This document shows, piece after piece, positions 1-40,902 of a DNA stretch of 40,902 bases. The stretch is from Acidovorax sp. GW101-3H11 (GTDB lineage: Bacteria; Pseudomonadota; Gammaproteobacteria; Burkholderiales; Burkholderiaceae_C): positions 410,237 to 451,138 of the forward strand of contig NZ_LUKZ01000001.1 in assembly GCF_001633105.1 (NCBI RefSeq), written 5' to 3'. The notes beneath the pieces were generated by a model, which did not search any database, was not told where the DNA came from, and saw only the letters and a program-made list of their open reading frames with translations. The position numbers and the translations under genes were made by a program. Position 1 is the stretch's first letter, and each line of letters begins with the position of its first letter.

Positions 1-367
1 CCGTGGTCATCAGCTTGTGCACGGGGCATTTCTGCGCCACGGTTTCCAGCTCGGCGATCTGGGCATCGGTGAGGTCACCGCTGACCTGCAGCCGGGTCAC
101 GAGGCGGTAGACGCCCGTGCGCTCGGCCGATGCATCGCGCTCGACCACGGTCTGCACATCATCCACCGGCAGGCCCTTGCGGCGTGCGTACCACAGCACC
201 GTGAGCGCCTTGCAGGCCCCCAGTGCGGCGTCATACAGGTCATGCGGGCTGGGGCCGCTGTCGGTGCCGCCCTCCTCCACACTGCCATCGGCCACGAGCT
301 CGTGCGCGCGGATGTGCACGGTCTGGGCCATGGGCGCGCCGGGGACGCGCCGCAATTCAACTGCCAT
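1..367 (-). CDS. OsmC family protein (3' end cut by window edge)
   Basis: This frame reads from an ATG at 367 to the left edge of the window without a stop, so the C-terminus is missing. The product begins MAVELRRVPGAPMAQ. It contains the OsmC/Ohr signature: GACKALTVLWYARRKG carries the first redox cysteine, and CPVHKLMT near residue 118 carries the second. Family members are cytoplasmic peroxidases that reduce organic hydroperoxides with paired cysteines. An AGGAG ribosome site sits a few bases upstream of the ATG on the minus strand. It is the last visible gene of a leftward set with a flavodoxin-like reductase, DoxX and pirin, which suggests an oxidant/electrophile defence role. Whether it is OsmC or a YhfA-like member cannot be told from the fragment. 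Confidence 0.87.
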   Translation of the reverse strand, partial: MAVELRRVPGAPMAQTVHIRAHELVADGSVEEGGTDSGPSPHDLYDAALGACKALTVLWYARRKGLPVDDVQTVVERDASAERTGVYRLVTRLQVSGDLTDAQIAELETVAQKCPVHKLMTT

Positions 368-420
368 GGGGTGTTCTCCTGGTTGTGCTGGGGCGCGCCA
401 CTGTAGCGCCAAAAGGGGGC

Positions 421-975
421 TTAACGGTCGAGTCGGCGGGCCACGTCGGCCACGCGCTGGCCGAACTGCTTGCCCGTCTCCAGGTCGCCAGGGAACATCT
501 CGGCGGCCGAGGCGTCGGACGGCGACTGCGCCATGGCGCCGCTGAACGAGCCGATCCAGTTCACATCGTTGCGCGTGGCGGCCTTGGAGTTGGCGGGCAT
601 CATGCCGTTGCCCACCCAGATGCCGCCGTGCTGCATGGCCAGGTGGAACAGGTAGTCCAGTGTGATCTGCTTGTCGCCGTTGGTGCTGGCGCTGTTGGTG
701 AAGCCTGCGAACAGTTTGTCCTTCCAGGCCTGGCTGAACCAGGGCTTGGACGAGGCATCGGCAAACTTCTTGAACTGCCAGCTGGGGCCGGCCATGTAAG
801 TGGGCGAGCCAAAGATGATGGCGCTGGCGGCGGCCAGCGTCTCCCAGCCGCCTTCGGGCAGGTTGCCCTCGGCATCAATGGCGACCAGCTGGGCGCCCGC
901 GCCCTCGGCTACGGCTTGCGCCAGGCGTTGTGTATGACCGTAACCCGAGTGGTAGACAACTGCGATCTGTGCCAT
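421..975 (-). CDS. Flavodoxin-family NAD(P)H:quinone reductase-like protein
   Basis: A 184-residue protein with a flavodoxin fold. The N-terminal strand and phosphate loop (IAVVYHSGYGHTQRLA, residues 4-19) match the FMN phosphate-binding site. GSPTYMAGPSW (56-66) matches the flavin-ring loop of WrbA-like quinone reductases. The C-terminus GKQFGQRVADVARRL is also typical. The expected role is two-electron reduction of quinones with NAD(P)H and FMN in the cytoplasm. The ATG at 975 is preceded by a CAGGAG ribosome site. The gene lies 121 bp after doxX in the same direction, with a perfect hairpin in the gap. It is shorter than classic WrbA (about 198 residues), so the general family name is safer. 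Confidence 0.88.
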   Translation of the reverse strand: MAQIAVVYHSGYGHTQRLAQAVAEGAGAQLVAIDAEGNLPEGGWETLAAASAIIFGSPTYMAGPSWQFKKFADASSKPWFSQAWKDKLFAGFTNSASTNGDKQITLDYLFHLAMQHGGIWVGNGMMPANSKAATRNDVNWIGSFSGAMAQSPSDASAAEMFPGDLETGKQFGQRVADVARRLDR

Positions 976-1050
976 GAGAAAACTCCTGTTGAAACGAGGG
1001 GGGAACGACGAAAGACAAAAAAACTAACCAAGGCGGATTGAATGCCAGAA

Positions 1051-1073
1051 CCTGCAGCCCTGCGGGCTGCAGG
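1051..1073 (-). other. Perfect 10-bp hairpin between the DoxX and flavodoxin genes
   Basis: CCTGCAGCCC (1051-1060) and GGGCTGCAGG (1064-1073) form a perfect 10-bp stem with a 3-base loop. No T-run follows immediately in the leftward direction; a run of T lies about 30 bases further on. It is therefore not a standard intrinsic terminator. It may be a processing or partial-termination hairpin that sets the ratio of the two gene products. Confidence 0.6.
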
Positions 1074-1096
1074 CCCATTCATTCACACAGGCCGGA

Positions 1097-1510
1097 TCAG
1101 CGGCCTGCGCGGCGTGCGTCCAGGCTCCAGGCACCCGCGCCAAACGCAGCCAGGGCCAGCAGACCGCCGGTCACGCCCACGTTCTTGAAGAACATGAGCT
1201 GCTGCATCATCTGCTTGTCGGCGGGCAGACTCCAGTAGGCATGAAAGAAGAAGCTGGCCACCAGCGTGAAGAAGGCCAGAGCCAGTGCCGCAAACCGGGT
1301 GCCCACGCCAAAGATCAGCGCCAGGCTGCCCAGCACTTCCACCGCCGCCGCAATGGCGGCCGCCACCGTGGGCATGGGCAGGCCCACCGAGGTGATGTAG
1401 CCCACGGTGCCGGCAAAGCCGGTGAGCTTGCTGATGCCCGCAGGCAGGAACAGGGCGGCCAGCAGCAGGCGCGATGCCAGGGCCAGGGGGTTTTGCAGGG
1501 ATGTGAACAT
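1097..1510 (-). CDS. DoxX family integral membrane protein
   Basis: A 137-residue, four-helix membrane protein of the DoxX/YqjF/MhqP type. The first helix carries ASRLLLAALFLPAGISKLTGF, followed by a helix with VAAAIAAAVEVLGSLALIFGVGTR, then two more hydrophobic stretches. The reading frame is open upstream to 1603. The ATG at 1510 is preferred because AGGAG lies at the right distance and homologues begin here (MFTSLQNPLALASR). DoxX proteins are membrane partners linked to quinone, thiosulfate or oxidative-stress metabolism; the exact reaction is often unknown. It sits between pirin and the flavodoxin-like reductase, a recurrent grouping in proteobacteria that supports a role in quinone or electrophile handling. 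Confidence 0.88.
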   Translation of the reverse strand: MFTSLQNPLALASRLLLAALFLPAGISKLTGFAGTVGYITSVGLPMPTVAAAIAAAVEVLGSLALIFGVGTRFAALALAFFTLVASFFFHAYWSLPADKQMMQQLMFFKNVGVTGGLLALAAFGAGAWSLDARRAGR

Positions 1511-1559
1511 GGTGAAGAACTCCTGAGTGAAAAGGGTTGAGAAGTAAACGATCCAGAGA

Positions 1560-2261
1560 TCAGGCGGCCAGGTCAAACACCAGCACCTCGGCGTCGTGGC
1601 CATCGGTCAACGACAAGGTGGTTTCCTTTTCCATCAGCAGCGCATCGCCGCCCGACAGGGCCTGGCCGTTGGCGGTCAGCGTGCCACGCACCAGGTGCAC
1701 ATAGGTCTTGCGGGTGGGGTTCAGCGCCAGCGTGGCGGATTCCGCGCCGTCCAGCAAGCCTGCGTACAGGGCCGCATCGGCATGGATCTTCACCGAGCCC
1801 TGGGCGCCGTCGGGCGATGCCACCAGGCGCAGGGCGCCGCGCTTTTCCGCCTCGGCAAAGGTCTTTTGCTCGTAGCTCGGCGGAATGCCGCGCACATTGG
1901 GTTCGATCCAGATCTGCAGGAAATGCGTGGTCTGGCCCGCAGCGTGGTTGAACTCGCTGTGCTGCACACCGGTGCCTGCACTCATGCGCTGCACGTCGCC
2001 GGGCGGGATACCCTTGATGTTGCCCATGCTGTCCTTGTGGGCCAGTTCGCCCGACAGCACATAGCTGATGATTTCCATGTCGCGGTGGCCATGGGTGCCA
2101 AACCCGGTGCCCGGCGCAATGCGGTCTTCGTTGATGACGCGCAGGTTGCCAAAGCCCATGTGGGCGGGGTCGTAGTACCCGGCAAACGAGAAGCTGTGGA
2201 AGGAATTGAGCCAGCCATGGTCGGCGTGGCCCCGGTCTTGCGATTTACGAACAGTCAGCAT
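1560..2261 (-). CDS. Pirin family protein (YhaK/quercetinase-like bicupin)
   Basis: A 233-residue protein with the pirin N-terminal cupin. Metal ligands are visible as H57 and H59 (GTHGHRDMEIISYV) and H101 and E103 (GTGVQHSEFN). The C-terminal cupin ends in ETTLSLTDGHDAEVLVFDLAA. Bacterial pirins of this length act as quercetin 2,3-dioxygenases or redox-sensing proteins; the natural substrate here is unknown. The frame is open further upstream, but the ATG at 2261 follows AAAGGAG and gives the family length. It is the first gene of the leftward set and is divergent from the LysR gene, the usual arrangement for a LysR target. Confidence 0.92.
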   Translation of the reverse strand: MLTVRKSQDRGHADHGWLNSFHSFSFAGYYDPAHMGFGNLRVINEDRIAPGTGFGTHGHRDMEIISYVLSGELAHKDSMGNIKGIPPGDVQRMSAGTGVQHSEFNHAAGQTTHFLQIWIEPNVRGIPPSYEQKTFAEAEKRGALRLVASPDGAQGSVKIHADAALYAGLLDGAESATLALNPTRKTYVHLVRGTLTANGQALSGGDALLMEKETTLSLTDGHDAEVLVFDLAA

Positions 2262-2335
2262 GGTGATGGCTCCTTTGATGACTCGACTGTAGGACTGCAA
2301 GCCTGCCTGCGGGGGCAGATGAATTGATGGCAATG

Positions 2336-2350
2336 TTCAAATAATCTGAA
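2336..2350. promoter_or_regulatory. Candidate LysR box in the pirin/LysR divergent promoter
   Basis: The 105-bp gap between the divergent pirin and LysR starts contains TTCAAATAATCTGAA, an inverted repeat TTCA-N7-TGAA that fits the T-N11-A pattern of LysR-type operators. It lies 17 bases before the LysR start codon, where it could serve autoregulation and activation of the divergent set. Only one such site was noticed. Assignment rests on position and symmetry. Confidence 0.45.
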
Positions 2351-2366
2351 TTAACATGGCACCACC

Positions 2367-3305
2367 ATGCAAAACGCCCGCGATGTCCTCACCCCCGATG
2401 CGCTGACCATGCTGCAGGTGATTGCCGAGGCAGGCAGCTTTGCCGCCGCCGCACGGCAACTGGGCCTGGTGCCCAGCGCCCTCACCTACCGCGTGCGGCA
2501 GATTGAAGATGCGCTCGACGTGCTGCTGTTCGACCGCAGCGCACGCCAGGCCCGCCCCACCGAGGCGGGGGTGGAGCTGCTGCGCGAAGGCGCCCGCCTG
2601 CTGCAGGACATCGACGCCGTGGCCCACCGCGTGCGCCGCGTGGCAACAGGCTGGGAGCCGCAGCTCACGCTGTCCATCGACGGCATCATCTCGCCCTACA
2701 CCATGCTGGAGCTGGTGGACGCGTTCTATGCCATGCAGCCCCCCACACGCCTGAAGCTGCGCGACGGCATCATGACCGGCACGCTGGAGGCGCTCAACTC
2801 GGGCCGTGCCGACCTGGCGATTGGTGTCTCGGTGGCGAGCAACAACGTGGCAGGCCTGCAGCAGGCCTTGCTGGGCGATGTGCTGTTCATCTACGTGGTG
2901 GCGCCGCACCACCCGCTGGCCACTGCGCCCGAACCCATCTCCGACGCCACCCTGCTGGAGCACCGCGCCGTGGCCGTGGCCGATTCGGCCACGCGCGGCG
3001 GCGCCACCATGGGCCTGCTGGGCGGGCAGGATGTGCTGACGGTGGACACCATGCAGGCCAAGGTGCAGGTGCAGCTGCGTGGCCTGGGCGGCGGCTTTTT
3101 GCCCGAGCCCATGGTGCGCCCCTATGTGGAAGCCGGCCGCCTGGTGGCGCGCCGCGTGGCCCGGCCCGAACGCAACGTGCGCGTGCACTACGCCTGGGGC
3201 GGCCCGGGCTTCACCGCGCCCGGCCGGGCGCTGCAGTGGTGGCTGAACCAGCTGCAAAGCCCCGCCACACGCCGCGCTCTGCTGGAAAACCACCATCATT
3301 TCTGA
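2367..3305 (+). CDS. LysR family transcriptional regulator
   Basis: A 312-residue regulator. The N-terminal winged helix-turn-helix is clear (residues 11-60: FAAAARQLGLVPSALTYRVR, then DVLLFDRSARQARPTEAG). The C-terminal part is a periplasmic-binding-protein-like effector domain. The gene is divergent from the pirin-DoxX-flavodoxin-OsmC set with a LysR-box-like inverted repeat in the gap. By the usual logic of the family it activates that set in response to a small molecule; quinones or other electrophiles are the obvious guess from the target genes. No effector can be read from the sequence. Confidence 0.93.
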   Translation: MQNARDVLTPDALTMLQVIAEAGSFAAAARQLGLVPSALTYRVRQIEDALDVLLFDRSARQARPTEAGVELLREGARLLQDIDAVAHRVRRVATGWEPQLTLSIDGIISPYTMLELVDAFYAMQPPTRLKLRDGIMTGTLEALNSGRADLAIGVSVASNNVAGLQQALLGDVLFIYVVAPHHPLATAPEPISDATLLEHRAVAVADSATRGGATMGLLGGQDVLTVDTMQAKVQVQLRGLGGGFLPEPMVRPYVEAGRLVARRVARPERNVRVHYAWGGPGFTAPGRALQWWLNQLQSPATRRALLENHHHF

Positions 3306-3402
3306 TCCCGATCAAGCGCCCGTACCTGCTGGGCGCGTGTAGAGTGGTCACCGTTGGTTCTGTACTGCATTTCATCCGCCGACCGTCACCGAAAGGCCTC
3401 CC

Positions 3403-4545
3403 ATGAGCACACCCGATCCTCGCCCCGCCAAACGGCTCCGACGCACCAGCGCCCCGACCTCCGCCCCCGTTGCGGCCCCCGCAGCCCCCACCACCCCATC
3501 TGGCAAACCCCAGCGCCACTTCGCGATCATCGGCGCGGGCATGGCGGGCATTGCCTGTGCCCGCACCCTGGTGCAGGCCGGGCACCGCGTGACGGTGTTC
3601 GAGAAATCCGCCCAGGCCGGTGGCCGCACCGCCACCATCGACACCCCATTTGGCAACTTTGACGCCGGGGCCCAGTACTTCACCGTGCGCGACCCGCGTT
3701 TTGCCCGCGCCATCGACACCGTGCCCGGCATCTGCAAGCGCTGGAGCGCCAATTCCGTCCAGGTGCTGGACGCCGCAGGCCGCGTGGCCGCTGCGGGCCT
3801 GCCCCACCGCGAGGCGCACTGGGTGGCCAGCCCCGGCATGCAGGCCCTGGTGGGCGCCTGGGCCGAGCCGCTGCGTCAGGCGGGCCAGCTCCTCACCGAC
3901 ACGCGCGTAACCCGCATCGAGCCCGACCCCCTGAACACCCCCGGCTGGCAACTTCGCACCGAAGGGCCCGGCGGCAGCCAGCATGTGTATGCCGGTTTTG
4001 ACGCCGTGCTGCTGGCCCAGCCCGCCGTGCCCGCGCAGGCACTGCTGGCCAGCTCGGCCGTGGACACGCCACTGACCGACGCCCTCTCCAAGGTGGCCAT
4101 CGCCCCCTGCTGGACGCTGATGCTGGCCTACCCGCAGGCCGTGCGCCCGGGCCTGACCACGCTGGGCCCGCAGTGGAACGCGGCGCGCAGCACCCACCAC
4201 CGCATCGCCTGGCTGGCACGCGAATCGTCCAAGCCCGGCCGCAACGTGGTCGAACGCTGGACGGTGCAGGCCAGTCCCGCCTGGTCGGCAGAACATCTCG
4301 AAGACGACGCTGCCCGCGTGCAGGCCAAGCTGCTCAAGGCCTTTGCCGAAGTCACCGGCATCCGCGCCACCCCCGCCCATGCCGACACGCGCCGCTGGCG
4401 CTATGCACAAACCACCCACCCCCTGGGCAAGAGCCACCTGTGGGACACCGCCATGGGTCTGGGCGCCTGCGGCGACTGGTGCCTGGGGCACCGCGTGGAA
4501 GACGCCTTCGTGTCGGGCCTGGAGCTGGCACTCGCGGTGGCATGA
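3403..4545 (+). CDS. FAD/NAD(P)-dependent oxidoreductase, renalase-like
   Basis: A 380-residue flavoprotein. A Pro/Ala-rich N-terminal extension of about 38 residues precedes the dinucleotide-binding motif ([12 protein letters not shown], residues 42-53), with [11 protein letters not shown] (70-80) as the second FAD contact. The C-terminal FAD motif is [20 protein letters not shown]. The overall pattern is that of COG3380, proteins related to renalase and amine oxidases whose substrate in bacteria is mostly unknown. The stop codon overlaps the gluQ start (ATGA), so the two are translationally coupled. The extension has strongly biased composition; a later start is possible, though ATG 3403 is the only good early candidate. 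Confidence 0.85.
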
Positions 4546-5531
4546 CGGAGCGCGCGGCCCCGGAACCCAGCGGCGCCGCCCGGTACATCGGGCGCTTTGC
4601 CCCCTCCCCCACCGGCCCGCTGCATGCGGGCTCGCTGGTCGCGGCCCTGGCCAGTTGGCTGGACGCGCGCGCCCATGGCGGCCAGTGGCTGGTGCGCATC
4701 GAAGACGTGGACACCCCGCGCTGCGTGCCAGGCGCCGACCAGTTCATCCTGCAGCAGCTGGCCACCTGCGGCCTGGTGCCCGACGCGCCACCCGAGTGGC
4801 AGTCGGCCCGTTCGGCCCACTACCAGCGGGCGCTGGACCAGCTGGTGGCCCAGGGCCACGCCTACCCCTGCGCCTGCTCGCGCAAGGACGTCGAAGACGC
4901 TCAGGCGGCACTCGGCCATGCGCGCGAGCGCCATGCCGCGCTGCCCTACCCCGGCACCTGCCGCCACGGGCTGCGGGGCCGCACAGGGCGCTCGTGGCGC
5001 TTCAACGCCACAGATTTCAAGCAAAAACAGGCCCTACCGCCTGATGGATACGCCTCATCAGCTATTAATTCAATAGCAAACAACACCCTACACTGGCATG
5101 ACCGCCGCCTGGGCCTGCAGCAGCAGGACGTGGCCCGCAGCGTGGGTGACTTTGTGCTGCACCGGGCCGACGGGCTCTGGGCCTACCAGCTGGCCGTGGT
5201 GGTGGACGACGCGGCCCAGGGCATCACCGACGTGGTGCGCGGCGAGGACCTGGCAGACAACACCCCGCGCCAGATCCTGCTGCAGCAGGCCCTGGGTGTG
5301 CCCACGCCCCGCTACCTGCACACCCCGCTGGTGTGCGGCGCCAATGGCGAGAAGCTCTCCAAGCAGAACGGCGCCCGTGCGCTGGACCTGGCCGACCCGC
5401 TGCAGGCCCTCTCGCAAGCGGCCCTGGTACTGGGCCTGCCCGCACTGGAACATCCGCACAACAATCACCTGGGCGACGCGCAAACACAGTGGGTTGCGGC
5501 GTGGCGACGTCACTACAATGGCTCACCGTGA
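4542..5531 (+). CDS. gluQ: Glutamyl-Q tRNA(Asp) synthetase with an in-frame repeat insertion
   Basis: A 329-residue paralogue of the GluRS catalytic domain that attaches glutamate to queuosine in tRNA(Asp). The class I motifs are seen as [15 protein letters not shown] (residues 18-32, HIGH variant HAGS) and [10 protein letters not shown] (269-278, KMSKS variant). Zinc ligands C110, C112 and C140 are present. The start is the ATG overlapping the previous stop; upstream codons in this frame lie inside the previous gene. Compared with the E. coli protein as I recall it, about 22 residues are extra between WRFNATD and NTLHW (residues 159-180). Those codons (5016-5081) are a copy of a dispersed repeat. 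All catalytic motifs lie outside the insert. The stop overlaps the trmB start. Confidence 0.93.
5016..5081 (+). repeat. Dispersed Comamonadaceae-type repeat, copy 1, inside gluQ
   Basis: An AT-rich stretch inside a GC-rich gene. It holds two hairpins: CTGATG (5041-5046) with CATCAG (5056-5061), and GCTATT (5061-5066) with AATAGC (5072-5077). Its left part reads CAGGCCCTACCGC. The complement of 23309-23376 aligns along its length (CAGGCC, TACCGC, GCCT, GCTAT..ATAGCAA in order). It adds exactly 66 bases, or 22 codons, without a stop. Repeats of this kind are normally intergenic in Comamonadaceae genomes (recalled, not searched). Confidence 0.75.
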
Positions 5532-6289
5532 TTGAACCGACCCTTGCTTCCGCCCCCGCGAGCGCAGCACCCGCTGCCGCTCCCTCCGCCCCCGGCGCTG
5601 CGCCTGCGGGCGTGACCCACCCCAAGACCATCAAGAGCTTTGTGCGCCGCGCAGGCCGCACCACCACCGGCCAGGCCAAGGCCTTTGAAGACTTCGGCCC
5701 CCGTTTTGTCCTGCCCTACGCCCCGGCGCCGCTGGACGCCACCACCGCCTTTGGCCGCAGCGCCCCGCTGGTGCTCGAAATCGGCTTTGGCATGGGCGAA
5801 GCCACGGCCCACATCGCCCGCGTGCGCCCGGACGACAACTTTTTGTGCTGCGAAGTGCATGAGCCCGGCGTGGGTGCGCTGCTCAAGCGCATTGGCGAGC
5901 AGGAGCTGACCAACATCCGCATCCTGCAGCACGACGCCGTGGAGGTCATCGACCACATGCTGCCACCCGGCGTTCTCGACGGCGTGCACATCTTCTTCCC
6001 CGACCCCTGGCACAAGACCAAGCACAACAAGCGCCGTCTCATCCAATCCCCGCTGGTGGCCAAGCTGGCCGCCCGCCTCAAACCCGGTGGCTACCTGCAT
6101 TGCGCCACCGACTGGCAACCTTACGCAGAGCAGATGCTGCAGGTGCTGAGCGCCGAGCCCCTGCTCCAGAACTCCGCCGCTGGCTTTGCACCGCAGCCCG
6201 ACTACCGCCCCCTTACCAAGTTTGAGAACCGCGGCCTGCGGCTCGGACATGGGGTGTGGGACGTGGTGTTCGTGCGACGCAACCAATAG
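5528..6289 (+). CDS. trmB: tRNA (guanine-N7-)-methyltransferase
   Basis: A 253-residue SAM-dependent methyltransferase that makes m7G46 in t[22 protein letters not shown] is the SAM-binding motif I, and [16 protein letters not shown] is the diagnostic TrmB substrate/catalytic motif. The C-terminal [16 protein letters not shown] is typical. The start is a GTG overlapping the gluQ stop by 4 bases. No in-frame ATG lies nearby, and the frame upstream runs through gluQ. The first 30 residues are Ala/Pro-rich and not conserved. It forms a tRNA-modification pair with gluQ. Confidence 0.93.
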
Positions 6290-6333
6290 CAGCACCAGCC
6301 ACCATGCCCCGACAGGCCCGCCAAACACCGCCT

Positions 6334-7389
6334 ATGAAACCCATCCTGCAAAACCTGGTGGAGATGACTGGACACCGCGACCACCTGCGGTTGGAGGTGT
6401 CGGTGTTGTCCACGCTGCAAAAGCTCAGCAGCATCACCGAAGTGCGGGCCCTGGAGCTTTTCACCGACTCAGGCGTGCCCTATGTGCGCCCGCGCACCTG
6501 GGTAGACAACGGCCAGCTGGTTTCCACCGACTCGGAAGCCGCTGCAGACCCCCGTCGCGAGCCGCTGGAGAACTACCCCGCGCTGCGTGGCTGCGTGGAC
6601 ACCCACGGCGAAAGCGCCCTGGCCTCGCCGCGCAAGGGCCGGTATGTGCTGTGGCTGCCGGTGTGGATGCATGACAAGGTCAGCACCTGCCTGGAAATCA
6701 CGCAGTCGCGCCCCTTCTCGGCCCACAAGCTGGATGTGCTCATGGGCGTGTTCCAGGTCTACCAGAACTACCAGAGCCTGCTCGACTACAGCGAGCGCGA
6801 CGCGCTGACCGGGCTGTTCAACCGCAAGACGTTTGACGAGCAGTTCTCGCGCCACACCATGAGCGGGCTGGCCAGCCGCACGAGCGCCGCCAACGAATCG
6901 CTGGTGGCCGACGAAAGCCCGGTGGCCAACGAACACGAACCCGTGCAGCAATGGCTGGCCGTTGTCGATATCGACCACTTCAAGCAGGTGAATGACCGCT
7001 TCGGCCACCTGTATGGCGACGAGGTGCTGATCCTGATCGCCAACATCCTGCGCAGCTCGTTCCGCAGCCACGACCGCATCTTCCGCTTTGGCGGCGAGGA
7101 GTTTGTGGTGCTGCTGCGCTCCACCACGCTGAGCACGGCCCACAAGGTGTTCAACCGCTTCCGGCTGGCGGTGCAGGAGTACAACTTTCCGCAGGTGGGC
7201 CGGGTCACGGTGAGCCTGGGTTTTGTCTGCACCAACAAAGGCTCGCCCGTCGAAATCCTGGGCCAGGCCGACCAGGCGCTCTACTACGCCAAGGAGCACG
7301 GCCGCAACCAGGTCTGCTTCTATGACGACCTGGTGGCCAACGGCCACCTCACGGCCAAGGTCGCCAACGACGACGTCGAACTGTTCTGA
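6334..7389 (+). CDS. Diguanylate cyclase (N-terminal sensor region plus GGDEF)
   Basis: A 351-residue cyclase that makes c-di-GMP from two GTP. Residues 1-150 form a soluble, probably GAF-like sensor region with no membrane helix. The GGDEF domain starts at ERDALTGLFNRKTF (154-167). Metal and GTP contacts are seen in VDIDHFKQVNDRFGH (211-225), and the active-site motif GGEEF is at 253-257. The inhibitory site R244-S-H-D247 precedes it by five residues, so product inhibition is expected. Between the first helix and DIDHF there are about 20 residues more than usual, including a tandem repeat. An ATG at 6304 is also in frame; 6334 was chosen because the conserved-looking sequence begins there. 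It converges on the HD-GYP gene. Confidence 0.9.
   Translation: MKPILQNLVEMTGHRDHLRLEVSVLSTLQKLSSITEVRALELFTDSGVPYVRPRTWVDNGQLVSTDSEAAADPRREPLENYPALRGCVDTHGESALASPRKGRYVLWLPVWMHDKVSTCLEITQSRPFSAHKLDVLMGVFQVYQNYQSLLDYSERDALTGLFNRKTFDEQFSRHTMSGLASRTSAANESLVADESPVANEHEPVQQWLAVVDIDHFKQVNDRFGHLYGDEVLILIANILRSSFRSHDRIFRFGGEEFVVLLRSTTLSTAHKVFNRFRLAVQEYNFPQVGRVTVSLGFVCTNKGSPVEILGQADQALYYAKEHGRNQVCFYDDLVANGHLTAKVANDDVELF
6889..6936 (+). repeat. 18-bp tandem repeat (2.7 units) inside the GGDEF domain
   Basis: GCCAACGAATCGCTGGTG (6889-6906) is followed by a diverged second copy (6907-6924) and a 12-base partial third copy (6925-6936). Each unit encodes A-[ND]-E-S-[LP]-V, giving ANESLVADESPVANEH. It lies in the loop between the first helix and the metal-binding strand of the GGDEF domain. 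Confidence 0.8.
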
Positions 7390-7446
7390 CGCAGCCGGGC
7401 TGGGCACTTGCCTGGCCGCAGCTGGTGCAGCACCCGCCGGGCTTGC

Positions 7447-10431
7447 TCAGGCCAGCGACGCCAGGATGGCGTCCACATCCACCGCATCGCGCTGCGCAGG
7501 CGCCAAAAACTGCTCTGCATACTCACGCCACACACCGCTGGCAAGGAAAAACCGGAACACCTCGGCATCGATGTGCCGGTCGCGCACCATGTGGGCCATG
7601 ATCTTGAGCGACTCGGACAAGGTCTTGGGCGGCTTGTAAGGCCGGTCGGCCGCCGTCAGTGCCTCGAAGATGTCGGCCAGGGTCATCACCCGGTCGGCCA
7701 GGGTCAGCTCGGTGGCCTTCAGGCGGCGGGGGTAGCCCGTGCCATCCAGCTTTTCGTGGTGCGAGCCCGCAATCATCGGCACCCTCGCCAGGTGGGGCGG
7801 AAACGGCAGGCTGCTGAGCATGATGATGGTCTGCACGATGTGGTCGTTGATCTTGAAGCGGTCTTCCGCCGTGAGCGTGCCGCGCTGGATCGACAGGTTG
7901 TGCAGCTCGCCCAGGTGCGCCTCCTGCGGCGGCAGCACCATGTCGAAGCCCCAGCGGTTGGCCGGGTGCCCCGCCTCCACCGGTGGCCTGCGCGTGCCCC
8001 AGGGCACGATGTGCTCGGGGCGGTCGGCCAGCAGCGGCTCGTTGGCTGGCAGGGGCCGCACCGGCACATTCGCCAGCCGCCCCCTTTCGGTGGCCGACAG
8101 GCCCAGGCGGTCGTCAAAATGCCGCTGCCACACTTGGCGGCCAATGGCCTTGAGGCGGGCAATGTCAGCCTCGGCCATGAACTCGCCGCCCACATTGCTG
8201 CGGGCCACAAAGGCAAAGTCTTCCAGCAGCTGCTCGCGCCGCTGCAGCAGCTCGCGCTGCAGGCGCACCGGGTCCACACCCGCCACCTGCTGCTTCCAGT
8301 AGTCCAGCTCGGCATCGCGCCACAGCACCTCGAAGCGCATGCGCACCTCGTGGATGCGGTTGTAGAGCGTCTCCAGCTTGGTGGCCTTGTCGATGATGTG
8401 CTCGGGGCTGGTGACCTTGCCGCAGTCGTGCAGCCAGGCGCCCAGGCGAAACTCGTAGCGCTCGGCATCGGTCATGCTCACCTGCGCAAAAGGCCCTTCG
8501 TCGGCCTCACACATGCGCAGCATCAGCGACTCGGCCAGCTGCGGCACCCGCTCGCAGTGCCCGCCGGTGTAGGGGCTCTTGGCGTCGATGGCGTCGGCCA
8601 GCAGGCGGATCACGGCGTCCAGCAGCTTCTTCTGCCCTTCAATCAGGTTACGCGTTTCAATCGCCACCGATAGCGTGCCCGAGAGCTTCTCGACAAAGGC
8701 GCGGAAATGCGCATCGTCCTGCAATGCATCGGCCACATACCGCAGCACCAGCAGCCCCAGGGGCTGCCCGTCGCGCGTGCGCAGCTGCACGCGCAGCACA
8801 CGCACAGGTTCGGCGCCGTCATCGTCTTCGTGCTGGTCGCCTTCCTGCACCTGGGTGTGGTTGATGAAATGCACCATCGCCAGGTGGTCGGGAAAGCGTG
8901 ACTGCTGTTCGGGGTCTTCGCAGTAGCGGGCGGTGCGCAGCAGGCCTGCACGCTGGGGCTCCACCATGTAGACCGCGCCGCCCGTGCAACTGGTGGCACG
9001 CACCAGCTCATACAACACGCTGGACAACATCAGGTCGGTGCGCGATTCGGCGCTGATGTGGTGGGTGATGTGCAGAAACTCCTGGATGGTGTCCGACATG
9101 CGGTCCATCACCTGCCCGAGGTCGCGCACCTCGCGCACGGGCGACAGGGAGCGGGCCGCACGCCGGAAGTCGAACCGCGCCAGCGCCCGCGCCTGCGACG
9201 CCAGGCCAAACAGGCTGCGCCCCACCCGCCGTCCGGCCAGCCAGCCCACGGGCAGCATGAGCCCGATGAGCGACACCGACAGCCACACCTGGCGCCGCAG
9301 GTTCTCGTTCACATCGGCCAGCAGCGCCTGGGTGGGGATGGCCATCAGGATCTGCAGCCCCCGCCAGCGCATGGATTCGAGCGGCAGGGCGCGCGTCAGC
9401 CACTCCTCGCCATCGGCCACCAGGCGCTGCGACTTTCCGCTTTGCAGCCCGGGCCCCTGCATGGCCTGCAGGCTGCTCACCCCCAGGTCGCCCAGCGTGC
9501 GCAGGCGCAGGCTGGACGTTGCACCGTCGCGCATGATCACGCGGGACATATCGGGGTAGGCCAACACGCGCAGGTCCTTGTCCACCACCGCGATTTCGGT
9601 GCGGGGCATCAGGCGCAGCCCAGCAATCTCGCGCCCCAGGTCGGTCAGCGCCACATCCAGGCCAATCACCGCCCGCCCGTCTTCGCTGGGCTGGCTCAGC
9701 GTGACGCCCACCTCCTGCGTGGTGAAGAACACATACGGGGCGGTGAGGATCTGGGTGTTCTTTTCAGCCGCCTCGGCATACCAGGGCCGGGTGCGCGGGT
9801 CATAGCGGTACTCGGGCCGCACGGAGGAGTCGATCTGGCGCAGCGCGGCGTCGTAGTAGCTCCAGCGCCCCACCATGCCGCTCATGCCCCGCTCGCGCGC
9901 CATGGACTGCACCAGGAAGGCCGTCTCACGGGGCGCATCCAGCCGCAGGCGCATGGCCTCGTCGCGCACGGGGCGCACCAGCAAGAACTGGCCGTCGGGG
10001 TAGCCGATGAACACGGCCGAGAGCAGCAGGTTCTGCTCCAGCAAGCGCGCCAGCACCGGCAGGCGGCGCATGCGTGTGGGCAGCGAGGTGGCCGAGGCAA
10101 TGGGGTCGAACGCCAGCAGGCGGATGGCCGCGTCGGCCGGGTCCACGATGCGCTGCACCCGCTCGCCCACCAGCTGGCTGATGTGCTGCGCGCTGTCGTC
10201 GGACGCCGCAATGATGGCCTGGCGTGCGCTGGTGCTCACCTGGTAGACCAGCAGCGCCGTGAGCAGCAGCATGGCTGACACCACCACGGAGGCGATCAAT
10301 ACCTCGAACGGCACGGTGATGCGCCGCCACCACGGCAAGTCGGCCGCCACGCCCTGGCTGAGCAGGGTCGGCGAGTCGTCAGGCACGGTGGGCTTGGGCG
10401 CTGGCGGGCTTTCGCGCATGGTGTCGTCCAT
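7447..10431 (-). CDS. Membrane HD-GYP phosphodiesterase with Cache and GAF-like sensors
   Basis: A 994-residue protein. A first membrane helix (about residues 35-62) is followed by a periplasmic Cache-like region to about 370, a second helix, a HAMP-like linker, a GAF-like region, and a C-terminal HD-GYP domain. HDCGK (about residue 667) and HHEKLDGTGYP (about 888) are the diagnostic motifs. The INDHIVQT histidine and LADRVMTLADIFEAL aspartate are also present, so a competent metal site is expected. HD-GYP enzymes hydrolyse c-di-GMP to pGpG or GMP. Unusually, about 150 extra residues separate HD from the GYP half. Start codons at residues 1 and 5 are both possible. It is convergent with the diguanylate cyclase. 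Confidence 0.88.
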   Translation of the reverse strand: MDDTMRESPPAPKPTVPDDSPTLLSQGVAADLPWWRRITVPFEVLIASVVVSAMLLLTALLVYQVSTSARQAIIAASDDSAQHISQLVGERVQRIVDPADAAIRLLAFDPIASATSLPTRMRRLPVLARLLEQNLLLSAVFIGYPDGQFLLVRPVRDEAMRLRLDAPRETAFLVQSMARERGMSGMVGRWSYYDAALRQIDSSVRPEYRYDPRTRPWYAEAAEKNTQILTAPYVFFTTQEVGVTLSQPSEDGRAVIGLDVALTDLGREIAGLRLMPRTEIAVVDKDLRVLAYPDMSRVIMRDGATSSLRLRTLGDLGVSSLQAMQGPGLQSGKSQRLVADGEEWLTRALPLESMRWRGLQILMAIPTQALLADVNENLRRQVWLSVSLIGLMLPVGWLAGRRVGRSLFGLASQARALARFDFRRAARSLSPVREVRDLGQVMDRMSDTIQEFLHITHHISAESRTDLMLSSVLYELVRATSCTGGAVYMVEPQRAGLLRTARYCEDPEQQSRFPDHLAMVHFINHTQVQEGDQHEDDDGAEPVRVLRVQLRTRDGQPLGLLVLRYVADALQDDAHFRAFVEKLSGTLSVAIETRNLIEGQKKLLDAVIRLLADAIDAKSPYTGGHCERVPQLAESLMLRMCEADEGPFAQVSMTDAERYEFRLGAWLHDCGKVTSPEHIIDKATKLETLYNRIHEVRMRFEVLWRDAELDYWKQQVAGVDPVRLQRELLQRREQLLEDFAFVARSNVGGEFMAEADIARLKAIGRQVWQRHFDDRLGLSATERGRLANVPVRPLPANEPLLADRPEHIVPWGTRRPPVEAGHPANRWGFDMVLPPQEAHLGELHNLSIQRGTLTAEDRFKINDHIVQTIIMLSSLPFPPHLARVPMIAGSHHEKLDGTGYPRRLKATELTLADRVMTLADIFEALTAADRPYKPPKTLSESLKIMAHMVRDRHIDAEVFRFFLASGVWREYAEQFLAPAQRDAVDVDAILASLA

Positions 10432-10523
10432 GCGGCTGAATGTAGGGGGAAAGCCCTCCGCGCGTCATCCCCTTTTTGGCCACACCACCCAGTCGGCCAG
10501 CGCCGCCGGGGTGGTGCCGGGTA

Positions 10524-13154
10524 TCAACCCAGCTGCTGCGTGACCCAGCCGGTCACCGAGGCCAGCGCTGCGGGCAGCTTGGAGGCATCGGTGCCACCGG
10601 CCATGGCCATGTCGGGCTTGCCGCCGCCTTTGCCACCCACTTGCTGGGCCACAAAGTTGACCAGCTCACCTGCCTTGAGCTTGCCCACGCTGTCGGCGGT
10701 GACGCCTGCAGCGATCTGCACCTTGTCGCCGTCCACCGCAGCCAGCACGATGGCGGCGGTCTTGAGCTTGTCCTTGAGCTTGTCCATGGTGTCGCGCAGG
10801 GTCTTGGCGTCTGCGCCGGGCAGCGCGGCGGCCAGTACCTTCAGGCCCTTCACATCCACGGCCTGGTTCACCAGCTCGTCGCCCTGGCTGGAGGCCAGCT
10901 TGCCCTTGAGCGCAGCGACTTCCTTCTCCAGAGCGCGGGCGTTGTCCAGCGCCTGGCTGATGCGGCCATTCAGCTCAGCCACCGGCGCCTTGAGGGTGCT
11001 GGCGGCCTGGTTCACGGTGTCTTCCAGGTTCTGCAGATAGGCCAGCGCGTTGGCGCCCGTCACGGCCTCGATGCGGCGGATGCCCGCAGCCACGCCGCCC
11101 TCGCCCACCACCTTGAACAGGCCGATGTCACCCGTGCGCTGCACGTGGGTGCCGCCGCACAGTTCACGGCTGGTGCCGATGTCGAGCACGCGCACGGTTT
11201 CGCCGTACTTCTCGCCAAACAGCATCATGGCGCCGGTCTTCTGGGCCGATTCGATGTCCATCACACGCGCCTGCGTGGGCTGGTTGGCCAGGATTTCTTC
11301 GTTGACGCGGCGCTCGATCTCGCGGATCTCTGCGGCCGTGACGGCGCCGTTGTGCGTGAAGTCGAAACGCGTGCGGTCAGCATTCACCAGGCTGCCCTTT
11401 TGCTGCACATGGCTGCCCAGCACTTCGCGCAGCGCCTTGTGCATGATGTGCGTGACCGAGTGGTTGCGCACCGTGGCGGCGCGCACGGCCGTGTTCACCT
11501 GGGCCTGCACCGTGTCGCCCACGTTCAGCGTGCCCTCTTCGAGCGTGCCGTGGTGGCCAAATACATCGGCCTTGATCTTGAGCGTGTCGCCCACTTCAAA
11601 ACGGGCGGAGCCGCTGGTGATGACGCCTTCGTCACCCACCTGGCCACCGCTTTCGGCGTAGAACGGGGTCGTGTCGAGCACCACCACGCCGTTTTGACCG
11701 GCTTTCAGGGCTGCTGCGCCCGTCCCATCTACATAGATTGCTACGATTTTTGCAGTCTCTGCCAGATGCTCGTAGCCAGTGAACTGGTTGGCCACGCCGG
11801 TGTATTCCAGCGCCTTGTCCATCTTGAACTTGCCAGCAGCACGGGCCTGGGCCTTCTGCTTCTCCATGGCGGTCTTGAACCCGGCTTCATCCACCTCGAC
11901 GTCGCGCTCACGGCACACGTCGTTGGTCAGATCGAGCGGGAAGCCGTAGGTGTCGTGCAGCTTGAAGGCCACGTCGCCCGGCAGCACCTTGGCGCCGCCG
12001 TCCAGCGTTGCGTCCAGGATTTCCATGCCGTTGGCCAGCGTTTCAAAGAAGCGCTCTTCCTCGGTCTTGAGCACGTCGGTGATGCGCTGCTCCTGCGCGC
12101 GCAGGGACGGGTAGGCATCGCCCATCAGGCGCACCAGGTCGGCCACCAGCTTGTGGAAGAACGGGGTCTTCTTGCCCAGCTTATAGCCGTGGCGAATGGC
12201 GCGGCGCACGATGCGGCGCTGCACATAGCCCCGGCCTTCGTTGCTCGGGATCACGCCGTCGCTCACCAGGAAGGCGGTGGCGCGGATGTGGTCGGCAATC
12301 ACGCGCAGGCTCTTGTTATTGAGGTCGGTCACGCCGGTCTCGCGGCCAGCGGCCTTGATCAGCGCGTCGAACAGGTCGATCTCGTAGTTGCTGTGCACGT
12401 GCTGCAGGATGGCGGCCAGGCGCTCCAGGCCCATGCCGGTGTCCACGCAGGGTGCGGGCAGCGGCGTGACCGAGCCGTCTTCGGCCATGTCGAACTGCAT
12501 GAACACGTTGTTCCAGATCTCGATGAAGCGGTCGCCGTCTTCATCGGGGCTGCCAGGAGGGCCGCCAGCGATGTGCGGGCCGTGGTCGTAGAAGATTTCG
12601 CTGCAGGGGCCGCAGGGGCCGGTGTCGGCCATCATCCAGAAGTTGTCGGACTTGTAGCGGCCACCCTTGTTGTCGCCGATGCGGATCACGCGCTCGGGCG
12701 GCAGGCCGATTTCCTTGGTCCAGATGTCATAGGCCTCATCGTCTTCCTGGTACACCGTGGCCAGCAGGCGCTCGGGCGGCAGCTTGTAGACCTCGGTCAG
12801 CAGCTCCCACGCCCACTTGAGCGACTCGCGCTTGAAGTAGTCGCCAAACGACCAGTTGCCCAGCATTTCAAAGAAGGTGTGGTGGCGCGCGGTGTAGCCC
12901 ACGTTTTCCAGGTCGTTGTGCTTGCCACCGGCACGCAGGCAGGCCTGCACGGACACGGCCCGGTTGTAGGGGCGCTTGTCGGTGCCCAGGAACACGTCCT
13001 TGAACTGCACCATGCCCGAGTTGGTGAACATCAGCGTGGGGTCGTTGCCCGGCACCAGGGGGCTCGATGCCACAACGGTGTGGCCCTTGGAGACGAAGAA
13101 GTCCAGGAAGGACTTGCGGATGTCGGCGACAGAAAAAGTGGGTGTGCTGCTCAT
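10524..13154 (-). CDS. alaS: Alanyl-tRNA synthetase
   Basis: An 876-residue class II synthetase, the same length as the E. coli enzyme. Near the N-terminus are [33 protein letters not shown] and [18 protein letters not shown]. The editing domain has [12 protein letters not shown] and [13 protein letters not shown] with the zinc-binding His/Cys set. The C-Ala domain ends in [17 protein letters not shown]. The frame is open far upstream, but homology starts at [16 protein letters not shown] (ATG at 13154). No strong ribosome site is seen before this ATG. It is a single-gene unit; the hydroxyproline operon starts on the other strand 298 bp away. Confidence 0.97.
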
Positions 13155-13380
13155 GGTGTGGTGGAGTGGTTTCACACAGTGGGGCGCCGTGCAGGCCGAT
13201 GCCTGCGGGCGGCCCAGCGGGACCAACCTTTCATTATAGGTTTGGCGCCTAACAGCCCGTGGCAGCGGAGCGACACCGCCCGGCTGCCAGCCTGTGCCCG
13301 CTCCAGCCCAACCGTCCCGATCGCAGATGCCTGCCGCCACCCCACGCCACACGCACTTTGCAAAAAGATGAAAACGCCCA

Positions 13381-13410
13381 TTGCATTTCAAATATTTCTT
13401 TAATATATTT
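13381..13410 (+). promoter_or_regulatory. Promoter and overlapping palindrome upstream of the hydroxyproline genes
   Basis: In the 298-bp alaS/hydroxyproline gap, TTGCAT (13381-13386) and TATATT (13404-13409) are spaced by 17 bases, a good sigma-70 promoter. An inverted repeat AAATAT (13390-13395) / ATATTT (13405-13410) overlaps the spacer and -10. The 10-mer TTTCAAATAT (13386-13395) recurs in the promoter region of the TRAP genes at 19412. Promoter-overlapping symmetry suggests a repressor site; the GntR/FCD protein at the end of the locus is the natural candidate. The rest of the gap (13155-13380) shows nothing recognisable apart from the region that must hold the alaS promoter. Confidence 0.65.
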
Positions 13411-13452
13411 ACAACATACTGAAGTTTCTCACCCACCCCGGAGCACGTTCCC

Positions 13453-14370
13453 ATGAATCCCCAACCCCGCTGGCAAGGCATCTTCCCCGCCATCACCACC
13501 AAGTTCCACACCGACGAGTCGATTGATGCCGAAGGCACGGCCCGCCACATCGACTTCCAGATCCGCAACGGCATCCACGGCCTGGTCACCTGCGGCTCGC
13601 TGGGCGAAGCCAGCACGCTGAGCCTGGAAGAAAAGCTCCAGGTAGCAAAGATCGCCCTGGAAGCCGCCGACGGCCGCGTGCCCGTGCTGGCCAATGTGTC
13701 CGAAACCAGCACCCGCGAGGCCCTGCGCTACATCGACGGCGCCAACAAGCTCGGCGTGGCGGGCTACATGGTCATGCCCTCGGTGATCTACGTGGCCGAT
13801 GCGCGCGAAGCCATGGCCAATGTGCGCGCCATGGCCGCAGCCGCCCAGCGCCCGTTGATGGTCTACAACAACCCCGTCGCCTACCGCGTGGACCTGAAGC
13901 CCGAGCACATGCTGGAGCTGGCCGACTGCGAATGGATTGCCGCCATCAAGGAAAGCACGGGCGACATCCGCCGCATCACCGACCTGCGCAACACCGTGGG
14001 CAACCGCTACCAGCTCTTCCTGGGTGTGGACGACCTGGCCTATGAAGGCCTGGCGCTGGGCTGCGACGGCCTGCTGGCGGGCGTGGGCTGCGCCTTCCCG
14101 CGCGAAACCGTGGCGCTGTACGACCTGATGAAGGCGGGAAATTTTGCCGAAGCGCTGCCGCTGTACCAGTGGATGACGCCCATGCTGCACCTGGATGTGT
14201 CGAACAAGCTGGTGCAGAACCTCAAGCTCATCGACGTGCTGGTGGGCGTGGGCACCGAGCACATGCGCCGCCCCCGCCTGCCGCTGGTGGGCGAAGAGCG
14301 CGCGTTTGTCGAACGCGTGGTGCGCCAGGCGCTCGAAACCCGCCCGACCAAGTACCAGTCCGTGGCCTGA
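13453..14370 (+). CDS. lhpC: 1-pyrroline-4-hydroxy-2-carboxylate deaminase (DapA superfamily)
   Basis: A 305-residue TIM-barrel protein of the dihydrodipicolinate synthase/N-acetylneuraminate lyase superfamily. The Schiff-base lysine K166 lies in [11 protein letters not shown], and the conserved tyrosine Y138 in [10 protein letters not shown]. By itself this could be any DapA-like lyase. The neighbouring 4-hydroxyproline epimerase and D-hydroxyproline dehydrogenase make it the deaminase that converts pyrroline-4-hydroxy-2-carboxylate to 2-oxoglutarate semialdehyde and ammonia. It is the first gene after a clear sigma-70 promoter, so it probably leads the operon. The symbol follows Pseudomonas usage. 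Confidence 0.82.
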
Positions 14371-14445
14371 CGAGCCACCACGTCCCTGTCACCGGGCCGG
14401 ACGAGACACCGGCCCTTTCCATCACGCACACACAAGAGGTTTTCC

Positions 14446-15597
14446 ATGACACGTGCATCTTTCGGATTTCGGACGCTCACGCCCGCTGCCATTGCGGCCC
14501 TGCTGCTGGCGGGCCACGCCCCCCACGCCAGCGCGCAGGAGCAGGTCATCAAGATCGGCCACAGCGGCCCGCTCTCGGGCCCCAATGCCTTTGCAGGCAA
14601 GGACAACGAGAACGGCGTGCGCCTGGCCGTCGAGGAACTCAACGCGAAAAAGATCGTGGTCGAGGGCAAGGCGCTGAAATTCGAACTCGTGTCGGAAGAC
14701 GACCAGTGCGATGCGCGCACCGGCGTGAGCGTAGCGCAGAAGCTGGTGGACAGCGGCGTGAAGTTCGTCATGGGCCCGTACTGCTCGGGCGTGGCCATCC
14801 CCGCGTCGCGGGTCTACAACGACGGCGGCGCCATGGTGTCCACGGTGGGCACCAACCCCAAGGTGACGGAAGGCGGCTACAAGAACCTGTTCCGCATCAT
14901 CGCCAGCGACACGCAGATCGGCTCCAACATGGCCGTGTATGCCGCCCAGGTGCTCAAGGTCAAACAGGTGGCCGTCATCGACGACCGCACCGCCTTTGGC
15001 CAAGGCGTGGCCGAGCAGTTCACCAAGGAGGCGAAAAAGCAGGGCCTCACGGTGGTGGGCCAGGAGTTCACCACCGACAAGGCCACCGATTTCCTCTCCA
15101 TCCTCACCAGCCTCAAGGCCAAGCAGCCGCAGGCCATCTTCTTTGGCGGCTACGCGCCCCAGGCCGCGCCCATGGCACGGCAGATGAAGCAACTGGGCCT
15201 TACCGCCAAGCTGCTGGGCGGCGACACCCTGTGCAGCCCCGAGGTGGGCAAGCTCGGCGGCGACGCGGTGAACGACACCGTGTTCTGCGCGCAGGGCGGC
15301 ACCATGCTCGACAAGGTGGCCAACGGCCCGGCCTTCAAGGCCAAGTACAAGGCGCGCTTCAAGCTGGATGCCGACGCGTATGCCGCCTCCTACTACGATC
15401 AGGTGATGTTCATGGCCAACGCGATGCAAAAGGCCAACTCCACCCAGCCCGCCAAGGTGGGCGCACAGATGCTCCAATCCAGCCACCAGGGCGTGGCGGG
15501 CACCTACGCCTACGACGACAAGGGCAACCTCAAGCAGGCGCCCATCACGGTGCTGACCTTCCGCAACGCGGCGCCCGTGCCTTTGGCAAGTTACTGA
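14446..15597 (+). CDS. ABC transporter substrate-binding protein, branched-chain amino acid type
   Basis: A 383-residue periplasmic binding protein of the LivJ/Peripla_BP_6 family. The signal peptide covers residues 1-28 and ends ASA before QEQVIKIGHSGPLSG. Family features include GHSGPLSGPNAFAGKDNENGV and the later VIDDRTAFGQGVAEQF segment. A cysteine pair is visible (DDQCDA and PYCSG). No permease or ATPase of this type is nearby. It either shares LIV-type permeases encoded elsewhere or serves a sensing role. Its place between the deaminase and epimerase suggests the ligand is hydroxyproline or a related amino acid. Confidence 0.85.
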   Translation: MTRASFGFRTLTPAAIAALLLAGHAPHASAQEQVIKIGHSGPLSGPNAFAGKDNENGVRLAVEELNAKKIVVEGKALKFELVSEDDQCDARTGVSVAQKLVDSGVKFVMGPYCSGVAIPASRVYNDGGAMVSTVGTNPKVTEGGYKNLFRIIASDTQIGSNMAVYAAQVLKVKQVAVIDDRTAFGQGVAEQFTKEAKKQGLTVVGQEFTTDKATDFLSILTSLKAKQPQAIFFGGYAPQAAPMARQMKQLGLTAKLLGGDTLCSPEVGKLGGDAVNDTVFCAQGGTMLDKVANGPAFKAKYKARFKLDADAYAASYYDQVMFMANAMQKANSTQPAKVGAQMLQSSHQGVAGTYAYDDKGNLKQAPITVLTFRNAAPVPLASY

Positions 15598-15631
15598 CCC
15601 CGTTCTCAGCCCTCACCCCTGAAACAACTCC

Positions 15632-16576
15632 ATGAAACGCATCCAGATCCTAGATTCCCACACCGGTGGCGAGCCCACGCGGCTCGTTATCGGCGGCTTC
15701 CCTGACCTGGGTGCGGGCAGCATGGCCGAGCGGCGCGAGCGGCTGGCGCGCGAGCACGATGCCTGGCGCGCCGCCACGGTGCTGGAGCCGCGCGGCAGCG
15801 ATGTGGTGGTGGGTGCGCTGCTCTGCACACCGCAGGACCCAGCCAACGCGGCGGGCGTGATCTTCTTCAACAACAGCGGCTACCTGGGCATGTGTGGCCA
15901 CGGCACCATTGGCCTGGTGGCATCACTGGCCTACATGGGCCGCATCCAGCCTGGCGAGCACCGCATCGAAACACCGGTGGGCACCGTCACCACCACCTTG
16001 CACACCGATGGTTCTGTCAGCGTGCGCAACGTGCCCGCCTACCGCCTTCACCACCAGCTGGCGGTGGATGTGCCCGGCTACGGCCGCGTGGTGGGCGATG
16101 TGGCCTGGGGCGGCAACTGGTTCTTTTTGATCTCCGACCACGGCCAGCGCGTGACCAGCGACAACCTGGAGGCGCTGATGCACTACAGCTGCGCGGTGCA
16201 GCAAGCGCTGAAGGACCAGGGCATCCGTGGCGACAATGGAGGCGAGATCGACCACATCGAACTCTTCGCTGATGATGAAGCGGAGGAACCCGCCGATAGC
16301 CGCAACTACGTGCTGTGCCCTGGCAAGGCCTATGACCGCTCGCCCTGCGGCACCGGCACCAGCGCCAAGATTGCCTGCCTGGCCGCCGATGGCAAGCTGG
16401 CGCCCGGTGCCGTCTGGCGCCAGGCCAGCATCATCGGCAGCCAGTTCGAGGCCAGCTACACGCTGCAGGACGATGGCAAGCTCATCCCCACATTGCGTGG
16501 CCGCGCGCACATGAGTGCGGAAGCCACGCTGCTCATTGAAGACAGCGACCCCTTCGGCTGGGGCATCCGGCTGTAA
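15632..16576 (+). CDS. lhpA: 4-hydroxyproline 2-epimerase (proline racemase family)
   Basis: A 314-residue member of the proline racemase family. The two catalytic cysteines are C88 in [11 protein letters not shown] and C239 in [12 protein letters not shown]; with both as cysteine, this is the epimerase and not the C-to-T dehydratase branch. It interconverts trans-4-hydroxy-L-proline and cis-4-hydroxy-D-proline in the cytoplasm. The opening [24 protein letters not shown] is typical of hydroxyproline epimerases. It lies 34 bp after the binding protein and 28 bp before the FAD dehydrogenase subunit, in one operon with the enzymes for the next steps. Confidence 0.93.
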
Positions 16577-16604
16577 AGCGCCTCTTTCCATCCGCACAGG
16601 CCCT

Positions 16605-17720
16605 ATGCAAACCACCGATGTCCTTGTGATTGGCGCTGGCATCGTCGGCGCCACCTGTGCCCATGCGCTGGCCCTGGCTGGGTTGTCGGTGCGCGTCATC
16701 GACGCGCGGCTGGGCGGGGCCACGGCAGCGGGCATGGGGCATCTGGTGGTGATGGATGACAACCCCGCCGAACTGGCGCTCAGCAAATCATCGCTGGACC
16801 TCTGGCACGCCTGGGCACCGCAGATGGATGCGGGCTGCGCCTTCACCGCCTGCGGCACGCTGTGGATCGCAACCAATGACGAAGAACTGCAGGCCGCGCA
16901 CACCAAACGTGCCACCCTGCAGGCGCAAGGCATTGCCTGCGACATGCTGGACGCCGCCGCGTTGGCCCGCGCTGAGCCCGCGCTGCGCCCCGGCCTGGCG
17001 GGCGCGCTCAAGGTGCAGGGCGACAGCGTGGTCTACGCCCCGCGCGCCGCGCAATGGCTGCTGGACCAGGCCGCAGCGCATGGGAACGTTGTTTTTGAAC
17101 AGGCCGAAGCCACGCAGATCGAGGGCCACACCGTCACCTTGCGCGATGGCAGCCAGCGCAGCGCAGGCGCCATCGTGCTGGCCAGCGGCATCCAGGCCCC
17201 GCAGCTGTGCCCCGGCCTGCCGCTGCGCCCCAAAAAGGGCCACCTCGTCATCACCGACCGCTACCCCGGCACCGTGCACCACCAACTGGTGGAGCTGGGC
17301 TACATCACCAGCGCGCACCACAGCGATGGCACCTCGGTGGCCTTCAACGTGCAGCCCCGGCCCACGGGGCAGTTGCTGATCGGCTCGTCGCGCGAGTTCG
17401 ACACCACCGACCCGGCTGTCAACCACGCCGTGCTGGCGCGCATGCTCCAACGCGCGCTGACGTACCTGCCCGGCCTGGCAGACCTGAACGCCGTCCGCAC
17501 CTGGACAGGGTTCCGTGCCGCCACGCCCGACAGCCTGCCCATCATCGGTCCGCACCCCACGCACCCCCACCTCTGGCTGGCCGTGGGCCACGAAGGCCTG
17601 GGCGTGACCACCGCGCCTGCCACGGCACAGTTGCTGGCGGCGCAGATCACCGGGGGCATGCCCCTGATCGACCCCAGCCCCTACGCAGCGCAGCGTTTTG
17701 ATTTGCAGGTCGCGGCATGA
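16605..17720 (+). CDS. D-hydroxyproline dehydrogenase, FAD (DadA/glycine oxidase-like) subunit
   Basis: A 371-residue flavoprotein of the DAO family. The FAD motif VLVIGAGIVGATCAHALALAG lies at residues 6-26, and the C-terminal FAD contact at TGFRAATPDSLPIIGPH and GHEGLGVTTAPATAQL. The ATG at 16605 is chosen because it is adjacent to the FAD motif; the frame is open upstream but would overlap the epimerase. It is expected to oxidise cis-4-hydroxy-D-proline to pyrroline-4-hydroxy-2-carboxylate and pass electrons to the partner subunits. The stop overlaps the next start (ATGA), as in other heteromeric dye-linked amino-acid dehydrogenases. Confidence 0.88.
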   Translation: MQTTDVLVIGAGIVGATCAHALALAGLSVRVIDARLGGATAAGMGHLVVMDDNPAELALSKSSLDLWHAWAPQMDAGCAFTACGTLWIATNDEELQAAHTKRATLQAQGIACDMLDAAALARAEPALRPGLAGALKVQGDSVVYAPRAAQWLLDQAAAHGNVVFEQAEATQIEGHTVTLRDGSQRSAGAIVLASGIQAPQLCPGLPLRPKKGHLVITDRYPGTVHHQLVELGYITSAHHSDGTSVAFNVQPRPTGQLLIGSSREFDTTDPAVNHAVLARMLQRALTYLPGLADLNAVRTWTGFRAATPDSLPIIGPHPTHPHLWLAVGHEGLGVTTAPATAQLLAAQITGGMPLIDPSPYAAQRFDLQVAA

Positions 17721-18013
17721 CATCCACCCCCAACACCCCGCGCACCGTGCAGATCGCCGTGAACGGCGTCCCTAGGCAGGTGCCAGCGGGCACTAGTGTG
17801 GCCGCCGCGCTGGCGCAGCAACCGCCGGGCACCACCCGCACCTCCGTCACCGGCCAATTGCGCGCGCCGCTGTGTGGCATGGGCGTGTGCCACGAATGCC
17901 GCGTGCGCATCCAGGGCCGCATCCACCTGGCCTGCCAGACGGTGTGCGCCGAGGGCATGGCCATCGACACCGATGCAGGCACCGCCCCCGGGAGCGCCAT
18001 GCCATGCCCCTGA
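17717..18013 (+). CDS. D-hydroxyproline dehydrogenase, small [2Fe-2S] subunit
   Basis: A 98-residue protein with a plant-type ferredoxin fold. The cluster ligands C53, C58, C61 and C73 (LCGMGVCHECR...ACQ) have the spacing CX4CX2CX11C. It resembles HcnA and the small subunits of heteromeric proline/hydroxyproline dehydrogenases. It overlaps the FAD subunit gene by 4 bases and the large subunit gene by 10 bases, so the three subunits are translationally coupled. The role is electron transfer between the two flavin-containing subunits. Confidence 0.9.
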   Translation: MTSTPNTPRTVQIAVNGVPRQVPAGTSVAAALAQQPPGTTRTSVTGQLRAPLCGMGVCHECRVRIQGRIHLACQTVCAEGMAIDTDAGTAPGSAMPCP

Positions 18014-19344
18014 ACCGCACCACCCCCATGCACGAACGCTGCGACATCCTCATCGTCGGCGCGGGCCCGGCGGGCATGGCCGCAGCCCTGGCCGCCGCAC
18101 CCAGCGGTGCGGCCATCACCGTGGTGGACGACAACCCCCACCCCGGCGGGCAGATCTGGCGCGATGGCCCACAGGTGGCCCTGCCGCCACTGGCGCAGCA
18201 GCACCGCGCGGCCCTGGCCCAGCACGCCAACATCCGCGTGTTGACCGGCACCCGGGTGGTGGGCCTGGGCGCATGCCAACCCACCGACAAGGCCCCCGCC
18301 CTGCTGCTGGAAGACGCCGACCGGGGCTGGACCCAGCACAGCCACCGCATCGCGCTGTGCACCGGCGCGCGCGAGCTGCTGCTGCCCTTCCCCGGCTGGA
18401 CCTTGCCCGGCGTAACGGGCGCGGGTGCGCTGCAGGCCCTCATCAAGGCGGGGCTGGACGTGCGTGGCCAGCGCATCGTGATCGCGGGCACCGGCCCGCT
18501 GCTGCTGGCGGCCGCCGCCACCGCCACGCAAGCGGGCGCCACCGTGGTGCGCATTGCCGAGCAGGCCTCCTGGGCCGCACTGGCGGGCTTTGCGGCGCAG
18601 CTGCCGCGCTGGCCTGCCAAGGCGCTGCAGGCCCTCACGCTGCTAAATACTGGTTTGCGTGCCAACACCCATGTGCTGGAGGCACAAGGCACCACCCAGG
18701 TGCAGTCCGTGCGGCTGCGCAAGGGCACGCACGCAGAAGAAACCATCGCCTGCGACCGCGTGGCCTGCGGCTTTGGCCTGGTGCCCAACACCCAGCTGGG
18801 CCAGTTGCTCGGTTGCGCGCTGGGCGGGCCGCTGAGCGATGGCCTGGGCCTGGCGGTGGATGCGCAGATGCGCACCACGGTGGCAGGCGTGTTGGCTGCC
18901 GGTGAAAACACGGGTTTTGGCGGCAGCGAACGTGCCCTGGTGCAGGGCGCGATTGCAGGCCATGTCGCAGCAGGCCACGTGCAGCAGGCCCAGGCATTGC
19001 GCGCACAGCTTGCGCGCTGGGAAGGTTTTGCCCAGGCGCTGCAGACCTCGTTTGTGCTGAACGACCAGCTCAAGGCCCTGCCCCGCCCCGACACCCTGGT
19101 GTGCCGTTGCGAAGACGTGGCCTATGCCGACCTGGCCCCGCGCCAGGGCTGGATCGACGCCAAGCTGCACACCCGCTGCGGCATGGGCGCCTGCCAGGGG
19201 CGCATTTGCGGTGCAGCCACGCAGCACCTGTTCGGCTGGGCACCTGCCGCGCCCCGGCACCTGCTGGCCCCCGCACGCATCGCCAGCCTGGCCGCCTGTG
19301 GCGGGCCCACGCCGGAAGCCCCCGGCGCAGCGCCGCCTGCCTGA
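18004..19344 (+). CDS. D-hydroxyproline dehydrogenase, FAD/NAD(P)-binding subunit with C-terminal [2Fe-2S] domain
   Basis: A 446-residue HcnB-like flavoprotein. It has two dinucleotide-binding sites (ILIVGAGPAGMAAALAAA near the N-terminus and IVIAGTGPLLLAAAAT near the middle). The C-terminal BFD-like motif is LVCRCEDV...CGMGACQGRICG, which should bind a further [2Fe-2S] cluster. The start is the ATG at 18004, overlapping the small subunit; another ATG eight codons later (18028) is equally near the FAD motif. With its two partners it should form a multi-subunit dehydrogenase that passes electrons towards the respiratory chain or another acceptor. The C-terminal tail after the cluster is Ala/Pro-rich. 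Confidence 0.88.
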   Translation: MPLNRTTPMHERCDILIVGAGPAGMAAALAAAPSGAAITVVDDNPHPGGQIWRDGPQVALPPLAQQHRAALAQHANIRVLTGTRVVGLGACQPTDKAPALLLEDADRGWTQHSHRIALCTGARELLLPFPGWTLPGVTGAGALQALIKAGLDVRGQRIVIAGTGPLLLAAAATATQAGATVVRIAEQASWAALAGFAAQLPRWPAKALQALTLLNTGLRANTHVLEAQGTTQVQSVRLRKGTHAEETIACDRVACGFGLVPNTQLGQLLGCALGGPLSDGLGLAVDAQMRTTVAGVLAAGENTGFGGSERALVQGAIAGHVAAGHVQQAQALRAQLARWEGFAQALQTSFVLNDQLKALPRPDTLVCRCEDVAYADLAPRQGWIDAKLHTRCGMGACQGRICGAATQHLFGWAPAAPRHLLAPARIASLAACGGPTPEAPGAAPPA

Positions 19345-19407
19345 CCCGCAGCCTTTTCTCCAGCCCCGCAGCGCGACGCCCCTGCCCAGCACCAACAGGC
19401 ATTCATC

Positions 19408-19437
19408 TTGCTTTCAAATATATCTATCAGATATTAA
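19408..19437 (+). promoter_or_regulatory. Second copy of the operator-like element, before the TRAP genes
   Basis: The 148-bp gap after the dehydrogenase genes holds TTGCTT (19408-19413) with a weaker -10 (GATATT, 19430-19435). It also has TTTCAAATAT (19412-19421), identical to the element before the deaminase gene, and a perfect palindrome ATATCT-ATC-AGATAT (19420-19434). It indicates an internal promoter for the TRAP genes under the same regulator. Confidence 0.6.
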
Positions 19438-19492
19438 AAATCCAGCATTACCAAGCCGCCTGCCCAACCCCCTCCACCCCGCGCACCGCACC

Positions 19493-20128
19493 ATGCCTTC
19501 ACCCCACAGCCCCGCCCCACCACCCGCTGCCACGCCGCGTGCCCCTGTTCGCTGGGTGCTGGCGCTGTCCTCACACATCCTGCGCACCGAGCGGCAGGTG
19601 CTCACCGGCCTGATGACCTTGCTGGTGCTGCTCATCCTGCTCAACGTGGTCACGCGCTACACCGGCATGCCCATCTACTGGGTGGACGAGGCGGCGGTCT
19701 ACACCGTGGTGTGGCTGACCTTTGTGGGCGCCTCGGTCATGACGCGGCTGCGCATGGACTTTGCTGTGACCATGCTGACCGACCACCTCGGCGCGCGGGG
19801 TGCCCAGGCGTTCAAGGTGGTGGCCACCTTGGGCGTGCTGCTGTTTGGCCTGGCCATGCTGGTGATGTGCTGGGTGTGGATGGACCCCATCGGCATTGCG
19901 CGCTACGGCTTTGATGCCAAGGAGTTTGCGGCCGAGAGCTTCAACTTCCTCTACACCGAGCGCACCCAGACGCTGAACTGGCCCACCTGGGTGCTGCAGC
20001 TGATCCTGCCGATTTTCTCGGCCACCTTCAGCGTGCATGCGCTGGCCAACCTGCTCGAAGACATGGGTGCCGCAGAGCGCGTGCAGCACGCGGGCTTTGA
20101 CGTGGTCAACGCCGACGCCGTGAACTGA
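19493..20128 (+). CDS. TRAP transporter small permease (DctQ-like)
   Basis: A 211-residue membrane protein with four hydrophobic segments. It contains the DctQ pattern LLVLLILLNVVTRYTG...WVDEAAVYTVVWLTFVGASVMTRLRMDF. The frame is open far upstream; the ATG at 19493 was chosen because upstream sequence is out of family and overlaps the previous gene. An extra hydrophilic stretch between the third and fourth helices makes it longer than most DctQ proteins (about 170 residues). It is the first of three TRAP genes in the order small permease, large permease, binding protein. Confidence 0.87.
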   Translation: MPSPHSPAPPPAATPRAPVRWVLALSSHILRTERQVLTGLMTLLVLLILLNVVTRYTGMPIYWVDEAAVYTVVWLTFVGASVMTRLRMDFAVTMLTDHLGARGAQAFKVVATLGVLLFGLAMLVMCWVWMDPIGIARYGFDAKEFAAESFNFLYTERTQTLNWPTWVLQLILPIFSATFSVHALANLLEDMGAAERVQHAGFDVVNADAVN

Positions 20129-20173
20129 ACGCCCCCGCGCCCCTCCGCACATCCACCCCACCCGAGCCCGACC

Positions 20174-21439
20174 ATGATCACCACCCTGTTCTTCCTCGCC
20201 GCCTTGATGGTGGGTGTGCCCATCGGCGTGTGCCTGTGCCTGTCGGGCGCGGTGTACATCCTCAGCATCGGCAGCCCGGTGCTGTTCCAGTCCTTCCCCA
20301 TGCAGATGTTCGGCGGGGTAGACAGCTATGGCCTCATCGCCATTCCGCTGTTCATCCTGATCGGCGAGATCATGAACAGCGGCGGCATCACGCGGCGGCT
20401 GGTGGACCTGTCGATGGCCTTCATCGGCTCGGTCAAAGGCGGGCTGGCCTACGTCAACATCCTGGCCAACATGCTGGTGTCGTCCATCATTGGCTCGGCC
20501 ACCGCACAGGTGGCCATCATGTCGCAGGTCATGGTGCCCGAGATGGAGAAACAGGGCTACGACAAGACCTTTGCGGCGGGCCTCACGGTGTATGGCGGCA
20601 TGCTGGGGCCCATCATCCCGCCCTCGGTGATGTTTGTGGTCTACAGCGTGCTGGCCCAGGTGGCCGTGGGCGACATGCTGATTGCAGGCATCCTGCCCGG
20701 CGTGCTGCTCACGCTGCTGTTCTTTGTGGTGATCGCACTCATGGGTTTTGTCTACAACTACCCGCGCAGCGAAAAGCGCACGCTGGCCCAGCGCGCGCGC
20801 ACCGTGGTGCAGGCCAGCCCCACGCTGCTGATCCCCATCATCATCGTCGGCTCCATCCTGAGCGGCCTGGCCAACCCCACCGAATCGGCTGCGGTGGGCG
20901 CACTGGCCTCGGCGCTGGTGGGCCGGTATGTGACCAAGGAGTTCCGCTTCAGTGCCATGCCCGCCATCCTGCTGCGCTCGGCCATCTACTCGGCCATCGT
21001 GCTGTTTCTGGTGGCGGCGGCTGCGGTGTTCTCTTGGCTGCTGATCTACGGCAAGGTGCCGCAAATGGTGGCCGCGTGGGTGCAGACGGTGGCGCATGAC
21101 CCGGTCACCTTCCTGCTGCTCACCAACGTCATCCTGCTGGTCATCGGCACTGTGATCGACGGCATCCCGGGTCTCATCATGACCGCGCCCATCCTGCTGC
21201 CGATTGCCACCGAGGTCTATCACATCGACCCGCGCCACTTTGGCGTGGTGATCGTCGTCAACCTGGTGCTGGGGCTGATGACCCCACCCGTGGGCCTGAG
21301 CTTCTTTGTCGCATCGGCCGTCACCGGGGCCAAGCCCGGAAAGATGTTCATCGTCACCTTGCCGTTTTTCATCATCAGCTGCGTGGCGCTGGTGATGTTG
21401 TCGCTGTTCCCCAGCCTGTCGCTCGGTTTGCTCAAGTAG
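20174..21439 (+). CDS. TRAP transporter large permease (DctM-like)
   Basis: A 421-residue protein of about 12 membrane helices. It shows the DctM family's glycine- and proline-rich motifs, such as FILIGEIMNSGGITRRLVDL, NMLVSSIIGSATAQVAIMSQ and GPIIPPSVMFVVYSVLAQV. It is the sodium-coupled transport subunit. It follows the small permease by 45 bp and precedes the binding protein by 60 bp. The location in the hydroxyproline locus suggests the substrate is hydroxyproline or a close derivative (inference). Confidence 0.93.
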   Translation: MITTLFFLAALMVGVPIGVCLCLSGAVYILSIGSPVLFQSFPMQMFGGVDSYGLIAIPLFILIGEIMNSGGITRRLVDLSMAFIGSVKGGLAYVNILANMLVSSIIGSATAQVAIMSQVMVPEMEKQGYDKTFAAGLTVYGGMLGPIIPPSVMFVVYSVLAQVAVGDMLIAGILPGVLLTLLFFVVIALMGFVYNYPRSEKRTLAQRARTVVQASPTLLIPIIIVGSILSGLANPTESAAVGALASALVGRYVTKEFRFSAMPAILLRSAIYSAIVLFLVAAAAVFSWLLIYGKVPQMVAAWVQTVAHDPVTFLLLTNVILLVIGTVIDGIPGLIMTAPILLPIATEVYHIDPRHFGVVIVVNLVLGLMTPPVGLSFFVASAVTGAKPGKMFIVTLPFFIISCVALVMLSLFPSLSLGLLK

Positions 21440-21499
21440 CAGGGCATGCCGTTCAACAGATCCGTCCCCCTCCCAACGTTCTTTCACACGGAGTTCACC

Positions 21500-22522
21500 A
21501 TGACGACCCAGCCTGCCCGCCCAGTCTCCCGCCGCCACTTCATCCAGCGCCACGCCGTGGCCGCAGCCGCCGTCACAGGGCTGGGTTTTCCAGCCCTGGT
21601 GCGTGCGGCAGATGCCAAGGAGTTTCGCCTGGGCCTGATCACGCCCGCAGGCCATTCGTGGAACCGCGCCGCGCTGCAGTTTGGCGAGACGCTGAAGAAG
21701 GAAACCGATGGCCGTCTGAGCGTCACCGTCTTCCACTCGGGCCAGCTGGGCAACGAGGCGGCGATGATGCAGCAGCTGCAGTCCGGCGCGCTCGACATGG
21801 GCTGGATCCAGGCGGCCGAGCTGGGCTCGCGCGTGTCGAGCATCGCGGCCATCAATGCGCCCTACCTGGTGCGCTCCACGCCCGCCGTGGCCAAGCTGGT
21901 CAAACACCCCGCCGCCACCAAGCTGCTGGAAGTACTGCCGCGCGAGACCGGCACCATCGGCCTGGGCTGGGGCATCACTGGCATGCGCGCCGTGTTCTCC
22001 ACCAAGGACATCAACCTGCCCACCGACATCAAGGGCATGAAGCTGCGCATCAACCCCACGCCCGTGTACCGCGACTTTTATCAAATGCTGGGCGCCGCGC
22101 CCACACCCATCCCCACGCCGCAGGTGTTCGATGCGATGAGCAACGGCCAGGTGGATGGACTGGAGGCCGACATCGAGTTCTCGTGGAACCAGCGCTTCGA
22201 CAAGGTCGCCAAGACGCTGCTGCAGATGAATGCGCTGTTCATGCCGTTTGCCCCCCTGGTGTCGGGCCGCATCTGGCAAGGGCTGGACGCCAAGGACAAG
22301 GACATCATCCGCAAGCTGGTGGCGCAGTCGCTCGACGCGCAGATCAACGACATCGTGACCACCGAGGCCGGGCTGATCGAGAAGTTCAAGGGCACGTCCA
22401 TCGCGTTCAAGACAGCAGCCGCCTTCAACCCCGACAGCACGATCCAGGAGTTCGACAAGCTGTGGCTGCCCAAGGCACCGCAGATTGCCGAGCTGCGCAA
22501 GGCGGGCGCCAGCCTCGGCTGA
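21500..22522 (+). CDS. TRAP transporter substrate-binding protein (DctP family, Tat signal)
   Basis: A 340-residue periplasmic protein. The signal peptide has a twin-arginine motif (SRRHFIQ) followed by a hydrophobic stretch and ALVRAADA, so export by Tat is likely. DctP features include FHSGQLGNEAAMMQQLQSG and the ligand arginine in GMKLRINPTPVYRDFY. The ATG at 21500 follows ACGGAG; an ATG at 21446 is in frame but would destroy the signal peptide. A Tat signal suggests folding before export. It delivers ligand to the adjacent permease pair. Confidence 0.92.
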   Translation: MTTQPARPVSRRHFIQRHAVAAAAVTGLGFPALVRAADAKEFRLGLITPAGHSWNRAALQFGETLKKETDGRLSVTVFHSGQLGNEAAMMQQLQSGALDMGWIQAAELGSRVSSIAAINAPYLVRSTPAVAKLVKHPAATKLLEVLPRETGTIGLGWGITGMRAVFSTKDINLPTDIKGMKLRINPTPVYRDFYQMLGAAPTPIPTPQVFDAMSNGQVDGLEADIEFSWNQRFDKVAKTLLQMNALFMPFAPLVSGRIWQGLDAKDKDIIRKLVAQSLDAQINDIVTTEAGLIEKFKGTSIAFKTAAAFNPDSTIQEFDKLWLPKAPQIAELRKAGASLG

Positions 22523-22532
22523 AGTTGAGGGA

Positions 22533-22562
22533 GTCGCGAACCACTAAGATGCGGTCCGCGAC
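22533..22562. promoter_or_regulatory. Inverted repeat between the TRAP operon and the GntR gene
   Basis: GTCGCGAACC (22533-22542) pairs with GGTCCGCGAC (22553-22562) over 10 bp with one mismatch and a 10-base loop. It lies between the binding-protein stop and the GntR start. No T-run follows, so it is either an operator for the regulator or a weak terminator. It does not resemble the AT-rich element at 13381 and 19408. Confidence 0.5.
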
Positions 22563-22589
22563 CCCACCCCAGCCCCAACCCAGCCCCCC

Positions 22590-23264
22590 ATGACCACCCG
22601 CAGTGCTTCCCCCCAGCGAGACCCCGCGCCCAAACGGCGCGCGGCCGACGTGGCCTATGACGCCATTGAGGCCATGATCTCCACCCTGCAGCTGCAACCC
22701 GGCTCGCCCGTGGTGGAGGCCGAGATTGTGGAAAGCACGGGCCTCGGTCGCACCCCCGTGCGCGAGGCGCTTCTGCGCATGGTCTCCATTGGGCTGATTG
22801 CGCAGCAGCCCCGGCGCGGGCTGCTGGTGTCGCACATCGATCTGGCCGACCACCTGGACGTGATCCAGACCCGCCGTGTGCTGGAGCGCCTGATCGCGTC
22901 GTGTGCCGCGCGCCGCGCCACAGCGCCGCAGCGACAGGCCATCGTGCAGTGCGCCGAGAAGATGGTGGAAGCCGCCGCACGCGGCCACCTGGACGACTAC
23001 ATGCAGGCCGACCACGCACTGGACGTGGTGGTGCACCAGGCCAGCCAGAACCACTCGGCCGTCAAATGTGTGCAGCCGCTCATCGTGCAGTGCCGCCGCT
23101 TCTGGTATGCCTACCAGCACGAGGGCGAGGTGTCGGAAGGCGCCCGCGCCCACCTGCAGCTGGCCCAGGGCATTGCCAGCGGCGACGAAGCCCAGGCCAT
23201 GGCCGGGGCCGAGCAGTTGATGGAGTACCTGGAGCGGTTCGCGCGGCGCATCATTGACCGCTGA
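22590..23264 (+). CDS. GntR family (FCD subfamily) transcriptional regulator
   Basis: A 224-residue regulator. The N-terminal winged helix is clear (VVEAEIVESTGLGRTPVREALLRMVSIGLIAQQPRRGLLV, about residues 43-82). The C-terminal all-helical FCD domain has likely metal/ligand residues in QADHALDVVVHQAS, and a later histidine in GARAHLQLAQGI. FCD regulators usually respond to small organic acids and repress catabolic operons. It is the last gene of the hydroxyproline/TRAP locus and the natural candidate for binding the two AT-rich promoter elements. No strong ribosome site precedes the ATG. Confidence 0.9.
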   Translation: MTTRSASPQRDPAPKRRAADVAYDAIEAMISTLQLQPGSPVVEAEIVESTGLGRTPVREALLRMVSIGLIAQQPRRGLLVSHIDLADHLDVIQTRRVLERLIASCAARRATAPQRQAIVQCAEKMVEAAARGHLDDYMQADHALDVVVHQASQNHSAVKCVQPLIVQCRRFWYAYQHEGEVSEGARAHLQLAQGIASGDEAQAMAGAEQLMEYLERFARRIIDR

Positions 23265-23308
23265 GGCGCCCAGGCAGCCGGGCCGCCGGGCGTTCGCGCC
23301 GCGCGGCC

Positions 23309-23376
23309 TGATTGCTATATTATTTATAGCAACAAAGGCATACCCAGAGCGCGGTAACGGCCTGAAAACCTTCAAA
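23309..23376. repeat. Dispersed Comamonadaceae-type repeat, copy 2 (intergenic)
   Basis: Lies between the convergent GntR and MocR genes. The core hairpin TTGCTATA (23312-23319) / TATAGCAA (23325-23332) is perfect with a 5-base loop. Its complement aligns with the gluQ copy along about 65 bases. Standing between convergent genes, the hairpin could also act as a two-way terminator. Confidence 0.7.
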
Positions 23377-23387
23377 AAAATCGCCCA

Positions 23388-24806
23388 TCACTCCGCCACC
23401 TGCTGCCCCAGCAGGATGCGCTGCTCCAGAAAGCGCCACAGCCGCTCGTCCTGGCTGAACGACACGTTGAAGCGCAGCCAGCCCGTGGGGCGCGGCTCCA
23501 CCAGAAACAGCTGGCCGGGGCCGAGCATGATGCCCGCGCCCGTGGCTTCTTTCGACAGCTCGGCGCTGTCGGGCAGATCAGGGTGGCGCGCCCACAGGTA
23601 CATGCCCGCCTCGGGCTCGTGAAACAGCTCAAACCCCAGGTTCAGCAGCCGCCTGCCCACCGCGCGGTGCGCCTCGGCCAGGCGCTCGCGCAATGATTTG
23701 AGGTGCTTGCGCCAGCGGCCATCAGTCACCACACCAAAGGTGATGCGCTCGGTGATCTCGGAGGACGTCAGGCCCGAGATCATCTTGAGCTGCACCAGCT
23801 CATCCAGCAGGTCGCGCCGCGCTGCCACAAAGCCCGTGCGCAGGTTGGGCGAGATGGTTTTTGAAAAACTGCCGATGTAGACCACGCGGCTCAGCTGGTC
23901 CAGGCTGGCGAGCGAGGGGCGCACAGTCGAATCCATGTCGGCGTAGATGTCGTTCTCCACCAGCACAAAACCATGTTGCTCGGCCAGTTGCAGCAGGCGG
24001 TGCAGGTGCGCGACCGACGCCATCGAGCAGGTGGGGCTTTGCAGACGCGGCTGGGTGAAGAACACCGTGGGCCGGTGCGCGGCCAGCAGGGCCTCCAGCG
24101 CGGGCAGGTCGTAGCCCGTGGCGGTGCGCGGTACACCCACCACCTGCGCGCCCGCAAAGCGCAGCATGAAGTGCAGGTTGGGGTAGCCGGGGTCGTCCAC
24201 CAGCACCACGTCGCCGGGCTTGACCAGGCGGCGCGCCACCAGGTCCAGCGCCTGGCTGGAGCCCTGGGTCAGCAGCACCTGCTCGGCATCCACCGCCAGG
24301 TGGTGCTCGGCCAGCGACTCGGCCACCACCATGCGCAGGGCCATGTGGCCGTGCGGCAGGCCATAGCCGTCCAGCTCAGGCCCGTCGGACGACAGCTGGC
24401 GCATGCTGCGCTTGACCGCATCGCCAAACAGCCAGTCGTGCGGCAGCCAGCCGCAGCCCGGTTTCATGGGCAGGTTGCGGTTTTCAAAAATTTGTTTGAG
24501 GTACCAGCGCGCATCAAAACGGGGCACCGGCCGTGCTGGCGCACCAGCCCCGGGCGCCACGCCTTCGTCGCCCCGCCGCTTCACAAAAAAGCCCGCATTG
24601 GCGCGCGACACCAGCCAGCCCTGCGCCACCAGGCGGTCGTAGGCCTCCACAACAGTGAACACGCTCACGCCGTGCGCAGCGGCAAAAGCGCGGATGGACG
24701 GGAGCTTGCTGCCGGGTTTGAGCACCTGCCCAACGATCAGGCCCCGCAGCCCATCAACGATCTGGCTGACCAGCGGTGTCTGCAGGTCCGGGCTGAGAGT
24801 GAGCAT
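23388..24806 (-). CDS. MocR/GabR-type PLP-dependent transcriptional regulator
   Basis: A 472-residue fusion of a GntR winged helix (residues 1-75, PLVSQIVDGLRGLIVG...KLPSIRAFAAAHGVSVFTVVEAYDRL) with a fold-type I aminotransferase domain. The PLP-binding lysine is in YIGSFSKTISPNLRTG, and SPTCSMASVAHLHRLLQLAEQHGFVLVENDIYADMD is the cofactor-contact region. It is divergent from gabT, as in the GabR systems where the PLP domain senses GABA and activates gabTD. The start is taken as the ATG at 24806; a GTG at 24851 is in frame. No good ribosome site is seen before the ATG. GabR identity is an inference from position. Confidence 0.87.
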   Translation of the reverse strand: MLTLSPDLQTPLVSQIVDGLRGLIVGQVLKPGSKLPSIRAFAAAHGVSVFTVVEAYDRLVAQGWLVSRANAGFFVKRRGDEGVAPGAGAPARPVPRFDARWYLKQIFENRNLPMKPGCGWLPHDWLFGDAVKRSMRQLSSDGPELDGYGLPHGHMALRMVVAESLAEHHLAVDAEQVLLTQGSSQALDLVARRLVKPGDVVLVDDPGYPNLHFMLRFAGAQVVGVPRTATGYDLPALEALLAAHRPTVFFTQPRLQSPTCSMASVAHLHRLLQLAEQHGFVLVENDIYADMDSTVRPSLASLDQLSRVVYIGSFSKTISPNLRTGFVAARRDLLDELVQLKMISGLTSSEITERITFGVVTDGRWRKHLKSLRERLAEAHRAVGRRLLNLGFELFHEPEAGMYLWARHPDLPDSAELSKEATGAGIMLGPGQLFLVEPRPTGWLRFNVSFSQDERLWRFLEQRILLGQQVAE

Positions 24807-24868
24807 CAGGAGGGAGAAAAAGGAGGCGAATTGTGCACCGGCTTGGCGCACACCAAATCAGGGATTGC

Positions 24869-24922
24869 CTGTACAGGATTTTAGACCTGCACAGTGCGCG
24901 CCAAACAGCGCTGCTCTGTACA
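24869..24922 (+). promoter_or_regulatory. Three CTGYACA direct repeats in the MocR/gabT divergent promoter
   Basis: CTGTACA at 24869-24875, CTGCACA at 24887-24893 and CTGTACA at 24916-24922 lie in direct orientation within the 190-bp gap. The first is part of the palindrome CCTGTACAGG (24868-24877). MocR regulators such as GabR are known to bind direct repeats as head-to-tail dimers, so these are good operator candidates. Confidence 0.6.
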
Positions 24923-24996
24923 TGGACGGTGTGTGGCGCGACTTCCAGAATCCGCCCCATTCCTTCATTTCCTCGTCAACCACCACGCCCACCACC

Positions 24997-26301
24997 ATGC
25001 AGCAAGACCGCCACTTCACCAACGCCGCCCTCCTCACCCGCCGCCACGCCGCCGTGGCCCGGGGCGTGGGCCAGGCCCATGACCTCTTCATCCAGAAGGC
25101 CCGCAACGCCGAGCTGTGGGACGTGGAGGGCCGCCGCTTCATCGACTTTGCGGGGGGCATCGCCGTGCTCAACACCGGCCACCTCCATGCGGGCGTGATC
25201 GCCGCCGTGAAGGCGCAGCTGGACCTGTACACCCACACCTGCTTTCAGGTGGTGGCGTACGAGCCCTACGTGGAAGTGTGCGAGCGCCTGAACACACTGG
25301 CCCCCGGCGCGTTTGCCAAAAAGAGCCTGCTGCTGACCACCGGCGCCGAGGCGGTGGAAAACGCCATCAAGATTGCCCGCGCCTACACCAAGCGCCCCGG
25401 CGTGATCGCCTTCACCGGCGGCTACCACGGCCGCACGAACCTCACGCTGGGCCTCACGGGCAAGGTCGCACCTTACAAGATCGGGTTTGGCCCCTTCCCG
25501 GGCGAGACCTACCACGCCCTCTTCCCCAACGCGCTGCACGGTGTGAGCGTGGAGCAGGCACTGCATTCGGTGGAGCTGATCTTCAAGAACGACATTGAGC
25601 CCGAGCGCGTGGCGGCCTTCATCGTCGAGCCCGTGCAGGGCGAAGGCGGCTTCTATGTGGCGCCCCCCGAATTCATCAGCGGCCTGAAGACGCTGGCCGA
25701 CCGCTACGGCATCCTGCTGATTGCCGACGAGGTGCAGACCGGTGCAGGCCGCACCGGCACCTGGTTTGCCAGCGAGCAGTGGCCCGTGGCGCCCGACCTG
25801 ATCACCACGGCCAAGTCGCTGGCAGGCGGCTTCCCGCTGGCAGGCGTGGTGGGCCGGGCCGATGTGATGGATGCGCCCGCCCCCGGTGGCCTGGGTGGCA
25901 CCTACGCAGGCAGCCCCGTGGCCTGCGCCGCCTCGCTGGCCGTGATCGAGGCCTTTGCGCAAGAGAAGCTGCTGGCCCGCAGCCAGGACATGGGTGCGCT
26001 GCTGGTGCGCAGCCTCAAGGACCTGGCCGCCCGCATTCCGGCGATTGGCGACGTGCGCGGCCTGGGCGCCATGGTGGCGATCGAACTCTTCGAGAACGGC
26101 GACCTGAGCCGCCCCGACGCCGCCCTGACCAAACAGGTGGTGGCCGAGGCCGCGCGGCGTGGGCTGATCCTGCTGTCGTGTGGCACGCACGGCAACGTGA
26201 TCCGCATCCTGGTGCCACTGACCGCCTCGGACGAGTTGCTGCACGAGGGCCTGGCCATCCTGGCCGACAGCCTGGAGGCCGTGGCCACGGCCGCGAACTG
26301 A
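24997..26301 (+). CDS. gabT: 4-aminobutyrate--2-oxoglutarate aminotransferase
   Basis: A 434-residue class III aminotransferase. LLTTGAEAVENAIKIARAYTKRPGVIAFTGGYHGRT is the cofactor phosphate region, LLIADEVQTGAGRTGT contains the PLP-contact aspartate, and K273 in ITTAKSLAGGFPLAGV is the Schiff-base lysine. It converts GABA and 2-oxoglutarate to succinate semialdehyde and glutamate. The frame is open upstream through the promoter region; the ATG at 24997 fits the family start. It heads an operon with the ABC transporter and gabD, and is divergent from the GabR-like gene. Confidence 0.92.
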   Translation: MQQDRHFTNAALLTRRHAAVARGVGQAHDLFIQKARNAELWDVEGRRFIDFAGGIAVLNTGHLHAGVIAAVKAQLDLYTHTCFQVVAYEPYVEVCERLNTLAPGAFAKKSLLLTTGAEAVENAIKIARAYTKRPGVIAFTGGYHGRTNLTLGLTGKVAPYKIGFGPFPGETYHALFPNALHGVSVEQALHSVELIFKNDIEPERVAAFIVEPVQGEGGFYVAPPEFISGLKTLADRYGILLIADEVQTGAGRTGTWFASEQWPVAPDLITTAKSLAGGFPLAGVVGRADVMDAPAPGGLGGTYAGSPVACAASLAVIEAFAQEKLLARSQDMGALLVRSLKDLAARIPAIGDVRGLGAMVAIELFENGDLSRPDAALTKQVVAEAARRGLILLSCGTHGNVIRILVPLTASDELLHEGLAILADSLEAVATAAN

Positions 26302-26344
26302 CATGCGCCCGGCCCTTCACTCCACCTACCAGGCACCACCCGCC

Positions 26345-27448
26345 ATGAACCCGCCTGCCGAACCCCTGGTGCGCTTTACCGGCGTGCAAAAGACCTACGA
26401 CGGCGAGCAGCTGGTGGTGCGCGCGCTGGACCTGGACATCCAGCGCGGCGAATTTTTGAGCCTGCTGGGCCCGTCGGGCTCGGGCAAGACCACCACGCTG
26501 ATGATGCTGGCCGGGTTCGAGTCACCCACGGCGGGCGACATCCTGCTGGACGGCAAGCAGATCACGCGCACGCCGCCGCACAAGCGCAACTTCGGCATGG
26601 TGTTCCAGAACTACGCGCTGTTCCCGCACCTCACGGTGGGCGAGAACGTGGCCTACCCGCTGACGGTACGCAAGGTGCCCAAGGCCGAGCAGGCCGAGCG
26701 CGTGAAGAAGGCGCTGGACATGGTGCGCCTGACCGGCATGGCCGACCGGCTGCCCGCACGCCTATCGGGCGGCCAGCAGCAGCGCGTGGCCCTGGCGCGT
26801 GCACTGGTGTTCAACCCGCAGCTGGTGCTGATGGACGAGCCCCTGGGTGCGCTCGACAAGCAGCTGCGCGAGCACATGCAGATCGAGCTGAAAGAGCTGC
26901 ACCGCCAGCTGGGCGTGACCTTTGTCTACGTGACGCACGACCAGGGCGAGGCCCTGACCATGAGCGACCGCGTGGCCGTGTTCAACGAAGGCGTGATCCA
27001 GCAACTGGCCGATGTGGAAAGCCTGTATGAAACGCCCAGCAACCGCTTTGTGGCGGGTTTTGTGGGCGACAGCACCGTGCTCTCGGGCACGCTGCAGGGC
27101 GCAGGGGCTGACGCCGCCATCCAGATGCCCGGCGGCTTCCTGCTGCCCGGCGTCAACGTGAACCAGGCTCCCGTGGGCGCACGGGTGCAGGCCTGCGTGC
27201 GGCCCGAGCGTGTGGTGCTGCTGCCGCAGTCCGAATACCCCCGGCCCAACGCCATCCCCGCCACCGTGGCGCGCACCATTTACTACGGCGACCACCTGCG
27301 CCTGATCTGCGACCTGGGCCATGGCCAGGAGCAGGCCACGGTCAAGCGGGCCCTGTCCCCTTCAGGCGCGGGCGCCAGCCACCCGCAGCCGGGCGACCCG
27401 GTGCTGCTGGAGTTCCCGCCCAGCGCCACGCGCATCTACGCCGTGTGA
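26345..27448 (+). CDS. Polyamine-type ABC transporter ATP-binding protein (PotA-like)
   Basis: A 367-residue ATPase. Walker A is GPSGSGKTTT (about residues 42-51), the signature is LSGGQQQRVALARAL, Walker B is LVLMDEPLGALD, and the switch histidine is in YVTHDQGEAL. A C-terminal TOBE-like domain follows from about 240. The pattern VGDSTVLSG and VRPERV is typical of the spermidine/putrescine and related importers. The ATG at 26345 is chosen over an in-frame ATG 14 codons earlier. The gene is 43 bp after gabT and is followed by the cognate binding protein and two permeases. Confidence 0.92.
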   Translation: MNPPAEPLVRFTGVQKTYDGEQLVVRALDLDIQRGEFLSLLGPSGSGKTTTLMMLAGFESPTAGDILLDGKQITRTPPHKRNFGMVFQNYALFPHLTVGENVAYPLTVRKVPKAEQAERVKKALDMVRLTGMADRLPARLSGGQQQRVALARALVFNPQLVLMDEPLGALDKQLREHMQIELKELHRQLGVTFVYVTHDQGEALTMSDRVAVFNEGVIQQLADVESLYETPSNRFVAGFVGDSTVLSGTLQGAGADAAIQMPGGFLLPGVNVNQAPVGARVQACVRPERVVLLPQSEYPRPNAIPATVARTIYYGDHLRLICDLGHGQEQATVKRALSPSGAGASHPQPGDPVLLEFPPSATRIYAV

Positions 27449-27543
27449 GGGCGTTGCCCAGCCCCGCTCCCATCACTTTCCCTGCTTCCCCTCCTATTCC
27501 CGTTCCCGTTCCTGTTCCTCCACTACCCAAGGAAATCTGCACC

Positions 27544-28578
27544 ATGAAAAAGAGCCTCATCGCCTGCGCCTCCCTGGCCGCCTGCCTGGTCGCCCTGCCC
27601 AGCTTTGCACAGCAGCAGCTCACCGTCGTGAACTTTGGCGGCGCCAATGCCAATGCTCAAAAGAAGGCGTTCTACGAGCCCTACGAAAAGCAGGGCACCA
27701 AGATCGTGGCCGTGGAATACAACGGCGAGCAGGCCAAGGTGAAAGCCATGGTCGAGACCAAGAAGGTGACCTGGGACGTGGTCGAGGTCGAATCGCCCGA
27801 CGCCGCACGCGGCTGCGATGAGGGCCTGTACGAAAAGCTGGACTACAGCAAGATCGTGCCCAAGTCCGACCTGCTGCCCGCCGCCGTACACGAATGCGCC
27901 GTAGGCATCTTCGTGTGGTCCACTGTCATGGCCTACAACGGCGACAAGCTCAAGACCCCGCCCACGAGCTGGGCCGATTTCTGGGACACCAAGAAGATCC
28001 CCGGCAAGCGCGGCATGCGCAAGGGCGCGCGCTACAACCTCGAATTTGCGCTGCTGGCCGATGGCGTGAAGCCTGCGGACGTGTACAAGGTGCTGGCCAC
28101 CAAGGACGGCGCCGACCGCGCGTTCAAGAAACTCTCCGAACTCAAGCCCAGCATCCAGTGGTGGGAGGCCGGTGCCCAGGCGCCCCAGTTCCTGGTCGCA
28201 GGCGATGTGGCGCTGACCACGGTGTTCAACGGCCGCATCGACGCGGCCAACCGCGAAGGCCGCAACCTCAAGATCTACTGGCCCGGCGGCATCTATGACC
28301 TGGACTACTGGGCCATCCCCAAGGGCACGCCCAACAAGGATGCAGCCGTGAAGTTCATCGCCTTCACCATGCAGGCGCCCCAACAGGCGGCCTACGCGCA
28401 GAACATCGCCTACGGCCCGGCCAACACCAAGGCCCTGGCATCGCTGGACAAGAAGGTGCTGGACGACCTACCCACCTCGGCCACCAACGCCAAGGAGGCG
28501 CTGCAGTTCAGCGTGGGCTTCTGGGCCGACCAGGGCGAGGCGCTGGAAAAGCGCTTTGCCGCCTGGGCCACGCAGTAA
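27544..28578 (+). CDS. Polyamine/GABA-type ABC transporter substrate-binding protein (PotD-like)
   Basis: A 344-residue periplasmic protein of the PotD/SBP_bac family. The signal peptide is residues 1-22 (MKKSLIACASLAACLVALPSFA) before QQQLTVVNFGG. Ligand-pocket hallmarks of the family include WDVVEVESPDAARGC and the tryptophan-containing YWPGGIYDLDYWAIPKGT. The ATG at 27544 follows AAGGAAA. The neighbours gabT and gabD suggest putrescine, GABA or a related compound as ligand; the sequence alone cannot separate these. A short CCCGTT-type tandem tract lies just upstream. Confidence 0.9.
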   Translation: MKKSLIACASLAACLVALPSFAQQQLTVVNFGGANANAQKKAFYEPYEKQGTKIVAVEYNGEQAKVKAMVETKKVTWDVVEVESPDAARGCDEGLYEKLDYSKIVPKSDLLPAAVHECAVGIFVWSTVMAYNGDKLKTPPTSWADFWDTKKIPGKRGMRKGARYNLEFALLADGVKPADVYKVLATKDGADRAFKKLSELKPSIQWWEAGAQAPQFLVAGDVALTTVFNGRIDAANREGRNLKIYWPGGIYDLDYWAIPKGTPNKDAAVKFIAFTMQAPQQAAYAQNIAYGPANTKALASLDKKVLDDLPTSATNAKEALQFSVGFWADQGEALEKRFAAWATQ

Positions 28579-28637
28579 GCGCCCTCGAATGCACTTGTGA
28601 ATATGCCCTTGTGAAACGCTGAGAGCAGGACACCCGC

Positions 28638-29900
28638 ATGCAAGCCACCCTGGCCCATCCCATCGCCAATGCCCCCACCGGCAGCCCCCCCGGTGCGCTG
28701 CGCCAGGCCCTGGCGCGCGCCGAATCGCGCCGCAAATGGCGCGCCTTTGCGCTGACCTTGCCCCTGCTGGTGTTCCTGCTGCTCACGCTGCTGGTGCCCA
28801 TTGCCGCGCTGCTGCAGCGCGCAGTGGAAAACCCCGAAGTCGCCAACGCCCTGCCCACCACCATGCGTGCGCTCGGCGGCTGGGACCGCAAGGACGCACC
28901 CGCTGCCACGGCCTACGCCGCACTGGCGCAAGACCTGGCCCGCCTGCCCGAGAGCTCCGACGCCGGGGCGCTGGCGCGGCGGCTCAACACCGAAGTGCCC
29001 GGTGCGCGCTCGATGGTCATGGGCGCCTACCGCGCGCTGCCGCTGGAAGGCACACCGGAAGCCATCCGCGCGCAGCTGGTGGACAAGGACCCGCGCTGGG
29101 CCGAGGCCCCGCTGTGGCAGGCCATTGCCAAAAACGGCGCCCGCTGGACGCCCGACTACCTGCTCGCCTCCGTAGACCTGCAGCGCGACGCACTGGGCCA
29201 TATCGAACGCATGCCCGAGGAGCAGCGCGCGTTTGGCGGCATCCTGCTGCGCACCTTCCACATCAGCCTGGTGGTCACGCTGGTGTGCCTGCTGCTGGGC
29301 TACCCGCTGGCCTGGTGGCTGGCGTCGCTGCCCGCGCGCCCGGCCAATGTGTTGATGATTCTGGTGCTGGTGCCGTTCTGGACCTCCATCCTGGTGCGCG
29401 TGGCCGCATGGATCGTGCTGCTGCAATCCGAAGGCCTGGTCAACCGGGGCCTGATGGGCCTGGGCCTCATCGAGCAGCCGCTGGCGCTGCTGTTCAACCG
29501 CACGGGCGTGGTGATTGCGATGGTGCACATCCTGCTGCCCTTCATGATCCTGCCGCTGTACAGCGTGATGAAAAGCGTGCCGCCCACCTACCTGCGCGCG
29601 GCGGTGTCGCTGGGCAGTTCGCCGATGGCGGCGTTCTTTCGCGTGTATGTGCCGCAGACCTACCCGGGCATTGGCGCAGGGGTGCTGCTGGTGTTCATCC
29701 TGGCCATCGGCTACTACGTCACCCCCGCGCTGCTGGGCGGGGCCGACGACCAGATGCTCAGCTACTACATCGCCCGCTACACCAATGTGGAAGTGAACTG
29801 GGGCATGGCCTGTGCGCTGGGCGCCCTGCTGCTGGCCGCCACGCTGGTGCTGTATGGCGTGTACAGGCGCTTTGGCAAGGCCGAACTGAGCCTGGGCTGA
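28638..29900 (+). CDS. Polyamine-type ABC transporter permease 1 (PotB-like, with long periplasmic insert)
   Basis: A 420-residue permease. One membrane helix near residue 35-58 is followed by about 130 mostly hydrophilic residues, then the usual five helices. The EAA loop is near YLRAAVSLGSSPMAAFFRVYVPQTYPG. Typical PotB is about 285 residues, so the long insert after the first helix is the main difference. The insert should lie in the periplasm and may contact the binding protein. An AGCAGGA ribosome site precedes the ATG. It pairs with the next gene. Confidence 0.9.
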   Translation: MQATLAHPIANAPTGSPPGALRQALARAESRRKWRAFALTLPLLVFLLLTLLVPIAALLQRAVENPEVANALPTTMRALGGWDRKDAPAATAYAALAQDLARLPESSDAGALARRLNTEVPGARSMVMGAYRALPLEGTPEAIRAQLVDKDPRWAEAPLWQAIAKNGARWTPDYLLASVDLQRDALGHIERMPEEQRAFGGILLRTFHISLVVTLVCLLLGYPLAWWLASLPARPANVLMILVLVPFWTSILVRVAAWIVLLQSEGLVNRGLMGLGLIEQPLALLFNRTGVVIAMVHILLPFMILPLYSVMKSVPPTYLRAAVSLGSSPMAAFFRVYVPQTYPGIGAGVLLVFILAIGYYVTPALLGGADDQMLSYYIARYTNVEVNWGMACALGALLLAATLVLYGVYRRFGKAELSLG

Positions 29901-29940
29901 CCCTGGGTGACTCATCTTCTGACGCAGAAAGCCGCTGACC

Positions 29941-30759
29941 ATGTTTCGCCTTCCCTCCTTCCCCCTCTATGCCACGCTGGCCGACAAGCTCGGCTGGTGG
30001 GCCGTGCGCGCGCTGTGTGTGGCCGTGCTCGCCTTCTTGCTGGCGCCCATCCTCGTCATGGTGCCGCTGTCGTTTTCCGAGAGTTCGTTCCTCGCCTACC
30101 CCATCCACGGCTGGTCGCTCAAGTGGTACCAGCACCTGTTCGAATCGCCCGAATGGGCGCGCGCCACGCGCAACAGCTTCATCGTGGCGCCTGCAGCCAC
30201 GCTCGTTGCCACGGTGCTGGGCACCCTCGCGGCGGTGGGCCTGTCGCGGGCCGACTTCCGTTTCAAAGGGCTGCTCATGGGCATCCTGATCGCGCCCATG
30301 GTGGTGCCCATCATCGTGGTGGGTGTGGCCACCTACCTGTACTTTGCGCCGCTGGGCCTGGCCGACAGCTACTTCGGCCTCATCGTCGTGCATGCCGCGC
30401 TGGGCGCCCCGTTTGTGCTGACCACCGTGCTGGCCACGCTGGCAGGCTTCAACCACAACCTGGTGCGCGCATCGCTCAGCCTGGGCGAGACGCCGCTGAA
30501 CACCTTCTTCCGCATCACGCTGCCGGTGATTGCACCGGGCGTGATCTCGGGCGCGCTGTTTGCGTTTGCCACCTCGTTCGATGAAGTCGTCGTCACGCTG
30601 TTCCTGGCCGGGGCCGACCAGTTCACCCTGCCGCGCCAGATGTTCAACGGCATCCGCGAAAACATCTCGCCCACCATTGCCGCCGTGGCCACGCTGCTGA
30701 TCCTCTTCACCACCAGCCTGCTGCTGGCGCTGGAGTGGCTGCGCGGCAGCAGGGCCTGA
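29941..30759 (+). CDS. Polyamine-type ABC transporter permease 2 (PotC-like)
   Basis: A 272-residue permease of normal length with six predicted helices. The EAA loop is LVRASLSLGETPLNTFFRITLPVIAPG. VPLSFSESSFLAYPIHGWSLKWYQHLFES is the typical first periplasmic loop of PotC proteins. It lies 40 bp after permease 1 and completes the four-part importer (ATPase, binding protein, two permeases). Confidence 0.92.
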   Translation: MFRLPSFPLYATLADKLGWWAVRALCVAVLAFLLAPILVMVPLSFSESSFLAYPIHGWSLKWYQHLFESPEWARATRNSFIVAPAATLVATVLGTLAAVGLSRADFRFKGLLMGILIAPMVVPIIVVGVATYLYFAPLGLADSYFGLIVVHAALGAPFVLTTVLATLAGFNHNLVRASLSLGETPLNTFFRITLPVIAPGVISGALFAFATSFDEVVVTLFLAGADQFTLPRQMFNGIRENISPTIAAVATLLILFTTSLLLALEWLRGSRA

Positions 30760-30892
30760 TATGCCCCTGGCCGCCCGGGAGTTCACATCGGCGACATGCG
30801 GCCGTCGCCCAGGCGGCCGACAATGCCCGCTGCCGCTTCATGCGTGAACTTCGATCTGCCCACGTTTAGCCCCCATTCTCAAGGACCATCCC

Positions 30893-32389
30893 ATGGACAT
30901 GAAGACCTCCCCCCTCGCCCTGCTGAACGACCCCACCCTGCTCAAGACCGACGGCCTCATCAACGGCCAGTGGGTGGTGGGCAGCAGCCGCTTTGACGTG
31001 AACGACCCGGCCACGGGCCTCAAGCTGGCTGACGTGGCCAACCTGGGCCCAGCGGATGCCGAAGCCGCGATTGCCGCCGCCAACGCCGCCTGGGGCCCCT
31101 GGAAAACCAAGACCGCCAAGGAGCGCAGCATCATCCTGCGCAAATGGTTCGACCTGCTGATGGCGAACCAGGACGACCTGGGCCGCATCATGACGGCCGA
31201 GCAGGGCAAGCCCCTGGCCGAGGCCAAGGGCGAAGTGGCCTACGGCGCGAGTTTTGTGGAGTGGTTTGCCGAAGAGGCCAAGCGCATCAACGGCGAGACC
31301 CTGCCCCAGTTCGACAACAACCGCCGCCTGATGGTGCTCAAGCAGCCCATCGGCGTGTGCGCGGCCATCACCCCATGGAACTTCCCGCTGGCCATGATCA
31401 CGCGCAAGGTCGCGCCCGCACTGGCCGCAGGCTGCCCCGTGGTCATCAAACCCGCCGAGCTGACGCCGCTCACCGCCCTGGCCGCCGCCGAGCTGGCGAT
31501 CCGCGCAGGCATCCCGGCCGGTGTGTTCAACATCCTGCCCGCCGACAGCGACAACTCCATTGCCATCGGCAAGGTGCTGTGCGCCAGCGACGTGGTTCGC
31601 CACATCAGCTTTACCGGCAGCACCGAAGTGGGCCGCATCCTGATGGCGCAGTCGGCCCCCACGGTCAAGAAGATGTCCCTGGAGCTGGGTGGCAACGCGC
31701 CCTTCATCGTGTTCGACGACGCCGACATCGACAGCGCCGTGGAAGGCGCCTTTGCCAGCAAATACCGCAACGCGGGCCAGACCTGTGTGTGCACCAACCG
31801 CTTTTATGTGCAGGAAGGCGTGTACGACGAGTTCGTGGCCAAGTTTGCGGCCAAGGTCAAGACGGCCAAGGTGGGCAACGGCTTTGAGGCTGGGGTGAAC
31901 CAGGGCCCGCTGATCGAGGAAGCGGCACTGACCAAGGTGCAGCGCCATGTGGACGACGCGCTGGCCAAGGGCGGCCAGGTGGTGGCCGGCGGCCAGCGCC
32001 TCACCGCCCTGGGCTCAGGCCAGTTCTTCGAACCCACGGTGGTCGCCAACGCCACGGCCGACATGCTCTGCGCCCGCGAGGAAACCTTTGGCCCCTTCGC
32101 CCCGGTCTTCAAGTTCAAGACCGAGCAGGAGGCCATCGACGCGGCCAACAACACCGAGTTCGGCCTGGCCAGCTACTTCTACAGCCGCGACGTGGGCCGC
32201 ATCTTCCGCGTGACCGAGGCGCTGGAATACGGCATGGTCGGCGCCAACGTGGGCATTCTGGCCACCGAGCATGTGCCGTTTGGCGGCGTCAAACAGTCCG
32301 GCCTGGGCCGCGAGGGTTCGCACCACGGCATGGACGACTACGTGGAGATCAAGTACCTGTGCCTGGGGGACATCCAGAGCGGCAAGTAG
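30893..32389 (+). CDS. gabD: NAD(P)-dependent succinate-semialdehyde dehydrogenase
   Basis: A 498-residue aldehyde dehydrogenase. The catalytic cysteine is C298 in NAGQTCVCTNRF, the general-base glutamate is in SLELGGNAPFIVF, and the N-terminal cofactor region reads AITPWNFPLAMITRKVAPALAAGC. The sequence is close to the GabD type. It oxidises succinate semialdehyde, the GabT product, to succinate. It could also accept 2-oxoglutarate semialdehyde from the hydroxyproline pathway upstream. The gap after permease 2 is 133 bp and could hold its own promoter. Either ATG 30893 or ATG 30899 could be used. Confidence 0.92.
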   Translation: MDMKTSPLALLNDPTLLKTDGLINGQWVVGSSRFDVNDPATGLKLADVANLGPADAEAAIAAANAAWGPWKTKTAKERSIILRKWFDLLMANQDDLGRIMTAEQGKPLAEAKGEVAYGASFVEWFAEEAKRINGETLPQFDNNRRLMVLKQPIGVCAAITPWNFPLAMITRKVAPALAAGCPVVIKPAELTPLTALAAAELAIRAGIPAGVFNILPADSDNSIAIGKVLCASDVVRHISFTGSTEVGRILMAQSAPTVKKMSLELGGNAPFIVFDDADIDSAVEGAFASKYRNAGQTCVCTNRFYVQEGVYDEFVAKFAAKVKTAKVGNGFEAGVNQGPLIEEAALTKVQRHVDDALAKGGQVVAGGQRLTALGSGQFFEPTVVANATADMLCAREETFGPFAPVFKFKTEQEAIDAANNTEFGLASYFYSRDVGRIFRVTEALEYGMVGANVGILATEHVPFGGVKQSGLGREGSHHGMDDYVEIKYLCLGDIQSGK

Positions 32390-32441
32390 CCCTTCGCTTT
32401 CCTTCCCTTCTCCGCCCTGCTCACCGCGCACCGCCCACAGC

Positions 32442-32515
32442 GCAATAGCTATTATTTTTATAGCTACTTACGTAGATGGGGTGCGCGGAGAGGGCAAAAA
32501 ATCTCAAACTTTTGG
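32442..32515 (+). repeat. Dispersed Comamonadaceae-type repeat, copy 3 (intergenic)
   Basis: Lies between the convergent gabD and lipoprotein genes. TAGCTAT (32446-32452) pairs with ATAGCTA (32460-32466) across a T-rich loop, followed by ACGTAGATGGGG and GAGAGGGCAAAAAATC. It matches the general layout of the other two copies (AT-rich hairpin, then a GC-rich arm, then an A-run) but is more diverged. Confidence 0.6.
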
Positions 32516-32536
32516 TCACCCCACACCGCCGCGCAC

Positions 32537-32791
32537 CTACACGCAGCGGTAGGCCACTTCAAACCGGCTGACCTGCACAGCCAGCTCTGCCTGCAGGCCA
32601 TACCGCGCACAGTGTTTGTCGGCCGCCTGCTGGGCGCCGTCCGGGCCCAGCGTGGAGTTTTCCCAGTTGATGGACACCACCTTGTCGTTGCCCACAACGA
32701 TGAACGGCGCGGGCGGTGAATAGGCGCAGCCGCACAGGCCTGCGGCCATTACCACCAGCCAGCGCCGGGCCATCGGGGTCATCGTGTTCAT
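32537..32791 (-). CDS. Small putative lipoprotein, unknown function
   Basis: An 84-residue protein beginning MNTMTPMARRW. The hydrophobic stretch LVVMAAGLCGC ends in a lipobox-like LCGC, so lipid attachment at the cysteine is likely. The mature part contains two further cysteines (KHCARYG and YRCV) that could form a disulfide. An earlier in-frame start (32815) would add eight residues. I do not recognise the family. It is convergent with gabD and stands alone before the YeeE-like gene. Confidence 0.7.
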   Translation of the reverse strand: MNTMTPMARRWLVVMAAGLCGCAYSPPAPFIVVGNDKVVSINWENSTLGPDGAQQAADKHCARYGLQAELAVQVSRFEVAYRCV

Positions 32792-32854
32792 GCGGGTGCC
32801 TGTGCGGGAATCCATGCGGGCCGCAGTTTATCGGACGGCCCTTCACGGCCCTCG

Positions 32855-34048
32855 TCAGAGCACGGTAGGCCATACCCGCTTGAGCCGCAGCCCCGCCCAC
32901 ACGGCCGCAAATACGGCCGCCCCAAACACCCAGCCCGACAGCGCCCCCGCCATGCCACCCGACAGCAGCGTGCCGATGGTGCAGCCCAGCCCCGTCATCG
33001 CGCCCCAGCCCAGCAGCACACCACCCGACAGGCCTCGCACGGCATCGCGCCAGGTGGGCCAGCGCGGCGCAAATTGGCGGCTGGCCAGGGCCGCAACAAA
33101 AGCGCCCACCACCAGCCCGGCCAGCAGCAAGGCATTGGGGGTGAACCAGGTGGACTGCGGCGCGGTGGCGCAGCCTGCAAAACCATCCAGCCCATCGAGC
33201 CGATCGGGAATCCACCCCTCTCCCTGCGCCCACTGGCGTGCCGCACTGCCCAGCGTGGCCGTCACGCCCAGCGGCCGCATGCGCACAATCGCAAACGCGC
33301 CAATCAACCCCACGGCCAGGCCGCCCACCCAGTAGGGCCAGCGCCCAGCCCACAGGTTGCGCCACACGGCATACAAGCTGGGCACGCTCCCGGGCGCAGA
33401 CCCGGCAGCCGCCTCGCGTGCAAAGCCGCGCCACAACCAGGCCGCCACCAAGGCCAGCCCACCCAGCTGCACCAACAACGCCCCGCCATACCCCAGGTGC
33501 GCGGGCAGCCACACCACGGGGGCATCGGCCACGCTCAGGCTGTACAAGGGGTTCCAGGTGATGAAGCCCAGGATGAAGCCCAGCGCCGAACCCATCAGCG
33601 CAAATGGCGACACCGGCGAGCCCTCGGCCAGCCGGTACCAGTGCGCGCTGATGCACGAGCCCGACACCACCATGCCCGCGCCAAACGACAGCCCCGCCGC
33701 CACCAGCACCCAGCTCACCGGGCCAATGTGCATGTCGGGTGGCAGCTTGCCAGGCTGGGGCACGGGCAACCAGCTGCCCAGCACCACGGTATAGCCCACC
33801 ACACCCACAGCCAGCGCCAGCACGATGGCCAGCAGCCCGCGCGGGTTGCCATCTTCAAACCAGTCGCGCGCGTGGCAATAAAAACAGAAGCGCGTGCGCT
33901 GCAGCACCAGCCCCAGCACCGCTCCCGTGGCCAGCGCAAACACCAGCGTGCGCCCGCCAGGCAGCGCCTGCACTGCATGGGCAGCAACACCCAGCGCCAC
34001 CACCAGCGCCAGGGCGCCTGCATGAGAAAAATTGACCTTGAACGCCAT
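32855..34048 (-). CDS. YeeE/YedE family thiosulfate-type transporter
   Basis: A 397-residue membrane protein with about nine to ten helices and duplicated YeeE repeats. The cysteine motifs FCFYCHARD, SGSCISAHWYR and GLGCTIGTLLSGG match those that relay thiosulfate in TsuA. The start is ATG 34048, which follows GGGGAG; in-frame starts upstream would run into a terminator hairpin. The upstream gene on the same strand is a secreted rhodanese, so a role in uptake of thiosulfate or another sulfur compound is likely. Expression may be limited by the hairpin between the two. Confidence 0.9.
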   Translation of the reverse strand: MAFKVNFSHAGALALVVALGVAAHAVQALPGGRTLVFALATGAVLGLVLQRTRFCFYCHARDWFEDGNPRGLLAIVLALAVGVVGYTVVLGSWLPVPQPGKLPPDMHIGPVSWVLVAAGLSFGAGMVVSGSCISAHWYRLAEGSPVSPFALMGSALGFILGFITWNPLYSLSVADAPVVWLPAHLGYGGALLVQLGGLALVAAWLWRGFAREAAAGSAPGSVPSLYAVWRNLWAGRWPYWVGGLAVGLIGAFAIVRMRPLGVTATLGSAARQWAQGEGWIPDRLDGLDGFAGCATAPQSTWFTPNALLLAGLVVGAFVAALASRQFAPRWPTWRDAVRGLSGGVLLGWGAMTGLGCTIGTLLSGGMAGALSGWVFGAAVFAAVWAGLRLKRVWPTVL

Positions 34049-34063
34049 GAACTCCCCAGGCAT

Positions 34064-34087
34064 AAAAAAGCCCGCACGAAGCGGGCT
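34064..34087 (-). terminator. Intrinsic terminator between the rhodanese and YeeE genes
   Basis: On the minus strand AGCCCGC (34087-34081) and GCGGGCT (34075-34069) form a perfect 7-bp stem with a 5-base loop, followed by six T (34069-34064). It ends about 15 bases before the YeeE start codon. As a full terminator it would isolate YeeE unless read-through is regulated. Confidence 0.82.
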
Positions 34088-34173
34088 GTAAAAGAGACCC
34101 CCTACCAAAAATCAGAAACTCTCTTTGTTTTGCATTGCACCTTCTTCCCAAAAGGTTCTGTCAGCAAACCCCA

Positions 34174-35142
34174 TCACTTGGCGGCCCAGATGGTGCCCGC
34201 CGGGTTGGTGATGGGCACGCCCACCGCGTTGCCATATTCCGTCCACGAACCGTCGTAGTTCTTCACGCTGTAGCCCAGGATCTTGGACAGCGCAAACCAG
34301 GTGTGGCTGGAGCGCTCGCCAATGCGGCAGTAGGTGATGATGGGCTTGCTGCCATCCACGCCGGCGCTGGCATAGAGCTTCTTCAGGTCTTCGGCCGACT
34401 TGAAGGTGCCGTCTTCCTTCACCGCCTGGCCCCAGGGCACGTTGGCCGCACCGGGGATGTGGCCTGCACGGATGCTCAGCTCGGGCACCCCGGCAGGCGC
34501 AAAAATCTTGCCGGAGTATTCGTCGGCCGAGCGGATATCCACCAGCTTCGCGTTGCTCTTGCCCTCGGCCGCCGCCAGGGCGTCGGACAGGCGGGCGCGC
34601 AGGTCGGTGTTCACCTTGGTCACCTTGTAGTTGGTGGCGGCAAACTCTGGCACGCGGTTGTTCAGCGGCTGGTTCTCGGCCTCCCACTTCTTGCGGCCGC
34701 CATCGAGCAGCTTCACGTTCTTGACGCCATAGATGTCAAACACCCACGCGCCCCAGGCGGCAAACCAGTTGTTGGTGTCGCCGTAAAGCACCACCGTGGT
34801 GTCTTGCGATACGCCTGCCTTGGACAACAGCGCCTCAAACGCCTCCTTGCCCACGATGTCGCGCCGCACCCGGTCGTTCAGATCCTGGTGCCACGAAAAG
34901 TTGACGGCGCCGGGCACATGGCCCCGCTCGTACAGGCCCGGGTTCACGCTCACCTCGACGATGCGCACCTGCTGGTTGTCCAGGTTCTGCGCCAGCCATT
35001 CGGTGGTGACCAGGGGGCCAGCGGGGATGGGGGTGGCGGCCCAGACCGCGCTGCAGACCAGCATGGCACCGCCCAACGCCGAGGCACGGAGCCGTGCGCG
35101 CACGGTGTGCGCAAAAGTGGTTGTTTGTGGTGCGCTGAGCAT
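34174..35142 (-). CDS. Exported thiosulfate sulfurtransferase (tandem rhodanese)
   Basis: A 322-residue protein. A signal peptide covers about residues 1-36 (LGGAMLVCSAVWAATPIPAG). Two rhodanese domains follow: the first contains GDTNNWFAAWGAWVFDIYG with no catalytic cysteine, and the second has the catalytic cysteine near residue 272 in ITYCRIGERSSHTWF. Such proteins move sulfane sulfur between thiosulfate and acceptors; this one should act in the periplasm. It is upstream of the YeeE-like gene on the same strand. An alternative reading is a mercaptopyruvate sulfurtransferase, but the active loop CRIGER favours thiosulfate. Confidence 0.9.
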   Translation of the reverse strand: MLSAPQTTTFAHTVRARLRASALGGAMLVCSAVWAATPIPAGPLVTTEWLAQNLDNQQVRIVEVSVNPGLYERGHVPGAVNFSWHQDLNDRVRRDIVGKEAFEALLSKAGVSQDTTVVLYGDTNNWFAAWGAWVFDIYGVKNVKLLDGGRKKWEAENQPLNNRVPEFAATNYKVTKVNTDLRARLSDALAAAEGKSNAKLVDIRSADEYSGKIFAPAGVPELSIRAGHIPGAANVPWGQAVKEDGTFKSAEDLKKLYASAGVDGSKPIITYCRIGERSSHTWFALSKILGYSVKNYDGSWTEYGNAVGVPITNPAGTIWAAK

Positions 35143-35356
35143 CGTCTTCCTTTCCGTGTTGCTGAAATGCCGGGGCTTGCGGCACCCGATGCACAGAATT
35201 TAGAAGAGACCGGGCCCCGGCCCAAGCAAGCAAAACGACTATGAATATGCGGAACGGGCGCTTGCAGGAATGCGCCAAGCGAGAGCGGGCAATCTGCGCG
35301 GCACACGCAGTGCTGACAGTGGAAGCGGAGGGGGATTTAGCTCAGCCAACAAGGGC

Positions 35357-35430
35357 TGGAGCGGGTGAAGGGAATCGAACCCTCGTATGAAGCTTGGGAA
35401 GCTGCCGTTCTACCATTGAACTACACCCGC
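35357..35430 (-). tRNA. tRNA-Gly (anticodon CCC)
   Basis: The minus strand reads GCGGGTGTAGTTCAATGG... with a full cloverleaf. The 7-bp acceptor stem GCGGGTG/CACCCGC, the D-arm GTTC/GAAC, the anticodon loop TTCCCAA and the T-arm GAGGG/CCCTT with TTCGATT are all present. CCA is encoded. The anticodon CCC and body match the E. coli glyU type. One C-U mismatch lies in the anticodon stem (second pair). Total length 74 including CCA. Confidence 0.96.
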
Positions 35431-35439
35431 CTTCTGTAA

Positions 35440-35513
35440 CCCGTTGATGGACAACGGGATTTCAGTCTGGCGATTGAAACCGCTCCATGGCGTTCGCCAT
35501 TTCAGGGTTTCAA
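35440..35513. other. Two strong hairpins just 5' of tRNA-Gly
   Basis: First, CCCGTTG (35440-35446) / CAACGGG (35452-35458) with a 5-base loop. Second, a nested structure: outer stem TTGAAACC (35474-35481) / GGTTTCAA (35506-35513), inner palindrome ATGGCGTTCGCCAT (35487-35500). They fall in the 232-bp gap between the tRNA and the small unknown gene, in the tRNA promoter/leader region. No T-run marks either as a standard terminator. Confidence 0.6.
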
Positions 35514-35662
35514 CGTGGCGCTATTGTAGCCACGCCAACGCGCTTCCCGACTGCCCCCCAGGCAATGGTTCTGCTGGGGAGTTTTGGCACCGTTGGCAAA
35601 CGCTCTGCCGAAAGCAGCACAATAAAGGGTTCACCACTCCCAGCGAAAGAAGGAAAAGCTCC

Positions 35663-36025
35663 ATGCAACTGAGCGACGACCGCACACAGGCCACCCTGGC
35701 AATCAACAAGACCCTGACGGCCCCCGAGATCGAAAGTCTGATCCGAGAACTGGCCACGTTGCGCTCGCAGATGACGCCCGAAGTCACAACAGCCCCCAAA
35801 GACAGCAACGGCGACGGGGTGCCTGTGATGCGGCAAGACAACCCCACGCTCGCCATCGAATACCCCTTGGAAGAAGCCTACGTCACCGTGTACCTGCGAA
35901 GCCTGGGGCTTGGCTGGACAGCGTGGCGCCTGCACCCCGACGTTCAACGGGGACTGGCCACCTTTTTCAACTCGCGGCTGCCACAAGCGGCGCCGACGCC
36001 CGCCAAACCCATCCCATTTCGGTGA
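35663..36025 (+). CDS. Hypothetical protein, 120 residues
   Basis: The ATG at 35663 follows AAGGAAA at a good distance, and codon use is like the neighbours, so it is probably real. The frame is open upstream to 35444 but that part overlaps the hairpin region. The protein begins MQLSDDRTQATLAINKTLTA and has no signal peptide or membrane helix. The N-terminal third looks helical (LTAPEIESLIRELATLRSQM); the middle is hydrophilic; the C-terminal part has hydrophobic segments with two tryptophan/leucine-rich patches. I do not recognise the family. It stands alone between the tRNA and the chemoreceptor. Confidence 0.72.
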   Translation: MQLSDDRTQATLAINKTLTAPEIESLIRELATLRSQMTPEVTTAPKDSNGDGVPVMRQDNPTLAIEYPLEEAYVTVYLRSLGLGWTAWRLHPDVQRGLATFFNSRLPQAAPTPAKPIPFR

Positions 36026-36110
36026 TCGGTTTCCCATCCGGTGCTTGAGTGAGAACAACAGACGCTCAATACCGGAGCCGGTGACAACGATCCTGTAGCC
36101 GCCGCAGGGG

Positions 36111-38090
36111 TCAGTGCCGCCCCTCGCCGCCGCCCAGGTTGAACCGCGCAATCACCTCCACCATCTGCTGCGCCTGCGTACGCAAGCTGCTGGCGGCGGC
36201 GGCCATTTCTTCCACCAGGGCGGCGTTCTGCTGCGTGGTCTGATCGAGCTGTGTGACGGCCTCGCCGACCTGGCCCACGCCTGCGGTCTGTTCGTTGCTT
36301 GCGGCGCTGATCTCTGAAACCATCTCTGCCACGCGCTGGATTGAGCGGACCACCTCCTGCATGGTGGTGCCTGCCTGATCGGCCAGCACCGAACCCTGCT
36401 GCACCATCGCGCTGCTTGCGCCAATCAACTCCTTGATGGCCTTGGCCTCAGCAGCCGTGCGCTGGGCCAGGTTGCGCACTTCTGCCGCCACCACCGCAAA
36501 ACCACGGCCTTGTTCGCCCGCACGGGCGGCCTCCACGGCAGCGTTCAGCGCGAGGATGTTGGTCTGGAACGCAATGCCGTCGATCACGCCGATGATGTCG
36601 GCAATCTTCTGGCTGCTGCTGTTGATGTTCTGCATGGTGCTCACCACCTTGGACACCACCTCCCCGCCCTGCTGCGCCACGCGGCTGGCGCCCACTGCGA
36701 GCTGATTGGCCTGGCTGGCACTGTCGGCGTTGTGGCGGATGGTGGCGCCCAGTTGCTCCATGCTCGCCGCAGTCTGCTCCAGCGCGCTCGCCTGGCTCTC
36801 GGTGCGGCCCGAGAGATCCTGGTTGCCCTGGGCGATTTCTGTGCTGGCGGCCGAGACGCTGTCGGCACTCGTGCGCACGGTGCCCAGGCTTTCCACCAGG
36901 CGGGCGCGGAAACCCTCCATCGCCTGGGCCAGCGTGCCAATTTCGTCGCGGGACCGCACCGACACCGCATGCGTGAGATCGCCCTGCGCCAGGTAGGCCA
37001 GCGCGGTGCTCAGCTGCTGCACCGGCGCGCCCACCAGGCGGCGGGTGGCCATCACCAGCACCACCGTCAGCAGGGCCAGGGCCACCACCACCCCCAGCCA
37101 CAGCCAGGTCAACACGTTGCGGGCCTCGTCCATCATTTCGGTCAGGGGCGCCTCGGCCACAATGGCCCAGTTCCAGGGCTTGTAATGCTCCACCGCCAGG
37201 TAGCGCGTGGCGCGGTCACCTTCGCCGCTGCGGCGTGGGGACCAGTCCGACTCCAGATCCCCCGCCTGCCCCACCGCCGCCAGCGCCGCCATCCAGGCCT
37301 TGGCCTGCTCGTCCTTTTCGTCCACCTTGAGGGACTTGCCCGCGCCCGGCAGGCCAAAAATGTTGCCCCGTGCAGGGCCCGCCGAGAGGTTGACCGCATA
37401 AACCGCCCCGGTGGCAAACAGTTTCTGCCCCGCCATCACCGTATCAAGCTTGCCCAGGATGGCGCCCATGTCGGAACCGATGAACAGAATGCCGATGGTG
37501 CGGTTGCCCTCGCGAATGGGCTCGTACACCGTCATGTACTCGCGGCCAAACAGGCTGGCGCGACCGATGTAGGTCTTGCCCTCGTTCATCAGGGCATAGG
37601 CCGGGTGCTTGCGGTCCAGCAGGGTCTTGTAGGCGCGCTCGCCATCCTGCTTCTTGAGCGATGTGGTCACGCGGATGAAGTCCTCCCCCGTGCGCGCAAA
37701 AATGGTCGCCACCGCGCCCATGCTGTCCTTTGAAAAGCGGTCCACCACTTCAAAATCGCCATTGACGGCCGCCCCCTGGAACGACAGCACAGCCTCGGGT
37801 TTGCCGTCGGCGCCCGGCGCCTCGGCCACAGAGAACTGGCCGGGGAAATTCGCCTTGAACAGAGAGAAGTCCCGCTTGGCCTGCTCCTGCGCGGTTTCGT
37901 CAAAGGTCTGCACCAGCGTGCGCACCTGGGCCGCGTACTGCGTGGCATCGTCCCGCGAGAGGCGGCCAAAGTCTTTCCAGAGCAGGCCGCTGACGATGCC
38001 CATGGTGGCCAGCAGGACCACCAGCAGGCTGAACAAGGCGGTTGCCGCGAGTTTGAACGCCACGGAATGGCGGGTGTTTGACGAAATCAT
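36111..38090 (-). CDS. Methyl-accepting chemotaxis protein (Cache sensor)
   Basis: A 659-residue receptor. The first helix is at about 12-37, followed by a periplasmic Cache-type sensor with [19 protein letters not shown] and [11 protein letters not shown], then a second helix at about 330-352, a HAMP domain ([27 protein letters not shown]) and the long signalling coiled coil. The hairpin tip is [45 protein letters not shown], as in all MCPs. No C-terminal NWETF-like pentapeptide is present. Ligand unknown. It is monocistronic. Confidence 0.95.
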
Positions 38091-38277
38091 CTGGTGCTTT
38101 TCTGTAATTTATGCAAAGGCATGCATATACGACAACAAAGTACCCGATCTGCGGCCGAACGCCAAACAGCGCAACCACCAATGGCCCGCCCAAACCAAGG
38201 GAAAACCCTTGCATTGAACGGCAATGGCCTGCAGGCACGCCTGCACTCCACCGGCCCCATCGTGCGTGAAGCGCCCA

Positions 38278-39195
38278 CTACCCGCCCGTGGGCAGGTTGA
38301 GCGACTGTCGGCTTTCGAACACCCGCTGCGCCCCCGTGACCGGGTCCACAAACGCCAGCGACCGCGCCAGCAGTTGCAGGGGCCGCGAGTAATCGCCCTC
38401 GGGCGGGTCGTTGACGACCGGGTAGAACGGGTCATTGCGCAGCGGCAGGCCCAGGGCCGCCATGTGCACGCGCAGCTGGTGCCGCTTGCCGGTGATGGGC
38501 GACAAACGGTAGCGCGCCCAGCCGCCCGCCACATCCAGCACCTGCATGTGGGTATGGCTGTTGGGCTCGCCGGGCACCTCCTGCATGCGAAAGAACTGCG
38601 GGCTTTCCTCCAGGCGGCTGACATGCTCGCGAGGAAAGGCCATATCCGCACGCCAGGGCGCGATCGCGTCGTAGTGCTTGGTGATTTGCCGGTCGCGGAA
38701 CAAGGCCTGGTAGGCACCGCGCGTGCACTGCTGCACCGACAACATCACCAGCCCGGCCGTATCGCGGTCAATGCGGTGCAGCGGCGACAGCTCGGGCAGG
38801 CCCAGCTGGCGCTTGAGCCGCACCAGCAGCGTGTTGTGCAGATACCGGCCCGAGGGCGTCACGGGCATGAAATGCGGCTTGTCGGCCACCACCAGGTGCT
38901 CGTCCTGGTACAGCACCACCTCGTTGAAGGGCAACACGGGCTCTGCAGGCAGGCTGCGGTAGTAGTACAGGCGCAGCCCGCCCTCAAACGGCCGCTCGGG
39001 CACCACCGGCTGACCGCGCTCGTCCACCACGTCGCCTGCCAGCATGCGCTGGCGCCATTCATCGCGGGCCACCACCGGCAGCCGCTGGGCCAGAAAGTCC
39101 AGCATGCTGCCCTGCCCGTGTGTGGGCAACACCACGCAGCTGGGGCTGACGCCGTCGCGCACGGGCAGGACGTGGGGATGGTGGGGGTTGTGCAT
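38278..39195 (-). CDS. RluA family pseudouridine synthase
   Basis: A 305-residue enzyme. The catalytic aspartate is D143 in LHRIDRDTAGLV. Family motif VADKPHFMPVTPSG and the closing region YRLSPITGKRHQLRVHMAALGLPLRNDPFYP are clear. Members isomerise specific uridines in 23S rRNA or tRNA; the target here cannot be assigned. Length is normal. It lies after the chemoreceptor with a 187-bp gap and is probably transcribed alone. Confidence 0.92.
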   Translation of the reverse strand: MHNPHHPHVLPVRDGVSPSCVVLPTHGQGSMLDFLAQRLPVVARDEWRQRMLAGDVVDERGQPVVPERPFEGGLRLYYYRSLPAEPVLPFNEVVLYQDEHLVVADKPHFMPVTPSGRYLHNTLLVRLKRQLGLPELSPLHRIDRDTAGLVMLSVQQCTRGAYQALFRDRQITKHYDAIAPWRADMAFPREHVSRLEESPQFFRMQEVPGEPNSHTHMQVLDVAGGWARYRLSPITGKRHQLRVHMAALGLPLRNDPFYPVVNDPPEGDYSRPLQLLARSLAFVDPVTGAQRVFESRQSLNLPTGG

Positions 39196-39252
39196 GGCGC
39201 GGGGATTTTAGGGTGCCCCGCGCTCATCGCCTCAATAACAAGGCGCCATGCA

Positions 39253-39690
39253 CTACTGCCAGTTTGCGGCAATCACCGGGTTGAGTGCTGTTTGGTAGCC
39301 AGCAGGCAAAGTGGTCTGCCCGGCCGACGGCGGAGAGAACGCGGCCATCGCGTCAACCAGTGACTGCACCTTGGCATCGGTGAGCACTTTGCCATTGGCC
39401 CAGATCTGCTCCACACGACGACTTGAGCCGACGTACCAGTCTTTGACAATTGCTTTGTCGCTTGTCCCAATAACGCTCACTTCCAGGTTATTGCCCGCTT
39501 TTCGCAACCAGATCTGGTCATGCCGAACATTCGAGCCCCACTGCAACAAGTCACTGACGTTGGAAGTGCTGGGGGTGACGGCGCGCTCCGCACTAAGGCG
39601 AGTGACGGCATCGGCGATCTCGTTTTTACCGAATGTGTATGTCTGTCCCGTAATTGGACTGATTGCTGTCAGGTGCTTTTCTATGCTCAA
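39253..39690 (-). CDS. Orphan C-terminal module of an RTX-type calcium-binding protein
   Basis: A 145-residue frame starting at a TTG that lies two bases after GGAG. Residues 45-145 match the conserved tail of large betaproteobacterial RTX proteins: WGSNVRHDQIWLRKAGNNLEVSVIG, then KDWYVGSSRRVEQIW, ending VDAMAAFSPPSAGQTTLP and NPVIAANWQ. No glycine-rich calcium repeats are present, so this is only the end of such a protein. The N-terminal 44 residues are not recognised. It follows the broken Sel1 gene by 6 bases on the same strand. It is a remnant or a donor cassette for exchange of C-termini. Base composition is lower in GC than the neighbours. Confidence 0.65.
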   Translation of the reverse strand: MSIEKHLTAISPITGQTYTFGKNEIADAVTRLSAERAVTPSTSNVSDLLQWGSNVRHDQIWLRKAGNNLEVSVIGTSDKAIVKDWYVGSSRRVEQIWANGKVLTDAKVQSLVDAMAAFSPPSAGQTTLPAGYQTALNPVIAANWQ

Positions 39691-39696
39691 TTCTCC

Positions 39697-40501
39697 TTAT
39701 TGCATTGGCGAAAAAAAATGATTTGAAGACCGCCGCCATGGCTGCTTGACCCAGTTGCTGCCAGGAATCGACGCACAGGCATTGCGCATGGCGATCTGGC
39801 ACCACTTGCGCGCATCGGCTTCGTCCTTGGGTTGTCCGCGTTCGGGTTTGCCGTTTGCGGCCGCTATACAAAGCCACACTTGAGCTTGCGCATTGCCACC
39901 TTCAGCTGCAATCTCGGCCCACTTGCGGGCCGAAGAAATTGGCAGGAGTTCTTCGGGGGCGCATTTGCCGTCAGGCATCCATTCGTCAATGCAAATTGAC
40001 GGTTTGGTACTCTGGCCGTAGCGTCCATTGGTCAGTTCCATCAAATGGGTAGCCGCCCAAGGGTTGCCCTCTTCCTCTGCCGCTGCCATCGCGGCACGCA
40101 AATAGGCTTCATGCGTGACACGATAGTGCCCGTTGGGGTGCATGATGTTGGCCAACTGCCAACTGCCAGGTGGCGGACTTGCGGCCCTGAGCTTGGGCCT
40201 TTTCTAGCCACTGGATGTTATAGCTGCCGTCCAAAGGTGCCGTCCACAGGCCGTCGCGGGTCTTGCGTATCAAACCTAGTCGCAGTTGCAAGCCAGCATC
40301 GCCCGTTTGTTCTGCCTGTCTTTCCAGATACTTCAGAAATCCGAGTGTGGCCACCGAGTCAAACCGACTTCGGTTGATCCAATCAGCTTCGCAAGGAATG
40401 CCACCGGGCGGCGCTATTTGCTCGCTGGCTGAAGCCAGCAAAGTGATGCATGTGGAAGCAGCAAGGATGACTTTAGAGAAAAAGGTTCGGCTGGTTTTCA
40501 T
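39697..40501 (-). pseudogene. Sel1-like repeat protein, frameshifted by a 7-bp tandem duplication
   Basis: Two adjacent frames make one protein. The first starts at ATG 40501 with a signal peptide (MKTSRTFFSKVILAASTCITLLASAS) and ends in SATWQL before the shift. The second continues ANIMHPNGHYRVTHEAYLRAAMAAAEEEGNPWAATHLMELTNGRYG and ends at 39697. The direct repeat (AACTGCC)2 at 40154-40167 separates them; removal of one unit restores a single frame of about 265 residues. Sel1-like motifs such as RKWAEIAAEGGNAQAQVWLCIAAANG and ARKWCQIAMRNAC are visible. Proteins of this kind often accompany secreted toxins as immunity or adaptor proteins (general knowledge). Without the shift it would be a periplasmic protein. 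It may be recently broken, phase-variable, or a sequencing error. Confidence 0.8.
40154..40167. repeat. 7-bp tandem duplication (AACTGCC)2
   Basis: Two perfect head-to-tail copies of AACTGCC on the plus strand (GGCAGTT on the coding strand). The extra copy shifts the reading frame of the Sel1-like gene by seven bases. Deleting either copy joins WQL directly to ANIMHPNG with no other change. Confidence 0.95.
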
Positions 40502-40651
40502 GCGATTTCCATGCTTGACGAGGATGCGCTGGACCAAGCTGCGCTCCAGGGGCTGGATGACTTTGGTGCGGTCGCTCACGATGATGCGGCCTGGGGCCAT
40601 TGCTACGGGCCCAGTATTGCTCGTGTTGGCCCGGTGTTGATTGTTTGTCAT
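40502..40651 (-). other. Coding-like remnant fused in frame upstream of the Sel1 gene
   Basis: The frame of the Sel1 gene stays open upstream. Between 40502 and about 40610 it has strongly GC-biased third positions (GRIIVSDRTKVIQPLERS, then LVQRILVKHGNR), unlike the AT-richer part that follows. It looks like the end of another gene joined to this one. I do not recognise it. From 40652 to 40783 nothing recognisable was seen. Confidence 0.4.
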
Positions 40652-40783
40652 CCATCGTAGTGCGAGCGATTTCCGGTGATTGCAACAATGTGCGTCACTG
40701 AGTGCCGTCAGCATCAGCTCCCCGGTTGTCCTGTCACGCACCTGTCTCTGCCAACCGTGGTGCGCCGTTCTCACCCCGCTGGC

Positions 40784-40902
40784 TCAATGAAAATCCCGGC
40801 TGCCCTGCAGCGCCTGGGCCATGCGGCCGAGCAGCGGGGTCAGGTCCTTGAAGCGCTGGGCGACCAGGTGGCGCACTACGGCGGGTGCCTGGCCTGAAGG
40901 GG
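40784..40902 (-). CDS. C-terminal fragment of an unidentified gene (cut by window edge)
   Basis: The minus strand is open from the right edge to a TGA at 40784. The fragment reads PSGQAPAVVRHLVAQRFKD followed by LTPLLGRMAQALQGSRDFH. Third positions are almost all G or C, as in the core genes of the window, so it is probably a real gene. The family is not clear; the end of a regulator or enzyme is possible. High GC here contrasts with the Sel1/RTX region, and so marks the right border of that island. Confidence 0.55.
   Translation of the reverse strand, partial: PSGQAPAVVRHLVAQRFKDLTPLLGRMAQALQGSRDFH

What the first reader, a model, noticed from the sequence alone, without database searches (positions are those of the whole stretch)
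5016..5081. Dispersed repeat inserted in frame inside gluQ
A 66-bp AT-rich repeat with two hairpins lies inside the gluQ coding region. It adds exactly 22 codons with no stop between the zinc-binding part and the rest of the catalytic domain. The same repeat occurs between genes at 23309 and, more diverged, at 32442. A normally intergenic repeat that became protein sequence in a tRNA-modifying enzyme is uncommon; it could be neutral, or a new surface loop.
Basis: partly seen in the sequence, partly recalled or inferred. Interest (0 to 1): 0.72.

Follow-up and report, generated by a model that had tools for sequence, protein, structure and literature searches.

The report
Genome-wide repeat rewrites enzyme loop
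In Acidovorax bacteria a DNA repeat of about 66 bases that is scattered over the chromosome, in a spelling that differs between lineages, also sits translated in frame inside the tRNA-modifying enzyme GluQ, where its spelling follows that of the genome, most likely because an unknown factor reads the repeat as DNA.

Summary
In detail: window 5016-5081 lies in frame in gluQ and matches a dispersed repeat (180 core matches in the genome, some counted on both strands). It is no recent, strain-level event: the insert sits at the same place across Acidovorax and in other Comamonadaceae genera. Of 70 genomes compared, 45 have insert and repeats, 20 neither, 2 repeats without insert, 3 are unclear. 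Lineages spell part of the repeat differently; orthologous copies, and the translated copies in gluQ and pepN, carry their own genome's spelling, with misses among near-identical dialects. In gluQ the protein is nearly unconstrained while core synonymous sites stay at rare A/T letters. 124 of 165 elements point the same way relative to GC skew; orientation towards genes is unbiased. I read it as a DNA-level, replication-polar recognition site for an unidentified, co-evolving factor, the protein loop being a by-product. No factor was found. The bare motif pair was printed in 2017 without function; in-frame repeats are known from Rickettsia. New variant of a known kind.

The parts
4542..5531 (+). 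gluQ, glutamyl-Q tRNA(Asp) synthetase, 329 aa
5016..5081 (+). in-frame copy of the dispersed element (codons 159-180)
5036..5056 (+). zone whose spelling is lineage-specific (positions -24 to -4 before the core)
5060..5077 (+). core AGCTAT-N7-ATAGC; codon 174 is GCT in 34 of 35 and codon 179 GCA in 33 of 35 Acidovorax gluQ genes
23311..23370 (-). copy of the element outside gluQ (boundaries approximate)
   Evidence: by eye against the G000 consensus
32443..32502 (-). copy of the element outside gluQ, more diverged, core readable on both strands at 32447-32464 (boundaries approximate)

Best explanation
The 66-bp stretch in gluQ is one in-frame copy of a dispersed repeat family whose spelling differs between lineages; it was probably inserted before Acidovorax diversified, and it is likely kept in step with the rest of the family because a still unknown trans-acting factor would read the element as DNA. 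Shown: copies at the same locus in different species agree in the dialect zone no better than unrelated copies do, while unrelated copies within a genome agree better; the translated copies in gluQ and pepN follow the dialect; synonymous sites of the gluQ core are held at letters the gene otherwise avoids; the listed elements are oriented relative to GC skew and not relative to genes. Inferred: that one factor recognises the element, that its specificity drifts with the dialect, that the signal is polar with respect to replication, and that the GluQ and PepN loops are tolerated by-products rather than functional protein.
For: Dialects: the 36 nt before the core have different consensuses in seven genomes, some close to one another. 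The own genome's profile is best for 6 of 7 gluQ inserts, 2 of 5040 permutations as high. By zone: dialect zone 3 of 5040 (own best 4 of 7), N7 loop 3197, downstream 1518, leader 70. Same-locus copies, 41 pairs at 24 loci picked by hand: dialect zone 0.55 between species, 0.53 between species at other loci, 0.62 within species at other loci; leader 0.61/0.44/0.45. So loci are inherited while the dialect changes. gluQ in five genomes, dialect zone: 0.68 to own repeats, 0.57 to other genomes' repeats. pepN: 24 of 28 genes carry the element in the antisense frame; the 4 without it are the repeat-poor G005, G031, G039, G042; own profile best in 4 of 6 genomes that have one. DNA-level constraint: between clades dN/dS 0.87 in the insert against 0.13 in the flanks, yet pS 0.318 against 0.453; 0 of 72 conserved four-fold flank columns have A/T as commonest third base, while codons 174 and 179 are held at T and A; ATA is 25 of 25 Ile at codon 178 against 5 of 215 in the flanks. 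Orientation: 124 of 165 elements in three genomes, Fisher 5e-10, each genome the same way; tandem gene contexts 38 against 35. The variable N7 sits between constant arms and is not homogenised; no two sampled copies of a genome exceed 88% identity, against recent copying.
Against: No factor is identified; the one candidate class tested, Y1/RAYT transposases, does not track the repeats. Base pairing of stem 1 is weak in the G000 and G040 dialects (3.5 and 4.0 of 9 pairs against 5.4-7.2) and no clear compensatory pairing was found, so what is recognised is unclear. G043 and G029 keep 140 and 109 core matches but have a GC-rich gluQ loop, so this copy is not essential; G077 and G065 (298 and 189 matches) seem from coordinates to lack the insert too. 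The third conserved four-fold column of the insert, codon 171, is not held at A/T (G in 21 of 35), and 5 of 72 flank columns are equally fixed, all at G or C. The leader zone also shows weak own-genome matching. Core arms of the sampled genomic copies are constant because I sampled by the exact core. G020's insert scored best with G046, and pepN of G046 and G001 with each other's profile; genomic copies of G046, G020 and G001 are classified to their own genome in only 9 of 23, 12 of 24 and 5 of 20 cases. The skew test uses capped lists and neighbouring sites are not independent, so its p is too small.
Confidence: 0.5

Rival explanations
1. Concerted evolution by gene conversion: copies keep overwriting one another by recombination between short repeats, in genes as elsewhere, without any function.
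For: Within-genome homogeneity and tracking in gluQ and pepN are the classical signature.
Against: Conversion should carry along the N7 loop, which lies between constant arms; it is not homogenised within genomes, and the gluQ loop stays like other gluQ loops (0.80 between species, 0.48 to own repeats). No near-identical pairs: maximum 0.77-0.88. It does not explain polarity with GC skew.
Confidence: 0.25
2. Fossils of a mobile palindromic repeat that inserted into single-stranded DNA of the lagging strand; copies are passively inherited and the gluQ insert is harmless freight.
For: Strand bias of about 75%, many copies near gene 3' ends, presence or absence by lineage.
Against: Passive freight should lose its A/T third positions and its dialect; GC3 of the insert in carriers stays 0.10-0.48 against 0.62-0.97 in flanking codons. 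PF01797 is not found in G066 and G245, which have 197 and 202 core matches, and is present in many genomes with none.
Confidence: 0.13
3. A DNA uptake signal for natural transformation: cells prefer DNA with their own dialect, which drives all copies to the same spelling.
For: Would explain dialects at inherited loci, copies inside genes and joint loss; dialects are known for the Neisseriaceae DUS (PMC3630211, search listing only).
Against: At most about 300 core matches per genome here, against about 1300 uptake signals in H. influenzae (PMC5217627, passage); strand polarity is not obviously expected. Transformation was not testable.
Confidence: 0.07
4. The insert has been recruited as a functional protein loop of GluQ (for instance for tRNA contact) and is kept for its amino acids.
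For: It is shared by dozens of species; some residues (K162, A171, A174, A179) are common.
Against: dN/dS 0.87 between clades, low-confidence loop, absence in the repeat-poor clade, GC-rich loops in G043 and G029, and constancy of synonymous letters.
Confidence: 0.05

Closest known systems
Rickettsia palindromic elements (RPE), protein-coding palindromes
   Same: Dispersed palindromic repeats between genes that also lie in frame inside conserved protein genes and are tolerated (PMC10969869 and PMC2229807, passages only; the original papers were not read, one was not held).
   Different: RPEs are about 105-150 bp with a long stem. Here about 66 bp, one sure short dyad plus a dialect zone, another class of bacteria, nucleotide constraint inside the gene, and tracking of the genome's spelling.
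Unnamed motif pairs GCTTAT(N)5AAGCG (Acidovorax ebreus) and ATAGCT(N)22CAAAAG (Polaromonas naphthalenivorans), PMC5217627 of 2017 (passages and section 13 read)
   Same: Probably the same family in other dialects: GCTTAT-N5-AAGCG occurs in 9 of 24 G020, 4 of 23 G046 and 1 of 20 G001 copies, 0 in the other four genomes; the second pair in 1 of 164 copies. The paper gives 114 and 125 copies, mostly near gene ends, 4% and 14% in genes.
   Different: In what I read they are two separate potential novel motifs, without a common family, dialects, named coding copies, strand polarity or constraint.
Betaproteobacterial repeat element BRE (PMC3110155, section 14 read)
   Same: Dispersed repeat of betaproteobacteria including Comamonadaceae, some copies inside coding sequences.
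   Different: In Bordetella 75-91 bp, 69% GC; 1-29 copies per genome, partly in tandem, reported as not co-oriented with replication. Ours is AT-rich, with mostly 50-300 core matches in repeat-bearing genomes, and polar.
REP/REPIN with RAYT transposases (recalled)
   Same: Short, palindromic, dispersed, long-lived within lineages.
   Different: No link with PF01797 proteins; many loci inherited across species; no near-identical sampled copies.
Uptake-sequence dialects (DUS) and polar chromosome signals (Chi, KOPS; recalled)
   Same: Lineage-specific spelling; strand bias relative to replication.
   Different: Longer element, fewer copies, no reader known.

Membership tests
Rickettsia palindromic elements | Dispersed repeat present both between genes and in frame within genes | tested here: met
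   21 of 156 elements inside predicted genes; gluQ and pepN followed up
Rickettsia palindromic elements | 105-150 bp with a long stem and about 12-bp terminal repeats | tested here: not met
   about 66 bp; core stem 5-6 bp; first hairpin not shared by the copies
Rickettsia palindromic elements | Sequence homology to an RPE family | not tested
   no RPE sequences were fetched
REP/RAYT | Accompanied by a Y1 (RAYT) transposase in genomes with the repeat | tested here: not met
   112 of 150 genomes match PF01797; G066 and G245 have about 200 core matches and no PF01797 match, many with no repeats have one
REP/RAYT | GTAG or CGTC tag at one end of the hairpin | not tested
   no tag scan was made
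BRE | GC-rich (about 69%), 75-91 bp | tested here: not met
   gluQ insert 44% GC, 66 bp; paper
Motif pair GCTTAT(N)5AAGCG of A. ebreus | Carries that spaced pair | tested here: inconclusive
   present in 9/24, 4/23 and 1/20 copies of G020, G046, G001; 0 of 22 in G000, which has another dialect
MITE | Terminal inverted repeats and target-site duplication | not tested
   insertion borders were not resolved
DNA uptake sequence | Lineage-specific dialect of a dispersed motif | tested here: met
DNA uptake sequence | Promotes transformation | not testable with these tools
   needs an uptake assay
GluQRS | Scores over the family cut-off and has the fold | tested here: met
Rfam families | Matches a described RNA family | tested here: not met
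   window 4900-5200: one chance hit at 8.1 bits, gathering 90

The most novel reading that the evidence does not exclude
Comamonadaceae chromosomes carry a lineage-wide network of polar DNA marks, with dialects, read by an undiscovered co-evolving protein; the mark is so strongly kept that it dictates the amino-acid sequence of loops in housekeeping enzymes such as GluQ and PepN, so that parts of these proteins evolve with the genome's mark and not with the protein.
Probability: 0.35. Interest if true: 0.85.

Novelty: new variant of a known kind. Interest (0 to 1): 0.64.

Why it matters
Repeats that become protein are usually told as one-off insertions. Here the insert keeps obeying the spelling of its family across a genus, in two enzymes, while the amino acids seem nearly irrelevant. 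That is a natural case of DNA-level constraint overriding protein-level evolution, and it points to an unknown chromosome-wide recognition system in a large family of bacteria.

Tried and rejected
Recent strain-specific insertion: rejected, the insert is shared. RNA family: nothing. RAYT as driver: not correlated (G245 is taken as without a match because it is missing from the table of matches, the last 18 genomes without a match being unlisted). Hairpin selection: no clear compensatory pairing; loop positions +7/+11 pair less often than shuffles (0.21 against 0.31), unexplained; the first hairpin of the gluQ copy is not shared by the other copies. Independent pairs for insert against repeat abundance: never opposite, but only 3 pairs on supported branches, not significant by itself. 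Number of origins: on the 150-row gluQ tree the insert needs 22 changes, 9 forced by well supported branches; within Acidovorax 3 changes. Whether other genera share one insertion event, lost it, exchanged it or gained it anew is open. All 21 carriers among the 80 named loci have the same phase and the Acidovorax carriers align codon for codon, which favours common descent.

Limits: genes were called with a home-made codon score, so 21 of 156 is approximate; L147/L170, L181 and L239 look like chance coding matches. Elements were sampled as the first listed places of each genome. gluQ was fetched for 70 of the 146 matching genomes, mostly the best matches, which favours insert carriers; G077, G065 and perhaps G055 have many repeats and from the coordinates seem to lack the insert, and were not fetched. 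Four of the 150 rows are duplicates of others (146 different). Rows dropped: element copies with low profile scores (19-30 kept per genome); palindromic sites of unclear strand, sites over 100 kb from a sampled piece and pieces with skew under 0.005; 6 unclear gluQ rows of 150; 3 unclear genomes of 70. The skew test used capped place lists of G000, G008 and G032. Neighbour-strand clustering was significant in G000 (46 of 64, 0 of 5000 shuffles) but not in G008 (p 0.19) or G032 (p 0.55).

Literature: searches listed no paper on this repeat; (exact core strings) found none; led to the 2017 paper and to nothing further. That coding copies, dialects and polarity are not in print rests on these searches only. 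Not used: the search for homologous proteins, search_dna_similar, metagenome scans.

Full report
What is there. gluQ occupies window 4542-5531 on the plus strand and is a GluQRS by family score and fold. Window 5016-5081 lies in it in frame and belongs to a dispersed repeat: 40 scored matches, self included, of 91 candidates in the own genome, and 87+93 matches to the core AGCTAT-N7-ATAGC against 1+0 for the reversed control. The element is about 60-66 bp: a leader, a GGCC-like block, a zone of about 20 nt, and the core. Two more copies lie in the window.

Distribution. gluQ from 70 genomes and 80 named loci was compared, 146 rows being different. By an element score 66 of 150 carry the insert, 78 do not, 6 are unclear. 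Carriers include Acidovorax, Polaromonas, Rhodoferax, Giesbergeria and Curvibacter records. In the Acidovorax clade (45 rows, support 99) 37 rows carry it, 7 do not, 1 is unclear. A CF316-like clade of 5 rows nested among carriers (supports 92 and 85, below the starred level) lacks it, and two rows have a GC-rich loop instead. Repeat counts run in parallel. Of 70 genomes, 45 have 30 or more core matches and the insert, 20 have 17 or fewer and no insert, 2 (G043, G029) have repeats and no insert, 3 with repeats are unclear (counts). The 70 were not drawn at random (see limits).

Dialects. In seven genomes the zone before the core has its own consensus, for example CCGCTTGAT.GACAAGCGC in G008 and AGCGCTAGT..AA.ATGCC in G040; G046, G020 and G001 are much alike. 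The gluQ insert scores best with its own genome's profile in 6 of 7 cases (2 of 5040 permutations as high). By zone the signal lies in the dialect zone (3 of 5040, own best 4 of 7), not in the N7 loop (3197) or downstream (1518), and weakly in the leader (70). Orthologous copies, by eye, show the dialect of their species at the same locus, for instance G000, G008, G020 and G046 at the L002 locus, where the G040 copy is degenerate. Over 41 pairs at 24 hand-picked loci, same-locus copies of different species agree in the dialect zone no better than unrelated ones (0.55 and 0.53), while unrelated copies of one genome agree at 0.62; in the leader the order is reversed (0.61, 0.44, 0.45). This is concerted evolution at inherited loci.

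A second coding case. pepN carries the element in the antisense frame in G000, G046 and G040. Of 30 genomes searched, 28 gave a match; 24 of these carry the element, and the 4 without are G005, G031, G039 and G042, the repeat-poor clade. The spelling again follows the genome: G000, G012 and G013 score best with the G000 profile; G004, G017, G040 and G044 with G040; G008 and G023 with G008. Of six genomes with a profile of their own, four score best with it (G020 tied with G046); G046 and G001 score best with each other's. G043 and G029 keep the pepN copy although their gluQ copy is gone. Further single cases have best-hit names of a sugar ABC ATPase, waaA and an acyl-CoA dehydrogenase (below the curated cut-offs) and moeA (above it).

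Constraint on DNA, not on protein. In the insert dN/dS is 0.44 over 29 close pairs and 0.87 over 55 pairs of 11 representatives, against 0.10 and 0.13 in the flanks. Synonymous divergence between representatives is lower in the insert (pS 0.318) than in the flanks (0.453). In 35 Acidovorax genes codon 174 is GCT in 34 and codon 179 GCA in 33, although none of 72 conserved four-fold flank columns prefers A or T (5 of the 72 are equally fixed, at G or C); codon 171, the third conserved four-fold column of the insert, varies (G in 21 of 35). Ile178 is ATA in 25 of 25, while the flanks use ATA in 5 of 215 Ile codons. Third-position GC of the insert in carriers is 0.10-0.48 against 0.62-0.97 in the flanking codons. 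The model puts residues 163-180 in a loop with pLDDT under 50 (overall pTM 0.83).

Position and polarity. Of 156 elements from five genomes, 132 lie between predicted genes (43 convergent, 16 divergent, 38 and 35 tandem), often within some 30 nt of a stop codon, 21 lie inside predicted genes, 3 are undecided. Against GC skew sampled in 20-kb pieces, 124 of 165 listed elements in three genomes have their forward strand on the C-rich strand (39 of 51, 33 of 44, 52 of 70). The lists were capped and neighbouring sites are not independent, so the Fisher value of 5e-10 is too strong, but the three genomes agree. Since orientation relative to genes is even, the element seems to act, if it acts, as DNA and not as part of a neighbour's transcript (inference).

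Mechanism. Homogenisation by gene conversion or by fresh copying should include the N7 loop, which sits between the conserved arms, and should leave some near-identical copies; neither is seen in the sample. Passive decay should have ameliorated the third positions; it has not. The simplest account left is position-specific selection through a recogniser whose preference differs between lineages. This recogniser is inferred. The one candidate class tested, Y1/RAYT transposases, does not fit. The gluQ copy folds into two hairpins, but only the core hairpin is common to the family; pairing of the other parts is not kept across dialects, so recognition of sequence is more likely than of a two-hairpin fold.

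Relation to what is known. In-frame palindromic repeats are known from Rickettsia (passages of PMC10969869 and PMC2229807). Two motif pairs that I take for this family were listed without function for Acidovorax ebreus (114 copies, 5 in genes) and Polaromonas naphthalenivorans (125 copies, 18 in genes) in PMC5217627 (section 13 read). For the first this rests on its occurrence in 14 of 164 element copies, all in three genomes; for the second on its spacing and 1 of 164 copies. BRE is a different, GC-rich element. New here, as far as my searches go, are the common identity, the dialects, the coding copies that follow them, the constraint on synonymous sites, and the polarity.

Noticed in passing
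L080 (G011), gluQ loop; L357: The same loop in L080 holds a second, unrelated repeat-like stretch (VRSELVEGPVHRERFERPELVQGPLRSSVLASTGSARTDG) next to the old insert, and L357 has a similar PEPVEGRTE stretch, so the loop tolerates repeated invasion.
   Followed up: no
L145 (G008) and L197 (G031), around 1500: An element-like core sits on the likely start codon of a gene whose product would begin MTLIAIILATLAAGIGSV; it is also there in a repeat-poor genome.
   Followed up: no
L176, L182, L014, L124, L017, around 1500: Other element copies inside predicted enzymes (best-hit names waaA, moeA, sugar ABC ATPase, acyl-CoA dehydrogenase, addA); the gluQ reading frame recurs in L014 and L176.
   Followed up: partly
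G061 (20 matches): Many alike Y1 transposase copies, some split into two frames: probably an IS200-like element that has multiplied.
   Followed up: no
element copies of seven genomes, core positions +7 and +11: These loop positions pair less often than shuffles predict (0.21 against 0.31), as if the 7-nt loop had to stay open.
   Followed up: partly
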